Shown here: positions 1 to 64,000 of the stretch, piece by piece
Layout: the number at the start of each line of letters is the position of its first letter
How positions within the stretch are numbered: the stretch's first letter is position 1
DNA from: Thermoanaerobaculum sp.
GTDB lineage: Bacteria > Acidobacteriota > Thermoanaerobaculia > Multivoradales > UBA5704
Direction of reading: 5' to 3'
NCBI GenBank assembly: GCA_021154885.1
Contig: JAJKHS010000041.1
Location: forward strand, 1-64,000
Length of the DNA stretch: 64,000 nucleotides
Made by a program: the position numbers and the translations under genes
The notes under the pieces: generated by a model
Database searches by the model: none
Told to the model about the DNA's origin: nothing
Seen by the model: only the letters and a program-made list of their open reading frames with translations

Positions 1-363
1 AGCGTCACCACCCGCGCCGGCCGCCGCCTCGCCGGCCGGCTGGTCTACGACCTCGACGAGAGCGAGACCACCGAGACGCTCGACGCCCCATCCCAGGGCG
101 TGGACTACACCATCCCCTTTGGCCTGATCGCCTCGATCGTGCCCCCCGGCCGCGAAGAACGCGGCGCCCAGCGTGCCAGGGTGACCCTCCATAGCGGTGA
201 GGAGCTGCAGCTCGAGCGCACTGGCGATCTTGGCGAGGGGAATGCCGGCATGCTGATCTTCGTCGACGGCGGTCAGCGCCCCGAGTACGTGCCCTGGACC
301 GACGTCGAGCAGGTCGACCTCGACCACCCGCCGGCGATGTACCCGCCGCTCGGCGGGCGCTAG
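1..363 (+). CDS. C-terminal part of an unknown protein (5' end outside window)
   Basis: The frame is open from base 1 and ends at TAG 361-363, so only the last 120 residues are visible. A GTG at 100 could serve as an internal start, but the frame upstream reads as protein. The visible part is rich in charged residues and beta-branched segments (for example VTLHSGEELQLE and GMLIFVDGG), suggesting a small beta-rich domain. I do not recognise the family, and no membrane segment or catalytic motif is seen. Confidence 0.55.
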   Translation, partial: SVTTRAGRRLAGRLVYDLDESETTETLDAPSQGVDYTIPFGLIASIVPPGREERGAQRARVTLHSGEELQLERTGDLGEGNAGMLIFVDGGQRPEYVPWTDVEQVDLDHPPAMYPPLGGR

Positions 364-671
364 ATCACGGGCGCTCGGCGAACAGCTCGGAGGACGGGAT
401 CTCGAGCCCACCGAGCGGCCATCGGTGACAGGAGTTGAAGTCATCGGTACCGCGCCAGACGATCTCGCCTTCAATGTCTTCATCACGCGCGCTCACCTTC
501 TGAGGCGTTAGGCAGGCGGACAAAGTCGATCCAGATAAGGCGAAAAACTGCCGCGATGGCCAAGCCCCTCTATCAATGGGGAGAGCGAGGGCCCGCTGAA
601 ACCTACCGGGGTAGTCCTGCGTATCTCTCTACATTGTAGAAGCGCCGCCGACCGCGAGGACCTTACCGACC
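364..671. other. intergenic stretch with one GTTAGGC core-like site
   Basis: No convincing gene is present. A 43-codon minus-strand frame (GTG at 496 to TGA at 365-367) reads plausibly (EGEIVWRGTDD, WPLGGLEIPSSE) but has no clear ribosome site or known family, so it is left uncalled. GTTAGGC at 507-513 matches the integron core-site consensus, but no inverse core or paired arms are visible here. Confidence 0.3.
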
Positions 672-3311
672 ATGCCGCCGACCGCTCCACCGCCGCCTCT
701 CCGCCTGGCCTCCTCGGTGCTACGTACGCTGCTTCCCGTCGCCGAACGGGAGGAGGTGCTGGGGGATCTGCGGGAGGAGTACGAGAGCCGGCGGGCGGCG
801 AGCGGGCGAGCGCTGGCCGCCGCCTGGCTCTGGCGGCAGGTGCTGGGCTCCGCGCCGGCGCTCCTGCGGCGGAGCTGGTGGCGCGGGCGGACCGGCTTCG
901 AGCCGGCGGCGAATCGATGGCTTCCTGGAGGATTCGGAATGGAAAGCTGGATCATGGATCTGCGGTACGCGGTACGGCGCCTGCGCTCGCGTCCGACCTA
1001 TACGCTGCTGGCGGTGCTGACCCTGGCACTCGGAGTGGGCGGGTCGGCCGCCATCTTCAGCATTCTGCGCGGCCTGCTGCTCGATCCCCTCCCTTTTGCG
1101 AAGGAGGCGGAGATCGTCGTCTTCTGGAACACCTTTGACTGGTCGGAAGCGGAGATGCTGTACCTCCGTCCGAATTTTCCGGGATTCCGCCGCGTCGCGG
1201 CGTACACGAGCCGGGACGTAACTCTCGAATCCAACGGCGGGCCCACGCGGCTGGTCCCGGGGATCTCCGCGTCCTACGAGCTGTTCGGCGTCCTGGGAGC
1301 ACGCCCGGCGCTCGGCCGCGGTTTCCAGGCGGGGGACGACCGGCAGGGCGCCGAGCCGGTGGCGGTACTGAGCTACGGCCTCTGGCAGGAGATGGGCGGC
1401 GACGCCTCCATCCTTGGCCGGCGCGTCCGCCTCGACGGCATCCCGCGCACGGTGGTCGGCGTAATGCCGCGAGGCTTCTGGTTCCCCAATCCCACCGTGC
1501 GGATCTGGCTCCCCCAGCAGCTCGATCCCACGAATCGGTCCGGCAACTACGCCCTTATCGGCCGCCTTGCGCCGGGGCAGTCCTTGCAGGGGATGAAGCC
1601 CAAGCTGGCGCAGATCACCAAAGCGCTTGCCGAGCGGTTCACTTATCCCCAGCAATGGGACAAGACGAAGAACGCGGCGCTCACCCCCATCCGCGACTAT
1701 CTTGTCGGCTCGCTGCGGCCGGCGCTGCTGGCGACGCTCGCGGCGATGGCCATCATCCTCCTCATCGCCTGCGCCAACGTGGCCGCGCTGATGCTCACCC
1801 AGGTGAACCGCCGCGCCGGCGATCTGGCCGTGTGCTCGGCCCTGGGCGCCGACCGGCGGCGGATCACCCAGCAGCTCGTGGCCGAGGCGCTGGTGCTCGG
1901 GGTGGTGTCCGGTGGAGTGGGCGCTCTCCTCGCCGCCACGGGTTTCCGGTTGCTGGCTGGCACGCTGCCGCTCGGAGTGTGGGCGGAGCGCGCCATCCTC
2001 GATTGGACGCTGTTCGGCGCCGCCATCGCGCTGGCCATCCTCGCTGCCCTGGGAATCGCCCTCATCCCGGCGCTGTCGCTCTGGCGGGGCGACCTGCGGG
2101 AGTCCCTGACGCGAGTGCGGACGGCGACGGTGGGAGGACGCGGCAGCCGCGTCGAGGCCGGGCTGGTGGTGGCGGAGGTGGCACTGGCGGTGCTCCTCGC
2201 CGCCGGCGCGGCGCTGCTCATCCGCAGCGTCGTCAATCTCTATGCCATCGACCCGGGGGTGGACATCCGTGGCGTGGCGGTGCTCGACCTCGTGACCGGC
2301 GCGGGGACGAAGACCGCCGAGCGACAGCAGACGATGCGCACCCTGCTGGATGAGCTCGGGCGCCTCCCCGGCGTGCGTTCGGCGGCGCTCACCACCAAGC
2401 TGCCGCTGCGCGGCAACGGCGACAACTGGGGTATCACCATCGAGGGGCGGCCAGACCTTCCCGACACCACCACGTTCGTCCGCTTCGTCTCCCGCGATTA
2501 CTTCCGGGCTCTCGGCATCGCGGTGCGCGCGGGGCGCATCTTCACCACCGGTGACCGCCCGGACAGCGAGCCGGCGGTGGTGATCAACCAGGCGCTGGCG
2601 AAGAAGTACTTCCAGGGCGCGGACCCCATGGGCCGTCGGCTGAAGACCGTGTCCAACCGCTGGGAGCGCGTCGTGGGCGTGGTGGAGGACGTGGCCGAGG
2701 CCAACCTCACCGACGAGCCGGAGCCGACGCGATACCTGTTCGCCGACCAGTTCCACTACTCGCCGGAGAGGCAGACGGTGGTGCTGCGCACGGAGCGGCC
2801 GCAGGATGCGGCGGGGGTGCTGGAGGCGGCGCGCAGGACCGTGCAGCGGGTCGCCCCCGGCGTGGCCGTGCAGGAGGCGACGACCATGAAGAGTATCTTC
2901 GCCCAGGCGGTGGGACCCGCCCGGCAGATCATGACCCTGTTGACCTTGATGACCGGGCTGGCCCTGGCGCTCGGAGCCATCGGCGTCTACGGGGTGATCG
3001 CCCATCATGTGAGCCGCCGCAAGCGCGACTACAGCATCCGCGTGGCCTTGGGACTGTCGCCGGCGCGCGTGCTCCGGCAGGTCGTGGGACACGGCGCGGC
3101 GCTCGTTGGCGGCGGGGTCGTGGTGGGAGCTCTCGCCTCGACGATCCTCGGGAGATGGTTGGCCTCCCTGCTCTACGGCGTCCATGCAGCGGACCCGGTG
3201 GCGCTCCTGGCGGCGTCCCTGGCGCTCCTGGCCGTCGGCGTGCTCGCCGCCTTCGTGCCCGCCTATCGAGCGAGCCGGGTGGATCCGGCGATGGTCCTGC
3301 GGGAGCAGTGA
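672..3311 (+). CDS. ADOP-family duplicated ABC transporter permease (FtsX/MacB type)
   Basis: The 879-residue protein has the two-copy FtsX layout. Residues 1-60 are a cytoplasmic prefix (EVLGDLREEYESR) typical of acidobacterial ADOP permeases. A transmembrane helix near 110-135 leads into a MacB-like periplasmic domain, then three helices (about 360-480). A second periplasmic domain and a final three-helix block follow, ending in the usual VDPAMVLRE tail. Such proteins are inner-membrane permeases that work with a separate MacB-type ATPase in export or mechanotransmission. No ATPase gene is adjacent. The PadR regulator gene follows 41 bp downstream, a common pairing in this group. The substrate is unknown. 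Confidence 0.9.
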   Translation: MPPTAPPPPLRLASSVLRTLLPVAEREEVLGDLREEYESRRAASGRALAAAWLWRQVLGSAPALLRRSWWRGRTGFEPAANRWLPGGFGMESWIMDLRYAVRRLRSRPTYTLLAVLTLALGVGGSAAIFSILRGLLLDPLPFAKEAEIVVFWNTFDWSEAEMLYLRPNFPGFRRVAAYTSRDVTLESNGGPTRLVPGISASYELFGVLGARPALGRGFQAGDDRQGAEPVAVLSYGLWQEMGGDASILGRRVRLDGIPRTVVGVMPRGFWFPNPTVRIWLPQQLDPTNRSGNYALIGRLAPGQSLQGMKPKLAQITKALAERFTYPQQWDKTKNAALTPIRDYLVGSLRPALLATLAAMAIILLIACANVAALMLTQVNRRAGDLAVCSALGADRRRITQQLVAEALVLGVVSGGVGALLAATGFRLLAGTLPLGVWAERAILDWTLFGAAIALAILAALGIALIPALSLWRGDLRESLTRVRTATVGGRGSRVEAGLVVAEVALAVLLAAGAALLIRSVVNLYAIDPGVDIRGVAVLDLVTGAGTKTAERQQTMRTLLDELGRLPGVRSAALTTKLPLRGNGDNWGITIEGRPDLPDTTTFVRFVSRDYFRALGIAVRAGRIFTTGDRPDSEPAVVINQALAKKYFQGADPMGRRLKTVSNRWERVVGVVEDVAEANLTDEPEPTRYLFADQFHYSPERQTVVLRTERPQDAAGVLEAARRTVQRVAPGVAVQEATTMKSIFAQAVGPARQIMTLLTLMTGLALALGAIGVYGVIAHHVSRRKRDYSIRVALGLSPARVLRQVVGHGAALVGGGVVVGALASTILGRWLASLLYGVHAADPVALLAASLALLAVGVLAAFVPAYRASRVDPAMVLREQ

Positions 3312-3352
3312 GAGACTAAGGATAACGCAGTGGCCCGGGTAGGAGAGTGACG

Positions 3353-3685
3353 ATGACCGACAATGCCCCGCTCGGCACCTTCGAAGAGCAGGTGATGCTC
3401 GCGGTGTTACGCACTGAGGAGGAGGCGTACGGAATGAACGTTCGCCGCGAGTTGGAGAGGGTCACCGGCCGCGATGTGGCCATCGGCGCCGTCTACGCGA
3501 CGCTCGACCGCCTGGAGGCGAAAGGGCTGGTGACCTCTACGCGGTCGGGAGCCGGAGCCGCATCGCGGCGTCTCTTCGCCGTGACAGCGCTCGGTGCGCG
3601 AGGGCTCGCGGAATCGCGGACCATGCGTGAGCGGCTGTGGGAGGGGGTGGATTTGCGGCCCCTGCTATCCCTCCCTGGGGCGTGA
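3353..3685 (+). CDS. PadR-family transcriptional regulator
   Basis: The 110-residue protein has the PadR winged-helix core: LGTFEEQVMLAVL, then EEAYGMNVRRELE, the recognition helix AIGAVYATLDRLEAKGLV and a wing ending in RRLFAVTALG. The ATG at 3353 is preferred over the GTG at 3347 because AGGAG (3341-3345) lies at proper distance. PadR proteins are homodimeric repressors, often controlling an adjacent transporter, and here the ADOP permease lies immediately upstream. The short C-terminal region fits the small PadR subfamily. Confidence 0.9.
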   Translation: MTDNAPLGTFEEQVMLAVLRTEEEAYGMNVRRELERVTGRDVAIGAVYATLDRLEAKGLVTSTRSGAGAASRRLFAVTALGARGLAESRTMRERLWEGVDLRPLLSLPGA

Positions 3686-3897
3686 GTCGCTGTCCCAAGA
3701 TGCTGGAGCGGGAGACGTTGCTCCCCCCCGGCGCGACCGGCGCGACCGACCGAGATAGGTGCCCGCGGAGATAGGTGCCTGGGTATTCTTGAGGTCAGCC
3801 CCCCGATCGGTGTTGCCCCATTCCACAGCTCGTGTGGAGTAGAGTAAGGTGCGAGTAAGGAAGGCGCTAAGGTGCGGTGCTATGAGGCCATAAAACT
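3686..3897. other. intergenic region with a short direct repeat
   Basis: No gene is seen. GAGATAGGTGCC occurs twice (about 3750 and 3769), the second copy running into TGGGTATTC. This resembles the flanks of REP-associated transposase genes, but no transposase remains, so its origin is uncertain. Confidence 0.25.
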
Positions 3898-4605
3898 ATG
3901 AAGCGAGCCCTGATCACTGCTGTTCTGCTGAATACATGTTTCGCCTCGGCAGGGGCGTATGCTCGGGGCATCACTATTCGACTACCGGCACTCGAGGTGT
4001 CCGGACACGCCGAAGTCGGCCTCTACGGTAGCGGGTTGTGTTTAAGCTCAGAGTCTGCCAAAGGAACTACAATCACCCTGGATGTCGAGAAGCTCGCCAG
4101 CGGCTGTAGCTCCGGGAGTCACGACTTTCGACCCATCACCAGCGTCAAGGTTCTCTTACTCGTTCCCGGCTATGCAGTCTCTACACTGGATACTGAGACT
4201 TATGATTCGCCCGTTTGGGCTCCGAAGCTGGTCAAGCTCCCTGTGAGGGTAGTCGAAGGCTGGATTGATCCGGCACCGAAGGTACCTATCCGTCTCTTGT
4301 TCGTCTACTCCATGTACGAGGCCATGGAGTTCTTCAGCTACTACGACGGCGGTCTCCCTGACATTGAGCTCGGGACGGTAACGACGGATAGCCAAGGGCA
4401 CTTCAGGTTAACTCTACCCGATCTGGCGAGCGATCCCTTCCTCCAAGCTGCCAACGGTTCGGTTCACGTGAGGCTCAACTCACCGGACCACCCTGAGCCT
4501 CGTGAAGCGTTCGACGAACTGTCGCTAGAGCTCAGGCAGCTATACTCGGGCTCTCGTATAGTGCTCCGACACGACCGAGACTGGCCGCGTAACCCCTCCG
4601 ATTGA
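3898..4605 (+). CDS. secreted hypothetical protein
   Basis: The 235-residue protein begins with a Sec-type signal peptide (MKRALITAVLLNTCFASAGA, cleavage near residue 22). The mature part is beta-rich and contains two cysteines near residues 41 and 62 that could pair. I recognise no family. Base composition is visibly lower in GC than the flanking permease and repeat-protein genes, suggesting a transferred gene. The stop codon lies inside an attC-like hairpin site (4587-4661), the position expected for a gene inside an integron cassette. Confidence 0.7.
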   Translation: MKRALITAVLLNTCFASAGAYARGITIRLPALEVSGHAEVGLYGSGLCLSSESAKGTTITLDVEKLASGCSSGSHDFRPITSVKVLLLVPGYAVSTLDTETYDSPVWAPKLVKLPVRVVEGWIDPAPKVPIRLLFVYSMYEAMEFFSYYDGGLPDIELGTVTTDSQGHFRLTLPDLASDPFLQAANGSVHVRLNSPDHPEPREAFDELSLELRQLYSGSRIVLRHDRDWPRNPSD

Positions 4606-4661
4606 GCGGACGGAAACCGCAAAAAGACACGGTTTCGCCGCTCATCGGCAGCGCGTTCGGC
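4587..4661 (+). other. attC-like recombination site (degenerate)
   Basis: The site has an inverse-core-like GCGTAAC (4587-4593, one mismatch to RYYYAAC). Arms GAGCGG and CCGCTC extend into a long stem with a bulged base, and GTTCGGC follows (4655-4661, one mismatch to GTTRRRY). The arm GAGCGGACGG recurs in the better site at 21244-21310. It overlaps the end of the preceding gene, as cassette sites do. Confidence 0.4.
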
Positions 4662-4714
4662 GTTCACAACATATCCAGCAGCATTATCGTCACATGTCGA
4701 AAGGTCAGGTGATC

Positions 4715-5161
4715 ATGTCCACAAACACCATCCGACTTCACCGTGTGCTACGTGCGACCCCTGAAAGAGTCTATCGGGCGTTCCTTGATCCCGATGCTAT
4801 GGCCAAATGGCTTCCGCCGAACGGCTTCACCGGTAAGGTTCACCATTTAGATGCTAAAGTTGGTGGAACCTACAAGATGTCGTTCACGAACTTCACCACA
4901 GGTCACAGCCACTCTTTTGGCGGCGAGTATCTTGAGCTGGTGCCATACGAACGCATTCGGCACACGGACAAGTTCGACGACCCGAACTTGCCCGGAGAAA
5001 TGCAGACGACGGTATCCTTGAAGCAGGTATCCTGCGGAACCGAGTTAAACGTAGTCCAAGAAGGAGTACCCGAAGCCATTCCGCCCGAGGCCTGCTATCT
5101 CGGCTGGCAAGAATCGCTCACGCTCCTTGCGCAACTCGTCGAGGCAGAGGTTCCAGGGTAG
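4715..5161 (+). CDS. SRPBCC (AHSA1-like) domain protein
   Basis: The 148-residue protein matches the START/Bet v1-like fold of AHSA1 proteins: IRLHRVLRATPERVYRAFLD, DAMAKWLPPNGFTG, GGTYKMSF and the C-terminal GWQESLTLLAQLVEAE. These are small soluble ligand-binding or stress proteins whose ligand cannot be read from sequence. The ATG at 4715 is chosen because family members start at this point. An in-frame ATG at 4694 would add seven residues. The gene is lower in GC than its neighbours and sits between hairpin-rich, attC-like spacers. Confidence 0.85.
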   Translation: MSTNTIRLHRVLRATPERVYRAFLDPDAMAKWLPPNGFTGKVHHLDAKVGGTYKMSFTNFTTGHSHSFGGEYLELVPYERIRHTDKFDDPNLPGEMQTTVSLKQVSCGTELNVVQEGVPEAIPPEACYLGWQESLTLLAQLVEAEVPG

Positions 5162-5252
5162 CAAGCGAACGCCTAAAGCCGCTCGCCGGTACCGGCGCGG
5201 CGTTCTCCGGCGCTCTTTTCTCCGCCGCGGCAGGGACAGCGGCTCATGTCCA

Positions 5253-5278
5253 AAGGCGGGGTCCGGAGACCCCGCCTT
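5253..5278 (-). terminator. intrinsic terminator-like hairpin after the giant repeat-protein gene
   Basis: AAGGCGGGGTC and GACCCCGCCTT form a perfect 11-bp stem around the loop CGGA, 20 bp beyond the stop of the minus-strand gene. Only a short T run follows on the minus strand. Because the stem is symmetric it could also act on plus-strand reading from the SRPBCC gene. Confidence 0.55.
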
Positions 5279-5298
5279 CGCTCGCTTCCCTTCGCGCT

Positions 5299-8200
5299 TC
5301 AGTTCGCGTCCGGTCCCGCCAAGTAGTTCTGCTGCACCTCTGCGCCGGTGAGCGCCCGGCCGTAGACCGCCAGCAGGAAGTAGCTCCCCTGCCAGTTGTC
5401 CGAGAGCGTCAGCTTTTGATCGGTCCCCCAGGTGGAGAGATTGCCGGTGGTCGTCTGCGTCGAGACTTGGACGCCGTTGATGTACCAGACCGCCGGACCT
5501 GAGTTCGACCGCGTGTAGACCACGTGCGTGAGGTTCTGAGTCAGGCTCGACGCCGGGCTCTGCAGGGAGGCCGTGCCCGTCGAGGTCTTGAGCTGAGTCT
5601 CGTAGCGGCTGCCCGACTGCCCGAAGACCAGGTTCCGCTGCGAGCCGCTCTTCACGATCGTCGCGATGCGGGCCGGGCCCGTGAGAGTCAGGCTGGACGG
5701 CGTGACCCAGGCTTCCACGGTGAGGGCGTTGCTCGACTGCGCCGCGCTGATGATCTTCGAGGCGAAGCCGGAGGTCGAAATCGCCGTCGCCGTGTTCACT
5801 TTCAGACCGCCCGAGATCCAGCTCACCGACGAGGGAGAGCTGATCGTCAGGTTGAGCGGCGTGCCCACGCCCGAGGTGTCGTTCACCGTCGAGCCGCTTC
5901 CCTCGTTGAAGTTGTACCGTGCCTGAATGCCTGTCGCCACGCGCGCCGGCGCCGTCAGGCTCACGGTCACCGTGGCCGTTGCCGTGCCGCCCGCGCCGTC
6001 GGACACCGTGTAGGTGAAGCTGTCCGTCCCGACGAAGAGCGAGGCGGTATACGTCACCGTCTGATTGGGATTGATCGCGACCGAGCCGTGCGCGCCCTGG
6101 GTGACCGAAGTCACCGAGAGGCCCGGCCCGTCGATATCCGTATCGTTGGCGAGCACCGAGACCGTCACCGTCCCCCCCGCCACTACCGTCGCGGAATCGT
6201 TCACTGCCACGGGAGCGTCGTTGACCGCCGTCACCGTGATCGTCACCGTTCCGGTCGCCGTCCCGCCGTGGCCGTCCGAGATCGTGTAGGTGAAGGCGTC
6301 CGGGCCGTTGTAGTTCGCGGCCGGCGTGTATTTCACCGTCTTATCCGGATTGATCACAACCGCGCCGTGAGCGCCCTGGGTGACCGCAGTCACCAACAGC
6401 GTATCGCCGTCCGCGTCCGTGTCGTTCCCGAGCACTGCTACGTTGATCGTGCCATCCTCGGCGACCGTCGCGGAATCGGCGTTCGCCACCGGAGCATCAT
6501 TAACCGGAGTAACCGTGATCGTCACCGTCCCCGTCGCCGTCCCGCCGTTGCCGTCCGAGGCGGTGTACATGAAAGAATCAGATCCGTTGTAGTTGGCTGC
6601 CGGTGTGTACTTAACCGTCTTATCGGGATTGATCGCGACCGTGCCGTGAGCGCCTTGAGTGACCGAAGCCACAGAGAGCGTATCCCCGTCCGCGTCAGTG
6701 TCGTTCCCGAGCACCTCCACGTTGACCGTGCCGTCCTCGGCCACCGTCGCGGAGTCAGCGTTCGCCACCGGAGCGTCATTAACGGCGGTGATCGTCACGG
6801 TCACCGTCCCCGTCGCCGTCCCGCCGTTGCCGTCTGAGACGGTGTAGGTGAACGAATCAGATCCGTTGTAGTTGGCTGCCGGTGTGTACTTCACCGTCTT
6901 ATCGGGATTGATCGTGACCGTGCCGTGGGCGCCCTGCGTGACCGAAGCCACGGAGAGGGTGTCGCCGTCCACGTCCGTGTCGTTGCCTAGGACCGCTACG
7001 TTGACCGTGCCGTCCTCGGCCACGGTCGCGGAGTCTGCGTTGGCCACCGGCGCGTCATTGACCGGAGTAACCGTGATGGTCACCGTCCCCGTCGCCGTCC
7101 CGCCGTTGCCGTCCGAGGCGGTGTACATGAACGAATCAGATCCGTTGTAGTTGGCTGCCGGTATGTACTTAACCGTCTTGTCGGGATTGATCGTGACCGT
7201 GCCGTGGGCGCCCTGCGTGACCGAAGCCACAGAGAGGGTGTCGCCGTCCGCGTCCGTGTCGTTCCCGAGCACCGCTACGTTGACGGTGCCATCCTCAGCC
7301 ACCGTCGCAGAATCAGCGTTCGCCACCGGAGCGTCATTTACGGCGGTGATCGTCACGGTCACCGTCCCCGTCGCCGTCCCGCCGTTGCCGTCTGAGACGG
7401 TGTACGTGAACGAATCCGAACCGTTGTAGTTGGCGGCCGGCGTGTACTTCACCGTCTTATCGGGATTGATCACGACCGCGCCATGAGCGGCCTGGGTGAC
7501 CGCGGTCACCGTCAGCGTATCCCCGTCCGCGTCAGTGTCGTTCCCGAGCACCGCTACGTTGACCGTGCCGTCCTCGGCCACCGTCGCGGAGTCTGCGTTT
7601 GCCACCGGCGCGTCATTGACCGGAGTAACCGTGATCGTAACCGTCCCCGTCGCCGTCCCGCCGTTGCCGTCCGAGACGGTGTACGTGAACGAATCCGAAC
7701 CGTTGTAGTTGGCTGCCGGTGTGTACTTCACGGTCTTATCGGGATTGATCGCGACCGTGCCGTGGGCGCTTTGAATGACCGAAGCCACAGAGAGGGTGTC
7801 GCCGTCCGCGTCCGTGTCGTTCCCGAGCACCGCTACGTTGACGGTGCCGTCCTCAGCCACCGTCGCAGAATCAGCGTTCGCCACTGGAGCGTCATTCACG
7901 GACGTTACCGTGATCGTCACCGTCCCCGTCGCCGTCCCACCGTTGCCGTCGGAGACGGTGTAGGTGAACGAATCAGAACCGTTGTAGTTGGCGGCTGGCG
8001 TGTACTTCACCGTCTTGTCGGGGTTGATCGCGACCGTGCCGTGAGCGCCCTGGATGACCGCAGTCACCGACAGCGTATCGCCGTCCGCGTCCGTGTCGTT
8101 CCCGAGCACCGCCACGTCGACGGTGCCGTCCTCAGCCACCGTCGCGGAATCGGCGTTTGCCACTGGTGCGTCATTGACGGCGGTGATCGTCACAGTCACC

Positions 8201-11200
8201 GTCCCCGTTGCCGTCCCACCGTTGCCGTCCGAGATCGTGTAGGTGAACGAATCGGAACCGTTGTAGTTGGCAGCCGGCGTGTACTTCACCGTCTTATCTG
8301 GATTGATCGCGACCGCGCCGTGAGCGCCCTGGGTGACCGCTGTCACCGACAGCGTATCGCCGTCCGCATCCGTGTCGTTCCCGAGCACCGCCACGTTGAC
8401 GGCGCCGTCTTCAGCCACTGTCGCGGAATCGGCGTTCGCCACTGGAGCGTCATTCACGGACGTTACCGTGATCGTCACCGTCCCCGTCGCCGTCCCGCCG
8501 TTGCCGTCCGAGACGGTGTACGTGAACGAATCCGAACCGTTGTAGTTGGCAGCTGGCGTGTACTTCACAGTCTTATCGGGATTGATCGCGACCGCGCCGT
8601 GAGCGCCCTGGGTGACCGCTGTCACCGACAGCGTATCGCCGTCCGCGTCCGTGTCGTTCCCGAGTACCGCCACGTTGACCGTGCCGTCCTCAGCCACCGT
8701 CGCGGAGTCAGCATTTGCCGCTGGTGCGTCATTGACGGCGGTGATCGTCACGGTCACCGTCCCCGTCGCCGTCCCGCCGTTGCCGTCTGAGACGGTGTAG
8801 GTGAACGAATCAGATCCGTTGTAGTTGGCAGCCGGCGTGTACTTCACGGTCTTGTCGGGATTGATCGTGGCCGCGCCGTGCGAGGGCTGGGTGATCGATT
8901 CCACGGACAGGGTATCGCCGTCCGGATCGCTGTCGTTCGCGAGGACAGGCACGTCGACGGAGCCGTCTTCAGCCACCGTCGCAGAATCAACGTTCGCCAC
9001 CGGAGCGTCATTCACGGACGTCACCGTGATCGTCACCGTCCCGGTCGCAGTTCCACCGTTGCCGTCCGAGACGGTGTACGTGAACGAATCGGAACCGTTG
9101 TAATTTGCGGCCGGTGTGTACTTCACCGTCTTATCAGGATTGATCGTGACCGCGCCGTGGACGCCCTGGGTGACCGCTGTCACCGACAGCGTATCACCGT
9201 CCGGATCGCTGTCGTTCGCGAGGACCGGCACGTCGACGGAGCCGTCCTCGTCCAGCGTGGCCGTGTCATCGTTCGCCACCGGCGGCCGGTTGGGCGGAGC
9301 GGCGTCGATGCCGGCGTGAACGGGCGCGGGGAACCAGGCGCCTTGGCGGTCGGCGGTGATCTCTCCGCCGGCCGGGGCTTGCAGGCGGCCGTCGCCCACG
9401 GCGACGGCGCCGCGGCCCAGCGGGATCGATCCTTCATAGATCCCGGTGGCGACGCCCGTCTCGGTCACCCGTAGGAATTCCTGGTCGCCCAAAGAGGAAT
9501 CCAACTCCACGTAGAGTATGTCGATCCGGTTGGGATCGTTGTAATTGTGATCCTCCAGCCGCACGTAGGCATGAGAGCCCTCGACGTAGGAATTCACCAC
9601 CGCGCCCGCGGCGTCGAGGAACCAGACGCGATAGCCGAGCGTCGTGGCCGTGGCCGTGGAGGAGGCGCTCGTCGAGTCGGTGTAGCGCGCATGGATCGTC
9701 TCATACTGGAACGGCGGACCGGGATTCTCGCCGGTTTCGAGCCTGCCGTTGCCCGGCGAAGCGACATTCGAAAGGCTGAGGTCGATCGAGCCCAGGAAGA
9801 TCCCCGATCCCGCGCTCGTCTCCTGGAGCGTCACGGTCTCCTGATCTCCCGAGAGCTCCGTTGTGACCTGCACGTTTCGCGGACCGGCCGACAGGTGATC
9901 CTCCACCCGCAGGTACGCCCGCGTCCCTTCCAGATAAACGCTCGCCGGCTGGCCCTGGGCGTCCACGAAAGTCACCCGGCCGCCGGTGAACGTCGCCTGC
10001 GCCGTTGCTGTCAGCGGCGAGTAGGGATTGGCGTGAGTGGCCGTGAGGATCCGGCCCGGGGCCGCGGGAATCACGTTCTGGCTGGAGCTGTTCGGCGAGC
10101 TCGGAAGCCGCCCCTCGAACACTCCTGTATCCAGTCCTGTCTCGTACAGGCTCAGGTAGCGGAAGGTCGTTCCAGTACTGTTCAGACCCGCGTCGTACGT
10201 AACGCCGATCTCCATGTTGTAAACCGTGTCGAACGACCCCGGATTGTTCGAGGCCGGCTCGATCAGCCGCACGCCGACGTTGGCGCCGACCGGGAAAGTG
10301 GTGGTCTCCCGCCCGAAGTCGTCGATGAAGATGATCCGCGAGCCGATGACCTGCGCGGTGGCCGAGTAGACGTCGAAGATCGCCTTGACCTCCTCCGGTT
10401 TCGGCTGGGGGATGTCGCCGCTGTCCTGCGTCTCGAGCACCCCGTTGCCATGGATCGCATTGCTCTGCGTGTAGACCAGCGGGATCGAGCCTTCGAAGAC
10501 CCCGGTGTCCGGACCGGTCTCGGTGAGCGTCACGGTCTCGACGTCGAGCTTGTAGCGGCTGCTCACCTGAACGATCACCGTCTCCACGGCCGTGGAGCTG
10601 TGGTTGTCAGCCGGCGAGACCACCCGCACCCGCGCGGTGCTGGACTGCAGGACCTCGGCTGTCGGGCGGCCGGCGTCGTCAATGAGCTGGACGCTGGCGC
10701 CGTCGATCCCGGCATATACCGGCATGGGCGGAGTGATGCCGTTACGGTCGGCACTGATCCAGGTTCCGGGCGGGGCTTGCAGCCGTCCGTCCCCGGCGCT
10801 CGCGGCTCCGGAACTGTCCAGCGGGATCGAGCCCTCGAAGATCCCCGTGTCCCTGCCGGTTTCCATCACCTGGAGGTACTCGGTGTCACCCGTGGCGGAC
10901 TGCATGCGAAGGGTCAGGCTGTCGACGACGTTCGGATCGATAAAGTTGTGCCATTCGATTCGCACGTACGCCCGCGTCCCCTGAGGATAAGAGCTCACCA
11001 GGTTGCCGTAGGCGTCGAGGAACCAGACGCGGTAGCCGAGCGTCGTGGCGGTGGCCGTGGAGGAGGCGCTCGTCGAATCGGTATAGCTCGCGTGGATCGT
11101 CTCGTATTGGAACGGCGGGCCGAAGCTCTCGCCGGTTTCGAGCACGCCGTTGCCCGGCAGCGGACCGGTATCCCGGAAGCTGAGGCCGATCGAGCCCAGG

Positions 11201-14200
11201 AAGATCCCCGATCCCGCGCTCGTCTCCCGGAGCGTCACGGTCTCCTGGTCCCCCGAGAGCTCATCCGTCACCTGCACGCTGCGCGGACCGGCCGCCAGGT
11301 GATCCTCCACCCGCAGGTACGCCCGCGTCCCTTCCAGATAAACACTCGCCGGCTGGCCCTGGGCGTCCACGAAGAGCACCCGGCCGCCGGAGAACGTCGC
11401 CTGCGCCATGGCTGTCAGAGGCGAGTAGGGATTCAAGTGATTCACCTTGAGGATCCGGCCCGGGGCCCCGAGGATTACGTTTTGGCTGGAGCTGTTTGGC
11501 GAGCTCGGCAGCCGTCCCTCGAAAACTCCCGTATCCCGTCCCGTCTCGTCCAGGTTCAGTTGCCAATAGCTCGTCCCAAAACCGTACTGAACGCCGATCT
11601 GCACGTTGTAGACCGTGTCGAACGACCCCGGATTGTTCGATGCCGGTTCGATCAGCCGCACGCCGACGTTGGCGCCGACCGGGAAAGTGGTGGTCTCCCG
11701 CCCGAAGTCGTCGATGAAGACGATCCGCGAGCCGATGACCTGCGCGGTGGCCGAGTAGGCGCCGAAGATCGCCTTGACCTCCTCCGGTTTCGGCTGGGGG
11801 ACGTCGCCGCTGTCCTGTGTCTCGAGCACTCCGTTGCCATGGATCGCGTTGCTCTGTGTGTAAACCAGCGGAATCGAGCCCTCGAAGATCCCGGTGTCCA
11901 GGCCGGTCTCGGTGAGCGTCACGTTTTCGACGTCGAGCTTGTAGCGACTGCTCACCTGAATGATCACGATTTCCGCGGCCGTGGAGCTGTGATTGTCCGC
12001 CGGCGAGACCACCCGCACCCGCGCGGTGCTGGACTGCAGAACCTCGGCCGTCGGGCGGCCGGCGTCGTCGATGAGCTGGATGCTGGCGGCGTCGATCCGT
12101 GCATACACCGGCATGGGCGCGAGGCTGTTACGGTCGGCGCTGATCCAGGTTCCGGGCAGGGCTTGCAGCCGTCCGTCCCCGCCGCTCACTGCTCCAGAGC
12201 TGTCCAGCGGGATCGAGCCCTCGAAGATCCCCGTGTTCCTGCCGGTCTCCGTCGCCTGGATGAACTCCAGATCACCCGCGGCGGACTGCAAGCGGACGGA
12301 CAGACTGTCGACGGCGTTCGGATCGATAAAATCGTGCCATTCGATCCGCACGTACGCCCGCGCCCCCTGAGGATAAGAGCTCACCACGTTGCCGTAGGCG
12401 TCGAGGAACCAGACGCGGTAACCGAGCGTCGTGGCGGTCGCGGAGCTCGCGCCGCCGGCCGAATCCGTGTAGCTCGCGTGGAGCGTGTCGAACGAATGGA
12501 CCGGGCTGGTCTGCTCGCCGGTCTCCAGCCTGCCGTTGCCCGGCAAAGCGTAATCCCGGGCGCTGAGGTCGATCGAGCCCAGGAAGATCCCCGATCCCGC
12601 GCTCGTCTCCTGGAGCGACACGGTCTCCTGATCCCCCAGAAGCTCATCCGTCACCTGCACCGCCACGGTTCCCGCTCTCTGATGATCGATCACCCGCACG
12701 TAAGCCCGCGTCCCTTCCATGTAGACGCTCGCCGGCTGACCCTGGGCGTCGACGAAGAGCACCTGGCCGCCGGTGAAGACGGCGCTCGCCGTGGCAATGT
12801 TCGACGAGAAGGCACCCCAACTGATCGCCTGCATCGTCAGGCCCGGAGCGCCGCGGATCACGTAGAGGCCGCTGTCGACCGCCGAGCTGGGGATCGTCCC
12901 CTCGAAAATCCCTGTGTCCGGTCCGGTCTCATTGAGGTTCAGGTAATAGAAATGCGTGAAATTGCCGTCCCGCACGTCGATCTCGAAGCTGTTGATCTGA
13001 TCCCAAATCCCGGGATTGTTCAGGGCCGGCTTTTCGAGCCGCACTCCCACGTTGCCGCCCACGGGGAAGCTCGTCGCGATCCGCCCGTAGCCGTCGACGA
13101 ACCAGACCCGCGAGCCGACTATGCGCGCCGTGACGCTGGCATCGGCGAACGTCGCCGTGACCTTATCCAGTTGAACGGGCGGCGAGCCGTTGTTCGCGGT
13201 GTCCAGCATGCCGTTGTAAGGGGTGCCGTTGGGAGCGTAGTTGAGGCGGATCGAGCCCTCGAATACGCCGGTGTTCGGCCCCGTCTCGGTCAGCGTCAGA
13301 TCCTCCTGGTCCTGGCTGTAGACGGTCTGGAGATGAACGGTCACCGTCTCCGCCAGGTTGGGATTGGCGTTGGCCGCCGGTCCGGTCACCCGCACCCGCG
13401 CCGTGCCGTCCTCCACCAGCTCCAGGGTCGGCTCGCCCGTGGCCTCGATGAAACGGATGTCAAAGGATTGGATCGCCGCCTGCGCGCCCGAGGCCAAAAC
13501 GGCGCTGGTGTCCACGTGCTGGGCGAGGATCGTCTGGCCCGGCTGTACGGTGAGGACGCCATTCCCCGATCCCGAGGGGCTCGTCCCGGTGGGAATCGAT
13601 CCCTCGAAAATCCCCGTGTTCCTCCCGGTCTCCACCAGCGAAACCCCCTCGGCGTCCCCCGAGCCCGGCGACTGCACCGTCGCGGTCACCGTGTCGAGCA
13701 CCGCGGGATCGTTGCGGTTGTGATCCTCCACCCGGAGATAAACCCGCGCGCCCGCGGCGTAGGAGGTCACCTCGTTTCCATAGCCGTCGAGGAAGAAAGT
13801 GAGAGATCCGATCGTATCCACCGCGTCCGTCGAGCCTCCGGCGCCGTCGGCGTAGGCGGCGCGAACGGTGTCGAAGCGGTAGGGTGCGCCGCTGCTCACG
13901 ATGGTCTCCAGTGTGCCGCTGCCCAGGCCGCTCTGACCGTGCCGGAGCGGGATCGAGCCCTCGAAGATCCCGGTGCTCGTCCCCGTCTCCTGAAGTGTGA
14001 CCGTCTCCTGATCGCCGGAGAGATCGGCCGTCATCTGCACCGTCGCCGTATCCCGGGCCGACGGATTGAGATCCGCGGCGGCGTTCCGGACGCGCACGTA
14101 CGCCCGGGTCGATTCGAGATAGAAAGTGACCGGGTTTCCCTGCGCGTCAATGAGCTCCACACTGCTCGCCGCCATGGCGGCGGCGGCCTGCGAGGAGGTG

Positions 14201-14925
14201 GGGACGTCGGGATCCGAAACCGTCGCCTGAGCTGTCTGGCCCGGCGCCGTCTCCAGAACGTTGTCCGGCAGGACCGGCGGCTTCCCCGTGGTGGGGACGG
14301 AGCCCTCGAAGATCCCCGTGTTCACGCCGGTCTCCCGGAGATCGACCGATTCCTGATCGCTGCCTGCCACGACCTGAATCGGAAAATCTTCCCAAAGGTT
14401 GGGATCGTTCCTCAGCGGCGCCACCACGCGGATGAAGATCGTCTCGCCGATGGCGAAGCGTGTGGCCGGGCGGCCGTAGACGTCCAGGAACCGCGTGATC
14501 GATCCCACGAGAGAGGCCGTGGCGGTCGCGGCGCCGTTGTCGTAATCGGCGCTGATCGTATCGCGGCCGTAGGGCGGCACCCGGAGCGTGTCCGTCTCGA
14601 GGACGCCCGGCTGCGACACGGCGCCCTTCTGGGCGAGAGCGATGTCACCGCGGAAGATCCCGGTCGACGTTCCAGTCTCGGTCAGCGTCACCAACTCCAC
14701 GTCGCCGCCGAGCGTCGTGGAAAGCCGCACCTGGACTGTATCCTTACCCGGCGACACGTTCGCCGCCGGGTCCGTGACCTGCACATAGGCGCGCGTGCGC
14801 TCCGCGTAGATGGAAGTGAGGGCTCCGCTCGTATCCAGGAAAGAGAGCGTCTGCCCCAGCGTTTGAGAAGACAGCGCGCAGAAAAGCCCCAACCCAACCC
14901 AAGCCGTCCAGCGGCATCTCAACAT
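5299..14925 (-). CDS. giant secreted tandem-repeat protein (ETG-motif repeats, cadherin-like repeats, LamG-like C-terminus)
   Basis: The 3208-residue protein starts at the ATG at 14925 with GGAGGG at 14933-14938 as ribosome site. A TTG 15 bp upstream is rejected. A signal peptide (MLRCRWTAWVGLGLFCALSS) is followed by 16 domains of roughly 115 residues. Each carries the motif ETGxxTG(I/V)FEGSIP or its variant ETSAGSGIFLGSI. Next come 12 cadherin-like (tandem-95/VCBS) repeats of about 93 residues with AEDGTVNVAVLGNDTDADGD and YNGSDSFTYTVSDG. The last 210 residues resemble a LamG/concanavalin-like lectin domain (YNFNEGSGSTVND, ALTVEAWV). No sorting signal or anchor is visible. It is probably an exported calcium-dependent adhesin or matrix protein; the role is inferred from architecture. 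Confidence 0.85.
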   Translation of the reverse strand: MLRCRWTAWVGLGLFCALSSQTLGQTLSFLDTSGALTSIYAERTRAYVQVTDPAANVSPGKDTVQVRLSTTLGGDVELVTLTETGTSTGIFRGDIALAQKGAVSQPGVLETDTLRVPPYGRDTISADYDNGAATATASLVGSITRFLDVYGRPATRFAIGETIFIRVVAPLRNDPNLWEDFPIQVVAGSDQESVDLRETGVNTGIFEGSVPTTGKPPVLPDNVLETAPGQTAQATVSDPDVPTSSQAAAAMAASSVELIDAQGNPVTFYLESTRAYVRVRNAAADLNPSARDTATVQMTADLSGDQETVTLQETGTSTGIFEGSIPLRHGQSGLGSGTLETIVSSGAPYRFDTVRAAYADGAGGSTDAVDTIGSLTFFLDGYGNEVTSYAAGARVYLRVEDHNRNDPAVLDTVTATVQSPGSGDAEGVSLVETGRNTGIFEGSIPTGTSPSGSGNGVLTVQPGQTILAQHVDTSAVLASGAQAAIQSFDIRFIEATGEPTLELVEDGTARVRVTGPAANANPNLAETVTVHLQTVYSQDQEDLTLTETGPNTGVFEGSIRLNYAPNGTPYNGMLDTANNGSPPVQLDKVTATFADASVTARIVGSRVWFVDGYGRIATSFPVGGNVGVRLEKPALNNPGIWDQINSFEIDVRDGNFTHFYYLNLNETGPDTGIFEGTIPSSAVDSGLYVIRGAPGLTMQAISWGAFSSNIATASAVFTGGQVLFVDAQGQPASVYMEGTRAYVRVIDHQRAGTVAVQVTDELLGDQETVSLQETSAGSGIFLGSIDLSARDYALPGNGRLETGEQTSPVHSFDTLHASYTDSAGGASSATATTLGYRVWFLDAYGNVVSSYPQGARAYVRIEWHDFIDPNAVDSLSVRLQSAAGDLEFIQATETGRNTGIFEGSIPLDSSGAVSGGDGRLQALPGTWISADRNSLAPMPVYARIDAASIQLIDDAGRPTAEVLQSSTARVRVVSPADNHSSTAAEIVIIQVSSRYKLDVENVTLTETGLDTGIFEGSIPLVYTQSNAIHGNGVLETQDSGDVPQPKPEEVKAIFGAYSATAQVIGSRIVFIDDFGRETTTFPVGANVGVRLIEPASNNPGSFDTVYNVQIGVQYGFGTSYWQLNLDETGRDTGVFEGRLPSSPNSSSQNVILGAPGRILKVNHLNPYSPLTAMAQATFSGGRVLFVDAQGQPASVYLEGTRAYLRVEDHLAAGPRSVQVTDELSGDQETVTLRETSAGSGIFLGSIGLSFRDTGPLPGNGVLETGESFGPPFQYETIHASYTDSTSASSTATATTLGYRVWFLDAYGNLVSSYPQGTRAYVRIEWHNFIDPNVVDSLTLRMQSATGDTEYLQVMETGRDTGIFEGSIPLDSSGAASAGDGRLQAPPGTWISADRNGITPPMPVYAGIDGASVQLIDDAGRPTAEVLQSSTARVRVVSPADNHSSTAVETVIVQVSSRYKLDVETVTLTETGPDTGVFEGSIPLVYTQSNAIHGNGVLETQDSGDIPQPKPEEVKAIFDVYSATAQVIGSRIIFIDDFGRETTTFPVGANVGVRLIEPASNNPGSFDTVYNMEIGVTYDAGLNSTGTTFRYLSLYETGLDTGVFEGRLPSSPNSSSQNVIPAAPGRILTATHANPYSPLTATAQATFTGGRVTFVDAQGQPASVYLEGTRAYLRVEDHLSAGPRNVQVTTELSGDQETVTLQETSAGSGIFLGSIDLSLSNVASPGNGRLETGENPGPPFQYETIHARYTDSTSASSTATATTLGYRVWFLDAAGAVVNSYVEGSHAYVRLEDHNYNDPNRIDILYVELDSSLGDQEFLRVTETGVATGIYEGSIPLGRGAVAVGDGRLQAPAGGEITADRQGAWFPAPVHAGIDAAPPNRPPVANDDTATLDEDGSVDVPVLANDSDPDGDTLSVTAVTQGVHGAVTINPDKTVKYTPAANYNGSDSFTYTVSDGNGGTATGTVTITVTSVNDAPVANVDSATVAEDGSVDVPVLANDSDPDGDTLSVESITQPSHGAATINPDKTVKYTPAANYNGSDSFTYTVSDGNGGTATGTVTVTITAVNDAPAANADSATVAEDGTVNVAVLGNDTDADGDTLSVTAVTQGAHGAVAINPDKTVKYTPAANYNGSDSFTYTVSDGNGGTATGTVTITVTSVNDAPVANADSATVAEDGAVNVAVLGNDTDADGDTLSVTAVTQGAHGAVAINPDKTVKYTPAANYNGSDSFTYTISDGNGGTATGTVTVTITAVNDAPVANADSATVAEDGTVDVAVLGNDTDADGDTLSVTAVIQGAHGTVAINPDKTVKYTPAANYNGSDSFTYTVSDGNGGTATGTVTITVTSVNDAPVANADSATVAEDGTVNVAVLGNDTDADGDTLSVASVIQSAHGTVAINPDKTVKYTPAANYNGSDSFTYTVSDGNGGTATGTVTITVTPVNDAPVANADSATVAEDGTVNVAVLGNDTDADGDTLTVTAVTQAAHGAVVINPDKTVKYTPAANYNGSDSFTYTVSDGNGGTATGTVTVTITAVNDAPVANADSATVAEDGTVNVAVLGNDTDADGDTLSVASVTQGAHGTVTINPDKTVKYIPAANYNGSDSFMYTASDGNGGTATGTVTITVTPVNDAPVANADSATVAEDGTVNVAVLGNDTDVDGDTLSVASVTQGAHGTVTINPDKTVKYTPAANYNGSDSFTYTVSDGNGGTATGTVTVTITAVNDAPVANADSATVAEDGTVNVEVLGNDTDADGDTLSVASVTQGAHGTVAINPDKTVKYTPAANYNGSDSFMYTASDGNGGTATGTVTITVTPVNDAPVANADSATVAEDGTINVAVLGNDTDADGDTLLVTAVTQGAHGAVVINPDKTVKYTPAANYNGPDAFTYTISDGHGGTATGTVTITVTAVNDAPVAVNDSATVVAGGTVTVSVLANDTDIDGPGLSVTSVTQGAHGSVAINPNQTVTYTASLFVGTDSFTYTVSDGAGGTATATVTVSLTAPARVATGIQARYNFNEGSGSTVNDTSGVGTPLNLTISSPSSVSWISGGLKVNTATAISTSGFASKIISAAQSSNALTVEAWVTPSSLTLTGPARIATIVKSGSQRNLVFGQSGSRYETQLKTSTGTASLQSPASSLTQNLTHVVYTRSNSGPAVWYINGVQVSTQTTTGNLSTWGTDQKLTLSDNWQGSYFLLAVYGRALTGAEVQQNYLAGPDAN
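5940..9290 (-). repeat. about twelve 279-bp coding tandem repeats
   Basis: These units encode the 93-residue cadherin-like repeats of the giant protein. Ten central units are nearly identical at the DNA level, with differences concentrated in a few codons such as SVTAV/SVASV and GAHG/SAHG. This points to recent expansion or gene conversion. The outer units, at the LamG side and the ETG side, are more diverged. Confidence 0.85.
9900..12780 (-). repeat. higher-order duplication of about 1.4 kb inside the ETG-repeat region
   Basis: A block of four ETG domains recurs. The landmark VDAQGQPASVY is encoded near 12.75, 11.37 and 9.96 kb, giving periods of about 1.38 and 1.41 kb. The order of motif variants (ETSAGSGIF, then TGIF, then TGIF/TGVF, then TGVFEGRLP) is repeated in each complete block. 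The last block near 9.4-9.9 kb is incomplete. Confidence 0.75.
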
Positions 14926-15212
14926 AAGAAATCCCTCCAATTCGAACGGACTGCGTCCAGACGACGGTCACCACAAAAAGGCGCGTGAAGCCCTTACTCC
15001 TCGAATGCGCGTTCCCGGTCCAAACTCCGTCAGACCGCGACTTGGCGTTCCGGTGCTTCGGCTTTACCCCTCATGGCGGGGGGTGGAATTCCGTTTCTCC
15101 ATGGAATAGCTTTCCTGGCACCAATGGTTGCGGTTGCCACACGCCGGAGCCGGAATCAGGGGCTCCGACAGCACCCCTTGCCCACAGACCCCGTTTGCGT
15201 TTCAATGTCCGC

Positions 15213-15668
15213 ATGAGACAGAACGAGCTCCTGCAACGCAAACGCGAGCTGGACGAACGGCTGCGCGCCGGAATCGAGCTGCTGGAGGCCGCCCATCGGG
15301 CCGAAGTCCGGGCCCTGGAGACGCTCTGGGCGTCCTACGGCGGCGAGCCAGAGAGCCCGGAGGGGGTCGCCGCTCCCCCCGTTCCCGAGACGTCATCTCC
15401 TCCGGTCGCACCGGCCCGGAGCTCCAGAGTCCGCAGGGAGGCCGGGACGCTCTATGAGGAGGTCCTGGCGGCGTTGGATCAGGTGCCGCAGGAGTTCGAC
15501 AAGAACGACGTGTGCCGCGCGATCGGGCACGTGCCTCACCGCGCCTCTCTGCACCGCGTCCTTCAGGAGCTGACCTTCAACGGGACACTCGACGTGGTAG
15601 GTTTCAGCGTGGGCAGGCGCCCGACGGTCTACCGCAAGCTCTTCACGCCTCCCGGACCGGAGAAATGA
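15213..15668 (+). CDS. hypothetical protein with N-terminal coiled coil
   Basis: The 151-residue protein starts at the ATG at 15213. Residues 1-45 are a charged heptad-rich helix (LLQRKRELDERLRAGIELLE), followed by a proline/serine-rich linker (about 50-75). The C-terminal domain (LYEEVLAALDQVPQEFDKND ... HRASLHRVLQELTFNGTLDV) has the look of a winged helix. I do not recognise the family. It is divergent from the giant repeat-protein gene, sharing an intergenic region of 287 bp. Confidence 0.6.
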   Translation: MRQNELLQRKRELDERLRAGIELLEAAHRAEVRALETLWASYGGEPESPEGVAAPPVPETSSPPVAPARSSRVRREAGTLYEEVLAALDQVPQEFDKNDVCRAIGHVPHRASLHRVLQELTFNGTLDVVGFSVGRRPTVYRKLFTPPGPEK

Positions 15669-15779
15669 CGCTCTGCCACGGCTGCGTAGCGTTGCGGAAC
15701 GACGAAGACCGACGACAGAACGCTCCCTCCACGCCGGGAAGCGTTGGCGAGACGTTCCGGAGCGCTCCGGAAGAGGGGC

Positions 15780-15840
15780 TCGGGGCGGCCAATCCTGGCC
15801 TGCAACGGACGCCTGACGGCGCCGCCCCAAGCGTTTAGGC
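15780..15840 (+). other. hairpin spacer ending in a GCGTTTAGGC core-like site
   Basis: GGGGCGGC and GCCGCCCC arms flank a region ending in GCGTTTAGGC (15831-15840), one inserted T away from the integron core GCGTTAGGC. It lies about 100 bp before the next plus-strand gene, where a cassette boundary would be. Confidence 0.25.
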
Positions 15841-15936
15841 GGCCATGGGCATCCGGGAATGGCCGACGCCCTTCGACGGAGATAACAAACCCTGCTGATC
15901 TCGAGAACTCTCTTGGAAGGGAATGGTCGGATTTGT

Positions 15937-16884
15937 ATGAAGCCATCCGTCGTTGCGTTCTGTCTCGTGTTTGCATCGTGCGGTCTCAGCGCGCAGGCGC
16001 CTGTCTGGCAGCCGTCGCCAGGACACACGCAAGTGCCGCTATGGACTCGAGTGCCACCTCATGCGCAGCAATCCTCAGGGGCGGAGGTCGTTACGACAAG
16101 GGTGAACGACCACCTAGTCGCCGGCAGGCCTTGGACCTATATCAGCAACGTCTCGCGACCCACGTTGACCGTCTATTCGCCAAAGGGGAAGAACACCGGC
16201 GCCGCGGTCGTCGTGTTTCCCGGCGGCGGGTATCAGATTCTGGCCATCGACCTCGAAGGCACGGAGGTGTGTGACTGGCTGACATCCAATGGAATCACCT
16301 GCGTGCTGCTGAAGTACCGCGTGCCGAATGCCGGGCCGTCTTGGGACCAGCTATGCGGTTGTGACCGCAATACGAGATCATCCATGCCGCTCGAAGACGC
16401 GCAGAGGACGATCGGGCTCGTCCGCTTTCACGCGTCGGAGTGGCACATCGATCCACACAAGATCGGAGTGCTCGGGTTTTCAGCGGGCGGGCACCTGGCC
16501 GCCGCAGTGAGCACGCATTTCGACCGCCGTGTGTATCCGGCGGTGGATGCCGCGGACCAGGAAAGCTGTCGTCCGGATTTCGCGGTGGCGCTGTATCCCG
16601 GACATCTGTTTGACTACGGCAAATCTGCGCTGAATTCGGATATTCACATCACCCGTAACACGCCACCGACGTTCTTGCTGCATGCCCAGAATGACAATGT
16701 GGACGGCGTGAGCAATTCCCTGATTTACTACGATGAGCTGAAGAACGCTGGCGTGCCGGCGGAATTGCATCTGTACGCCGAAGGGGGGCACGCCTTCGGA
16801 CTGCGGCGAACGAAGCTTCCGATTACGGCATGGCCTCGGTTGGTAGAAACATGGCTGCAGACGATCGGTATGATTTCGCCGTAG
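15937..16884 (+). CDS. secreted alpha/beta hydrolase (acetylxylan-esterase-like)
   Basis: The 315-residue protein starts at ATG 15937 with a signal peptide (MKPSVVAFCLVFASCGLSAQ). The fold markers are VVVFPGGGYQ (oxyanion strand), GFSAGGHLAAA (nucleophile serine in G-x-S-x-G near residue 186) and a C-terminal GGHAFGLR supplying the histidine. The likely acid is Asp in LHAQNDNVDG. This pattern fits the BD-FAE/AXE family of esterases acting on acetylated sugars or small esters outside the cytoplasm. The exact substrate is unknown. A GTTAGGC core-like site follows 40 bp after the stop. Confidence 0.85.
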   Translation: MKPSVVAFCLVFASCGLSAQAPVWQPSPGHTQVPLWTRVPPHAQQSSGAEVVTTRVNDHLVAGRPWTYISNVSRPTLTVYSPKGKNTGAAVVVFPGGGYQILAIDLEGTEVCDWLTSNGITCVLLKYRVPNAGPSWDQLCGCDRNTRSSMPLEDAQRTIGLVRFHASEWHIDPHKIGVLGFSAGGHLAAAVSTHFDRRVYPAVDAADQESCRPDFAVALYPGHLFDYGKSALNSDIHITRNTPPTFLLHAQNDNVDGVSNSLIYYDELKNAGVPAELHLYAEGGHAFGLRRTKLPITAWPRLVETWLQTIGMISP

Positions 16885-16929
16885 ATGCTCGGGAGTCGTA
16901 TGCGACGCTGAGCAGCAGAAACGTTAGGC
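16877..16929 (+). other. attC-like site after the esterase gene
   Basis: TGCTC/GAGCA and GTCG/CGAC arms form an imperfect stem, followed by GTTAGGC (16923-16929), a perfect core consensus. The inverse core (GCCGTAG at the stop codon) is poor. The site lies 77 bp upstream of the next gene. Confidence 0.35.
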
Positions 16930-17005
16930 GGCGCACGTTAAGATAGCCCGGTCCTTACTCGAACTGCGCGAGATTTCCAACCCAAGTCAGTATGAGGAGG
17001 TTTCT

Positions 17006-17485
17006 ATGAACCCAAAGACGGGCAAGCAGAAGTCGGGCAAGAGCACCACCGCCAAGGCGTCCAAGGAATTCACGGACGAGGAACGAGCCGCGATGAGGGA
17101 GCGCGCCCAAGAGCTGAAGGCGGCCACGCGCCGCGGCCCGCGCGCGGGCAAGGCGGACGGGGAAAACGACGTGCTCGCGAAGATCGCCGAGATGCCGGAA
17201 CCGGATCGCGCCATGGCCGAGCGGCTCCATGCCATCATCAAAGCCAGCGCGCCAGCCCTCTCGCCGAGAACCTGGTACGGGATGCCCGCGTACGCCAAGG
17301 ACGGCAATGTCGTTTGCTTCTTCCAAAGCGCGCAGAAATTCAAAACGAGGTATGCGACGTTCGGCTTCAGCGACAAGGCGAACCTCGACGAAGGCGCCAT
17401 GTGGCCGACCGCCTTCGCGTTGAAGGAGTTGACCGCCGCCGAAGAGGCAAGGATCGGCACGCTCGTGAAGAAAGCGGTTAGCTGA
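17006..17485 (+). CDS. DUF1801/YdhG-like protein
   Basis: The 159-residue protein has a lysine-rich N-terminus (residues 1-60, charged and probably disordered) and a DUF1801 (YdhG, 'iron chaperone') domain. The domain is recognised by [36 protein letters not shown] and a C-terminal [21 protein letters not shown] clear AGGAGG (16994-16999) precedes the ATG. Family members are small soluble proteins of poorly defined role, one described as a frataxin-like iron chaperone. It is a stand-alone gene between cassette-like spacers. Confidence 0.85.
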
Positions 17486-17815
17486 GGCGGGTGTCCTTCC
17501 GACTCGAAGAGCTGGAAAGGGGTTAGAGTGGAGTGAAGTGCTGGAGTGAAGTGCGGAGTGAAGTGCGGAGTGAAGTGCCAGTGTCATCTTGAAGATCACG
17601 GAAAAACTCGCTCGCGTCTTACAACTATTTTCTCTCGTGGTCTATCCAGGTAACGAGTGGATGTGCAGGGGTTTGGTCCGGGCTTTTAATGCAGGAAGAG
17701 AAACTCACCTGGGCTGAGCCGGACTGAGTCGGCGCCGACCGGCTGTCACTGCTGGAGCTCGGAGCAGAGCTGGTGCGGAGCGGAGCCGGTGCCAGGCTCT
17801 TCCTGGGCTGGGCTG
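17486..17815. other. intergenic region with a four-copy 12-bp tandem repeat
   Basis: Four copies of GGAGTGAAGTGC lie at 17530-17541, 17543-17554, 17555-17566 and 17567-17578. The rest, up to the structured element at 17816, shows no gene. Short GAGC-rich repeats occur near 17755-17800. Confidence 0.6.
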
Positions 17816-18138
17816 GGGAGTTGTGTATCCCACCAGAGTCTTGCTGTTATAATCGACGACGTGAAATCGCGGTTGCGGAGCCTGGGCAGGCGGCAGGTCT
17901 CTTCGCTGGACGGTTCTCTGACAGCGTCACGGCGGCTGTCGGGGGTGGTGTGGAGGTCGGCAGGGAATCGCGCGAAGCCCTTGCCAGGGCTTGAATCCCC
18001 ATAGGACCACCTCGGACTCGCCCGCGGCTTCGTTCAACCTGCGTCTATCCGAAATCCTCCCGGGACCCGGGACCCGTTTGAGGACTCCGGGACGATTTCT
18101 TGGGGAGGATCTCGGATAGACGCTTAAAGGATAGGCGC
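17816..18138 (+). repeat. structured repeated element, copy 1
   Basis: This is one of three related sequences in the window (others at 19650-20035 and, on the minus strand, 31310-31690). It begins GAGTTGTGTATCCCACC, has TATAAT about 30 bp in and GAAATCGCGG next. A CTGACAGC/GCTGTC hairpin and a GGCAGGG hairpin follow. It ends in a long stem (18041-18061 with 18103-18123, 20 of 21 paired). The element stops 28 bp before the RidA start codon. Confidence 0.75.
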
Positions 18139-18165
18139 CTCAAGCCATAGCCGTTCGATTCAACG

Positions 18166-18606
18166 ATGAAGTTGACTCACCTCAACCCGCCCGAGCTGCC
18201 GGATTGGAGCTCGCTCTTCTCGCAAGTAGTGATTGCTGAGGGGGCGCCGCTTCGCGTCATCGCTGTATCGGGGCAGGTGGGAGTCGATAGGAGTCAGGCT
18301 GTTTCGGGTGACGGCAGTTTCGCGGCCCAGCTCGACGGGGCGTTCAAGAACCTCGTCGTAGCGCTGTCCGCAGCGAGTTGTTCGGTGGCCGAGGTGGTGA
18401 GGCTTACGATTTACGTCGTTGGATACAGCTACGAGAAAGCTGGCGTCATCAGGGAGACCCTAGAACGCTATTTCGGGGGGCGACCCCTTCCGGCATGCTC
18501 TCTCATCGGGGTCGAGGCCTTGGCTCGGCCGGAGTTTCAGGTCGAGGTTGAGGCTCTGGCAATTGGTGATGGACGCTCGCCGGCTTTGGAATCCGCTTCA
18601 AAATGA
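18166..18606 (+). CDS. RidA (YjgF/YER057c/UK114) family protein
   Basis: The 146-residue protein carries the RidA fold markers: IAVSGQVGVDRSQ near the N-terminus, FKNLVVALSAASCSVAEVV, then LTIYVVGYS and the C-terminal PEFQVEVEALAIG. Classical members hydrolyse reactive 2-aminoacrylate-type enamines using an Arg near position 105. Here the corresponding stretch is ACSLIGVEALARPEFQ, with no Arg before the valine, so it may belong to a non-deaminase subgroup. The gene begins directly after copy 1 of the structured element and has no obvious Shine-Dalgarno sequence. Its 3' end meets the glycosyltransferase remnant on the other strand. Confidence 0.85.
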   Translation: MKLTHLNPPELPDWSSLFSQVVIAEGAPLRVIAVSGQVGVDRSQAVSGDGSFAAQLDGAFKNLVVALSAASCSVAEVVRLTIYVVGYSYEKAGVIRETLERYFGGRPLPACSLIGVEALARPEFQVEVEALAIGDGRSPALESASK

Positions 18607-19479
18607 GCTCTGGGGGGCGGCGGTCATCAAGCGCTGGGCGGACACGTGTGCGCCGTCCCTGCGCACCGCTGTGGCGATGGATCGAGCCCGGGCGGCCACA
18701 TCGGGGTGGAGGGTACGCTCGAGAGCGTTCGTAAGCGAGTCGGTGGTCGGTGTGACGGGCGCATGTGCGGTTCCGATGCCGAGGTGGTGGATGCGTTGGG
18801 CCAGTAGGGCTGGTCGTACATCTGGGGGATGACGACCTGGGGTGCATCGGCTAGCGCGGCTGCGGTTGTAGTACCCGCGCCGCCGTGGTGGACGGCTGCT
18901 GCGACGCGCCCGAACAGCGCCTGCTGGTTGACCTCGCCGATCGCCAGGCAGTCGGGTTCGTCGTCCACTAGTGACAGGTCGGCCCACCCGCGGGACACGA
19001 TCGCACGGCGCCCGAGCGCGCGGGCCGATTGGATCATCACCCGGCTGAGGTCCTGTGGCGCGCGGATGCTGCCGAAGCCGAAGTAGACGGGCGGTTCGCT
19101 CGCCTTGAACGCCTCCAACTCGGGGAACAGTGGATGCTCATCCGGCAGGATCCAGGCGCCGGTCTGAAGCACGGCCTGGTCCGCGGGATCGGGCCAGGGC
19201 GCCAACGTCGGGTCGGCGGCCAGCCAGGGCCGGTCGGTGAAGATGTGGCTGCGCACGTTACTGACCGGGGCCAGGCCGATCGATGCCCGATGGGCGTTGA
19301 GCGCGGTGCCGAACGTGTCGTTGAGGCGTTCCGCATCCCGAACCCAGAGCTCGCGGTTGTCGGCTGTTGCGGGCGCTAGTGTGTCTCCCAGCATGCCCAG
19401 TGGGATTGGCGCATGGTGTGGCGATGGCAGAACTGTCGGGCAGTAGGCGGCGAAGATGTACGGGATGCAGCACGCGCAT
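18598..19479 (-). pseudogene. GT1 (MGT/vancomycin-type) glycosyltransferase, broken
   Basis: The ribosome site AAAGGAG and start MRVL at 19479 survive. The sequence then jumps, with loss of most of the acceptor-binding domain and a frame change, to PYIFAAYCPTVLPSPHHAP. It continues well through TDRPWLAADPTLAPWP and the nucleotide-sugar domain (VYFGFGSI, VHHGGAGTTTAAALADAPQV, QMYDQPYW). Near 18810 the frame shifts again into AQRIHHLGIGTAHAP and LERTLHPDVAARA. Two lesions and about 130 missing residues show that it is dead. Intact relatives glycosylate lipophilic acceptors or natural products. Confidence 0.85.
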
Positions 19480-19649
19480 CAGAGCTCTCCTTTGGTAGGG
19501 GCCTTGGTCGTTGGCCGGCTGGCACAGCGCAAACGTGATCCCCGCGCGCGGGTCCATCTCCGTTGGCCGTGAGCCGACCGTTCAGGGCGCCAAGTCTGAA
19601 CTGGCGGTCTGCGGTCAGAAGGCCCTGCGTCGGGTCGGTGAAGTGACGC

Positions 19650-20035
19650 CGGCCTGAGCCCGAGGGCTCCGCCGCGATATGCTTCAGTTCATAGCTCAAA
19701 GCCAATATTTCGCTACTCAGCCGTGGAGGCAGGGAGTTGTGTATCCCACCAGGATCCTGCTGTATAATCCTCGACATGAAATCGCGGCTGCGGAGCCTGG
19801 GCATGCGGCAGATCCCTTCGCTGGACGGTCCTCTGACAGCGTCACGGCGGCTGTCAGGTAGAGGGCGGCAGGGCGTCTCGCGAAGCGCCTGCCAGGGATT
19901 AAATCTCCATAGGACCGTCCCGGACTCCCCCGGCGGCTTCGTTCAACCTGTGTCTATCTGAAATCCTCCCGGGACCGGTGAAGGATTTCGGCGGACTTCG
20001 CAGGGAGGACTTCAGATAGACGCTAAAGGTTAGGC
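19650..20035 (+). repeat. structured repeated element, copy 2
   Basis: This is the longest copy. Homology with copy 3 starts upstream, around GAGCCC...TCCGCCGC and ATAGCTC...GCCAATA, and continues through GGGAGTTGTGTATC, TATAAT and GAAATCGCGG. A perfect CTGACAGC/GCTGTCAG hairpin and a GGCAGG/CCTGCC hairpin follow. The terminal stem pairs 19952-19970 with 20003-20021 (18 of 19). It ends at GGTTAGGC (20028-20035), 67 bp before the next start codon. Confidence 0.75.
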
Positions 20036-20101
20036 AGTCCCGAAAGATTTGCGTACTTCCGCCGCGGTGAGGATACCAATTACACGGACCAAGGAGTAGC
20101 C

Positions 20102-21190
20102 ATGACTATGTGGTATCCGTCTGCAATCTACCCAGCGTCGACGACCGATCACGCTTGCCTGCGGGAGCTTCTGCTCCTGATTCCACTTGCAGGGTTTGCT
20201 GTTACGCACGATCTTCACGCACAACCACTCCCAAAACCGGTGGAGAAAGCCGTTTTCGCGGACAGCCGCTTTGCCCAATCGATTTCGGTACCAGCGCCCC
20301 TCGTCACCGATCCGCGCATCCTGGAGGCATTCCGGCGAGCTCGCCCCAATTCTCTCGGGATGTCCCCGATAGCACCCTCGGGTCGGATCGACCGCAACGA
20401 CAAGGCGATTCAGCTCTACTGCCAGCTCCACTGGATCGCTTTGGACAGCGTCACCACCCATGAGGGCATTACTTTCGAGTACGCGATCGCGACTCCTGAA
20501 TTTCAGAGCCTCGGGGCGCATGGGAGCGTGCCGGTCGCTAGGAGGAAGCTCAAGTCCATCGACTACCGGAACCACTACAAGGCGAATCCGCTGGGAACAG
20601 GAGAACGCGACGTCTTCGCCGTTACATTCTCCTATACCCTCGACAGCATCCAGCCAGGGCTGCAGCCTCCCTCGACAGTCTTTAAGGGCAAGGCAACAGC
20701 CCAACTTGACCCTGACGACGGAGAATGGAAGCTAGAAACACTTACGCTTTCCGACCAAGGCGAGCAGGAGATCTACACTGCTCTTGACCCGCAAGCGATT
20801 CTCCGTTGCGCCACAGCATCGTCTAAACCTTCGACATCAGTTGAAACGGCAACTCCTGCCGCCTTCGACCCAGGTTATGCCATTTCTGGACGGACAGTCA
20901 TATTTTCCTATAGTCCATCTGCCTATGGCTTTCGGGGACCTGTAACAAGCGTCGCCGTAGCTGGTTCTTTCAACAGATGGAGCGCACAATCGCCTCGCTG
21001 GAGCGCTTCAGATGAGGATCACGATGGGCACTGGCAGCTGAAAGCCGATCGGAGCGATGTGACTTGCGGCTCCCAGTTCAAGTTTGTTGTCAATGGTTCC
21101 TCCTGGCAGCAGCCTAGCCGCTCATGGCCGACATCTCACCTCGCTGATGATGGCCATGGGGGCTTCAATCTCGTAGTGGTCTGCAAGTGA
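20102..21190 (+). CDS. secreted protein with C-terminal glycogen-binding-like (CBM48/AMPK) domain
   Basis: The 362-residue protein is preceded by AAGGAG at 20091-20096. A hydrophobic stretch (LRELLLLIPLAGFAV, ending HAQ) near residues 20-40 is a likely signal peptide, giving an exported protein. Residues 40-250 are of unknown fold. Residues 280-360 look like the early-set carbohydrate-binding domain of AMPK/CBM48: VAVAGSFNRWSAQ, DGHWQLKA, CGSQFKFVVNG, LADDGHGGFNLVV. The gene lies between GTTAGGC (20029-20035) and a strong attC-like site (21244-21310), so it fits a mobile integron cassette. Carbohydrate binding is inferred, and no enzymatic domain is seen. Confidence 0.75.
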   Translation: MTMWYPSAIYPASTTDHACLRELLLLIPLAGFAVTHDLHAQPLPKPVEKAVFADSRFAQSISVPAPLVTDPRILEAFRRARPNSLGMSPIAPSGRIDRNDKAIQLYCQLHWIALDSVTTHEGITFEYAIATPEFQSLGAHGSVPVARRKLKSIDYRNHYKANPLGTGERDVFAVTFSYTLDSIQPGLQPPSTVFKGKATAQLDPDDGEWKLETLTLSDQGEQEIYTALDPQAILRCATASSKPSTSVETATPAAFDPGYAISGRTVIFSYSPSAYGFRGPVTSVAVAGSFNRWSAQSPRWSASDEDHDGHWQLKADRSDVTCGSQFKFVVNGSSWQQPSRSWPTSHLADDGHGGFNLVVVCK

Positions 21191-21243
21191 AGGCGTCCGT
21201 CGTCTTCAAAGGCAGAGCACACGTGGGCCTATCGTGACGGATC

Positions 21244-21310
21244 GCCTAACCCGATCGTTCGAGCGGACGGCTGACGCCGCGCTCAACTCCAGGTCGTTCT
21301 GGCGTTGGGC
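21244..21310 (+). other. attC integron recombination site (best example)
   Basis: Inverse core GCCTAAC (21244-21250) and core GTTGGGC (21304-21310) both match consensus. Between them GAGCG pairs with CGCTC and CGGC with GCCG around loop TGAC, with a bulged GA, the extrahelical-base arrangement known for attC sites. CTCAACTCC follows, as in many attC sites. It starts 53 bp after one gene and ends 39 bp before the next. Confidence 0.65.
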
Positions 21311-21349
21311 GGTAGCGTGGCACAAGAGCTCGATTTGGGGTAGCCAAAC

Positions 21350-21925
21350 ATGCTGGACGGTTTGAAAGAGGTTTTACAACTTATTGGCGGCGCAGTGGCG
21401 ATCACTGGCGGTGGAATTGCAGCGTTCAAGGCGATAAATGAGATCCGCCTTAACCGGGAGCAAAGAAAAATTGAGTTTCGCTGGAAACAAGCAAATGCTG
21501 CCAAGGAGCTTCTTACAGATATTCATAAGAATACTTTTGCTGCCAACGCGGTTCTAATGCTTGATTGGCGAGGGGGGCGTCACGGCTATGAATTGCCGGA
21601 TGCTTCTCGTGCCAGCATTTCATGGGATGATATTTGCACGGCGCTATCTCGGGAGCAATGCTCCTGCGCCACGGACACCGAGATCTTTGTGCGAGATTGC
21701 TTTGACTGGTTCTTTTATTTTGTTGATCGGATCGAACTCTATATTGAGGCTGGATTGATCGCGCGCAGAGACGTGGAGATGGTCTTTCAACCCTATGCGG
21801 CTATAATCAGTGAGAAGAAGACAATGTTCTCGGATTTCATGGAGTTTCATGGCTACAGGTTGGCTATGGGTTACTTTAAACAGTATGATGGAGGGCCGTC
21901 CTCTAAAGAGAGGGAGGGAGGCTAA
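21350..21925 (+). CDS. hypothetical protein with one N-terminal membrane helix
   Basis: The 191-residue protein begins with a short hydrophobic helix (LQLIGGAVAITGGGIAAFKA, residues 7-26) followed by a basic region and a mostly helical soluble part. Features include FFYFVDRIELYIEAGLI and MVFQPYAAIIS. I do not recognise the family; it resembles small membrane-anchored helical proteins often found as cassette genes. AT content is clearly higher than in the core genes around it. It lies immediately after the attC-like site at 21244-21310. Confidence 0.65.
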   Translation: MLDGLKEVLQLIGGAVAITGGGIAAFKAINEIRLNREQRKIEFRWKQANAAKELLTDIHKNTFAANAVLMLDWRGGRHGYELPDASRASISWDDICTALSREQCSCATDTEIFVRDCFDWFFYFVDRIELYIEAGLIARRDVEMVFQPYAAIISEKKTMFSDFMEFHGYRLAMGYFKQYDGGPSSKEREGG

Positions 21926-21970
21926 CCGGACCGAGGACAGCCACCCAGTTCGCATTGCGCAGAGGAGACG

Positions 21971-23500
21971 ATGGCGACACGAGAAACGACCGGCGGCACA
22001 CGGAACGAATCCGTCAGAATCGGCCCCGACGATCCGCGGTATCTCGCGGTGGTCGAGAAGCGTTTCAATAAGCGGTTCAGCGCGAGTCCAGACTACGTCC
22101 GGCTGGTCAGCTCGACCGATCAGGTGGTATCGGCCGTGGAGGAGGCGGTGAGGGAAGGACGGCGTCTCGCCGTGACGAGTGGCGGGCACTGCCTTGAGGG
22201 ATTCGTATCGAATCCCGAGGTGCGGGTGATCCTCGATGTCTCGCCCATGAAGCGCGTGTACTACGACGCGGACCGGCGCGCCGTGGCCGTGGAGTGCGGC
22301 GCGACGGTGGGCGAGACGTTCCGGGCGCTGTTCGAGACGTGGGGAGTGGTGATACCGCTCGGCGAGCATCCAAATATCGGCATGGGCGGACACGTGGTCG
22401 GCGGCGCCTTTGGCTTCCTCTGCCGCCAGCTCGGTCTCGCAGCGGATTATCTCTATGCCCTCGAGGTGGTCACCGTGGACGAGAGCGGACAGGCGAGCCG
22501 TGTGGTGGCGACCCGGGAGAAATCCGACCCGCATCGCGACCTCTGGTGGGCGCATACTGGCGGGGGCGGTGGCAACTTCGGCGTCGTCACCCGGTACTGG
22601 TTCCGATCGCCTGACGCATCCGGCGAGGATCCCGCCAGGCTGTTGCCCCGCGCGCCGGAGTCGATCACGACCTTCAAGGCGGAATGGGACTGGAGCGACG
22701 TCGACGAGCCGGCCTTCCTGCGACTCCTCAGGAACCACGGTGTCTGGTGCGAGCGAAACAGCAACGCCGATTCTCCGAACGCCTCTCTGTGGACCCTGTT
22801 GGAGATTCACCGCAAGCAGTTCGGAAAGATCATCGTCCGCGGTGTGAGCACGGCCGGCGTCGGCGCCGAGCAGCAGGTGGATGACCATCTGGCGGCGCTG
22901 AGCGAAGGGGGCATCGCACCGCACGGCCGGGAGCTCGCCCGGATGTCCTGGCTCGAGTTCGCCCTGAACCCGTTACCCGATCTGTTCGCCGCGCCTCCGG
23001 GCGGGGTGAGTGCCAAGGTGAAGGACGCGTTGCTCAAGAAACGGTTCACGGACGCCCAAATTGGCGTCGCGTACGATCACCTGACCCGCACCGACCACGA
23101 CGTCATGGGCGGGATGCTGGGACTCGCAACCTATGGCGGGCGCATCAATACCGTCGCTCGCGATGCGACCGCCGCCGCCCAACGCGATTCGATTCTCGAC
23201 ATCGCATGCACCACAGGCTGGCTGGAGCCGCGGGAAGAGGCGAAGAACCTGACCTGGGTGCGGGCGTTCTATCGGGATCTGTTTGCGGAGAGCGGGGGCG
23301 TCCCGGTCCCGGGCGAGGCGTACGATGGCTCATTCATCAATCATCCCGACACCGATCTCGCGGACCTGTCCCTGAATACGTCAGGCGTGCCGTGGCACAC
23401 ATTGTATTACAAAGAGAACTACCCGCGCCTGCAGCGGATCAAGGCGCGGTGGGACCCGCGGGATGTGTTCCGGCATGCGTTGTCGATTCGGGTGGGATGA
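21971..23500 (+). CDS. FAD-linked oxidase, berberine-bridge-enzyme-like
   Basis: The 509-residue protein is preceded by GAGGAG at 21961-21966. Residues 60-230 form the PCMH-type FAD domain: SGGHCLEGF (the His is the usual 8-alpha FAD attachment point), VECGATVGE and GMGGHVVGGAFGFLCRQ. The C-terminus has the BBE motif (LQRIKARWDPRDVFRHALS). The second cysteine used for bicovalent FAD is not at its usual place before the GGH(V/F) loop, suggesting monocovalent FAD. Such enzymes oxidise sugars, alcohols or secondary metabolites with oxygen as acceptor. The substrate is unknown. No signal peptide is seen. Confidence 0.88.
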   Translation: MATRETTGGTRNESVRIGPDDPRYLAVVEKRFNKRFSASPDYVRLVSSTDQVVSAVEEAVREGRRLAVTSGGHCLEGFVSNPEVRVILDVSPMKRVYYDADRRAVAVECGATVGETFRALFETWGVVIPLGEHPNIGMGGHVVGGAFGFLCRQLGLAADYLYALEVVTVDESGQASRVVATREKSDPHRDLWWAHTGGGGGNFGVVTRYWFRSPDASGEDPARLLPRAPESITTFKAEWDWSDVDEPAFLRLLRNHGVWCERNSNADSPNASLWTLLEIHRKQFGKIIVRGVSTAGVGAEQQVDDHLAALSEGGIAPHGRELARMSWLEFALNPLPDLFAAPPGGVSAKVKDALLKKRFTDAQIGVAYDHLTRTDHDVMGGMLGLATYGGRINTVARDATAAAQRDSILDIACTTGWLEPREEAKNLTWVRAFYRDLFAESGGVPVPGEAYDGSFINHPDTDLADLSLNTSGVPWHTLYYKENYPRLQRIKARWDPRDVFRHALSIRVG

Positions 23501-23504
23501 ATTC

Positions 23505-23532
23505 GCAGAAGTGAGATGGCTGGCGCTTCTGC
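23505..23532. terminator. possible bidirectional terminator between convergent genes
   Basis: GCAGAAG (23505-23511) and CTTCTGC (23526-23532) pair across a 14-base loop, in the 63-bp gap between the convergent oxidase and ABC transporter genes. There is only a weak T run (GATTTCT), so the call is tentative. Confidence 0.35.
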
Positions 23533-23563
23533 TGATTTCTCCCACCCTTCGATCCGCTCCACC

Positions 23564-25408
23564 TCACCGGTACGCCGCGGCCTGGATGCCGTACAGCTCG
23601 GCGTACGCTCCGCCTCGCGCCATGAGGTCTTCATGCGTGCCGACCTCGACGAGGCGTGCGCCGTCGAGCACGACGATGAGATCGGCCATGCGGACGGTGC
23701 TGAACCGGTGCGAGACGAGGATCGTGATGCGCCCATCCGCAGCGGTGGTCTCTGCGACATCCCCGTGCGCGGCAGCGGCGTAGCGCTCGAAGAGGGCGTG
23801 CTCGGTCTCCGCGTCGAGCGCGGCCGTGGGCTCGTCGAGCACGAGGAGCAGCGGGTGGTCGCGCATGAAGCCGCGCGCCAGCGCGAGCTTCTGCCACTGG
23901 CCGAAGGAAACGTCGACGCCGCCCGGCCAGGTCGGGCCGAGCTGCGTGTCGAGCCCGGCCGGCCACCGCGCGACGACGTCGTCCGCCCCGGCCCGCTCGA
24001 CGGCGCGGACGACGGCGGGCTCGTCGTCGAGCCGGGGAATGTCCCCGACGCCGATCGACTGGCGCGCGGGGAGCTCGAAGCGGAAGAAGTCCTGGAAGGC
24101 TCCGGCGAGGCGCTCGCGCCACGCGTCGGCCCGCATGCGCGCCAGCGGCTGTCCGTCCACGTGGATCGCGCCCGACGTGGGCTCGTAGAGCTTGGCGAGC
24201 AGCTTGACGAGGGTGGTTTTGCCGGCGCCGTTTTCTCCGACGATCGCGACGACGGCGCCGACGGGCAGCTCGAGGGTCACGTCCTCCAGCACGAGACGGC
24301 TGGTGCCGGGGTAGGCGAAGGAGACGTGTTCGAGCCGGATGCCCTCGTGGAGCCGCGCCGGCACAGGGAGGTCGGCGTCGGCGACCAGGGAGGCCGCGTA
24401 ATCCTCCAGCCAGGCGAGGCGCCGGGAGCCGTCCATCCAGATGCCCCGCAGGAAACCGATCTCGCCGACCGTGGCGCCGATGTAGGCGGACAGGCGCGCG
24501 CCGGCGGCGAGGACGAGCAGGACGTCGCCCGCGGAGGCGCGCAGGCCCGCCGCAACGAAGGCCACCGCGCCAGCCCAGGCGCTGCCGAATACGGCCCAGG
24601 CGAGCGTATGCCACGCGGCCGAGCCCCAGCGGGCAGCAGCAACGGGCCCGTACCAGCGCTCCCAGGCTTCGCGGCGCTCCTCGGCCAGCCGCCCGCCGAT
24701 GCCACCCCTGCCAATAACGCGCACTTCCTTGCCGGGCGCGGCGGTCGTGGCCAGGGTGAAGAGATGCCGCGCGAGCCGGCTCGCCTGGGCGCCGCGCTCC
24801 TGGGCACTGCGCTCGACCGCGGGCCGCCACGTGGAGGTGAGCACGGTGGGCAGCGCGAAGACGGCGAGCAATCCGAGCGCCGGGTGGATCGAGACGAGCA
24901 GGGCGAGCGTCACGCCGAGCCGCAGCAGCCAGCCGCAGGTGGAAAAAACTGACATGTACATGTGATCGAGCACGAAAATCTGATCGCGCAGCACGGAGAG
25001 CCGGTCGAGATAGTCGGGGCGCTCGTGATGAGCGATGGTGGCCACCGACGCCTGCAGCCGGGCCACGTGGGCTTCGAGCGCGATCGTCACCTTGTCGCGG
25101 AAGCGGCGCTGCACGCGGGTGCTGACCGTGCGCAGCAACCACGTGGCCGCGGCGGAGACGCCGAGCGCGATCGCGGCGAGGCGCACGATCCTCGCGTCGT
25201 GCCCGAGCACGCCCTCGCCGAGCAGCTTGAGCCACCAGGCGATCAACGCATCCGGCAACGCCGCCAGCAGCGACAGCACGAACGCCGCGAGCATGAGGCC
25301 GGGCTCGTGGCGATAGCCCAGCTTGCACAGCCGCCACATGGAGGGCAGCGCGGGCGGCAGGCCGTCCTCCCGGCGCTCACCGCGAGAGCGATCAGGAGAG
25401 GACGTCAT
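23564..25408 (-). CDS. ABC half-transporter, NisT-like (second of pair)
   Basis: The 614-residue protein has an N-terminal six-helix exporter domain (residues about 30-330) fused to an ATPase. The ATPase has Walker A GENGAGKTTLVKLL, Q-loop FQDFFRFELP, Walker B LLLVLDEP and H-loop LVSHRFSTV. The signature reads VSFGQWQ instead of LSGGQ, so one composite ATP site is probably degenerate, as in heterodimeric exporters. The FQDF-x(3)-L pattern is typical of lanthipeptide exporters such as NisT and SpaT. No C39 peptidase domain is present. Its start overlaps the end of the upstream half-transporter by 17 bp, indicating coupled translation. Confidence 0.9.
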   Translation of the reverse strand: MTSSPDRSRGERREDGLPPALPSMWRLCKLGYRHEPGLMLAAFVLSLLAALPDALIAWWLKLLGEGVLGHDARIVRLAAIALGVSAAATWLLRTVSTRVQRRFRDKVTIALEAHVARLQASVATIAHHERPDYLDRLSVLRDQIFVLDHMYMSVFSTCGWLLRLGVTLALLVSIHPALGLLAVFALPTVLTSTWRPAVERSAQERGAQASRLARHLFTLATTAAPGKEVRVIGRGGIGGRLAEERREAWERWYGPVAAARWGSAAWHTLAWAVFGSAWAGAVAFVAAGLRASAGDVLLVLAAGARLSAYIGATVGEIGFLRGIWMDGSRRLAWLEDYAASLVADADLPVPARLHEGIRLEHVSFAYPGTSRLVLEDVTLELPVGAVVAIVGENGAGKTTLVKLLAKLYEPTSGAIHVDGQPLARMRADAWRERLAGAFQDFFRFELPARQSIGVGDIPRLDDEPAVVRAVERAGADDVVARWPAGLDTQLGPTWPGGVDVSFGQWQKLALARGFMRDHPLLLVLDEPTAALDAETEHALFERYAAAAHGDVAETTAADGRITILVSHRFSTVRMADLIVVLDGARLVEVGTHEDLMARGGAYAELYGIQAAAYR

Positions 25409-27221
25409 AGGTGAGCCCCTCCTCGGTGAGCTCCTCTTCGCCCGGCGCCGCCGCGAAACGCTGGGCCTGGAGATCGAACATCGTCCGGTAGCGGCCCCCG
25501 AGCGCCATCAGCTCGTCGTGAGTGCCGAGCTCGATCACCTGGCCGTGCTCCAGCACGCAGATGCGGTCGGCGTGGCGCACCGTCGAGAAGCGGTGCGAGA
25601 TGAGGATGGTCGTGCATTGCCGGGTGGCGGCGAGGATGCGGTCGAAGATCTCGGCCTCGCCGCGCACGTCGAGTTGGGCGGTGGGCTCGTCGAGCAGCAC
25701 GACGCCCGCGCCCAGCCGCACCGCGCAGAGCGCGCGGGCGAGGGCGACGCGCTGCCACTGGCCGCCCGAGAGATCAGTGCCTCCCTCGTAGCCGCGGGCG
25801 AGCACGGTGTCGAGGCTTGCGAGATGCTCGGCGCCGGCCTCCGCGAGCGCGGCCAGGACGGCATCATCCGGAACGGTTTTCAAATCCTTTTGCGGCGCCA
25901 CGTTGTCGCGCAGCGGCAGCTCGAAGCGGATGAAGTCCTGGAAGACGGCGGTGATGCGTTCCCGCCACGCGCCGAGATCGAAATCGCGCAGGTCGACTCC
26001 ATCGATCTCGATCGCTCCGGCTTGCGGGTCGTAGAGCCGGCACAGCAGCTTGGCGAGCGTGGTCTTGCCCGCGCCGTTCTGGCCGACGATGGCGAGGGAC
26101 GATCCGGCGGGGATGGCGAGGTCGAAGCCCGCGAGCACCGGGGCGGAGCCGCCGGAAGGGTAGGCGAACGTGACGTCGCGGAAGCGGATCTCGCGCGCCG
26201 GCTTACCCGCAGCCTCGCGGGTCCCGGAGGGGAGCGCTCCGCCGGCCGCCATGGCGGGCCCGAGGCGCAGCACCGCGGCCACCGGTGCCGCGGAGCTGTC
26301 GAGCGCCCAGTTGAGCCCGCCGAACGCGATCATCGACGCGCCGACGGCGCTCTGCGCATAGATCACCAGCGCGCCGAGCGCGATCCGGCCGCCGGAGGCG
26401 TCGCCGGCGAGCGACCAGAACACGAGGACGTTGGCGCCGACTACGAGCAACAGGCTCCACAGCAACGGTTTCTCGCGCAGGCGCGTCGCCTGGTACTGCA
26501 GCTCGTGCAGGCGGGTGCGGCGGTCGACGAAGCGATCGATCACCCAGCCGGCGAGGCCGAACAGGCGGAGCTCCTTCGCGGCGGGCGGATCGACGGCGAG
26601 CCGGTAGGCGTATTCGGCGTCGCGTTGCGCCGCCCGCACCTCCTCGGTGTTGCGGTCGTGCCAGACCGAGCTCTCGCGCAGCAACCAGTGCGTCGCGAGC
26701 CACGCGCCGCCGAGGACGAGAGCCGCCCACCAGCGATACCCCGCGAGCACCGCGGTGAACGCTAGGCCGGCGATCATCTCGACCAGGCCCCCGGCGATGA
26801 AGTCCATCGAGATCGAGAGCGGAGGTGCGGTCATCCCGAGATCGAAATCGCGGGCCACCGTGAGGTCGTTCGTGAGCTTGGGATCTTCGAGATGGCCCAT
26901 GCCGGGCGGGCGGACGCAGGCCGCGGTCAGGCGGTCATAGAGCCACGCCGCGGTGCGGTCTCCGAGGTTCGCGCTCACCGCCTGGTGGACCGGGGTGAGG
27001 ACCTGGAGCAGGACGAATACGATCCCGGCGAAGGTGAGGGGAGCCGCGAGCCCGGTGCCCTGCTGCACGGCGGCCACCAGCACGCCCATGGCGATGCCGA
27101 ACAGAGCGGGCAGGAGGCCTCGCAGCACGAGCGCCAGCCACCACACGCCGGCCAGAGCCCGATCCGCTTTCGGCAGGACGGCGAAGAGCTTCCACGCGTT
27201 GCTTTCACGAAGACGTCGCAT
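25392..27221 (-). CDS. ABC half-transporter, NisT-like (first of pair)
   Basis: The 609-residue protein is taken from ATG 27221 (MRRLRESNAWKLFAVLPKAD). Longer in-frame starts run into the promoter region of the divergent gene. Five to six membrane helices lie between residues 20 and 320. The ATPase has Walker A GQNGAGKTTLAKLL, Q-loop FQDFIRFELPLRDN, a canonical signature LSGGQWQRVALARAL, Walker B GVVLLDEPTAQLD and H-loop ISHRFSTV. With the next gene it would form a heterodimeric exporter with one full and one degenerate signature. A RiPP precursor lies 1.1 kb upstream on the same strand, so peptide export is plausible but unproved. Confidence 0.9.
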   Translation of the reverse strand: MRRLRESNAWKLFAVLPKADRALAGVWWLALVLRGLLPALFGIAMGVLVAAVQQGTGLAAPLTFAGIVFVLLQVLTPVHQAVSANLGDRTAAWLYDRLTAACVRPPGMGHLEDPKLTNDLTVARDFDLGMTAPPLSISMDFIAGGLVEMIAGLAFTAVLAGYRWWAALVLGGAWLATHWLLRESSVWHDRNTEEVRAAQRDAEYAYRLAVDPPAAKELRLFGLAGWVIDRFVDRRTRLHELQYQATRLREKPLLWSLLLVVGANVLVFWSLAGDASGGRIALGALVIYAQSAVGASMIAFGGLNWALDSSAAPVAAVLRLGPAMAAGGALPSGTREAAGKPAREIRFRDVTFAYPSGGSAPVLAGFDLAIPAGSSLAIVGQNGAGKTTLAKLLCRLYDPQAGAIEIDGVDLRDFDLGAWRERITAVFQDFIRFELPLRDNVAPQKDLKTVPDDAVLAALAEAGAEHLASLDTVLARGYEGGTDLSGGQWQRVALARALCAVRLGAGVVLLDEPTAQLDVRGEAEIFDRILAATRQCTTILISHRFSTVRHADRICVLEHGQVIELGTHDELMALGGRYRTMFDLQAQRFAAAPGEEELTEEGLTYDVLS

Positions 27222-27421
27222 CTCGGATGGCCGATGAAGTCGCTTCCTCCAGGCTCTCGCGGCATAGCTTATCGCATCCTCAGGGTCCTCACTCCACTCT
27301 CCCGTGCCAGATCCTACACCGCGGTGCGCGATTTTCTGCATCCCGAGCTTGAGAAGAGCGACGAGCTTGTCGTAACGTGGAGTCAGATTCTTTTCGCGAT
27401 GGAGCCAGGTGGTGCCAGATC

Positions 27422-27988
27422 ATGGATGCCGAAGAGACGAAATACACGCGAGTCGAGTACGAGAGGCGGTTTCTCGTTTCACCCCAGGAGGATTGGAGGA
27501 GCGCGATCGAACCGTACTCGAAGACTTTCGAGGACAACTATCTTCGTCGTGGAAGGCTTCGGCTGAGGATCTTGACGGACTCGGATACCGGACGGCGGCT
27601 CATCAAGCTGACGAAGAAGTTTGAGTCGGATTCGCCGTATTTTCAGACCATCAGCCGGATTCTCCTCTCGCCGGGCGAGTACGAGCTCCTCGACGCTCTG
27701 GAGGGAGACCGGCTCAGGAAGATCCGTCACTACCACATCGATCGTGGCCGGGTTTTCTCGATCGACGTCTTCGAGGGCGAGCTGGAAGGGTTGATCCTGT
27801 GTGAGACCGAGGCGGAGGGGCTCGAAGAGCTGATGTCGATCCAGCCTCCGCCGTATGCGAGGCATGAAGTCACGGCCGATCCCTTCTTCACCGGGGGAAA
27901 CCTCTGCCGGACCTCACGCGCCGACCTGCTGGGCAAGCTGGCTGCGTTCGCAATGCCTACCCGTGTTCCTGAGCCGCCGGGAGGGTAG
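27422..27988 (+). CDS. CYTH-domain protein
   Basis: The 188-residue protein begins YTRVEYERRFLV, the first strand of the CYTH (triphosphate tunnel) fold, and continues with DNYLRRGRLRLRIL, LIKLTKKF and FSIDVFEGELEGLILCETEAE. The acidic and basic residues that line the tunnel are present. The hallmark ExExK is here E-Y-E-R, with Arg for Lys. Family members bind or hydrolyse inorganic triphosphate or cyclise nucleotides. ATG 27422 is preferred because it puts the CYTH strand near the N-terminus. An upstream GTG at 27377 is possible. The 3' end overlaps the DUF5996 remnant on the other strand. Confidence 0.8.
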   Translation: MDAEETKYTRVEYERRFLVSPQEDWRSAIEPYSKTFEDNYLRRGRLRLRILTDSDTGRRLIKLTKKFESDSPYFQTISRILLSPGEYELLDALEGDRLRKIRHYHIDRGRVFSIDVFEGELEGLILCETEAEGLEELMSIQPPPYARHEVTADPFFTGGNLCRTSRADLLGKLAAFAMPTRVPEPPGG

Positions 27989-28199
27989 ACGGCTGGCGTT
28001 CGAGCGCCGCGCGATTCCAGCCGGCGAGAGTCGCGGCGGCCTCATAGGTGCTCTGCAGGAACTCCAGGAGGGTGCCGTCGGGATCGGCGGCCTGGCGCAC
28101 CGCCTCGTACGGCAGGATCCATTCCCGCATCCCGAGCCATGCTTCGAGTGGCAGGTGCGGCCAAGAGTCAGCCGGGCAGTGCGAGGCGGCGATGCGCTC
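27957..28199 (-). pseudogene. DUF5996 gene remnant with large internal deletion
   Basis: The frame reads WPHLPLEAW, the N-terminal signature of DUF5996 proteins. It then passes straight to the C-terminal signature WILPYEAVRQA ... LLEFLQSTYEAAATLAGW. The roughly 200 residues between them in intact family members (about 300 residues) are missing. The only nearby ATG (28201) is in another frame, so the start is also damaged. The identification rests on recalled family end motifs. Confidence 0.7.
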
Positions 28200-28296
28200 A
28201 TTGTCTGAAGGTATTCTACCCCAAGGACGCGCCGTTCGCGATGCCGGCGCCAAAGCGACGAAGCCCTGGCGCCGGGGAGGCCTGGAGGTGCTGCGA

Positions 28297-28458
28297 TCAG
28301 CAGGGGCAGACCGAGTGCCTCGTGGGGCAGAGCATGGAAGTGCAGCGGGAGTCGGGGCCGGTGAATCCCCCCTCCACCGGCTGCAGCTCGTGCGTGCTGA
28401 GGCGGCGGAGCGTTTCACGATGGATCGTCAGCTTCGACAGCTTGAACGTTTTTTTCAT
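28297..28458 (-). CDS. RiPP precursor peptide (lanthipeptide-like leader), orphan
   Basis: The 53-residue peptide has a ribosome site AGGGAG upstream of ATG 28458. The leader (residues 1-30) reads KLSKLTIHRETLRRLSTHEL and ends in VEGG, a double-glycine-like end. The core is rich in Cys, Ser and Thr (GPDSRCTSMLC, HSVCPC; four cysteines). The same L-x-(H)-R-E-T-(L/V) motif is in the precursors at 61200-61397 and 61409-61600. Class I lanthipeptide precursors of Acidobacteriota and Bacteroidota carry such leaders. No LanB, LanC or LanM gene is nearby, but an ABC exporter pair of NisT type lies on the same strand 1.1 kb downstream. Confidence 0.75.
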   Translation of the reverse strand: MKKTFKLSKLTIHRETLRRLSTHELQPVEGGFTGPDSRCTSMLCPTRHSVCPC

Positions 28459-28719
28459 AGCTTGACTCCCTGGCGAGGTGCCGGCGGTCGAGATTGAGGC
28501 CGGCAGGCCTTTCGTCTAAGAAAGGTGCTGCGCAAGGTCTGCGGAGGGACGGGCTCTTACCCCTGATCTCCTACCGGGGCAGGCCGCTTCCCATTGCGCC
28601 CAATGCCGGCCATTACCGCCCTAGGCGACGACCGAACGAAGCGCCGCCGACCCGGGTCTAATGCATGGTTCTGTTCGGCCTCACGACACCGCCAGGGTAG
28701 ATTTGTCATACGTTGAAAG
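28459..28719. other. intergenic region
   Basis: No gene is seen. It separates the RiPP precursor from the helicase remnant, and the precursor's promoter must lie here. No clear -35/-10 pair was found. Confidence 0.3.
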
Positions 28720-31280
28720 CTAGGACGCATTCTGCTCCCCAGTAATGAGGTTCAAACGGACGAACTGGGTTGTTCCATGCATGGGCATTAGTTCGGATGG
28801 GCGGACCATCCAGACAGTGGATGAAGCTTTCGATACAAGTTCATACATCAACCCATGCGGCGTATAACGTGCCCCCTTCACCTCCACCTCCTCGGAGCTC
28901 CCGTCCAAAGCCCGACGCATAACGCGCTCTCCCGCCGCGATCACCGTAACCCAATCCTGGTCGGTCTCACTCGGCACTCCGGCGCCGCCCTCCGTTAGCA
29001 AGGAAGGGCTGAGCTCTTCTACTTGCACCCGAAGCTTGGTTAACGATTCTTGGAGAGCCACCTCACCCCGTTCCTTGGCGATGAACAAGGTCGTATCGAC
29101 GACCTCGACGAAACGATCAGAGAGCTGCTGCGTTAGACGCAAGCTTCCGTGCGTTGCATCGTAGATACACATGCCTTGCACGCCTCCTGGACCGAGTGGC
29201 GATCCCTTGGAGTGGAAGGCACCAAAGCCGATGTCGCGAGCCTGAACGCTACAGAGGGTGCAAAAAGCTTCGAGCAGAGCAGAGGCCACAGACTCCGATT
29301 CTAGATCGCGGTCCGAAAAGAACCAGCATATTCCTGTCGTCTCGAAGAACCGGTTCAACGCCTTCTGTGAGTACTTCGACCCCGGCCCATAGTGGTTGAC
29401 GATCCTGTTTGGGCCACGCCTCTCTACGAACCCGGTAACCCGTTCGCTGACCTGCACTGACGCTTCAACTAAAAAGCCTTCGCTAGAGGTGCATGCTGAC
29501 AGCACTCCGCTTTTGAAATTTGGGAACACCTTCGTCTGAAGGATTGGTTCTGTCGTGTAGTGCTTCGTCCGCTGTACTCGAATCTCCCCGTCCCGAAACC
29601 GATACTGGAGCACCCGGAATGGACGGGCCATATAGTAGTAGACAGCTCCTGGATAAGCCTCCCTGAGGGACTGAGAGAAAGTCAGTGAGCCGAGTGGTGA
29701 CATGTGGGGACCTTTGTGGTGACGGACGGAGAACGATTTCTCTACTCCGCTCCTAATCGGGAACTCGAAGTGAGGCCCAGCCTGGGCTTGTTGCTTGAGG
29801 GGGTAAAGGTCCGCAGGGACCGTCTCTGTAGGCTTGATCTCGTTCCGCAGCCACCTGACGAAGTCGGCCGGAAGCGTGCTGAACGCATCGAGCTTCTCAT
29901 TGGGTGCTCTCACACCCTCGAATTCGGCTGCTGCGCATAGCGCATTGGCGAATTGAATGTATCGGTTTTCCAAGTACAGCCATGAGGGCTCTGGTTTTCG
30001 GTCCACAAACTCTTTGAGACCGTTAGGAAGTCGCGTGACCAAGCCTAGGTCATCGATAAGCACACACACACCGTGGCTCTTCCTGCCACCGCGCCCGAAA
30101 CGTTGTTTGAACGACTTGACTGAGGGCGGAATGCCGAGCAACACGACGATACGGAGATCGCCGATGTCGATTCCTAGTTCCAACGCACTTGTCGAGACTA
30201 CTCCAGATAGTTCGCCTTCTCAAGGGAATGCTGGATCGCTCGGCGATCGTCTTCCTCGTAGCCGGCGCGATACGGCAGCACCTTGCAGAGAGACTCAGTT
30301 TCGGAAGGCTCATCGCCCTCTTGCTCATCGTCCGCTTTTTCGCTGCCCTCGCCTTGGGCAGTTGACAAATCGCGGCCAGCGGCGGCAACGAGTTGCTCGA
30401 CCATCTTTCGTGAATCGGCGAAGGCGAGGAAACGGCCCGTATCGGCGGTTGCCAGCGCCGAAATCAGGTTCACATAAGCATCGAACGACTTCCCCTTTTT
30501 GACTGTTGCGAGCAAAAGTGTCTTACCATAGTTGGCTGAGCCGTCCTCGTCTTCAGTCAGCACCACCGAATCACGGCCAGTCAGTTGGCGTATGAAGTGT
30601 TCAGGTTCCCCAATCGTGGCCGTGCTGGAGATAATATGCTGGAGCCCCGAGACAGCTTGAAGGCGACGCATGAAGTACGCCATGTTCGTGCCAAACACCC
30701 CGTCATACACATGGGCTTCGTCGAGGATCAGAACATTAAGTCGGTCGAGAAAGTCTCTCGTTGCCACCTCACTCGCTTTTGCCAGTAGCCAGGCATGAGC
30801 CACATCTGGGGTCATTAGAACCACGTGGCTCCGGCGGAGGATCCCTGGTCGCTCGACCGTAGGTACGCCGCCATCAATGTGGGCAACTTGCAGACCGAAG
30901 TTGCCGAGGAACTCTTTCCACTTGACGAGTTGATCTTGAATCAGAGCCTTTGCCGGGTAGAGAGCGAGCACTTGGGCCTTCTTATCGCTCTTCACCGCAT
31001 GCGCAGCGAAAGCCATGAAGACAAGGCTCTTCCCAGATGCAGTCGGTGTAGCAAGACAGATGTCCTTTCCGTCAAGCGCTGCCTGAATGCCAGCCGCCTG
31101 ATGAGAGTAGATCCCGAGCGGGAATAATGTGTTCAACCGACCTCTGATTATCGGCGCAAGGCCTTCCGGCGGAGGAACGAGCTTTGCAGGCCGCCCTGGA
31201 AGCTCAAGATGAGCTACAACGGTAATGTTATGCGCCTCAAGAGTCTGACTTAGGCCGCTCACAAGCATAGAGTCGTTCAT
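28720..31280 (-). pseudogene. DEAD/DEAH-box helicase interrupted by a single-base frameshift
   Basis: The ribosome site GGAGGG and ATG 31280 are intact. The first frame (to 30198) holds motif I (ATPTASGKSLV), motif II (LILDEAHVYDG) and motif III (SSTATIG). The second frame (from about 30215 to 28720) holds motif V (STSALELGIDIG), motif VI (KQRFGRGGRKS) and a C-terminal region (ARDIGFGAFHSKG, CIYDATHGSLRL) resembling the DUF1998 tail of MrfA/YprA-type helicases. Adding one G in the run at 30214-30216 joins the frames as LEKGELSGVVSTSALE, giving about 853 residues. It may be a young pseudogene or a sequencing error. Role is unknown; relatives act in DNA repair or phage defence. Confidence 0.8.
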
Positions 31281-31309
31281 GCTCCCTCCGGATTTCCTCT
31301 GAGGTCGAA

Positions 31310-31690
31310 TCTCTAGGCGACTATCTGAAATCCTCTACCGGTCTGGGAGGATTGCAGATGGTCGCAGGTTGAACAAAACCGCAGGCGAGTCAGGGACAGT
31401 CCTAGGAAATTCAATCCCTGGCAGGGCGCTTCGCGCGACACCCTGCCGGCCTCCACACACCCCGACAGCAGCCGTGAGGCTGTCAGAGAACCGTCCAGCG
31501 AAAGGGAACTGCCGCATGCCCAGGCTCCACAACCGCGATTTCGCGTCCACGATTATACAGCAGGACCCTAGTGAGATACACAACTCCCTGGCGCCATGGT
31601 TGAGCAGATCAGTATTGGCATCGAGCTATAAGCGGTAGGATCATTGCGGCGGATCCTTCGGGGGCTCGCCTAGGCCGGGACGGAGCAGGC
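31310..31690 (-). repeat. structured repeated element, copy 3
   Basis: Reading on the minus strand it aligns with copies 1 and 2: GAGCCC...TCCGCCGC, ATAGCTC, GGGAGTTGTGTATC, TATAAT, GAAATCGCGG. A CTGACAGC hairpin and a perfect GGCAGGG/CCCTGCC hairpin follow. The terminal stem pairs 31347-31365 with 31317-31335 (17 of 19). Its base is GCGAC/GTCGC where copy 1 has GCGTC/GACGC. It ends about 30 bp before the helicase start codon. Confidence 0.75.
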
Positions 31691-31879
31691 AGACATCGGC
31701 TTGGAGCCCCTGCCGGAAGCCGAGGTTGAGATGGCGTGACGACTGGAAGCCGGTGAAATCCTTGGGGCGCCGCCGCTTGAGGATGGGCCCATGCACACTA
31801 TCAAGCCTGGACGAGTTTGCGGTCCGAGGCCGATCACGTTCCGGATCTGAGCTGAAAAGGTGGCTGGGCCGGAGGCCGC

Positions 31880-31931
31880 TTTGACGCCGATCTTATGGTG
31901 TCTGGAACATCGTCTGTGTCTGTGCCTTCAA
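31880..31931 (-). pseudogene. short fragment related to the nearby amidohydrolase gene
   Basis: TTGACGCCGATCTT and, a few bases on, CTGGAACATCG match the amidohydrolase gene at about 33020-33050 in order and spacing. The surrounding sequence (31691-31943) shows no intact gene. It looks like a decayed second copy. Confidence 0.45.
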
Positions 31932-31943
31932 GAGTTTGGCCCT

Positions 31944-32441
31944 CTACTGCGGAGGCCACGCCTCTCCAATTCGTTCGAGAGCCAAGCGAAGGGTCTTATC
32001 GTCGAGGCGAAGCCCTGCCTCGCGGAGAGCGGCCATCACGCGAGACGCAGAAGGGATCAGGCCGGCTTGCCGTGCGCGAAGGACTACCGCCAGAGTCCCG
32101 AGGATTGGCAATTCCAGGGCCCGGGCGCAATTGCGGGCGGCGGCGTCATCCAGGACGGCTGTGCGCCCTGATTCCTCCAGGGAGAGAGCGAGCACAGCGG
32201 ACTCGCCGGCCCCCAATCCCCACTCAAGGACCTTCTCCGGGATCTCTCGGGGAGAGGCACGGCCGCCCCAGCCGCTCTCCAGAGCCTTCCGTGCCGGGTC
32301 CGAAGGCAACCCCGCCAGAACCTCCGACGCGACCGCGTCCGGAACGATCGCGTGGGCCGCAAGTTTGTCCAGGAGATCGAGATAGCCGGCCTTCGCCAGG
32401 GAGATGATGGGAGAGGCGTTGACGATCCATGTCTCACTCAA
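31944..32441 (-). CDS. DUF3368 PIN-like toxin
   Basis: The 165-residue protein matches DUF3368: IVNASPIISLAKAGYLDLL, VPDAVASEVLAGLPSD, GAGESAVLALSLE, AVLDDAAARNCARAL and LGTLAVVLRARQAGLI. These are PIN-domain-like proteins, probably ribonucleases, with the usual first Asp replaced by Asn. The start is placed at TTG 32441, which overlaps the end of the antitoxin gene and begins LSETWIVNASP, as in relatives. The pair with the upstream UPF0175 gene is a typical type II toxin-antitoxin module. Confidence 0.85.
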   Translation of the reverse strand: MSETWIVNASPIISLAKAGYLDLLDKLAAHAIVPDAVASEVLAGLPSDPARKALESGWGGRASPREIPEKVLEWGLGAGESAVLALSLEESGRTAVLDDAAARNCARALELPILGTLAVVLRARQAGLIPSASRVMAALREAGLRLDDKTLRLALERIGEAWPPQ

Positions 32442-32685
32442 GGCCGGCTTCCGCGAGGAGCTCGTCGGCCCCGTACTGGAAGGGGGAGACGCCGAAACGC
32501 CCAAGTGCGTCCAGGAATTCGCTCCGCGGGAGCCCCGCGATCTCGGCGGCCCTTCCCTGCGAGACGAGCCTGAGCTCGTACCACTTGACGGCTGCCGCGA
32601 GCCGCAACTCTTGGGCGAACCCCTGCGGGTCCTTGTGGAGAGCTGCCAGAGCGCCCTCGGGCATTTCGATCGTCATTCGAACCAT
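32434..32685 (-). CDS. UPF0175-family antitoxin
   Basis: The 83-residue protein reads MVRMTIEMPEGALAALHKD, then EELRLAAAVKWYELRLVS-like UPF0175 helices (here QELRLAAAVKWYELRLVSQ), followed by GRAAEIAGLPRSEFLDALGRFGVSPFQY. UPF0175 proteins are DNA-binding antitoxins that neutralise PIN-type partners and repress their own operon. The gene overlaps the toxin gene by 8 bp. It starts 44 bp after the amidohydrolase stop, on the same strand. Confidence 0.85.
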   Translation of the reverse strand: MVRMTIEMPEGALAALHKDPQGFAQELRLAAAVKWYELRLVSQGRAAEIAGLPRSEFLDALGRFGVSPFQYGADELLAEAGLE

Positions 32686-32729
32686 GCTCTCATCTCCGAC
32701 CTCTACCCTACCACGTCCTCCGCCTCCGT

Positions 32730-34055
32730 TCAGTGCCCTCCACCCTGATTCTTGATCACCCGCCCACCCTTCATCACGAAACTGACCCTTTCGGTCTGGC
32801 GGATGTCCTGCAACGGGTCGCCCGGAACGGCCACGAGGTCGGCGAGCTTGCCGGGCTCGAGGGTGCCGATCTTGTCGGCCAGCCCTAAGAGGTCGGCACC
32901 GCTTCGGGTGGCGGCGAGCAGCGCCTGGGCCGGGGTCATGCCGTTCTTCACCATGAGGGCGAACTCGCGGGCGTCGAGGCCGTGCGGCTCGACCGCCGAG
33001 TCGGTGCCGAACGCCACCTTGACGCCGATCTTCACCGCGCGCTGGAACATCGCCTGCATCTGCGCCGCCGCCGCCCGCGCCTTGACCGCAATCGGCGGCG
33101 GGAAACGATCCGCCTTCTCGCCCACCCACACGCCGGCGAAGATCGTCGGCACGAGATAGACGCCTTTTTCTTTCATCAGCCGCAGGGTGTCGTCCTTAAG
33201 AAAGGTGCCGTGCTCGATCGAGTCGACTCCGGCCGCGATGGCGATCTTGGCGGCCTCGTCGCCGTGGCAGTGGGCGGCGACTTTGCGGTGCCAGGCGTGC
33301 GCTTCGGAGACGATGGCGTCCATCTCCTCGCGCGTCAGCTCGGGAACGTCGACCGGATCGGAGAGCGAGAGCACGCCGCCCGAGGGCATGCACTTGATCA
33401 CGTCGGCGCCGAATTTGATCTGGAAGCGCACGGCCGCGCGACACTCCGCCGGTCCGTTGCAGACCCCCTGGATCGGTCCCGCCGGCTTGATCCGTTCCGG
33501 CGGGTAGGGGGCGTCGTCGGCGTGGCCTCCGGTCGAGCCGATGCCATGGTTCGCGATCAGCATGCGCGGCCCCTCCGTGATGCCGGCGTTGATGGCGTTG
33601 CGCAGGCCGAGCGCCACGTAGTCGGACGAGCCCACGTCGCGCACGGTGGTGAAACCGGCCTCGATAGTGTCGCGGGCGTACTTGGCGGCGTAGAGCGCCT
33701 GCTCGGCGGGGAAGCGCAGAGCGCCTTGGTAGAAGTCGCGATACCAGTTGTCCGACATCTCCATCGCCAAGTGGACGTGGGCGTCGATGAAGCCGGGCAG
33801 GAGCGTCGCGTCGCCGAGATCGATGACCTGGGCGCCCGGCGGGACCGCCAGGCTCTGCCCGACCTGCGTGATGTGGTCCCCTTCGATGACGACCATCCCG
33901 GGCGCCAGGGGGCGCTCGGAGGTGGAGGTGAAGACGCGCGCGGCCTTGAGCACCGTTGTACCCGAAGACTGGCCGGGGCTCTGGCCAGCGGCCGGAGCCG
34001 CGAACGGCAGCGCAATCCACAACGGTACCGCGACGACACACAGCAGCTTTCTCAT
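32730..34055 (-). CDS. secreted metal-dependent amidohydrolase (prolidase/imidazolonepropionase-like)
   Basis: The 441-residue protein starts at ATG 34055 with GGAGA upstream. A signal peptide (LLCVVAVPLWIALPFAAPAAG) precedes the amidohydrolase barrel. The metal motifs are DAHVHLAME, the carboxylated lysine in DVIKCMPSGG, HCHGDEA, SIEHGT and FGTDSAVEPHG. The C-terminal strand set (GTLEPGKLADLVAV, SFVMKGGRVIKN) closes the composite domain. Family members hydrolyse Xaa-Pro dipeptides or cyclic amides in the periplasm. The exact substrate is not readable from sequence. Confidence 0.9.
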   Translation of the reverse strand: MRKLLCVVAVPLWIALPFAAPAAGQSPGQSSGTTVLKAARVFTSTSERPLAPGMVVIEGDHITQVGQSLAVPPGAQVIDLGDATLLPGFIDAHVHLAMEMSDNWYRDFYQGALRFPAEQALYAAKYARDTIEAGFTTVRDVGSSDYVALGLRNAINAGITEGPRMLIANHGIGSTGGHADDAPYPPERIKPAGPIQGVCNGPAECRAAVRFQIKFGADVIKCMPSGGVLSLSDPVDVPELTREEMDAIVSEAHAWHRKVAAHCHGDEAAKIAIAAGVDSIEHGTFLKDDTLRLMKEKGVYLVPTIFAGVWVGEKADRFPPPIAVKARAAAAQMQAMFQRAVKIGVKVAFGTDSAVEPHGLDAREFALMVKNGMTPAQALLAATRSGADLLGLADKIGTLEPGKLADLVAVPGDPLQDIRQTERVSFVMKGGRVIKNQGGGH

Positions 34056-34134
34056 CCGGCTCTCCTTTTGGACAGGGTCTCCTGAGGGGCCGAGTTTAGC
34101 AGGGGAGGAGGCGTCGCGAAAAAGGCCGCATGTT

Positions 34135-34140
34135 ATAATC
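34135..34140 (+). promoter_or_regulatory. -10 element for the lipase-like gene
   Basis: A perfect TATAAT lies 39 bp before the start codon, with GGAGG (34169-34173) as ribosome site. No good -35 box is seen at 17 bp spacing. Confidence 0.4.
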
Positions 34141-34178
34141 TTCTGTGTAGGCCCCCCTCTTTCTGATCCGGAGGTCCC

Positions 34179-35603
34179 ATGCCCAAAAAGCCGGTCGTCT
34201 TCATTCCCGGGTATCCAGCCAGCGAGCTCATCCAGCAGTCGACGGGCCGGGTCCTCTTCCCCCCGAGCCCCGTGGACCTTCTCCACCCGGACAGGAAGCG
34301 CAGCCTGGTCGCTCTCCTGAGCGGCCCGGACGATCCGCCCGGGGACATCGTCGCCGGCGAGCCGATCCGCGACATCCTGGGGATCGCCAAGCAGGCGCAG
34401 TCGCTCTACGACATCCTGCGGAGCAATCGCTACGGCTACACGATCCATAGCGGCGACAACTTCCGCGCCGTCGGCTGGGACTGGCGCAAGGCGGTGGACG
34501 ACCCCGGGGTCCAGGCCGCGGCGCTCGCGGCGATCCGGCAGTTGCGGGAGGCGAACGGCGGCGCCCGGGTGGTGGTGATCGCGCACTCGACCGGCTCTCT
34601 CGTGCTGCGGCGTCTGCTCGAAACGCAGGCGGAGGCTGTGGCAGGGATCGAGCGGGTTCTCGCGTTCGGGGCCACGTGGGCGGGAAACGTCTTCGCGGTG
34701 CGCAGCGTCGTCGAAGGACAGTCGATCGGCATCTGGCCCGCGGAGCTCGCGGGCGACGACGTGCTGAAGATCGTTCGCAACACCCAGGCCATCTATGACC
34801 TCTTCCCCCCCGATCCGGCGGAGGGCAAGACCCGTCTGGTGAGCCGCAGCGGGAAGCCGCTGGGCCTGTTCGTCGTCAGCCCAGATCGCGAACAGATCGG
34901 GCCGCTGGTCAACCTGCGCTGGGCGCCTTCCGGTGCTGCCGGCACGCTCATCCGGGAGCGGGCGGCGGACGCCGACCGGCGGCTCGGGGCGAGGACGATC
35001 CAGATCACGGCCCAGGGCGGCGGGCCGGCGCCGCCGATCACCAACGTCGTCGGTTGGGGAGCGGAGACCGACACGGCCTGCGTGATGGACGGCCAGGGCA
35101 ACCTCACCTTCGAGACCTCGAAAGAGGGGGACGGCACCTCCGCTCTCGTCTCGGCGTCCTGGCTGGACGGGCCGCAGGCCCGCACCCTCTTCCTGCCGAT
35201 AGGCATCTACCCGACGAACGGCATCCCGACGGTCCACAGCCGGATCTGGGACGCGCCGCCGGTGCTCGAGATCCTGGATCAGGTCCTGCTCGATCAGGCT
35301 CCGGCCCCCTTCGTCTGCGCGGCGGCGGACTCCGACCAGGCCAGGGACCGCCGCAGCAACGTCGTGTTGCGGATCTCGGCCTCCGACGGCAACGGCGGGG
35401 CGCTCCCCGATGCCCAGGCCCAACTGCGCGGGATCTTCGCCAAGCCCTTCGCCTTCTCCGGACACGTCCGGATGAACACGGAGATCCCGCGCGCCGCGAT
35501 CCGGCCGGACGCGCAAGGCATCTTCCGCTTCGTGACCGAGGTCTCCTGGTCCACGCCGGCCGGTCGCGAGGCACGTGAGCTGGTGGTGCTGTTCCAGAGC
35601 TGA
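34179..35603 (+). CDS. alpha/beta hydrolase, LCAT/lipase-like
   Basis: The 474-residue protein begins KKPVVFIPGYPASELIQ, the oxyanion strand of lipases and lecithin:cholesterol acyltransferase-like enzymes. AVGWDWRKAVDDPG and VVVIAHSTGSLVLRRLL follow; the serine near residue 145 is in A-H-S-T-G, a G-x-S-x-G variant. The C-terminal 200 residues are beta-rich and of unknown role. No signal peptide is seen, so action in the cytoplasm is likely. The gene is followed after 43 bp by another hydrolase and a methyltransferase on the same strand. Confidence 0.8.
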   Translation: MPKKPVVFIPGYPASELIQQSTGRVLFPPSPVDLLHPDRKRSLVALLSGPDDPPGDIVAGEPIRDILGIAKQAQSLYDILRSNRYGYTIHSGDNFRAVGWDWRKAVDDPGVQAAALAAIRQLREANGGARVVVIAHSTGSLVLRRLLETQAEAVAGIERVLAFGATWAGNVFAVRSVVEGQSIGIWPAELAGDDVLKIVRNTQAIYDLFPPDPAEGKTRLVSRSGKPLGLFVVSPDREQIGPLVNLRWAPSGAAGTLIRERAADADRRLGARTIQITAQGGGPAPPITNVVGWGAETDTACVMDGQGNLTFETSKEGDGTSALVSASWLDGPQARTLFLPIGIYPTNGIPTVHSRIWDAPPVLEILDQVLLDQAPAPFVCAAADSDQARDRRSNVVLRISASDGNGGALPDAQAQLRGIFAKPFAFSGHVRMNTEIPRAAIRPDAQGIFRFVTEVSWSTPAGREARELVVLFQS

Positions 35604-35646
35604 GGCGTGTCAGCGGGGCCCTCGCCGCGACAGCTATCATGGCGGA

Positions 35647-36438
35647 GTGACGTCAGGATTTATCGAGGCGGGCGGCCTTCGCCTGGAGATCCGGTGGGCC
35701 GGTCCGCCGCCGGAGGCGGTGCCTACGCTCGTCTTCCTGCACGAGGGGCTCGGCTCGGTCTCCCTGTGGAAGGATTTTCCCGACCGGCTGGCGCGCCGGA
35801 CCGGCTGCGGCGCTCTGATCTATTCGCGCGCGGGATATGGGAAATCCGATCCGGTGCCCCTGCCGCGGCCGGTCCGCTTCATGCACGACGAGGCGGAGGT
35901 TCTTTCCGAAGTCCTGGAGACGATGAAAATTCGCGAGAGCATCCTGGTGGGTCACAGCGACGGCGCCTCGATCGCGCTGATCCATGCTGGAAAAAGCCAC
36001 GCCGGAGGCCGGCCCGCAGCCGGTCTGAAGGGATTGATCCTGGAGGCGCCGCACGTCTTCACCGAGCCGCACGGCCTCGCGAGCATCGCGAAGATCGGAG
36101 AGGTCTATCGGACCTCGGACCTGCGCGAGCGGCTGTCGCGGCATCACGGCGCGAACGTGGACGTCGCCTTCCGGGGGTGGAACGACGTCTGGCTGCATCC
36201 CGACTTCCGCGCCTGGAACATCGAGGAGTACCTGCCCGCCGTCAAGGTCCCCATCCTCATCCTCCAGGGCGAGGACGACGAGTACGGCACCTGGCGGCAG
36301 GTCGAGGCGATCGAACGCCAGGCCGGCGGACCGGTGGAAGCGGTCGCGCTCGCGGACTGCGGGCATTCGCCGCATCGCGAGCAGCCGGAGCAGGCGCTCC
36401 AGGCGATGGCGGAGTTTGTGGAGCGGCACGTGCGATGA
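35647..36438 (+). CDS. alpha/beta hydrolase
   Basis: The 263-residue protein has the fold markers TLVFLHEGLGSVSLW, ILVGHSDGASIALIHA (nucleophile Ser in G-H-S-D-G), ILQGEDDEYGT (acid) and ALADCGHSPHREQP (histidine). The start is taken at GTG 35647 (VTSGFIEAGGLRLEI), since longer frames enter the upstream gene. Such enzymes cleave small esters or C-C bonds; the substrate is not clear. The stop overlaps the methyltransferase start (ATGA), so the two are probably translated together. Confidence 0.85.
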   Translation: MTSGFIEAGGLRLEIRWAGPPPEAVPTLVFLHEGLGSVSLWKDFPDRLARRTGCGALIYSRAGYGKSDPVPLPRPVRFMHDEAEVLSEVLETMKIRESILVGHSDGASIALIHAGKSHAGGRPAAGLKGLILEAPHVFTEPHGLASIAKIGEVYRTSDLRERLSRHHGANVDVAFRGWNDVWLHPDFRAWNIEEYLPAVKVPILILQGEDDEYGTWRQVEAIERQAGGPVEAVALADCGHSPHREQPEQALQAMAEFVERHVR

Positions 36439-37184
36439 ACGAAGTCCGCGCCTACTACCATCGCGTCCTCCCGTTCTACGACCTCGAGCTGGCCGACCGC
36501 GGCGACGAGGGGCTGTGGTCGTGGGCGGCCTCCAATCCCAAAGGTTGTCGAGTTTTGGAGCTGGGGGCTGGAACGGGTCGGGCCACGGCCTTCTTCGCCC
36601 GCGTTGCCGCCCGCGTCGTGGCCCTCGAATTGACGCCGGAGATGATCGCCGTGGCCCGCCAGCGGCTCGCCGGAGCTGCCAACGTCGCCTTCGTCGTCGG
36701 AGATATGAGGGAGACCGAGCTGCGAGTCCGCTTCGATCTCGTGGCCGCGGTGGACGATCCGTTCGTCCACCTGACCGGGGACGAAGACCGGGAACGGGCC
36801 TTCGCCACGGCGGCCCGCCACCTCGCACCCGGCGGCCGCTTCCTTCTCGATGCGGCCTGGTTCTCGCCGGACCAGCGCCGGGCGGCCGGCGGCGAGGGAG
36901 GTCTGGTCAAGGAGCACTCCGGCCGCGGCGGCCTGCTGGTCCGCGAGACCTGGCGCTGCGATCCCCGGGCCCGGCTCTGCGCCGCCTTCTTCGAGTACCG
37001 CCGTCAAGGCGAGACGGTCGAGCGGGCGTCGTTCCCCGCCCGCCTCTGGTCGCGCGAAGAGCTGGAGCACCGGGCCCGCACCGCCGGCCTCCAGGTGGCC
37101 CACCTCTGGGGCGACTACGACCGCCGGCCGTGGGAGCGGGGGACGTCGCCACGGATGATCGCGGAGCTGCGGCAGGGCGGGTGA
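36435..37184 (+). CDS. class I SAM-dependent methyltransferase
   Basis: The 249-residue protein has the Rossmann methyltransferase motifs: motif I VLELGAGTGRATAFF, motif II VVALELTPEMIAVARQR, VVGDMRETEL and FDLVAAVDDPFVHL. HLAPGGRFLLDA is the post-IV strand. The acceptor molecule cannot be told from sequence. It overlaps the preceding hydrolase gene by 4 bp and ends before a pair of palindromic repeats. Confidence 0.88.
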   Translation: MNEVRAYYHRVLPFYDLELADRGDEGLWSWAASNPKGCRVLELGAGTGRATAFFARVAARVVALELTPEMIAVARQRLAGAANVAFVVGDMRETELRVRFDLVAAVDDPFVHLTGDEDRERAFATAARHLAPGGRFLLDAAWFSPDQRRAAGGEGGLVKEHSGRGGLLVRETWRCDPRARLCAAFFEYRRQGETVERASFPARLWSREELEHRARTAGLQVAHLWGDYDRRPWERGTSPRMIAELRQGG

Positions 37185-37223
37185 CGGGCTGATCGAACCA
37201 TTATCGCCAGCCGCGCCGGCGAG

Positions 37224-37407
37224 CCCTCATCACCCCGGCCCTCTTCTCCCAGCCTCCCCCCCTTCCGCCGGGAGAAGAGGGAGGGGTTAGTCGAGTTAGT
37301 GTAAAAAGAAGAAGAAGCTTTCTTGGCTTGTTCAACGACTAACCACTCCCCTCTCTCCCGGCCGGCGGGGGGGGAGGCTGGGAGAGAGGGGCTGGGGGAG
37401 TGAGGGC
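37224..37407. repeat. inverted pair of extragenic palindromic repeats
   Basis: Two copies of a REP-like palindrome (CCCTCATCACCCCGGCCC ... CTCTTCTCCC ... GGGAGAAGAGGGAGG) face each other at 37224-37300 and 37331-37407. Both extend into GGTTAGTCG/CGACTAACC. The central bases are AAGAAGAAGCTTTCTT-like. Other copies lie at 59811-59875, 60010-60073 and 60076-60136. The whole could form a large stem ending the hydrolase-methyltransferase transcript. Confidence 0.75.
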
Positions 37408-37472
37408 CCGCCCCGAAGGGGCGCCGGCGGCGAGTCGCCGCGGCTTCACACCCGGCGCTACAATCCGCAGCC

Positions 37473-40136
37473 ATGGAGCTCCTCTCCACCCACGTCGGCG
37501 CCGACTTCGACGCTTTCGCCGCGATGCTCGTGGCGCGCCGATTCCATCCCGAGGCGCGGCTGTTCTTCCCCGGCTCCCGGGAGGGCTCACTGCGGCGGAT
37601 GATCGAGGCGCGAGGAATCGAGATCCCCGAGTTGCGCCAGAAGGACGTGGACCCGGCGGCGCTGACCCGGCTGATCCTCTGCGACATCCGCCAGCGGGAC
37701 CGCATCGGCGTCGTGGCGTCGTGGCTCGCGGCGAACCCGGGGATCGAGGTCTGGGCCTACGACCACCACCCGGCGTCGCCGTCCGACCTCGCCGTGGCTG
37801 GCGGCATCGTCGATCCGTTGGCGGGCTCGACGTCGACACTGCTGGCGGAGGAGCTGCGCCGGCGCGGCCTCGCCGCCACCGCGGAGGAGGCGGACCTCCT
37901 GCTGATGGGGATCTACGAGGACACGGGCTCCCTCACTTACGTCACCACCAGCCCCCGCGACCTTGAGGCCGCAGCCTGGCTGCTGGAGCAGGGCGGGGAC
38001 CTCGCCGCCATCCGCGGCTCCGTCTCGCGCCCCCTCGATCCGGAGCGGCTCGACGTGCTCCACCAGATGACCCAGCGCCTGGAGATGCACCGCATCCGTG
38101 GCCACCGGGTGGGGATCGTGGAGGTGGAGCTGGGGCGCTACGTGGAGGAGCTGGCGCCGCTCGTCTCCCGCTGCCTGGAGATCTTCGAGCTGCCCCTTCT
38201 CTTCGCCCTCTTCGGCGAGGGGGACCGGGTGACCCTCATCGCCCGTGGCACACTGGAGGGCTTCGACTTGGGCGAGACCCTGAAGGAGCTGGGCGGCGGC
38301 GGCGGTCACGCCACGGCGGCTTCGGCGCGTTTCAAGGAGACGACCCTGCTGGAGGTCCGGGAGCGGCTGCTGGAATACCTCCGCCAAGCCCTGCCGCCCG
38401 CGGCCCGCGCCCGGGACCTGATGGTCGCCCCCTTCTACCTGATCCCCGCCGGCACCACGGTCGAGGAGGCCAAGGCGGGGCTCAACGCCCGGCGGATCAA
38501 CGCCGCGCCCGTAGAGCGAGAGGGGCGGGTCGTGGGCACCGTCTCGCGGCAGATCCTCGACGCGGCCCTCCAGCACGGTCTGGGGCCGCGGCCGGTGGAG
38601 ACGGTGATGTCGGCTGAGCTCGAATGGGTGGACCCCGACGCTCCGGCCGACGAGGTGCGCGAGCGGATGCTCAGCCGCCATCCACGCTTCGTGCTGGTGG
38701 GGGACCCCGCGGCCGGCCGCCCTCTGGGGCTCGTCACCCGCATGCAGCTCCTGCGGCATCTGCACGGCCAGCTCGCCGATTTCGAGGAGCGGATCGACCG
38801 CCGCGCCGAGCAGCAGCGGGAGCGGCGGGAGAAGGTCGGCAAGCTCATGGCCCGGCGGCTGCCACCGAATCTCACCTCCCGCATCGAGACCATCGAAGCC
38901 GTCTCCCGGGAGCTGGAGGTGCCGGTCTATCTGGTGGGCGGCTTCGTGCGCGACCTGCTGCTGGAGAGGGAGAACCGCGATCTCGACCTGGTGGTGGAGG
39001 GGGACGGCCTCGCCTTCGCGGAGGTGCTCGCCAAGGCCGTGGGCGGCCGAGTGCGGGTCCACCAGGCCTTTCTCACCGCCGTGGTGGTCGACGCCGAAGG
39101 CTTCCACGTCGACGTCGTGACGGCGCGCAGCGAGTTCTATCGCGCCCCGGCGGCCCTGCCCGAAGTACAGACCTCGGCCCTGCGCCAGGACCTCTTCCGG
39201 CGGGACTTCACCATCAACACCCTGGCCATCCGCCTGGGGCCGGAGCCGGCGCCCGAGCTCATCGACTACTTCGGCGGCCGGCGCGACCTGAAGGACAAGA
39301 CCCTGCGCGTGCTCCACAGCCTGTCGTTCATCGACGATCCCACGCGCATCCTGCGGGCCGTGCGGCTGGAGTTGCGGCTGGGCTTCCGGATCTCGCCCGA
39401 GACGCTCCACCTCGCCCAAGTGGCGCTCGCCGAAGGGGTGTTCGACCGCCTCTCCGGCTCGCGCCTGCGGGACGAGCTGGCCCTGCTGCTGGACGATCCG
39501 GACCTCGCCCTGCGCGGCCTCGACCGCCTCGCCGAGTTGGGCGTGCTGCGCGCCCTCGACCCGCGCATCGATCTCGACGGGACCGCCCGCGAACGTTTCC
39601 GGGCCGCGCGGGCCGCCCACGACTGGTACCGCCTGGAGGGGATCTCCGATCCGCCCGTGGAGGCTTGGCGATTGCTGCTGATGGCCCTGGCCGGGGATTT
39701 CGCGGCGGCCGATCTCGCCCGTCTCGCCGATCGCCTGATGCTGGCGGGGGAGGACCGGCGCCTCCTCACCGGGTTCCCGGCGCGCCTGGCCGCTGCCCGC
39801 GCGACCCTGCGAGAAGGCCTGGCGCCCCACCGCGTGGCGGAGATCCTGGAGCCCCTGAGCGGCGAGGAGCTCCTCCTCCTTATGGCGGAGGGAGACGAGG
39901 CGGTCCGTCTCTGGGTCCGCCGCTACCTGACCGACCTGCGAACCTTGAGCCTCATCCTGCGCGGCGCCGACCTCCTGGCGGCGGGCATCCCGCCCGGACC
40001 GCGGATCGGCGAGGCTCTGCGCGCGACTCTCCGCGCCCGCCTCGACGGCCGGATCGGCGAGGGCGACGAGCTGCGGTACGCTCTGGCTTTCCTGGCCGAC
40101 GAGCCGGCGGCCGTCCTGCGAGAGGAGACCGTTTGA
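37473..40136 (+). CDS. A-adding tRNA nucleotidyltransferase (DHH-CBS-NTase type)
   Basis: The 887-residue multidomain protein begins with a DHH/DHHA1 phosphoesterase module: THVGADFDA at residue 6, AYDHHPAS at about 96 and GGGGGHATAA at about 272. A CBS pair follows (ARDLMVAPFYLIP, VETVMSAELEWV), then a class II nucleotidyltransferase head (VYLVGGFVRDLLL, RDLDLVVEGD, RRDFTINTLAIRL, DPTRILRAVRLELRLGF). The C-terminus is a helical RNA-binding tail. Bacteria with split CCA enzymes use this type to add the final A of the tRNA 3' CCA end. A separate CC-adding enzyme would be expected elsewhere. It starts a four-gene run of tightly packed genes. Confidence 0.9.
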   Translation: MELLSTHVGADFDAFAAMLVARRFHPEARLFFPGSREGSLRRMIEARGIEIPELRQKDVDPAALTRLILCDIRQRDRIGVVASWLAANPGIEVWAYDHHPASPSDLAVAGGIVDPLAGSTSTLLAEELRRRGLAATAEEADLLLMGIYEDTGSLTYVTTSPRDLEAAAWLLEQGGDLAAIRGSVSRPLDPERLDVLHQMTQRLEMHRIRGHRVGIVEVELGRYVEELAPLVSRCLEIFELPLLFALFGEGDRVTLIARGTLEGFDLGETLKELGGGGGHATAASARFKETTLLEVRERLLEYLRQALPPAARARDLMVAPFYLIPAGTTVEEAKAGLNARRINAAPVEREGRVVGTVSRQILDAALQHGLGPRPVETVMSAELEWVDPDAPADEVRERMLSRHPRFVLVGDPAAGRPLGLVTRMQLLRHLHGQLADFEERIDRRAEQQRERREKVGKLMARRLPPNLTSRIETIEAVSRELEVPVYLVGGFVRDLLLERENRDLDLVVEGDGLAFAEVLAKAVGGRVRVHQAFLTAVVVDAEGFHVDVVTARSEFYRAPAALPEVQTSALRQDLFRRDFTINTLAIRLGPEPAPELIDYFGGRRDLKDKTLRVLHSLSFIDDPTRILRAVRLELRLGFRISPETLHLAQVALAEGVFDRLSGSRLRDELALLLDDPDLALRGLDRLAELGVLRALDPRIDLDGTARERFRAARAAHDWYRLEGISDPPVEAWRLLLMALAGDFAAADLARLADRLMLAGEDRRLLTGFPARLAAARATLREGLAPHRVAEILEPLSGEELLLLMAEGDEAVRLWVRRYLTDLRTLSLILRGADLLAAGIPPGPRIGEALRATLRARLDGRIGEGDELRYALAFLADEPAAVLREETV

Positions 40137-40789
40137 AGATCCGAGCGATTTGCATCGCCGCCCTGCTGCTCGCGGCAATTTCCGCCGTGGACGTCCCCGG
40201 CGCCGCGGACGACCGCTCCACCGAGGTCGTCCGCTACGACTGTCTGACCGACACCACCCGGCGCGAGATCACCCTCTTCGGCAACGGCACCGTCCGCGTG
40301 CGGGACGGGCTGATCAAACACGAATGGATGGGCCTCGCCGAGATGGGGCCGGACGAGCTCCAGGGCTTCCTCAACCGCCTGGCCGGGGAGGACCTCTCCG
40401 AGTCCCAGAGCCCGGAGAAGGGGGTCGAGGGCAACTGGGTGGAGCGCTGCGAGCTGCGGCTGCAGCTTCCGGGCAAGCCGCTCAAAACCTTTCATTTCGG
40501 GCATTACGATCCGCTGGGCCTCAACCTCTCGCGAGTGGTGCACATCGCCGAGGAGCTGGGGGAGAAGGTGCAATTGGTGAAGGACGCCGACGCGCTGCCC
40601 GCCGATTACGTTCCGGAGATCGGAGACGTGCTGAAACGGGTGGGCGACGGCGCGCTCTTCCGCATCGTGGCCTTCACCTCGGACAAGAAGGGGATCGAGC
40701 TGCAGGGGATCGACCTGCCGCTCGAGGTTTACATCCCGAAGGATCAGGTGCGGCAGCAGTTCACCTTCCTGGTGTCGAAGGGATGGTGA
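40133..40789 (+). CDS. secreted hypothetical protein
   Basis: The 218-residue protein starts at TTG 40133, overlapping the stop of the nucleotidyltransferase gene (TTGA) with AGGAG upstream. A signal peptide (LKIRAICIAALLLAAISAVD) leads to a beta-rich domain (VVRYDCLTDTTRREITLFGN, FGHYDPLGLNLSRVVHIAEE). A C-terminal segment (IGDVLKRVGDGALFRIVAFT) resembles a small beta barrel. The family is not recognised. It overlaps rsmD by 7 bp. Confidence 0.7.
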   Translation: MKIRAICIAALLLAAISAVDVPGAADDRSTEVVRYDCLTDTTRREITLFGNGTVRVRDGLIKHEWMGLAEMGPDELQGFLNRLAGEDLSESQSPEKGVEGNWVERCELRLQLPGKPLKTFHFGHYDPLGLNLSRVVHIAEELGEKVQLVKDADALPADYVPEIGDVLKRVGDGALFRIVAFTSDKKGIELQGIDLPLEVYIPKDQVRQQFTFLVSKGW

Positions 40790-41343
40790 GGCCGGGGGTG
40801 CGGATCACGGGTGGCGACTTCCGTGGCCGCGCGCTCGCCGTCCCCCCGGGCGCGCGGCCCACGGAAGGGCGGGTGCGCGAGGCCCTGTTCTCCATCTGGC
40901 GCGAGCGTCTGGAAGGCGCCCGCGTCCTCGACCTCTTCGCCGGCAGCGGCGCCGTGGGTCTGGAGGCCCTGAGCCGGGGAGCCCTCTCCGCCCTCGCCGT
41001 GGACGCCGGTCTGCGGGCCGTGAAGACCCTGGAATCCAACGCCGAGCGCCTGGGAGAACGCCTCCTGGAGATCCGGCGGCTGAACCTCCCCGCCGGCCTC
41101 GCCCGGCTGGTGGAGGAGGGAGCCGGGACCTTCGACCTGGTCTACGCCGATCCGCCGTACAACTTCGCCCCCTACCCTGAGCTCCTCCTGGCGGTCGCCC
41201 CTCTCCTCGCCCCGGATGGAGAGATCGCTGCGGAGCACTCCGCCCGCCGGGAGCTGCCCGTCGAAGTGGGTCCCCTGACGCGGGTGGACGTGCGGCGGTA
41301 CGGGGAGAGCGCGATCAGCTTTTACCGGCTGGGGTCGGGGTAG
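40783..41343 (+). CDS. rsmD: 16S rRNA (guanine(966)-N(2))-methyltransferase
   Basis: The 186-residue protein matches RsmD along its length. It has RITGGDFRGRALAVPPG, then RPTEGRVREALFSIW, motif I VLDLFAGSGAVGLEALSRG, and the catalytic D-P-P-Y in FDLVYADPPYNFAPY. The enzyme methylates G966 of 16S rRNA during 30S assembly. ATG 40783 overlaps the upstream gene. A GTG at 40798 is an alternative closer to the usual family start. Confidence 0.9.
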   Translation: MVRPGVRITGGDFRGRALAVPPGARPTEGRVREALFSIWRERLEGARVLDLFAGSGAVGLEALSRGALSALAVDAGLRAVKTLESNAERLGERLLEIRRLNLPAGLARLVEEGAGTFDLVYADPPYNFAPYPELLLAVAPLLAPDGEIAAEHSARRELPVEVGPLTRVDVRRYGESAISFYRLGSG

Positions 41344-41353
41344 AATCCCTGTC

Positions 41354-42100
41354 ATGCGGGTCGCTGCAATCTACGACATTCACGGCAACCTTCCCGCGCT
41401 CGAGGCCGTGCTCCGGGAGATTCGTCAGGCCGGAGTAGACCGGATCGTGGTCGGGGGCGATGTGCTTCCGGGGCCGATGCCGCGAGAAACGATCGCGCGT
41501 TTGCTGGACCTTGACATCCCCGTCCAGCTCATCCAGGGGAATGGCGACCGTGCGGTGCTGGAAGCGATGGCGGGCACGGAGACAGGTGCCCTCCCGGAAC
41601 AGGCGCGCGAGGCCGTGCACTGGGTGGCGCGGCAGCTTGATCCTGGGCAGGAGCGGCTGCTGGCGAGTTGGCCCAAGACGCTTCAAGTCACGATTCCCGG
41701 GTTGGGAGAGGTGCTGTTCTGCCATGCGACGCCGCGCAATGACACGGAGGTGTTTACCCGCCTCACGCCGGAAGACCGCCTCCTGCCGGTCTTTGAAGGA
41801 GTCAAGGCGTCCGTGGTCGTCTGCGGTCACACCCACATGCAATTCGATCGAATGATCGGAAGAATTCGAGTCGTGAACGCCGGCAGCGTGGGAATGCCCT
41901 TCGGAGAACCCGGCGCCGATTGGCTCCTGCTTGGCCCCAACTTTCAGTTGCGGCATACTCCCTACGATCTCCATGGAGCTGCCGAGCGCATTCGAGCCAC
42001 GAGCTATCCGCAGGCTCAGGAGTTTGCAGATCGGGAGGTCCTGCAACCCCGGTCTGAGAAAGAGATGCTCGAGCTGTTTGCCAAAGCCGAATTGAGATAG
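41354..42100 (+). CDS. metallophosphoesterase (YfcE/MJ0936-like)
   Basis: The 248-residue protein has the calcineurin-like metal motifs: IYDIHGNLPALEAVL (D-x-H), VVGGDVLPGP (GD), QGNGDRAVLE (GN-D), CHATPRNDTE and VCGHTHMQFDR (GH-x-H). RVVNAGSVGMP closes the core. Such phosphodiesterases use two metal ions; the substrate is unknown. It begins 10 bp after rsmD and is probably the last gene of the run that starts at 37473. Confidence 0.88.
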   Translation: MRVAAIYDIHGNLPALEAVLREIRQAGVDRIVVGGDVLPGPMPRETIARLLDLDIPVQLIQGNGDRAVLEAMAGTETGALPEQAREAVHWVARQLDPGQERLLASWPKTLQVTIPGLGEVLFCHATPRNDTEVFTRLTPEDRLLPVFEGVKASVVVCGHTHMQFDRMIGRIRVVNAGSVGMPFGEPGADWLLLGPNFQLRHTPYDLHGAAERIRATSYPQAQEFADREVLQPRSEKEMLELFAKAELR

Positions 42101-42236
42101 CGATCTCACTCCTTTTGCTACGGACGAGTTGCTTGAGGCCCGAAGGGCCGCCCTTCTGCGGGGCGCGCCGGCGGCTGATCGCCGGGCGCCCTCTGACGGA
42201 TCGCTCCGGGTGCTTCCTGGAGCGCGCGCTAGGCGT

Positions 42237-42279
42237 TGACCTTGAAAATCGAAAGGGAGGTGTTAGAATTTCAAGGTCA
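42237..42279 (+). promoter_or_regulatory. leaderless promoter overlaid by an 11-bp inverted repeat
   Basis: TTGAAA (42242-42247) and TAGAAT (42264-42269) are 16 bp apart, and the start codon follows 9 bp after the -10, so the mRNA probably begins at or near the ATG. TGACCTTGAAA (42237-42247) and TTTCAAGGTCA (42269-42279) are perfect inverted arms with centres 32 bp apart, about three helical turns, bracketing the promoter. Confidence 0.55.
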
Positions 42280-43448
42280 TGACGTGGCTCATCGAACGGA
42301 CCAGACACCGGGAGAAGCTCCAGGGACTTCTCGAGCGGCATCCGGTGGTCGGCATCCTGGGGGCCCGCCAAGTCGGCAAGACGACCCTCGCGCGCCAACT
42401 GGAAGCCCGCTACGATGGCCCCGTCTCCTCCTTCGATCTCGAGGATCCCACGGACCTGGCCCGGCTGGCCGAGCCGATGCTGGCCCTGCGCGATCTCCGG
42501 GGCCTGATCGTCATCGACGAAGTGCAGCGCCGGCCCGACCTCTTTCCGGTCCTGCGCGTCCTGGCGGATCGGCTGGAACGGACCGCTCGTTTCCTGATCC
42601 TGGGAAGCGCCTCCCCGGAGCTCCTGCAGCAGACCTCCGAATCCCTGGCCGGCCGCATCTTCTACCACGAGTTGGGGGGCTTCGATCTCGACGAAGTGGG
42701 AGTCGCCGCCGGCGAACGGCTCTGGCTGCGGGGCGGTTTTCCACGCTCCTTCCTGGCCGCGACCGACGGTGACAGCGCCGAATGGCGGCGCGGCTTCATC
42801 CGCACCTTCCTCGAACGGGATCTCCCCGGGCTCGGAATCCAGGTCCCTGCCGAGACGCTTCGCCGCTTCTGGACCATGATCGCTCATTATCACGGCCAAG
42901 TGTGGAACGGGGCAGAGCTGGCCCGCGCCTTCGGAGTCTCCGGGGTTACCGTCCGGCGCTACCTGGACCTGCTCACCTCGGCCCTGGTGCTGCGTCAGCT
43001 TCCTCCCTGGTTCGAGAACCTTGGCAAGCGACAGGTCAAGGCGCCCAAAGTCTACGTGACGGACAGCGGCTTGCTGCATACCCTTCTTGGCCTGGAGGGC
43101 CGGGAGGACGTGGAAGGGCATCCGAAGGTCGGCGCGTCCTGGGAAGGCTTCATCCTGCGCGAGGTGGTGGAGCGGTTGGGGGCGCGCCCCGAGGAGGTCT
43201 TCTTCTGGGCGACGCACGCCGGGGCGGAGCTCGACCTCCTGGTCGTACGGGGCAACCGGCGTCTCGGCTTCGAGATGAAGCGCACAGCGGCGCCGCGGAT
43301 CACTCCCTCGATCCGCACGGCGCTCGAGGATCTCCGGCTGGAACGGGTGGACGTGGTCTACCCGGGCGAGCGCACCTTCCCCCTGGCCGAACGCGTCCGC
43401 GCCCTGGCTCTGCCACGGCTTTACGAGGATCTCGCGCCGTTGGGTTGA
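42279..43448 (+). CDS. AAA+ ATPase with DUF4143 C-terminal domain
   Basis: The 389-residue protein has Walker A LGARQVGKTTLARQL, Walker B LIVIDEVQRRPDLFP and sensor region LILGSASPELL, then the SLAGRIFYHELGGF motif typical of this family. A winged helix follows (GAELARAFGVSGVTVRRYLD). The DUF4143 nuclease-like domain has FENLGKRQVKAPKVYVTDSG, ASWEGFILREVV and GAELDLLVV. The family is widespread in accessory regions with unknown biological role. Related copies are at 43838 (broken) and 61882. Confidence 0.9.
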   Translation: MTWLIERTRHREKLQGLLERHPVVGILGARQVGKTTLARQLEARYDGPVSSFDLEDPTDLARLAEPMLALRDLRGLIVIDEVQRRPDLFPVLRVLADRLERTARFLILGSASPELLQQTSESLAGRIFYHELGGFDLDEVGVAAGERLWLRGGFPRSFLAATDGDSAEWRRGFIRTFLERDLPGLGIQVPAETLRRFWTMIAHYHGQVWNGAELARAFGVSGVTVRRYLDLLTSALVLRQLPPWFENLGKRQVKAPKVYVTDSGLLHTLLGLEGREDVEGHPKVGASWEGFILREVVERLGARPEEVFFWATHAGAELDLLVVRGNRRLGFEMKRTAAPRITPSIRTALEDLRLERVDVVYPGERTFPLAERVRALALPRLYEDLAPLG

Positions 43449-43482
43449 GGCGGTCAGCGGTGATGGGGGAGGACGACGAGCC

Positions 43483-43830
43483 ATGGTCATTGAGTTGACC
43501 GAACAGCAGCAGCGAGCCCTCGATTCGGCTGGATCGACGCCTCCCCAGGTCGTGGACCCTCGTACGGAGGCAGAGTACGTCTTGATTCCAGCCGCTGAGT
43601 ACGAAAGCGTTCGCGAGATTATCGAGGATGAGCGGCAACAGAAAGCGATCCGATCTGTAGCTTTCAAGAACGCTGTGGGACGTATGAACGAAGAGCCAAA
43701 GGACGTAGACCGTCGGAAGGGAGGGACTGAGCGCGGCGTCGACAGACAAATCCGAGGCGTACGACGCGACGGCAGGGTAGGCTTGAACCCGCTCAGCATC
43801 CTGAGTAAAATTACTCAGCGTACTGAGTAA
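43483..43830 (+). CDS. antitoxin-like protein, 3' end probably aberrant
   Basis: The 115-residue protein begins MVIELTEQQQRALDSAGSTP, then QVVDPRTEAEYVLIPAAEYE. This pattern is seen in small Phd-like antitoxins that sit before PIN or MazF-type toxins. From about residue 68 (EEPKDVDRRKGG) the sequence loses that character, and the last residues are encoded by the operator-like palindromes at 43801-43830. The toxin partner appears to have been lost by rearrangement. Confidence 0.55.
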   Translation: MVIELTEQQQRALDSAGSTPPQVVDPRTEAEYVLIPAAEYESVREIIEDERQQKAIRSVAFKNAVGRMNEEPKDVDRRKGGTERGVDRQIRGVRRDGRVGLNPLSILSKITQRTE

Positions 43831-43831
43831 T
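43801..43831 (+). promoter_or_regulatory. triple half-site operator just before a DUF4143 gene
   Basis: CTGAGTAA (43801-43808), its complement TTACTCAG (43811-43818) and CTGAGTAA again (43823-43830) form two overlapping palindromes with centres 10 and 12 bp apart. The last copy overlaps a -10-like AGTAAT that lies 6 bp before ATG 43838. The layout suggests tight autoregulation of the following gene. Confidence 0.55.
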
Positions 43832-43837
43832 CCGTCG

Positions 43838-44674
43838 ATGGACTTCATACGGCCCCAAGCCGCCGTTCTCGCCCGCCGCCTTGAGGAGCCGCGCCGGTTC
43901 ATCCAGGCCGTGGCCGGCCCGCGGCAGGTCGGGAAGACCACTCTCGTCGGGCAGGTCACCCAAGCCTCCGGTCTCCCTACGCGCTATGCGAGCGCCGATG
44001 GGCCTACCTTGCGCGAGACGTCATGGGTCGAGCAGCAGTGGGAGGCGGCCCGCCTGGAGGCTCAGGACGCTGACCGGCGCGGGGCGGTGATCGTCCTCGA
44101 CGAAATCCAGAAGATCCGCGGCTGGTCCGAGTCCGTGAAACGCTTGTGGGATGAAGACACGCGGAACCGGCTACCCCTCAAGGTCATCCTGCTCGGCTCG
44201 GCGCCGCTGCTGGTCCAGGACGGGCTGACGGAATCGCTGGCCGGCCGTTTCGAGATCCTGCGCATCCTGCACTGCACAAGCCGTACGCCAGCGTGGATCA
44301 AGCCCCAAGCTCCAAGTGCTGAACACGGCTCTGATGACGGCCCAGTTGGGGCTTACGCCGAGGGAAGCCCGCGCTGACCGCGGGCTGTGGGGGCGGCTTG
44401 TGGAGTCGGCGGTCGGGGCGCACCTGGCCAACGCCGCGGCGGCCGGCGAGTGCGAGTTGTTCTACTGGCGCGAGCGCAATCGCGAGGTGGACTTCGTGGC
44501 CCCGGGCGCTGGCTGACAGCCTTCGAGGTCAAGAGCGGGCGCACCCCTGCGCGCTTCCCGGGATGGCGGCCTTCAGCGCGGTGTTCACCACAGCGCAAGC
44601 TGCTCGTAGGCGGCGACGGAATCCCGGTCGAGGAGTTTCTGAGCCGGCCGGTGGGTCACTGGGTCAAGGGATGA
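43838..44674 (+). pseudogene. AAA+/DUF4143 ATPase, broken copy
   Basis: The N-terminal ATPase is intact: AGPRQVGKTTLVGQV, AVIVLDEIQKIRGW, VILLGSAPLL and LTESLAGRFEILRI. Near 44262-44280 about 100 residues are missing and the frame changes. The DUF4143 part resumes as RGSSPKLQVLNTALMTAQLG, GRLVESAVGAHLAN and YWRERNREVDFV. A second frameshift near 44510 leads into TAFEVKSG and the tail PVGHWVKG. Three lesions show that the gene is dead, though its promoter and operator look intact. Confidence 0.85.
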
Positions 44675-44700
44675 GGACGGCGAGCGTGCGGGAGGTCCGC

Positions 44701-45246
44701 CGTTGTCTGCGGACGACGGCTCGCCGTATCCATCCAACGGTCGTCGTAAGCATCGGCGGGCCATCGTATGGATCCAACGGCTCGTCGTATGGATCCAACG
44801 GCCTTTGTAAGGATACGGTGAGCCGTCGGATCGAGACAACGGCCGTTATAGGGATACGACGCCTTGTCGTATGGATACGACGGGCCATCGTAAGCATCGG
44901 CGAGCCGTTGTATGCATCCAACGGCTCGTCGTAACCATACGACGGTCCGTCGTATGGAACGGCGGGCTGTCGTATCGATCCGACGGCGCGTTGGAAGCAT
45001 CGGCGGGCCGTCGTAAAGATACGACGCCTCATTGCATGGATACGACGCCCCGTTGGATCGAGAAAACGGCCGTTGTAAGGATACGATGGCCCGTTGTAAG
45101 GATACGGCGCTCCGTCGTATGGAGATGACGGTCCGTCGTAGCGAGCGGCAAGCCGCCGTATCGATCCAACGGCAAGTTGGAAGGATGCGACGGCCCGTGG
45201 TATGGATGGGACGACCCGTTGCGTGGCTACGATGGCTCGTCGTCTG
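44701..45246. repeat. degenerate 20-21-bp tandem repeat array (about 25 units)
   Basis: Units such as CGTATGGATCCAACGGCTCGT and CGTAAGCATCGGCGGGCCAT follow one another without spacers from the end of the broken ATPase to the terminator at 45289. The conserved skeleton is CGT-A-x-x-x-AT-C/A-x-A/G-CGG-x-C-CGT. No unit contains stops in most frames, so long meaningless reading frames exist on both strands. No similar array is known to me. Confidence 0.8.
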
Positions 45247-45288
45247 GGGAGCTGAGGCAACGTCTCGATCCGTCCGGCTCGGGGCGGC

Positions 45289-45318
45289 AAAAAAGGGGGC
45301 GTGCCGGAGCACGCCCCC
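45289..45318 (-). terminator. Rho-independent terminator
   Basis: GGGGGCGTGC and GCACGCCCCC form a perfect 10-bp stem with a four-base loop, and six T follow on the minus strand. It lies 22 bp after the stop of the 45341-45769 gene and marks the edge of the repeat array. Confidence 0.85.
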
Positions 45319-45340
45319 GAGGCAGATCAGAATTGCAGGG

Positions 45341-45769
45341 CTAACCGGTGGTGGTGGGATGGGGCGTCGGGGTCGGGGGCTGCGGCGTGGGGGAAGGCGT
45401 TCCCGGCGTCTCCGGCGTCGGTCCCTGCGGGGCCTTCGCCTTGACCTTGCGGCCGCGGAAAGGCTGCAGGCCGAACTCGGCGAGCTTCTCCGAGCGGATG
45501 CCGTAGTGCTCCTTGACCATCGCGCGCAGGGCGTTGGCCAGCCGCTGGCCCTCGACGATGATCGTCTTGAGCTCCTTGGAGGCCTCCTGCTTGCTGGCGG
45601 TGAAGGCCGCCTGCTGCTGGTTGATCTCCAGCGCCCGGGCCACCCTGGTCCTGAGCTTGGTCCGGGGCACCTCCAGATGGGGGAGGTCCGTGCTGTTCGC
45701 CTCCAGCATGCCGAGCAGCCGCTGCATGTCGCCCAGCACTCCTGCGTTCGTCGTCTCTCGGGTCGTCAT
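45341..45769 (-). CDS. hypothetical protein with Pro/Thr-rich tail
   Basis: The 142-residue protein is preceded by AGGAGAGG. Residues 1-110 are helical (VLGDMQRLLGMLEANS, ARALEINQQQAAFTASKQEA, GQRLANALRAMVKEHYGIRS). Residues 115-142 are a low-complexity tail of Pro, Thr and Gly. The helical part may form a coiled coil. No signal peptide is seen, and the family is not recognised. A strong terminator follows. Confidence 0.75.
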   Translation of the reverse strand: MTTRETTNAGVLGDMQRLLGMLEANSTDLPHLEVPRTKLRTRVARALEINQQQAAFTASKQEASKELKTIIVEGQRLANALRAMVKEHYGIRSEKLAEFGLQPFRGRKVKAKAPQGPTPETPGTPSPTPQPPTPTPHPTTTG

Positions 45770-46184
45770 TGTCCTCTCCTTCTGAGCCTTTCGGGCTCGT
45801 AAACCGGTGCCGGAAGTGGCACCGGATCTCAATCTCTCTCTCCTGAAGTCCCCGCCGGTCCTGTCTTGTATGCACAACCAGAGAGCGCCAGTGGAATGCA
45901 GATTTACAGGCTATGCCGGTCTATTATGCATCAGCGACGGGACAAATGGTGAACGAGAGGATCGGTCTTGTCAAGGGGGTTTTGACAGAGGGTCCGACTT
46001 CGTGCGTTGATATCTGCATGCTCGCTGGGTGAGACTCGCGGGAAGGCTTAGGCTGGCGGGCAGGGAAGCCGCTCTCTGACAACTGAATCCGCCGGGGGAC
46101 TGGGAGTCCAACCACTCCCCCGGCAAAAGCTGTGTCTCGGGGGATTTTGCCGGGGCTGGCCGCGGGCCTCGGGGGGCGTCCCGG
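45770..46184. other. intergenic region with a GC-rich stem-loop
   Basis: No gene is supported on either strand. GCCGGGGGA (46091-46099) pairs with TCCCCCGGC (46116-46124), followed by AAAAGC, so it is a weak terminator-like stem on the plus strand. The promoter of the minus-strand gene ending at 45341 must lie near 45780-45900. Confidence 0.4.
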
Positions 46185-46327
46185 GGTCCGCGCGCAGCAC
46201 CGGAGTGCCGAAGATCTTTCAAGCCATGGCGGCCAACGGCTCGCCGGAGCCCCGCTTCGAGTTCGACGAAGGGCGCACGTACTTCACCGTCGTCCTGCCG
46301 ATCCATCCTGAGGAAAAGGCCGGCTGA
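46185..46327 (+). pseudogene. C-terminal remnant of an AlbA/HATPase_c_4-type ATP-binding regulator
   Basis: The last 45 codons read STGVPKIFQAMAANGSPEP, then RFEFDEGRTYFTVVLPIHP, ending in TGA 46325-46327. This is the characteristic end of Schlafen AlbA_2 plus HATPase_c_4 putative transcriptional regulators, normally 400-500 residues. Upstream frames are closed and the rest of the gene is absent. Confidence 0.65.
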
Positions 46328-46420
46328 TCCAAGGGCTCGGGAGTGAGGGGCTCCAGATTCGGATTGTCCCGGACACGGGCCAAAGCGAGAAATCTCCTTC
46401 TTGGAGAACGGAGATGGTAC

Positions 46421-46426
46421 TATACT
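46421..46426 (+). promoter_or_regulatory. -10 element of a probable leaderless gene
   Basis: TATACT ends 6 bp before GTG 46433, so transcription should start at the initiation codon. ATCTCC and GGAGAT (about 46392 and 46411) form an imperfect operator-like dyad just upstream. Confidence 0.4.
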
Positions 46427-46432
46427 ACGCCT

Positions 46433-46768
46433 GTGAGTGCACTGCTTGCCAAGGATGCCGCCGCCCGCCGCTTGATCCAGTGGCACTTCGCAGTCGAGCC
46501 GGAGCTGCGTGAGGTCTACCGGATCGTGATGGACGACGAAGGGTCTCAGGAGGAGCCGATCCGTCTCTTGGAGGTGAACGCCGCCACCGTGCCCAGCGGA
46601 AGCGTCGAACCGTTTACCTTCTCTCCAACAAAGGAGATTCCCTTCCGCACGGTGATCGCAGAGATCACCCCCGAGGAGCTCGCATCCTTCCGGTCGAACC
46701 CGGAGGCTCTTCCCAGGGGCTGGAGCTTGTCGCGAGCTGAGCGCTTCGTCCGCCCCGAGCCCACCTGA
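46433..46768 (+). CDS. hypothetical protein, first gene of a two-gene unit
   Basis: The 111-residue protein begins at GTG 46433 (VSALLAKDAAARRLIQWHFA). EPELREVYRIVMDDEGSQEE and IRLLEVNAATVPSGSVEPF follow, then FRTVIAEITPEELASF. It is acidic, soluble and of unrecognised family. It overlaps the HEPN-like gene (TGATG), so the two form a unit of the kind often found in defence or toxin-antitoxin regions. Confidence 0.65.
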   Translation: MSALLAKDAAARRLIQWHFAVEPELREVYRIVMDDEGSQEEPIRLLEVNAATVPSGSVEPFTFSPTKEIPFRTVIAEITPEELASFRSNPEALPRGWSLSRAERFVRPEPT

Positions 46769-47346
46769 TGCCGCCTCCTTCCCGAGAGGTGTGGGCCTCT
46801 GCCTTCGCCTTGCAGAGCCGGTCCGACTGGCAAGTCTTCGATCGACTCGCTGCAGATCCCCGGAGTTCCGCGTGTCACGAGCTGCACTATCTCCAAATGG
46901 CGTGCGAGAAGATCGCGAAGGCCTATCGCTGTCGGGACACGGCGGCGAACCTGGAAGAGCTTCTGACAAAGCATGTCGGATTTACCAAGTTCATGGGAAG
47001 CTTTCTGGCTTCACCGTCTATAAAGGACGCGTACAGGGGGCGGGACGCTCAACGCCGTGAAGTTGCCAAGCTCGCCAGGGTCTTGGCCCGGGAGATCGAA
47101 AGGCTCGGGAGACGGGTGGCGTCCACCGCCTCGTACCAATCGAGACGGCGGATCTCCTCGACGGTTTCGCGGTCTGGAAGGAGGCCGAAATCCCAGGCCG
47201 AGCAGAGGCGGGCGAGGAAGTCCACGCGGTCTGCCAGGGTTGGGAGCTCGTCGGGAACGTCGGTATCGGGGTATAACGCGCCGTCAATCCAATTGGGCAT
47301 GGAGAAACTCCTCAGGATCTTTTCACCAAACTTGAAAGATCCGTGA
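46768..47346 (+). pseudogene. HEPN-like protein gene, truncated and joined to antisense sequence
   Basis: The first 115-120 codons read as a HEPN-like helical protein (SRSDWQVFDRLA, CHELHYLQMACEKIAKAYR, KHVGFTKFMGSFL, LAREIERLG). After about 47120 the plus frame continues only through the reverse strand of another gene (47049-47300, minus), giving a Ser/Arg-rich tail without sense. The natural C-terminus is lost at the junction. Intact HEPN proteins are often RNases or nucleotidyltransferase partners. Confidence 0.65.
47049..47300 (-). CDS. small protein with truncated C-terminus
   Basis: From ATG 47300 with AGGAG upstream the frame reads MPNWIDGALYPDTDVPDELP, LADRVDFLARLCSAWDFGLL and PDRETVEEIRRLDWYEAV. 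At about 47120 it enters the HEPN-like gene in antisense and loses character. The first 58 residues look like a genuine small acidic protein of unknown family. It lies 12 bp from the PIN-like toxin gene on the same strand. Confidence 0.45.
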   Translation of the reverse strand: MPNWIDGALYPDTDVPDELPTLADRVDFLARLCSAWDFGLLPDRETVEEIRRLDWYEAVDATRLPSLSISRAKTLASLATSRR

Positions 47347-47824
47347 CCGGAGAGAAGAAACCCGCCGCGACGATCCTTTCCAACCAACGATTGGCCTGCT
47401 CCAGCGGCCAGAGTCTCCGTTCTACCCCGAGGATCAAACAACCTAGAATGCCAGAGACGGCGATATTCTGTTCCATGGCATAGCGACGAGCAGCTTTGTC
47501 GTCGGTGAGCAGCAGCCAATTCCGCTGCTGAGCGATCGCCAGACAGGAGGACTCCCCCGCATGCAGTTGTCCAGGCATGCTCGATAATGTCAGAACTTCC
47601 TTGTCGGTGATGAGACTGGTGAGATGCAACCAGCCATCCGGTCTCATGGGCCGAAGGGCCTCTTCGACCCCTGAGTAGAATGTGTACCCTTCCTCCAGTC
47701 CGCGCTGAATCTCCTGATAGACCTCGGTTGAAAGGTAGATCTCGCCGTAAAGCTCATGGAGTCTGTCGAGCGCATCGATGGCGGCAAAGTTGGAAAGAAC
47801 CGTCGTGTTCGAGATAACGCTCAT
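47312..47824 (-). CDS. PIN-like (DUF3368-type) toxin
   Basis: The 170-residue protein begins MSVISNTTVLSNFAAIDALD, the N-terminal PIN-like strand with Asn for the usual Asp. IYLSTEVYQEIQRG, LHAGESSCLAIAQQRNWLLL and TDDKAARRYAMEQNIAVSG follow, so the acidic residues Glu and Asp-Asp of the fold are kept. Such proteins are probable toxic ribonucleases. It overlaps the antitoxin gene by 4 bp (ATGA). Confidence 0.8.
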   Translation of the reverse strand: MSVISNTTVLSNFAAIDALDRLHELYGEIYLSTEVYQEIQRGLEEGYTFYSGVEEALRPMRPDGWLHLTSLITDKEVLTLSSMPGQLHAGESSCLAIAQQRNWLLLTDDKAARRYAMEQNIAVSGILGCLILGVERRLWPLEQANRWLERIVAAGFFSPVTDLSSLVKRS

Positions 47825-48168
47825 CGGCTGGCGAAGTAATCCCGCAGTGCCCGAGCCTCATCTTGAGCTTCTTCAAGGGTTTCAGGTCCGAGCCGTGGCT
47901 GGATTCCCCTCTCGAGAAGGATCTCTCTCATCTGCGCCCAACTCACACCCGCGAGATCGGCTGCTTTGGCCAAGGAGAGCCCCCCGGTCTCATAGCGATG
48001 GACCGCCAGACCAATCCTGGCATCAGGGCGAGCGCGGAGCAGGTGTCGCAGAGCATCGCGAATCACCTCTTCCTCACTGCTGTAGAGCCGCGCTTCGACG
48101 AGATCCCGGGCTTCAGGGGACCGTACGGCGGCAGTATCGAGAGGCCTGGGATCGGCTGATTCTGACAT
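47821..48168 (-). CDS. UPF0175-type antitoxin
   Basis: The 115-residue protein (ATG 48168) has an N-terminal half resembling a ribbon-helix-helix segment (VEARLYSSEEEVIRDALRHL). The UPF0175-type C-terminal half reads HRYETGGLSLAKAADLAGVS and WAQMREILLERGIQP. It would neutralise the overlapping PIN-like toxin and repress the operon. An in-frame ATG 48 bp upstream (48216) is possible. Confidence 0.8.
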   Translation of the reverse strand: MSESADPRPLDTAAVRSPEARDLVEARLYSSEEEVIRDALRHLLRARPDARIGLAVHRYETGGLSLAKAADLAGVSWAQMREILLERGIQPRLGPETLEEAQDEARALRDYFASR

Positions 48169-48233
48169 GTGTTTTTTCTCGGCGGGTCTAAGAGATGGTC
48201 TCTTGACCCTCTTCATCCCTGGGAGAGGGGTTC

Positions 48234-48857
48234 CTAGCGCAGGAAAAATGCCAGCTCCTCCAGATTGATCCGCAAATCCACGTTCTTCAAAGGCACGCCG
48301 GGGCGGCGCTTGAGGCGGACGGGGGCGAAGTTGAGGACGCCTTTGATGCCCGCTTCGGCCAAGGCGTCGTAGTTCTCCTGCGCGGCTTCGGCGGGGACCG
48401 CCAGGACTCCGATCTCGGCGCCGGATTCGCGGACGACGTCCTGAAGGTCCGCGGCAGCACGGACGACGAAGCTCGCCACCCGGCGCCCGATCTTCTTCGG
48501 ATCGTTGTCCACCCCCGCCACCACGTGGAAGGCGCCGTAGTTGAAGCCGAGGTATTGGGCGAGCGCGCTCCCCAGGTTGCCCATGCCCACGATGACCATG
48601 GCGTGCTGGCGGTCCAGGCCGAGGAGGGAGTTGAGGTGGTCGGCGAGAGCATTGACGTCGTAGCCGACGCCGCGGATGCCGAACTCGCCGAACTGGGCCA
48701 GGTCCTTGCGAATCTGGGTCGCCGAGAGGTGATAGCGCTGCGCCATCTCCTGCGAGGAGATCCGCTTGATGCCGAGCTCCTGGAGATGGCGCAGGCAGCG
48801 CAGGTAGAAGGAGAGCCGGTTGAGGGTGAGAGGCGAGACCTCTTCCTGCTCGATCAC
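48234..48857 (-). CDS. rex: redox-sensing transcriptional repressor Rex
   Basis: The 207-residue protein starts at GTG 48857, overlapping the nuoN stop (GTGA). Residues 1-80 form the winged helix (LNRLSFYLRCLRHLQELG, RISSQEMAQRYHLSATQIRK, DLAQFGEFGIRGVGY). Residues 85-200 are the NADH-binding Rossmann domain (AMVIVGMGNLGSALAQYLGF, VAGVDNDPKKIG). The end LRINLEELAFFL matches the family. Rex is released from DNA by a high NADH/NAD+ ratio. Its place as last gene of the nuo operon and the palindrome at 59761-59778 suggest that it controls this operon. Confidence 0.93.
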   Translation of the reverse strand: MIEQEEVSPLTLNRLSFYLRCLRHLQELGIKRISSQEMAQRYHLSATQIRKDLAQFGEFGIRGVGYDVNALADHLNSLLGLDRQHAMVIVGMGNLGSALAQYLGFNYGAFHVVAGVDNDPKKIGRRVASFVVRAAADLQDVVRESGAEIGVLAVPAEAAQENYDALAEAGIKGVLNFAPVRLKRRPGVPLKNVDLRINLEELAFFLR

Positions 48858-50320
48858 TTCACGGCGGTCGCTTGCATCAGCCACTGGAGAAGGCCCGTGG
48901 GCCAGAGACCGAGCGCCAGGGTGCCCAGGGCGGCGAGCACGGCCGCGGTGCGGCCCCAGACGTCGATGAGCAGCCCTTCCGGCTGCCGCGTCTCCGGCTT
49001 CATGTAAAGGTAGTAAACGACCCGCAGATAGTAGAAGACGCCGACGAGGCTCGCCAGCACGCCGATCACCGCGAGGCCCACCAGCCCGTCGCCCACCGCG
49101 TTCAGGAACACCACGTACTTGCCCAGGAAGCCGAGGGTCGGGGGGATGCCGCCCAGCGACAGCATGCAGACCGCGAGGCAGCCGCCGAGCAGCGGATAAC
49201 GGTAGCCCCAGCCCGCGAGATCGGCGATCAGGTGCTGCTCGCCCGGCCGGCTGTAGAGCAGCGACACGACGGTGAAGGCGCCGGCGTTCATCAGCACGTA
49301 GGCCAGCAGGTAGACGAGCACGGGCATCAGCGACGCCCGGTCCACCACCACCAGGGCCAGCAGCAGGTAGCCCATGTGGGCCACGCCGGAGTAGGCCAGC
49401 ATGCGCTTGACGTCGCGCTGCACCAGGGCCAGGAAGTTGCCCACCAGCATGGAGGCCACGGAGAGGAAGGCCACAGCGGTGGACCACTTGTGGGAATTCG
49501 GCGCCGTGCCGCCCTGGACGACGGCTTCGAGCAGCCGGTAGAGCACGAGGGCGCTCGCCACCTTGGGCGCCACGGAGAGGAAGGCCACGAACGGCGACGG
49601 CGCTCCCTGGTAGGTGTCCGGCGACCAGGCGTGGAAGGGCGCGATGCTCATTTTGAAACCGAAGGCCGCCACCAGGAACAGGAAGCCGAGGCTTGCCAGC
49701 ACGTTGGTGAACGGCTGGGCGGCCAGGGCGCGGCCTATCCCCAAGAAACGGGTGCTCCCCGTGGCGCCGTAGACCAGCGCGATGCCATAGAGCGCGAAGG
49801 CGCTGACGAAGGCGCCCATGAGGAAGTATTTGATCGCCGCCTCGCTGGAGATGGAGATGCGGCGATGGAACGCCGCCAGGCAGTAGAGACAGAGCGACAG
49901 CGTCTCCAGGGCCAGGAAGACGGTCAGCAGCTCGGTCGCCCGCAGCATGAGGAGCAGCCCCACGGCGCACCAGAGGAGCAGGGCGTGGTATTCGCCGGCG
50001 AGGATCCCCTCCCGCCGCAGGTAGCTCTGCGAGGCCAGCAGGCTGAGCACCGTGGACAGCAGGACGACCAGGGTGAAGGCGAAGGTGAGCGGGCTCGTCT
50101 CGATCAACCCGTTGAACGTTCCGGCCCGGCTGGCGACGACGTGGTGCAGCGGCGTGACGTAATACGCCGCATAGCCGGCGCCCAGGGTCGCCAGCACCGC
50201 GAGCGCCGTGAACGACCGTCGTAGCGAGGGCGCGATGGCTTCGAGGAGCAGGATCACCACTCCGGCGGCCGTGAGCACGAGCTCGGGCAGTAACAGCATC
50301 CAGTCGAAGTGGGTGCTCAT
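48854..50320 (-). CDS. nuoN: NADH-quinone oxidoreductase subunit N
   Basis: The 488-residue antiporter-like membrane subunit has about 14 helices. Key features are the conserved Glu in FLALETLSLCLYCL, the lysine-bearing GFKMSIAPFHAWSPD, and VQRDVKRMLAYSGVAHMGYL with its buried lysine. It is the third proton-pumping module of complex I. Start ATG 50320 overlaps the end of nuoM by 4 bp. Confidence 0.95.
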   Translation of the reverse strand: MSTHFDWMLLLPELVLTAAGVVILLLEAIAPSLRRSFTALAVLATLGAGYAAYYVTPLHHVVASRAGTFNGLIETSPLTFAFTLVVLLSTVLSLLASQSYLRREGILAGEYHALLLWCAVGLLLMLRATELLTVFLALETLSLCLYCLAAFHRRISISSEAAIKYFLMGAFVSAFALYGIALVYGATGSTRFLGIGRALAAQPFTNVLASLGFLFLVAAFGFKMSIAPFHAWSPDTYQGAPSPFVAFLSVAPKVASALVLYRLLEAVVQGGTAPNSHKWSTAVAFLSVASMLVGNFLALVQRDVKRMLAYSGVAHMGYLLLALVVVDRASLMPVLVYLLAYVLMNAGAFTVVSLLYSRPGEQHLIADLAGWGYRYPLLGGCLAVCMLSLGGIPPTLGFLGKYVVFLNAVGDGLVGLAVIGVLASLVGVFYYLRVVYYLYMKPETRQPEGLLIDVWGRTAAVLAALGTLALGLWPTGLLQWLMQATAVK

Positions 50321-51912
50321 CGGCCGGCCTCCGTGGCCGCGACTTCCGCGCCGGTCGTCGCCGGCCGCAGGGAGGCCTGTCTCACGTCGGGCTCGTCGAC
50401 ACGCTGCCGGTACTGGGCGAGCACGGTCTCCAGGGTCTGGCGGCTCGGCTGCAGGAAGGTGTTGGGGGCGACGCCGATCCACAGCATCAGGACGCAGAGG
50501 GGGACGAGCGCCGCGATCTCGCGGAAGGAGAGGTCGGCGAGCTTACGGTTCTCGTCCTTGGTGATGGGGCCCCAGATCGTGAGCTGGATCATCTTCAGCA
50601 GGTAGATCGCGGCCAGCACCACGCCGAAGGTAGCGACCGCCGCAGGCCAGCCCAGGGTGCGGAAGCTGCCGGTGAGGATCATGAACTCGCCGACGAAGCC
50701 GTTGAGTGCCGGCAGGCCCACGGAGGCGAGGCTCGCGAAGACAAGGAAGAAGGCGAAGATCGGCATCACCCTGGCGAGGCCGCCGAACTCGTCGAATTTC
50801 TTCGTGTGCCGGCGGTCGTAGAGCATGCCCACCAGGAGGAAGAGGGCGCCGGTCGAGAGGCCGTGGTTGACCATCTGGAGGAGCGATCCCTGCCAGGCCA
50901 CGACGTCCGCGGCCAGCAGGCCCAGCATCACGAATCCAAGATGGGCGATGGAGGAGTAGGCCACAAGCTTCTTCATGTCCACCTGTACCCAGGCCACCAG
51001 CGCGCCGTAGAGGATGCCGGTGACGGCGAGCGCCAGCAGCAGCGGCCGCGCCACCTCGCTGGCGTGGGGGAAGAGGGGGAGGGCGAAGCGCAGGAAGCCG
51101 TAGGTGCCGAGCTTCAGCAGGATGCCGGCGAGGATCACGGAGCCGCCCGTGGGCGCCTCGACGTGAGCGTCCGGCAGCCAGGTGTGGAACGGGAACATCG
51201 GCACCTTGATGGCGAAGGTCAGGGCGAACGCCGCGAACAGCCAGACCTGCTGGTGCAACGGCAGGTTGAGCCGCAACAGGTCGTCGTAGGCGAAGCTCCA
51301 GACGCCGCCGTTCAGGCGCTGGAACGTCCACGCCATCCACAGGATGGCCACCAGCATCAGTAGGCTCCCCGCCATGGTGAAGAGGAAGAACTTCACCGCC
51401 GCGTAGATCTTGCGCTCGCCGCCCCAGATGCCGATGAGCAGGTACATCGGCACCAGCATGACCTCCCAGAAGACGTAGAAGAGGAAGAGGTCGTAGGCGA
51501 GGAGCGCTCCGAGCACGCCAGTTGAGAGCAGCAGCAGCGAGGCGCCGAACATCGGCCAGTGCTCCGTGATCCCTCTCCACGAGCCGAGGATCACCAGCGG
51601 CAGCAGGAAGATACCCAGCAGCACGAGCGGCATCGAGATGCCGTCCATGGCGAGGTCGTACTTGACGCCGTAGCCGGAGATCCAGGAGAGCACCGTGTCG
51701 TGCACCAGCGGAAAGCCGCCGTCCCTGCCCAGGTGCGCCGCGAGGTAGAGGACCCCGAAGGCGAGCTCGATCAGCGAGGCGATCAGCACGTAGATTTTCG
51801 CCGCCTTGCTCGCCGTCTTCGTGAAAAAGAAAAGCGGCACGGCGGCGACCGTGGGGAAGAAGACCAGACGGGTCAGCGTGTTGCCGGCGAGCAGTCCGAA
51901 AAAGGTTTCCAT
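50317..51912 (-). CDS. nuoM: NADH-quinone oxidoreductase subunit M
   Basis: The 531-residue antiporter-like subunit has the conserved Glu in YVFWEVMLVPMYLLIG, the channel lysine in FAIKVPMFPFHTWLPD, HVEAPTGGSVILAGILLKLG and MKKLVAYSSIAHLGFV. It pumps protons in the complex I membrane arm. It begins 12 bp after nuoL ends, with no strong Shine-Dalgarno sequence, and overlaps nuoN. The C-terminal 35 residues (TVLAQYRQRVDEPDVRQ) are a hydrophilic extension. Confidence 0.95.
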   Translation of the reverse strand: METFFGLLAGNTLTRLVFFPTVAAVPLFFFTKTASKAAKIYVLIASLIELAFGVLYLAAHLGRDGGFPLVHDTVLSWISGYGVKYDLAMDGISMPLVLLGIFLLPLVILGSWRGITEHWPMFGASLLLLSTGVLGALLAYDLFLFYVFWEVMLVPMYLLIGIWGGERKIYAAVKFFLFTMAGSLLMLVAILWMAWTFQRLNGGVWSFAYDDLLRLNLPLHQQVWLFAAFALTFAIKVPMFPFHTWLPDAHVEAPTGGSVILAGILLKLGTYGFLRFALPLFPHASEVARPLLLALAVTGILYGALVAWVQVDMKKLVAYSSIAHLGFVMLGLLAADVVAWQGSLLQMVNHGLSTGALFLLVGMLYDRRHTKKFDEFGGLARVMPIFAFFLVFASLASVGLPALNGFVGEFMILTGSFRTLGWPAAVATFGVVLAAIYLLKMIQLTIWGPITKDENRKLADLSFREIAALVPLCVLMLWIGVAPNTFLQPSRQTLETVLAQYRQRVDEPDVRQASLRPATTGAEVAATEAGR

Positions 51913-51923
51913 AGGAGGTCCGG

Positions 51924-53852
51924 TCAGCCGAAAGCGATCCAGCAGCCCAGGAGGAGCACGCCGACGAAGAAGTAGAGAGCGTAGCTCCGGACGTTGCCGG
52001 TGGTGCTGAAGCGCCCGACGTCGCCCGTCAACTCGGTCAGGTAGGCTCCAGCGTTGATCGTGCCGTCGATGACGTAGGTGTCGACCACTTTCCAGAAGAA
52101 CCGCGAGAGGACGGCCAGCGGTCTGACGATCAGGGCGTCGTAGATCTCGTCCACATAGTATTTGTTGGCCAGCACGCGGTGCAGGGTGGGGAAGCGCGCG
52201 GCCCAGGCGCGCTCGTTGGCCAGACCGTCCTCGCCGCCGTAGGCCCGCCAGGCGAGGAAGATGCCGGCGGCGGCCACGATCACGGCGATCGCGATCAGGA
52301 GCACCTCGGTTCCGGCACCCATCTCGGGCTGGCCGGGATGGAACAGCACCGGCTGCAGCCATTCGTGGAACCGGTCGATGCCGCCGAGCACCTTGGGCAC
52401 GCCCACGAAACCGGCCACCACGGCGCCCGCGGCGAGGATCCACAGGGGGATCGTCATCACCGGCGGCGACTCGTGGAGGTGATGCTCCTGCTCGTGGGTG
52501 CCCCGGAAGCTGCCGAAGAACGTGAGGAACACGGAACGGAACATGTAGAACGCCGTCAGCCCCGCCGTGATCAGGCCCACGGCCCACAGCACCCACTGGC
52601 CGTTGGCCGCCGCGGCGTGGAGGATCTCGTCCTTGCTGAAGAAGCCGGCGAGCGGTGGGATGCCCGCGATGGCCAGGGCGCCGATGACGTAGGTCCGGAA
52701 AGTCGACGGCAGGTATTTTTTCAGGCCTCCCATCTTCGACATGTCCTGCTCACCGCCCATGGCGTGGATCACCGAGCCGGAGCCGAGGAAAAGGAGGGCC
52801 TTGAAGAAGGCGTGGGTCATGACGTGGAAGAGCGCCGCCGAGTAGGCCCCGAGCCCGGCGGCGAGGAACATGTAGCCGAGCTGCGAGACGGTGGAGTAGG
52901 CGAGGACCTTCTTGATGTCCGTCTGCGCGATGGCGATAGTGGCCGCGAAGATCGCCGTGGCCGCGCCGATCACCGCCACGAATTGCGAGACGCCCGGTGC
53001 CAACTGATAGATCACGTTCGAGCGCACCACCATGTAGACGCCGGCGGTGACCATGGTGGCGGCGTGGATGAGGGCGGAGACGGGCGTCGGGCCCGCCATG
53101 GCGTCCGGCAGCCAGACGTAGAGCGGGATCTGCGCGCTCTTGCCCATCGCGCCCACGAAGAAGCAGAGGGCCACGAAGCTGGCGAGCGGCAGGCCCATGG
53201 TGTAGTGATCGGTCACCAATCCCGGCTGCGTCGCGATCGTCGTGAACAGATCGTGATAGTTGAGCGTGCCGAAATTCGCGAACAACGCGAACATGCCCAC
53301 CAGGAAGGCGAAGTCGCCGACGCGGTTGACGATGAACGCCTTCTTACCGGCGTAGGGCGGGAACGGCTGATCGTAATAGAAGCCGATGAGCAGGTAGGAG
53401 CAGAGGCCGACCCCTTCCCAGCCCACGAACATCACCAGGTAGTTGTTGCCCAGCACCAGCATCAGCATCGCCGACATGAACAGGTTCAGGTAGGCGAAGT
53501 AGCGGCTGTACCCCTCCTCGTGGGCCATGTAACCCGCCGAGTAGACGTGGATCCAGAAGCCCACGAAGGTGACGATGAAGAGCATCACCGCCGACAGCCG
53601 GTCGAGCAGGAAGGCCACGGGGATCGAAAGGTCGCCCGTCGTCCAGGCATAGAGCACCTGATCGTAAGCATCGTTCGGAAATTGGCCGTGGGCGTACTCC
53701 CAGAGGCAGCCGAGGGCGACGAGGAGCGACAGCAACGGCGCGCCCACCCCCACGGCGGTGACCAGGGCCTTGGGGAGCCGCCGGCCGAGCAGGCCGTTGA
53801 CGGCGGCGCCGGCGAGCGGCAGGATGGGGATCAGCCAGAGGAGCTCGAGCAT
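51924..53852 (-). CDS. nuoL: NADH-quinone oxidoreductase subunit L
   Basis: The 642-residue subunit is the distal antiporter-like module. It has FVGWEGVGLCSYLLIGFYYD, MGKSAQIPLYVWLPDAMAGP, TPVSALIHAATMVTAGVYMV and DIKKVLAYSTVSQLGYMFLA. The C-terminal part contains the segment that becomes the long lateral helix (about residues 520-600) and a final membrane anchor. It lies 15 bp after nuoK. Confidence 0.95.
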   Translation of the reverse strand: MLELLWLIPILPLAGAAVNGLLGRRLPKALVTAVGVGAPLLSLLVALGCLWEYAHGQFPNDAYDQVLYAWTTGDLSIPVAFLLDRLSAVMLFIVTFVGFWIHVYSAGYMAHEEGYSRYFAYLNLFMSAMLMLVLGNNYLVMFVGWEGVGLCSYLLIGFYYDQPFPPYAGKKAFIVNRVGDFAFLVGMFALFANFGTLNYHDLFTTIATQPGLVTDHYTMGLPLASFVALCFFVGAMGKSAQIPLYVWLPDAMAGPTPVSALIHAATMVTAGVYMVVRSNVIYQLAPGVSQFVAVIGAATAIFAATIAIAQTDIKKVLAYSTVSQLGYMFLAAGLGAYSAALFHVMTHAFFKALLFLGSGSVIHAMGGEQDMSKMGGLKKYLPSTFRTYVIGALAIAGIPPLAGFFSKDEILHAAAANGQWVLWAVGLITAGLTAFYMFRSVFLTFFGSFRGTHEQEHHLHESPPVMTIPLWILAAGAVVAGFVGVPKVLGGIDRFHEWLQPVLFHPGQPEMGAGTEVLLIAIAVIVAAAGIFLAWRAYGGEDGLANERAWAARFPTLHRVLANKYYVDEIYDALIVRPLAVLSRFFWKVVDTYVIDGTINAGAYLTELTGDVGRFSTTGNVRSYALYFFVGVLLLGCWIAFG

Positions 53853-53867
53853 GTCGCTTCCCAGTGA

Positions 53868-54170
53868 CTACCAGCGCATCAGGTTCAGGCGGTTGACGTC
53901 GATGGTGCGCCGCGAGCGGAACACCGCGATGAACAGGGCCAGCCCCACGGCGGCCTCGGCGGCGGCCACCGCCATGACGAAGAAGACGATCAGTTGGCCC
54001 GTGCGGTCGCCCATCTGGCGCGAGTAGGCGACCAGGGTGAGATTGGCCGCGTTGAGCATCAGCTCGATCGAAAGGAAGATGCTGATGCCGTTGCGCCGGG
54101 TCAGCGCGCCGATCGTGCCGATGGCAAACAGCAGCGCCGCCAGCATCAGGTACCAGGAGATGGGAACCAT
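53868..54170 (-). CDS. nuoK: NADH-quinone oxidoreductase subunit K
   Basis: The 100-residue, three-helix subunit shows SIELMLNAANLTLVAY with the conserved membrane Glu and FFVMAVAAAEAAVGLALFIA with the second Glu. Both line the proton path beside NuoJ and NuoA. The length is normal. Its ATG overlaps the last base of the nuoJ stop. Confidence 0.95.
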   Translation of the reverse strand: MVPISWYLMLAALLFAIGTIGALTRRNGISIFLSIELMLNAANLTLVAYSRQMGDRTGQLIVFFVMAVAAAEAAVGLALFIAVFRSRRTIDVNRLNLMRW

Positions 54171-54742
54171 CAGGACCGGGCCTCCTTGCGCGGCTCGTCG
54201 CCGGCACCGACGAAGTCCTCGCGGGGGAGCAGACGGCTCGCCTCCCCGTCCGGCGCCCGGCGGGCCGCGACCGTGGCGCCGATGACCGCCACCAGCAGCA
54301 GCAGGCCGACGATCTCGAACGGCAGCAGGTAGTCGGAGAACAGTGCCGTGGCGAGGCCCTTGAGCGACACCAGGTCCGCGGTCAGGGGCTGCAGGGCCGG
54401 CGCGCCCGCGCGCCAGAAGACGAGCCCCACCATGCCGACGAAGAGCAACGCGCCCGGCAGCGCCACCCAGAGCTGCCCGCCGCGGCGGCCTGCCGCCGCG
54501 CTCGCCTTCTGGAGGTTCAGCAGCATGATGACGAACAGAAACAGCACCACGATGGCGCCGGCGTAGATGAGGATCTGCAGGGCTCCCAGGAACGGCGCCC
54601 CGAGCAGCACGAAGAGCACCGCCACCGAGAAGAGCGTCACCACCAGGCTCATCGTCGCGTAGACGGGGCTCCGGTGCGCCACGACCACCAGCGAAGAGGC
54701 CACGGCCAACGCAGCGAAGATCAGGAAGATCAGGGTTTCCAT
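54170..54742 (-). CDS. nuoJ: NADH-quinone oxidoreductase subunit J
   Basis: The 190-residue, five-helix subunit includes the flexible third helix (LQILIYAGAIVVLFLFVIML), the hallmark of NuoJ. The C-terminal 30 residues are hydrophilic. It follows nuoH after only 6 bp, so there is no space for nuoI, which usually lies between them. Confidence 0.95.
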   Translation of the reverse strand: METLIFLIFAALAVASSLVVVAHRSPVYATMSLVVTLFSVAVLFVLLGAPFLGALQILIYAGAIVVLFLFVIMLLNLQKASAAAGRRGGQLWVALPGALLFVGMVGLVFWRAGAPALQPLTADLVSLKGLATALFSDYLLPFEIVGLLLLVAVIGATVAARRAPDGEASRLLPREDFVGAGDEPRKEARS

Positions 54743-54748
54743 AGGTTT

Positions 54749-55774
54749 TTAGAGCCAGCCCGCGAGCGTCATGGCGGCCACCAGGATGAGATTCAAAATG
54801 GAGAGCGGCAGCAGCACCTTCCAGCCGAGCCGCATCAACTGATCGTAGCGGAAGCGCGGGAAGGTCCAGCGCACCCAGACGAAGACCGCCATGCAGACGC
54901 CGATCTTGGCGACCAGAGTGACGAGCCCCACGATGGCTCCCAGCCAGCCGGTGAGGTGGACCCCCGGCAGGCTCCAGCCGCCGAAGAAGAGCGTCACGCC
55001 CAGAGCCGCGAGCGCCGCCATGTTCGTGTACTCGGCCTGGAAGAAGGCGGCGAAGCGCATGGCGCTGTACTCGGTGTGGAAACCCGCGATCAGCTCCGAC
55101 TCGGCTTCCGGCAGGTCGAACGGCAGCCGGTTGGTCTCGGCGAACGAGGCCACGAGGAAGACGAAGAAACCGAGGATCTGCGGGATGACGTTCCACACGT
55201 GCGCCTGCTGCCAGGCCACGATGTCTGACAGCCGGAACGAGTTGACCGGCAGCAGCACGGCCAGCACCGACAGCGTCAGCGCCAGCTCGTAGCTGATGAG
55301 CTGCGCCGAGGCGCGGATGCCGCCCAGGAGCGAGAACTTGTTGTTCGAGGCGTAGCCGGCGAGCACCAGCGAGTAGACCGCGAGGCTGGAGAGGGCCAGG
55401 AAGAGGAGCACGCCGGTGTCCACCGGCGCGACGACCAGGGGGATCGTCCGTCCTCCGACCGTAAGGTCCGGCCCGAAGGGGACGATCACGAAGGTGGTGA
55501 AGGCGGGCAGCAGGGCCAGGACGGGCGCCATCAGATAGAGCAGCTTGTCCGCCGCGGCCGGCGTCACGTCCTCCTTGAACATGAACTTGGCGGCGTCGGC
55601 CAGCGGCTGGAAGAGCCCCAGCGGCCCCACGCGGTTGGGGCCCGGCCGGTCCTGGATGTAGGCGCAGGCCCGCCGCTCCACCCAGTTCATGATCGGCGCG
55701 ACGTTGATGAAGACGCCGAACATCACGGCGTACTTGACCAGGGTCGCGATGATTTCGGGGCTCCCTGAATTCAC
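54749..55774 (-). CDS. nuoH: NADH-quinone oxidoreductase subunit H
   Basis: The 341-residue, eight-helix subunit forms the quinone chamber. It has ERRACAYIQDRPGPNRVGP, FMFKEDVTPAAADKLLY, ASNNKFSLLGGIRASAQLIS, AETNRLPFDLPEAESELIAG and FHTEYSAMRF. The start is GTG 55774, overlapping the nuoG stop (GTGA). Confidence 0.95.
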   Translation of the reverse strand: MNSGSPEIIATLVKYAVMFGVFINVAPIMNWVERRACAYIQDRPGPNRVGPLGLFQPLADAAKFMFKEDVTPAAADKLLYLMAPVLALLPAFTTFVIVPFGPDLTVGGRTIPLVVAPVDTGVLLFLALSSLAVYSLVLAGYASNNKFSLLGGIRASAQLISYELALTLSVLAVLLPVNSFRLSDIVAWQQAHVWNVIPQILGFFVFLVASFAETNRLPFDLPEAESELIAGFHTEYSAMRFAAFFQAEYTNMAALAALGVTLFFGGWSLPGVHLTGWLGAIVGLVTLVAKIGVCMAVFVWVRWTFPRFRYDQLMRLGWKVLLPLSILNLILVAAMTLAGWL

Positions 55775-57441
55775 TGCGAAGCCTCCCGGGCCGTTTCTGC
55801 GCCCTGATCGGAGAGCTTGGGCTGGGCCTCGGGCACGTGCAGGGCGGCGCCGGTGGCCGGCAGGCGGTGCCAGGAAAGACCGGCGAACGCCGGCAGCTCG
55901 GAGGCGAGCCGGTCGAAGACCGTGGCGGCCGACAACTGGGACCAGCCCGCTTCGAAGCGCGAGAGGAGATCGGATAGCACGTCGAGTGCCGGCCGCACCT
56001 GGCCCGTGGGGGGGAAGGCGCGCTCGAAGCGCTGCACCCGCCATTCGACGTTGACGAAGGTGCCCTCCTTCTCGCCGTGATGGGCCACCGGCAGGGCCAC
56101 GTCCGCCGCCTGGGCGAGAGGGGAATCGGACCAGCCGAAGACCACCAGGAGCTTCGCCCGGCGCAGGCGCGCGACCGTCTCCGGATCGTAGGCGGCCTGG
56201 CCGAAGTCGCTGTCGCAGACCACCAGGACCGCGCAACGCGCCGCGCCGTCGCCGTGGAGCAAATCACCTCCCCCGGCGAGCCCCGCCAGCTCGGCGCCGC
56301 GGCGGTTCGGGGCCGCCTCGCGGCCCGTGATGGGCGGCCGCTTGTAGCGGGGAATCGTCCTCTCCGGTCCGAGATCGACGGGCACCGAGCGGTTTTTCGC
56401 TCCCATCAGGTCCGCCAGCCGGGCGAACAGGAACGCCTCTTCGGTGGTCAGGAAACCCGAGCCGAGAAATGCGATCTCCCCCGTACCGGCCGCTCCCGCA
56501 ATCCCGCGGTGAACGGCGTCCAGGGCCTGGCTCCAACCGGTGCTCACCACGGGTGCATGGCCGTTCCCGCCCTCCGCCCGTACCCGCGGCGAGGTCAGGC
56601 GCGGCAGCTTCTTGTAGCGCTCGAAGCTCGAGCGGCCGTAGTCGCACATCCAGTAGTCGTTGACCTCGACGTTGAAGCGCGGCTTGTAGCGCTTGATGTC
56701 GCCCCGCCGCTGCTCCATGGTGATGTTGCACCCCACCTCGCAGCCGGTGCAGATCGACGGCTTCTTGTCCAGGTACCAGACGCGCTCGGCGAAGCGGAAG
56801 CGGGTCGAGGTCAGGGCGCCCACGGGGCAGATGTCCACCACGCAGGTGGCCAGCGGATTGGACAGCTCCTTGCCGGGGAAGGTGCCGATCTCGACGCGGG
56901 CGCCGCGGTTGAAGAAGCCGAGCTCGCCCGTGCCCGCGACCTCCTCGGTGAAGCGGATGCAGCGGGTGCACTGGATGCAGCGGTTCATGTTGAGGACGAC
57001 GTTGGCACCCAGGGGGATGCGCTCGCGCCCCGGGTAGGTCCGCTTGTCCTCGTACTGGAAGCGGGAGAACGCCACACCGTGCTTGAAGGAGTAGTCCTGG
57101 AGGCCGCACTCGCCGGCCTGGTCGCAGATCGGGCAGTCCAGCGGGTGGTTGATGAGGAAGAACTCCATCATCCCCTTCTGCGCTTCGGCGACCTCGGGCG
57201 TGTCGGTGCGCACCGACCAGCCATCCTTCGTCACGTATGACGAGCAGGCGGTCTGCAGCTTCGGCATCTTCTTGCCGTTGTCCGTGATCTCCACCAGGCA
57301 CATGCGGCACTGGCCCACCACCGTGAGGCGGGGGTGATAGCAGTAGTGGGGGACGAGGACGCCCGCCTTGAGGCCGGCGTCGATCACGTTGGTGCCGGCC
57401 TCCACCTCCACGGTGCGATCGTTGATGGTGACTTTGGGCAC
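55771..57441 (-). CDS. nuoG: NADH-quinone oxidoreductase subunit G, short form
   Basis: The 556-residue protein has the N-terminal 2Fe-2S domain (PHYCYHPRLTVVGQCRMC), the His-ligated 4Fe-4S site (NHPLDCPICDQAGECGLQ) and a further cluster (MNRCIQCTRCIRF, DICPVGAL). The N7-type motif (ICTGCEVGCNI with MCDYGR) is also present. The molybdopterin-like domain is much shorter than in the 700-900-residue versions. It relays electrons from NuoF towards NuoB/NuoI. It lies 6 bp downstream of nuoF. Confidence 0.93.
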   Translation of the reverse strand: MPKVTINDRTVEVEAGTNVIDAGLKAGVLVPHYCYHPRLTVVGQCRMCLVEITDNGKKMPKLQTACSSYVTKDGWSVRTDTPEVAEAQKGMMEFFLINHPLDCPICDQAGECGLQDYSFKHGVAFSRFQYEDKRTYPGRERIPLGANVVLNMNRCIQCTRCIRFTEEVAGTGELGFFNRGARVEIGTFPGKELSNPLATCVVDICPVGALTSTRFRFAERVWYLDKKPSICTGCEVGCNITMEQRRGDIKRYKPRFNVEVNDYWMCDYGRSSFERYKKLPRLTSPRVRAEGGNGHAPVVSTGWSQALDAVHRGIAGAAGTGEIAFLGSGFLTTEEAFLFARLADLMGAKNRSVPVDLGPERTIPRYKRPPITGREAAPNRRGAELAGLAGGGDLLHGDGAARCAVLVVCDSDFGQAAYDPETVARLRRAKLLVVFGWSDSPLAQAADVALPVAHHGEKEGTFVNVEWRVQRFERAFPPTGQVRPALDVLSDLLSRFEAGWSQLSAATVFDRLASELPAFAGLSWHRLPATGAALHVPEAQPKLSDQGAETAREASQ

Positions 57442-57447
57442 GGTGGC

Positions 57448-58746
57448 TTACGCTCCGTTCTCGAAGTAGCGCGGCCGGGGGAAGGGGCACGCCCGATTGC
57501 GCACGTGCTGCTCGATCTCCTCGGGGAAGCGATCGACCAGCGACTTGACGGGGCCGATCGCCGCGTCGCCCAAGGCGCACAGCGACTGGCCGCCGATGTT
57601 CTTGCAGATGGAGAGGAGGAGCTGCGAGTCGCGTTCCGTCCCCTCGCCGTGCTCCAGGCGGTCGAGCACCAGCTCCATCCAGTTCGTCCCCTCGCGGCAG
57701 GGGGTGCACTGGCCGCACGACTCGTGGTTGAAGAACTTCGAGAGGCGGGCGACTGAGCGCACCATGCAGGTCGTCTCGTCCATCACGATCACGGCCGCCG
57801 AGCCGAGCATCGAGCCGGCCTTGGCGACCGTGTCGAAGTCCATCTTGAGGTCGATCTGGTCCGGCTTGAGGATGGGGGCCGAAGCGCCGCCCGGGATGAA
57901 CGCCTTGAGCTGCCGCCCGTGCCACATGCCGCCGGCCGCGTCCAGCATCTCGCGGAAGGTGATGCCGATGGGGTGCTCGTAGGTCCCCGGCCGGTCCACG
58001 TGGCCCGAGATGGCGTAGAGCTTGGGGCCAGTGTTCTTCTCGTCGGTGCCGATCGACTTGAACCAGTCGGCGCCGCGGGTGATGATGTGGGGGACGTTGC
58101 ACAGCGTCTCGACGTTGTTGATCACGGTGGGAGCGCCGAAGGCGCCCACCACGGCCGGGAAGGGGGGTTTGACCCGGGGCTGGCCGCGCTTCCCCTCCAG
58201 CGACTCCAGCATCCCCGTCTCCTCGCCACAGATGTACGCTCCGGCGCCGCGGTGGACGTACATGTTCAGCTTGAAGCCCGAGCCGAGGACGTTGTCGCCG
58301 AGGATGCCTGCGTCGTAGGCCTCCTTCAGGGCCCGCTCCAGGATCACCGCGGACTTGGTGTACTCGCCGCGGATGTAGATGTAGCAGGTGGCGGCGGAGA
58401 CCGCGAAGCAGCAGATGGCGCACCCCTCGATGAGCTGGTGCGGGTCGTTCTCCATCAGCAGCCGGTCCTTGAAGGTGCCCGGCTCGGATTCGTCGGCGTT
58501 GCAGACGAGGTATTTCGGCTTATCTTTTCCTTTGGGGATGAAGCTCCACTTCATGCCGGCGGGGAAGCCGGCGCCGCCGCGGCCGCGCAGGCCCGACTTC
58601 TTGACCTCGTCGATGACCGCGTCGGGCTCCATCGTCAGGGCTTTGGCCAGCCCCTCGTAGCCGCCGAGCTGGCGGTAGCCCTTGAGCGTCAGCGCTTCGG
58701 GTTTGCCGACGTTCCTGGTGAGGACGGGTTCGAATTTCGCGGCCAT
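57448..58746 (-). CDS. nuoF: NADH-quinone oxidoreductase subunit F
   Basis: The 432-residue subunit binds FMN and NADH: GLRGRGGAGFPAGMKWSFIP and VCNADESEPGTFKDR. GAGAYICGEETGMLESLEGK and PPFPAVVGAFGAPTVINNVE follow, and the 4Fe-4S ligands are in SCGQCTPCREG plus a later Cys in CALGDAA. The enzyme module oxidises NADH in the cytoplasm. It follows nuoE directly, with the ATG one base after the stop. Confidence 0.95.
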   Translation of the reverse strand: MAAKFEPVLTRNVGKPEALTLKGYRQLGGYEGLAKALTMEPDAVIDEVKKSGLRGRGGAGFPAGMKWSFIPKGKDKPKYLVCNADESEPGTFKDRLLMENDPHQLIEGCAICCFAVSAATCYIYIRGEYTKSAVILERALKEAYDAGILGDNVLGSGFKLNMYVHRGAGAYICGEETGMLESLEGKRGQPRVKPPFPAVVGAFGAPTVINNVETLCNVPHIITRGADWFKSIGTDEKNTGPKLYAISGHVDRPGTYEHPIGITFREMLDAAGGMWHGRQLKAFIPGGASAPILKPDQIDLKMDFDTVAKAGSMLGSAAVIVMDETTCMVRSVARLSKFFNHESCGQCTPCREGTNWMELVLDRLEHGEGTERDSQLLLSICKNIGGQSLCALGDAAIGPVKSLVDRFPEEIEQHVRNRACPFPRPRYFENGA

Positions 58747-59271
58747 TTACTTCAGCCCCTTGAGGACCTGCCGCACCCGGTTGGGGGTGAGGTTCTCGTG
58801 GTATTCGTCGTCCACCATCATCATCGGCGCCGTGTCGCACGAGCCCAGGCACTCGAAGTGGACGTAGGAGCAGCGGCCGTCGGGCGTCACTTCGTCCTCA
58901 CCGACGCCGAGCTCGCGGTGCAGGACCTCGAGGATCTCCTCGGCCCCCCGGAGCTGGCACGAGAGGTTGTTGCAGACGCGGATGCGGTGGCGCCCCACGG
59001 GCTTCTGATGGAAGAGGTCGTAGAAGGTGACGACGCCGTAGACCCGCGCGACCGGCAGGTCCAGCGCCTCGGCCACGGCCGTGATGGCTTCATCGGGGAG
59101 CCAGCCGCCCCACTGGCGCTGGGCGATATGCAGCGCCGGCAGCAGCACGGCCTCGGTCGTGGGATAGCGCTCGCGCAGGCCATCGATCTCGGCCCGCGAC
59201 GCCGCGGAGAGACCGCCGCCCCGGGTCTGGGGACCGGGAGGTTTCACCGATGCCGGTTCGTGCACGCTCAT
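58747..59271 (-). CDS. nuoE: NADH-quinone oxidoreductase subunit E
   Basis: The 174-residue subunit has a helical N-terminal part (LRERYPTTEAVLLPALHIAQ, GWLPDEAITAVAEALDLP) and a thioredoxin-like 2Fe-2S domain. The ligands are in VCNNLSCQLRG and ECLGSCDTAPMMMVDD. Residues 1-25 are a Pro/Gly-rich extension. It overlaps nuoA by 4 bp (ATGA). Confidence 0.95.
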   Translation of the reverse strand: MSVHEPASVKPPGPQTRGGGLSAASRAEIDGLRERYPTTEAVLLPALHIAQRQWGGWLPDEAITAVAEALDLPVARVYGVVTFYDLFHQKPVGRHRIRVCNNLSCQLRGAEEILEVLHRELGVGEDEVTPDGRCSYVHFECLGSCDTAPMMMVDDEYHENLTPNRVRQVLKGLK

Positions 59272-59681
59272 GACAGCCTCGGCGTCTGGACGGGGCGGCG
59301 CTCGCGCGCGGGCAGCGACAGGTCGAGGCCGCCCTTGATCCAGACGTAGGCGAAGCCGACCAGGATGAGGAAGATGAAGACCATGACGGCCGCGAAGAGC
59401 TGCCACCCGCCGTCGCGCAGGATCAGCGCCCAGGGATAGAGGAAGGCGGCCTCGAGGTCGAAGACGATGAAGTCGATGGCGACCAGGAAGAAGGCGATGG
59501 AGATCCGCTTGTGCGACACGTCGAGCAGGGGCATGCCGGACTCGACGGTGGTGCCCTTGAGCAGGCCGCCGTGCTGGTGCCCTGCGATCTTCCCGAGGAT
59601 CCACGACAGGCTGAGGATGACGATCCCCATCGTGATCGCAATCCCCATGGCCAGCAGGACCGGGTAGTACTGCTCCGGCAA
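59268..59681 (-). CDS. nuoA: NADH-quinone oxidoreductase subunit A
   Basis: The 137-residue, three-helix subunit carries the family stretches VESGMPLLDVSHKRISIAFF and AIDFIVFDLEAAFLYPWALI, the latter with the conserved acidic residues. The usual Cys of the loop (ExG-x-P) is replaced by Met-Pro. It is the first gene of the operon here. nuoB, nuoC and nuoD, which normally follow it, are absent. Confidence 0.95.
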   Translation of the reverse strand: MPEQYYPVLLAMGIAITMGIVILSLSWILGKIAGHQHGGLLKGTTVESGMPLLDVSHKRISIAFFLVAIDFIVFDLEAAFLYPWALILRDGGWQLFAAVMVFIFLILVGFAYVWIKGGLDLSLPARERRPVQTPRLS

Positions 59682-59760
59682 GGGACTTCCTCCTAAGGTC
59701 AGGGTCCCGGCGTGGGCGTCCCGGAAAGGCGGGGATCACAGCCCGGGACCGGCGCCGTGC

Positions 59761-59778
59761 TCGTGAAGGATGTCACAA
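59761..59778 (-). promoter_or_regulatory. Rex-operator-like palindrome upstream of nuoA
   Basis: On the minus strand TTGTGA-CATCCT-TCACGA matches the Rex operator form TTGTGA-N6-TCACAA at 11 of 12 defined positions. It lies 80 bp before nuoA, and rex is the last gene of that operon. Confidence 0.55.
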
Positions 59779-59810
59779 GCGGGGGCGGGAGGGAAGACCC
59801 CCGCCCAAGA

Positions 59811-60136
59811 CCCTCATCACCCCGGCCCTCTTCTCCCGCCCCCTCCCACCCCCCTCACCGGGAGAAGAGGGAGGAAGACCGGCATCGACGTTTGACGAAG
59901 GCGGGGACCGCGGGCCGTCTCCGGGTCGGAGGCAACGCCAGCGCCACCCACGACCCAGGGCGGCGCGAGGGGTGGAGGTCGGGTGGCGTCTGCGGCTCCG
60001 GCGGGTCCGCATCACCCCGGCCTCTTCGCCCAGCCTCCCCAATGTCCGCGGGGCCGCCGGGAAAGGAGGGAGAAAGCCCCTCATCACTCCGACCCTCTTC
60101 TCCCATCGCCCTCCCCCAATCGGGAGAAGAGGGAGA
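59811..60136. repeat. three palindromic repeats of the REP-like family
   Basis: Copies at 59811-59875, 60010-60073 and 60076-60136 share CCCTCATCACYCCGRCCCTC and CTTCTCCC arms with GGGAGAAGAGGGAG. They match the pair at 37224-37407. They fill most of the 549-bp gap between nuoA and the peptide island. Confidence 0.75.
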
Positions 60137-60146
60137 ACGTCTCTCT

Positions 60147-60179
60147 TTGCGTCGCATAAAACATATTATCCTCTATACT
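60147..60179 (+). promoter_or_regulatory. possible promoter of the first cysteine-rich peptide gene
   Basis: An AT-rich patch follows the last palindrome. TTGCGT (60147-60152) and TATACT (60174-60179) are possible boxes, but the 21-bp spacing is too long, so the assignment is weak. Confidence 0.3.
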
Positions 60180-60230
60180 GAAATCATCATGCTCCATTCC
60201 GGAGCAGGATCAAGTCCCAGGAGGAAGACC

Positions 60231-60422
60231 ATGAAGACGCGAATCAAGCTGCTGCTGGCCGGCGCTGTCCTAGGAGTATTGACGCTGAGTACCCAGCCCG
60301 CAGAGGCCTTCTGTCGTGTTCAGCCCACCATCGTGGACAGTGAAGCAGAGTGCGAATCGCTCTGCTATTCAGGCGGTTGTTATGGCTACCGATACTCGGA
60401 CGGTGGCTGCTTCTGTAACTAG
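60231..60422 (+). CDS. secreted cysteine-rich peptide
   Basis: The 63-residue peptide has AGGAGG (60219-60224) upstream and a signal peptide (residues 1-26, ending QPAEA). The mature 37 residues contain six cysteines spaced C-x12-C-x3-C-x4-C-x9-C-x-C. The C-x3-C followed by C-x-C recalls cysteine-stabilised alpha/beta peptides, but the C3-C4 gap of four is shorter than in known defensins, so the fold is open. It is the first of five Cys-rich small genes in 1.4 kb. Confidence 0.7.
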   Translation: MKTRIKLLLAGAVLGVLTLSTQPAEAFCRVQPTIVDSEAECESLCYSGGCYGYRYSDGGCFCN

Positions 60423-60472
60423 CTCTGGGAAACACGAAGGATAGGATAGACTGCGCGAGCCGGGGGGAGGAG

Positions 60473-60492
60473 CCTCCGGTAACTACCGGAGA
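60473..60492 (+). promoter_or_regulatory. hairpin covering the ribosome site of a RiPP precursor gene
   Basis: CTCCGGTA (60474-60481) pairs perfectly with TACCGGAG (60484-60491). The 3' arm contains GGAG of the probable ribosome site GGAGAG (60488-60493), five bases before ATG 60499, so folding would limit translation. Confidence 0.45.
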
Positions 60493-60498
60493 GACCTC

Positions 60499-60711
60499 AT
60501 GAAGAAGCGGACGAAAAAGCTGGTGCTGTCCAAGGAGACGTTACGGAGCCTTCAGTTGGTGCTCGTGAGCGGTGGGACCAGCGGCGTCGATTGCGGCGGT
60601 ACCGGTTATTGCGGTACTGGTATCGGGGATACCTGCACTTGTGAGGGGATGGGGTCCTGTGGGACGTGTCCTTGGGAGCTGGGACCAACTGCCGTAAGCC
60701 GCCGTTGCTGA
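60499..60711 (+). CDS. RiPP precursor peptide, class I lanthipeptide-like leader
   Basis: The 70-residue peptide has the leader KKLVLSKETLRSLQLVLV ending in SGG. The K-x-L-x-L-x-K-E-T-L pattern is that of class I lanthipeptide precursors in Bacteroidota and Acidobacteriota. The core is Gly, Thr and Cys rich (DCGGTGYCGTGIGDTCTC, GSCGTCPWE) with seven cysteines and many Thr/Ser. No modification enzyme gene is in the window, so it is either an orphan or modified in trans. Confidence 0.75.
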   Translation: MKKRTKKLVLSKETLRSLQLVLVSGGTSGVDCGGTGYCGTGIGDTCTCEGMGSCGTCPWELGPTAVSRRC

Positions 60712-60774
60712 AGATTACAACAGGCGGCGGGTGACGAAGCCTGACCCGGAGGTGGCCTCGACCGAGCCCTCGCG

Positions 60775-61035
60775 TCAGTCCAGGAGGCAGCAAGCGGTAA
60801 GGACGCGGGTGTAGGGGGTGGGCTCGCAATTTTCCGTGCAGCACTCCGAGCACACTAGTTGGGTTCTGTCGGCGTCAGAGTAATAGAAAATACAGCGTCC
60901 CTGAGTATAGCCTTCAGGGCATCGCAACGCATGGGCGGGACGAGCCGGAGCGAGGAGGGCGAGCGCCGTAAAGAGTGTGGTGACGAGGAGCAGGAGAAGG
61001 GTTTTGCGACGCGAGACGGGAAAGCGGCGAGGCAT
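60775..61035 (-). CDS. secreted cysteine-rich peptide
   Basis: The 86-residue peptide starts at ATG 61035 with a long signal peptide (RRKTLLLLLVTTLFTALALL, cleavage near residue 36). The mature 50 residues hold eight cysteines (LRCPEGYTQGRC, LVCSECCTENCEP, TACCLL). It converges on the plus-strand precursor at 60499. No family is recognised. A longer upstream reading frame is rejected because it passes through the neighbouring peptide genes. Confidence 0.65.
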   Translation of the reverse strand: MPRRFPVSRRKTLLLLLVTTLFTALALLAPARPAHALRCPEGYTQGRCIFYYSDADRTQLVCSECCTENCEPTPYTRVLTACCLLD

Positions 61036-61199
61036 GGTCGGACTCCTTTTTGGGTGTCGGCCCTGGCGTTGAGTCTTGGATTGTAGATCATTCTTCAATG
61101 ATTGTCCAACAGGAAGCAAGTACTGGGGGCCCCGGTAAGGGTGACAGCAGGCGCGCTGCCATCTGCTGCCGCCCGGGGTTTGAGGATCGGCAAACCTTC

Positions 61200-61397
61200 T
61201 CAGCAGAGGCAGGAGAGCTCGTTGTTGCCCGTCGGGGGCGGCGGGCAGCTCTTGGAGGCGTTGCAGGTGCTGCAGCACTGCGCGGCGCAGGAGTACTGGG
61301 TGACAATGGCGCCGGCCACCTCTCCGAGGTGGGAGTCCTCGAGCCGGCGGACGGTCTCGCGGTGAAGGTTCAGATGCCTGGCGATCTTCTTGCGCAT
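61200..61397 (-). CDS. RiPP precursor peptide, HRETV leader
   Basis: The 65-residue peptide has the leader RHLNLHRETVRRLEDSHLGE ending near VAGA. The core has nine cysteines (YSCAAQCCSTCNASKSC, LSCLC) and the block SCPPPPTG. It is a paralogue of the peptide at 61409-61600, which shares HRET, LED and SCPPPTG. GAGGAGACC precedes the ATG as ribosome site. Confidence 0.75.
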   Translation of the reverse strand: MRKKIARHLNLHRETVRRLEDSHLGEVAGAIVTQYSCAAQCCSTCNASKSCPPPPTGNNELSCLC

Positions 61398-61408
61398 CGT
61401 GGGTCTCC

Positions 61409-61600
61409 TCAGAAACAGACGTTCGTGCCGGTGGGACAGAACAGCGAGCAGGGTCCGGTCGGCGGGGGACAACTGTCGGACCGGGCGCAACAGGTGCCTC
61501 CGACGGTGGCGGCACCTGCTACGTTGAGCCGTTCGTCCTCCAGCTTGTGGAGGGTCTCACGGTGAAGGTCCAGACGCTTCGACATCCTCTTCTTCTTCAT
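61409..61600 (-). CDS. RiPP precursor peptide, HRETL leader
   Basis: The 63-residue peptide has the leader KRLDLHRETLHKLEDERLNV and AGAATVGG before a core with six cysteines (TCCARSDSCPPPTGPC, LFCPTGTNVC). AAAGGAACG precedes the ATG. It lies 11 bp upstream of its paralogue on the same strand, so both are probably on one transcript. Confidence 0.75.
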   Translation of the reverse strand: MKKKRMSKRLDLHRETLHKLEDERLNVAGAATVGGTCCARSDSCPPPTGPCSLFCPTGTNVCF

Positions 61601-61656
61601 GGCACGTTCCTTTCGGCAGGTTTGAATCCGGATAACCCTGGGGGTATCCTACCCTG

Positions 61657-61812
61657 GCCCCGGCAGCTCCGTCCGAGCACGGAGGAGCGCCGTGCGAGCA
61701 GGGGGACGTCCGTATCTGCCGGGGAAAGACTCCCGTCCGAGCAGGGAGAGGCCTATACCTGCTCGGGTGAGTTCCCCTACGAGTGGGGACGGCCGTACCG
61801 AGCTCGCACTGG
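61657..61812. repeat. short degenerate array with 19-22-bp units
   Basis: Segments beginning GAGCAGGG or TGC(C/T)(C/G)GGG recur about every 21 bp (for example GAGCAGGGGGACGTCCGTATC and GAGCAGGGAGAGGCCTATACC), with internal dyads. It lies immediately before a DUF4143 ATPase gene, as the 44.7-45.2 kb array lies immediately after one. The unit sequences differ. Confidence 0.5.
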
Positions 61813-61841
61813 ATGTACAGGAGTAACCTGCTGAATTTGCG

Positions 61842-61874
61842 AGATTTGACCGATCTAAAATCAAATCTTAGAAT
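61842..61874 (+). promoter_or_regulatory. leaderless promoter overlaid by an inverted repeat
   Basis: TTGACC (61846-61851) and TAGAAT (61869-61874) are 17 bp apart, and ATG 61882 follows 7 bp after the -10. AGATTTGA (61842-61849) and TCAAATCT (61861-61868) are perfect inverted arms with centres 19 bp apart, lying between and over the two boxes. Confidence 0.6.
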
Positions 61875-61881
61875 GGGCAGG

Positions 61882-63084
61882 ATGTACGTCCATCGTCTCT
61901 TGGCCCCGACCCTCGGCGACGCGCTGTCGCTCTTCCCCTCCGTCCTGGTGACGGGACCCCGCCAGTCGGGCAAGACGACCTTCCTCCTGGAGGAGTTTGG
62001 CCAGGGTGCCCGGTATGTGACCCTGGACGATCCTCTCCAGCGGGACTTCGCGCAATCCGATCCCAACGGATTTCTCGACGGCCTCGGGGAGGGCCGGGTC
62101 ATTCTGGACGAGATCCAGTATGCGCCCGAGCTGTTGCCGTATCTCAAGGTCCGCATCGACCGGGACCGCCAGCGCAATGGTCATTGGCTGCTCACGGGCT
62201 CGCAGCAGTTCCACCTCATGGCCAACGTCAGCGAGTCGCTGGCGGGCCGGATCGCCCTCCTCGATCTGCTGCCTTTCAGCGTTCTTGAGACGACCGGCGC
62301 CCGCAGCCCCGACCTGCGGGCCGTCATCTGGAACGGCTCCTATCCTGACCCGGCGCTCCATCCCGAGAAGCGCGACCTCTGGATCGCCTCCTATATCCAG
62401 ACCTACGTGGAGCGGGACGTTCGGCAGCTCTTGCGGGTTCAGGACCTGCGCACGTTCGAGACCGTCCTGGCCTTGAGCGCGGCGCGCCATGGACAGGAGC
62501 TCGCCGTGGCGGACATCGCCCGGGCGGCGGGAGTCTCGCAGCCGACCGTGAAGACCTGGGTCAACCTGCTGGAGGCCGCGTACATCCTCCGCCTGCTGCC
62601 GCCGTATTTCGAAAACTTCGGCAAGCGGATCATCAAGTCCCCAAAAATCTACTTCCTGGATTCCGGCCTGGTCTGCGCCCTTACGCGTCAGCCCGGGGCC
62701 GAGGCCGCTCTGGCCGGAGCCATGGGGGGCGCCCTGTTCGAGGGCCTCGTGGTGAGTGAGGCGTACAAGGTCTTTGCTCTCAAGGGGGAGCGGCCCGATC
62801 TCTATTTCTGGCGCTCGCACGACGGTCTCGAGGTCGATCTGGTGGCTCGCCTCCCGCGGGGGCTCGTGCCGATCGAGATCAAGCTCACGGCCACACCCAC
62901 GCTCAAGCACACCGAGACCCTGGGGCGCTTCCGGGAGCTGGCGAGGGGGAGCGCCGTGGCTCAGGGCATCCTGGTCTGCAACGTGGAGCAACAACTCGCT
63001 CTGCCTGGAGGCCATCTGGCCCTCCCTTGGCGCGAGCTCCCGGAATGGTTGAGCCGGGAGTTGGACGGGTTGAACGGCACGTAA
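61882..63084 (+). CDS. AAA+ ATPase with DUF4143 C-terminal domain
   Basis: The 400-residue protein begins MYVHRLLAPTLGDALSLFPS. It has Walker A VTGPRQSGKTTFLLEEF, Walker B GRVILDEIQYAPELLPYL, WLLTGSQQFHLM and ESLAGRIALLDLLPF. A winged helix (AVADIARAAGVSQPTVKTWV) and the DUF4143 domain (FENFGKRIIKSPKIYFLDSG, DGLEVDLVARL, PIEIKLTATP) follow. ATG 61882 is chosen because an in-frame ATG at 61873 overlaps the -10 box. Biological role is unknown. Confidence 0.9.
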   Translation: MYVHRLLAPTLGDALSLFPSVLVTGPRQSGKTTFLLEEFGQGARYVTLDDPLQRDFAQSDPNGFLDGLGEGRVILDEIQYAPELLPYLKVRIDRDRQRNGHWLLTGSQQFHLMANVSESLAGRIALLDLLPFSVLETTGARSPDLRAVIWNGSYPDPALHPEKRDLWIASYIQTYVERDVRQLLRVQDLRTFETVLALSAARHGQELAVADIARAAGVSQPTVKTWVNLLEAAYILRLLPPYFENFGKRIIKSPKIYFLDSGLVCALTRQPGAEAALAGAMGGALFEGLVVSEAYKVFALKGERPDLYFWRSHDGLEVDLVARLPRGLVPIEIKLTATPTLKHTETLGRFRELARGSAVAQGILVCNVEQQLALPGGHLALPWRELPEWLSRELDGLNGT

Positions 63085-63222
63085 CGTGCATTGCTTTTTC
63101 AAATAGACCAAGCTCCCGGAGAGCAGCCCGGGTATCTGAAATGCGCCGCTCCGCGCTCACCTGCCGTGCCGATCGCCGATCCGGAGCGGTGTGTCCGTGC
63201 CGAGTCGATGGAGGAGTGGGGG

Positions 63223-64000
63223 ATGATCTTTGACGCGCCGCAGGTCGAGCGCCTGACGGGGCCGTTCGGCTGTGCCCTGACGGTCGACGTGGAGGAGTGG
63301 TATCACACCTGTCTGGTGCCGGACTATGTCCACCCGGAGGGACGGCCCGCTCTGCCGCATGAGCTGGACTGGCTCCTGCCGGAGCTGCTGGAGATGCTGC
63401 ACGAGGCGCGCTGCACGGCGACCTTTTTCGTCCTCGGGGAGGTGGCCGAGCGCCTGCCGCGGCGGGTGCGCCAGATCGCGGAGGCCGGGCATGAGGTGGG
63501 CAGCCACGGCTATCTCCACCTGCGGGCGTGCGAGCGCTCCCCTCAGGCGTTCCTGGTCGATCTGCGGCGCTCGAAGGCGCTGCTGGAAGACCTGGTGGGG
63601 GAGCCCGTCCTCGGCTTCCGGGCGCCGGAGTGGTCGCTGCGCAGCCTGGGGAGCTCCCGGCTTCCCAGGGTGGCCGAGGCGGGATTCCTCTACGACAGCT
63701 CGCTGAATCCTTGCGCCTTCTCCGGCCGGCCCACGAACCCGCGCTTCGCCTATAGGGTGATCCTGGACGGTCTGAACGGTCTGGACGGTCTGAAGGGTGC
63801 CGGTCCGCGCCGGGAGCTGCTCGAATTTCCGCCCCTCACTTTCGGCGGGCCGCTGCGGCTGCCGGCCGGGAGTTGGACGGGTCGCCTGGTCAATCCCGAG
63901 CGGCTGGTGCGGGCCACGCTGGACCACCTCGACGAGGGCGGGCTCCCCTTGGCGGTGGTCCACCCCTGGGAGGTCTCGGGCCGGCCTACCCCGGGTCCAC
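63223..64000 (+). CDS. polysaccharide deacetylase family protein (3' end outside window)
   Basis: The 259 visible residues start at ATG 63223 with AGGAG at 63211-63215. Motifs of the NodB fold are present: GCALTVDVEEWYH (catalytic and metal Asp region), TATFFVLGEVAERLP, HEVGSHGYLHLRA (metal His pair), VLGFRAPEWSL and FLYDSSLNP. It resembles the deacetylases linked to exopolysaccharide/XrtA loci. A nine-base repeat inserts LDGLNGLDGLKG near residue 185. No signal peptide is visible at this start. Confidence 0.88.
   Translation, partial: MIFDAPQVERLTGPFGCALTVDVEEWYHTCLVPDYVHPEGRPALPHELDWLLPELLEMLHEARCTATFFVLGEVAERLPRRVRQIAEAGHEVGSHGYLHLRACERSPQAFLVDLRRSKALLEDLVGEPVLGFRAPEWSLRSLGSSRLPRVAEAGFLYDSSLNPCAFSGRPTNPRFAYRVILDGLNGLDGLKGAGPRRELLEFPPLTFGGPLRLPAGSWTGRLVNPERLVRATLDHLDEGGLPLAVVHPWEVSGRPTPGP
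63766..63798 (+). repeat. three-unit 9-bp coding repeat
   Basis: GGTCTGAAC/GGTCTGGAC/GGTCTGAAG lie in tandem inside the deacetylase gene, encoding GLN-GLD-GLK. Relatives I know lack this loop, so it is probably a slipped-strand insertion. Confidence 0.6.

Follow-up and report, generated by a model that had tools for sequence, protein, structure and literature searches.

Precursors with class I lanthipeptide leaders in a cysteine-rich gene island of Thermoanaerobaculum sp. belong to a set scattered over the genome

Five small cysteine-rich genes are crowded into 1.4 kb of a contig from Thermoanaerobaculum sp., a soil acidobacterium of the class Thermoanaerobaculia and probably of the family UBA5704, and the question they raise is whether they constitute one locus with a common purpose or are members of separate gene classes. 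From the letters alone, an earlier reading, here called the original prediction, had proposed that two genes with Sec signals and three with RiPP-type leaders, on both strands, form a peptide arsenal or signalling locus whose enzymes act in trans. All five ORFs are found where they had been placed in the window, by which is meant the whole analysed stretch of 64,000 nucleotides, and all have ATG starts and Shine-Dalgarno (SD)-like sites (Table 1). The cysteine counts of the Sec-type products, six and eight, were also read correctly, the latter applying to the mature part.

The clustering itself is not due to chance, because five of the seven cysteine-rich small ORFs with ATG and SD site in the window fall inside the 1.4 kb, while the same count gives two ORFs for the reversed window and 0–3 for shuffled windows. 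The genes, named here by their first positions, form two co-directional groups, 60231 with 60499 on one strand and 60775, 61200 and 61409 on the other. The last two are tandem paralogues, as had been noticed, with a spacing of 11 bp and SCPPP(P)TG in common. On either side of the island, the nuoA and AAA_14/DUF4143 ATPase genes are not RiPP enzyme genes, and the 157 kb contig of the island has zero matches to LanB or LanC, in keeping with the earlier observation that modification enzymes are not adjacent. The REP-like repeats beside the island match a copy at another locus of the genome at 97% over 77 bp.

Table 1. Features of the island and of the rest of the window.
Feature	Position	Strand	Basis
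Sec-type prepeptide, 63 aa, 6 Cys	60231..60422	+	ORF with ATG and SD site; signal by simple rule
Class I lanthipeptide precursor, leader MKKRTKKLVLSKETLRSL..VSGG, core with 7 Cys and 10 Ser/Thr	60499..60711	+	Leader profiles
Sec-type prepeptide, 86 aa, mature part with 8 Cys, without known family	60775..61035	-	ORF; Pfam/NCBIfam scan
Class I lanthipeptide precursor, leader MRKKIARHLNLHRETVRRLEDSHLGEVAGA, core with 7 Cys	61200..61397	-	Leader profiles
Class I lanthipeptide precursor, leader MKKKRMSKRLDLHRETLHKLEDERLNVAGA, core with 6 Cys	61409..61600	-	Tandem paralogue of 61200 gene
nuoA	59271-59681	-	Island neighbour
AAA_14/DUF4143 ATPase	ORF 61783-63084	+	Island neighbour
L1a-family precursor outside island, core FTGPDSRCTSMLCPTRHSVCPC	28297..28458	-	NF038153, 22.6 bits, above cut-off
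REP-like palindromic intergenic repeats (CTCTTCTCCC...GGGAGAAGAG) beside island	59798..60140	.	Common to other genome loci

We consider first the identity of the three leader-type genes. Against the NCBIfam family NF038153 (lant_leader_L1a, class I lanthipeptide), which has a cut-off of 22 bits, the precursors at 61409, 61200 and 60499 score 21.2, 20.0 and 15.6 bits. The one at 61409 attains 22 bits when it is scanned with its in-frame neighbours, and 22 sequences of the same genome set attain the cut-off. With a profile built from 32 leaders of the genome itself, among them those at 61200 and 61409 but not the one at 60499, the E values are 4.7e-13 for 61200, 8.2e-10 for 61409 and 1.1e-5 for 60499. 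The assignment of these leaders to a RiPP type is supported, while the motif given for them, K/H-x-E-T-L/V, is better written as [SHN][KR]ET[LV].

The same profile yields 52 matches in the genome at E < 0.004, followed by a gap to 0.9, so that further precursors of the kind that the original prediction had suggested looking for do exist. They are scattered over 43 loci on 32 contigs, and a LanB gene is found within 5 kb of a single one (contig C75, position 2276), the next nearest precursor being 9.7 kb away from one. With few exceptions, they combine a good ORF with an SD site and a core rich in Cys, Thr and Ser, and the leader usually ends in GG or GA. The cores average 33 aa with 5.3 Cys and 7.6 Ser/Thr, and 51 of the 52 contain at least two Cys together with at least two Ser/Thr. 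Those of the island have 6–7 Cys and 8–10 Ser/Thr each, that is, both of the residue types from which thioether rings are made. Within the genome, the leaders are on average 48% identical to each other, and the cores 28%, compared to 25% for shuffled cores. Among the inter-locus matches listed for the 52 leader loci no shared mobile element was identified that could be their vehicle, many of the matches being REP-like or other repeats; REP-like half-sites occur at 8.2 per 100 kb near precursors vs 4.2, uncorrected for the non-coding share.

The genome contains three LanBs, on contigs C75, C1 and, as a split N/C pair, C83. In addition, there are 16 LanC-like proteins, for most of which the open frame is as long as that of a synthetase, and C39 peptidase domains are encoded on contigs C81, C83 and C45. 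The search of the genome for RiPP enzymes, whose absence would have counted against the original prediction, is thus positive, and since LanB and LanC are encoded elsewhere than on the contig of the island, enzymes for its precursors would act in trans, as had been suggested.

A presumed cognate LanB and LanC for the precursors are present on contig C75, where a precursor, a LanC with its CYG and CHG motifs in place and a full-length LanB are found inside 6 kb. Orthologues of this LanB occur in two congeneric genomes, with identities of 75% in G001 and 74–77% in G002, the LanB of contig C1 being just 31% identical. The two congeners share their match coordinates with Thermoanaerobaculia GZL_HYHR_2_bin.39 and Acidobacteria gp7 AA5. 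Because it is conserved in the genus and has a precursor beside it, the C75 LanB is the one of the three to which we assign the set, and judging from the sequences the C75 LanB/LanC pair is the best candidate enzyme for the scattered precursors.

Some details of these enzyme loci can be added. A gene for a HepT-like protein is located between LanC and LanB of contig C75 (L090, 3914–4582). On contig C1 (L088, 2079–2918), the LanC and LanB genes are directly preceded by a gene whose 279-aa product has a long tail of Cys/Thr repeats and might be a precursor of unusual size. The C75-type LanB of G002 (L415, contig C655) reads in two overlapping frames and may be broken or mis-assembled; intact relatives exist.

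We find it likely that the three island genes are members of a class I lanthipeptide set of about 52, served in trans by the C75 LanB, and that the two Sec-type genes belong to a separate class. In the mechanism that we infer, the shared leader of the scattered precursors would be bound in trans by the full-length C75 LanB, which would dehydrate the Ser and Thr residues of the core, after which LanC would close thioether rings with the core Cys residues. The leader would then be cut off after GG or GA and the product exported; by analogy, the cut is probably made by an ABC transporter with a C39 peptidase whose gene lies elsewhere. The two Sec-type peptides would be exported by Sec and closed by disulfides.

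Another option is that the leader-type precursors are modified not by the C75 pair but by another LanC-bearing synthetase (LanM or LanKC) or by the split LanB of contig C83. Most of the 16 LanC-like matches have the size for the former, and the C83 locus has its own C39 ABC transporter. However, the family NF038153 is defined as class I, and within the order the leader co-occurs with full-length class I LanB. Namely, nine of 59 genomes have a LanB of E < 1e-100, and all nine carry L1a-leader precursors (1 to 52), while the 50 genomes without a strong LanB have one single weak leader match in total. Both congeners possess a C75-type LanB, and they contain 32 and 44 such precursors; the same-family genome, with the match coordinates of Holophagales UBA5704, contains 10 and other members of the order 0–7. 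Moreover, in named genomes of Acidobacteriota, Myxococcota (covered by single genomes), Bacillota, Actinomycetota and Bacteroidota, many C75-type LanBs have leader-bearing precursors at most 8 kb away. With this distribution, we judge the involvement of a different enzyme to be improbable.

The number of precursors is usually small outside the genus. Most of 36 named genomes with a C75-type LanB hold 0–5 L1a precursors, and in a draw of 297 genomes from the phylum, for which NF038153 was used although it is less sensitive than the own-genome leader profile, any match was obtained in 12 and the cut-off was passed by six. The scattered class I repertoire is nevertheless not confined to this genus, since the Phycisphaerae MAG Bin_19R (L148/G347), a planctomycete with a C75-type LanB, has 21 L1a-leader genes distributed over at least nine contigs.

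We now come to the two Sec-type peptides, which are not RiPPs and for which Pfam and NCBIfam yield nothing. The mature 60231 peptide, FCRVQPTIVDSEAECESLCYSGGCYGYRYSDGGCFCN (with the signal cut inferred), has the Cys spacing C-12-C-3-C-4-C-9-C-1-C. This fits the expression CX(2,18)CX(3)CX(2,12)CX(4,17)CXC of the bacterial cis-defensins (PMC11561630), and the signal that goes with it is present as a signal-like N-terminus by a simple rule. AlphaFold2, run on the single sequence, gives a helix (12–21) and two strands (27–30 and 33–36) with a pLDDT of 84. The structure matches are all CS-alpha-beta-type peptides, but they are weak (Foldseek E 3.5 or worse, VIA Z 4.1 or less). The bacterial cis-defensins are characterised by parallel disulfides, C2-C5 and C3-C6. 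The peptide is thus predicted to be defensin-like, with an alpha-beta-beta arrangement. Its net charge is −3, in contrast to typical antibacterial defensins, which are not anionic. A homologue search in 20 relatives returned the peptide itself and chance matches, and phmmer against the PDB one chance-level match. It can be mentioned that one bacterial cis-defensin had no antimicrobial activity (PMC11561630). For the 60775 peptide, weak look-alikes were all that the search returned, on contig C4 of its own genome and in a congener, and its AlphaFold2 model (pLDDT 62) is of too low quality to be used for matching folds. A sigma70-like promoter match precedes its gene (61108–61080, reverse strand).

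Genes of the Sec type are not peculiar to the island. In a crude scan of 1.46 Mb, the 391 kb around precursors contained 15 Sec-type Cys-rich ORFs and the 1.07 Mb elsewhere 14, which extrapolates to roughly a hundred or more such peptides per genome. On contig C143 (L324, 5834–7051), four Sec-type Cys-rich paralogues (CPICTTYADGSQCCVSCICD...) stand in tandem, a long way from the nearest lanthipeptide precursor.

The possibility has to be considered that the island is a dedicated locus, in which the Sec-type and leader-type peptides evolved for joint production and action. The arrangement in two co-directional groups would suit it, and so would the density of Sec-type ORFs, which is 2.6 to 3 times higher near precursors than elsewhere. 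With the island left out, however, the enrichment is 2.6-fold by length (p 0.012) and about 2-fold per non-coding base (p 0.03–0.06), where the p values are only indicative since several test variants were run. The co-location is real but modest and is partly explained by a shared preference for gene-poor stretches. A direct coupling of the two gene types was tested and found to be weak. Furthermore, arrays of Sec-type genes exist without precursors, as on contig C143, and the same peptide families were not found paired again at other loci. In the congener G001, the slot between nuoA and a polysaccharide deacetylase gene holds only a Uma2-family gene, with both the island and the AAA_14/DUF4143 ATPase gene absent. 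On this comparison of sequences, the island is to be seen as a lineage-specific insertion in a variable chromosomal slot. We give the dedicated locus a small chance. As to the single arsenal or signalling locus of the original prediction, it is not supported in that form, because the Sec-type peptides are common genome-wide and weakly enriched near precursors, and the precursors of the island are three of some 52 scattered ones.

The cores of the scattered precursors have changed almost completely between species. A recognisable counterpart is found for one of the 52 in one congener and for two in the other. The few shared cores can be nearly identical, as is the case for AGRLTDFVTCYVTCLRTCQGCTV (contig C48, position 33282), which has near copies in G002 (contigs C906 and C1081). 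That the precursors are merely decaying, functionless copies of a mobile leader gene, as this lack of core conservation and the about twice as dense REP-like repeats nearby could indicate, is very unlikely, since the frames are intact with SD sites present, a few cores recur almost unchanged in another species, and Cys and Ser+Thr stay at about 16% and 23% of the cores in all three genomes, a composition that would be lost in decaying genes.

If the precursors form a class I set modified in trans, one may ask what the products could do. The mean net charge of the cores is −0.6, most being neutral or acidic and only four of the 52 having +2 or more, so that they are less likely to be simple cationic lantibiotics acting on membranes. 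Candidate roles are recognition, signalling and the inhibition of enzymes. A class II lanthipeptide that inhibits proteases, ThaA, has been reported from a coral member of Thermoanaerobaculia in the UBA5704 family (PMC13083261), and by analogy this precedent makes inhibition a lead only.

One can speculate further that this soil acidobacterial genus has two parallel, fast-turnover repertoires of exported peptides, namely dozens of thioether peptides modified in trans by one class I LanB/LanC pair and perhaps a hundred Sec-exported disulfide peptides, defensin-like ones included. We regard this picture as tentative and somewhat doubtful. If it is true, the Sec set would be replaced between species to a similar degree as the thioether set, where turnover is almost total; molecules of recognition or conflict are expected to behave in this way.

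It remains to compare these genes with known systems. The 60231 peptide resembles the bacterial cis-defensins in its Cys expression, in an N-terminus that looks like a signal and in the alpha-beta-beta fold predicted for it, and it differs from them in its negative charge, in the failure to find a sequence relative and in an N-terminal tail of one residue. Of the 74 bacterial cis-defensins that have been listed, one is from Acidobacteria, and this one is of class IV with a long N-terminal tail (PMC11561630).

The leader-type genes share their leader and LanB family with the known class I lanthipeptides with L1a precursors (from Myxococcota, Paenibacillus, Acidobacteriota, Actinomycetota and others). 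However, in those systems usually one to four precursors adjoin the LanB, whereas here there are 52, nearly all of them distant. A broad lanthipeptide survey looked within seven genes of the LanC domain (PMC7268733), and scattered precursors would therefore be missed by it; cluster-based mining overlooks most of the present ones. In the open-licence literature we found no report of a scattered class I precursor repertoire.

The one-enzyme scattered design is documented for class II lanthipeptides of cyanobacteria, the prochlorosins and synechococsins, with 29 precursors in Prochlorococcus MIT9313 and 79 in Synechococcus MIT9509 (PMC10783134, PMC12328550, PMC10027976). The present genus would add another lineage for studying the purpose of such repertoires. 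With 30–50 hypervariable substrates per genome, a class I version would be a natural test of a glutamyl-tRNA-dependent dehydratase and a separate cyclase on unrelated cores, and potentially a tolerant enzyme pair for peptide engineering.

As in the ProcA-ProcM and SyncA-SyncM systems, scattered precursors far outnumber the synthetase, and a conserved leader with a Gly-Gly end is followed by a hypervariable, Cys-containing core. One tolerant enzyme acts in trans on the prochlorosins, and here we infer the same from the genes. The differences lie in the machinery. The prochlorosins have a class II LanM with a CCG zinc motif and a Nif11-type leader; in the island precursors, the Pfam and NCBIfam scans gave no match to Nif11 and the leader is L1a instead, and the leader-paired C75 enzymes are a LanB and a LanC, the latter with CHG, rather than a ProcM-like CCG LanM. 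The scattered set would thus work in the manner of the prochlorosin system without belonging to it, as a genus-wide class I analogue.
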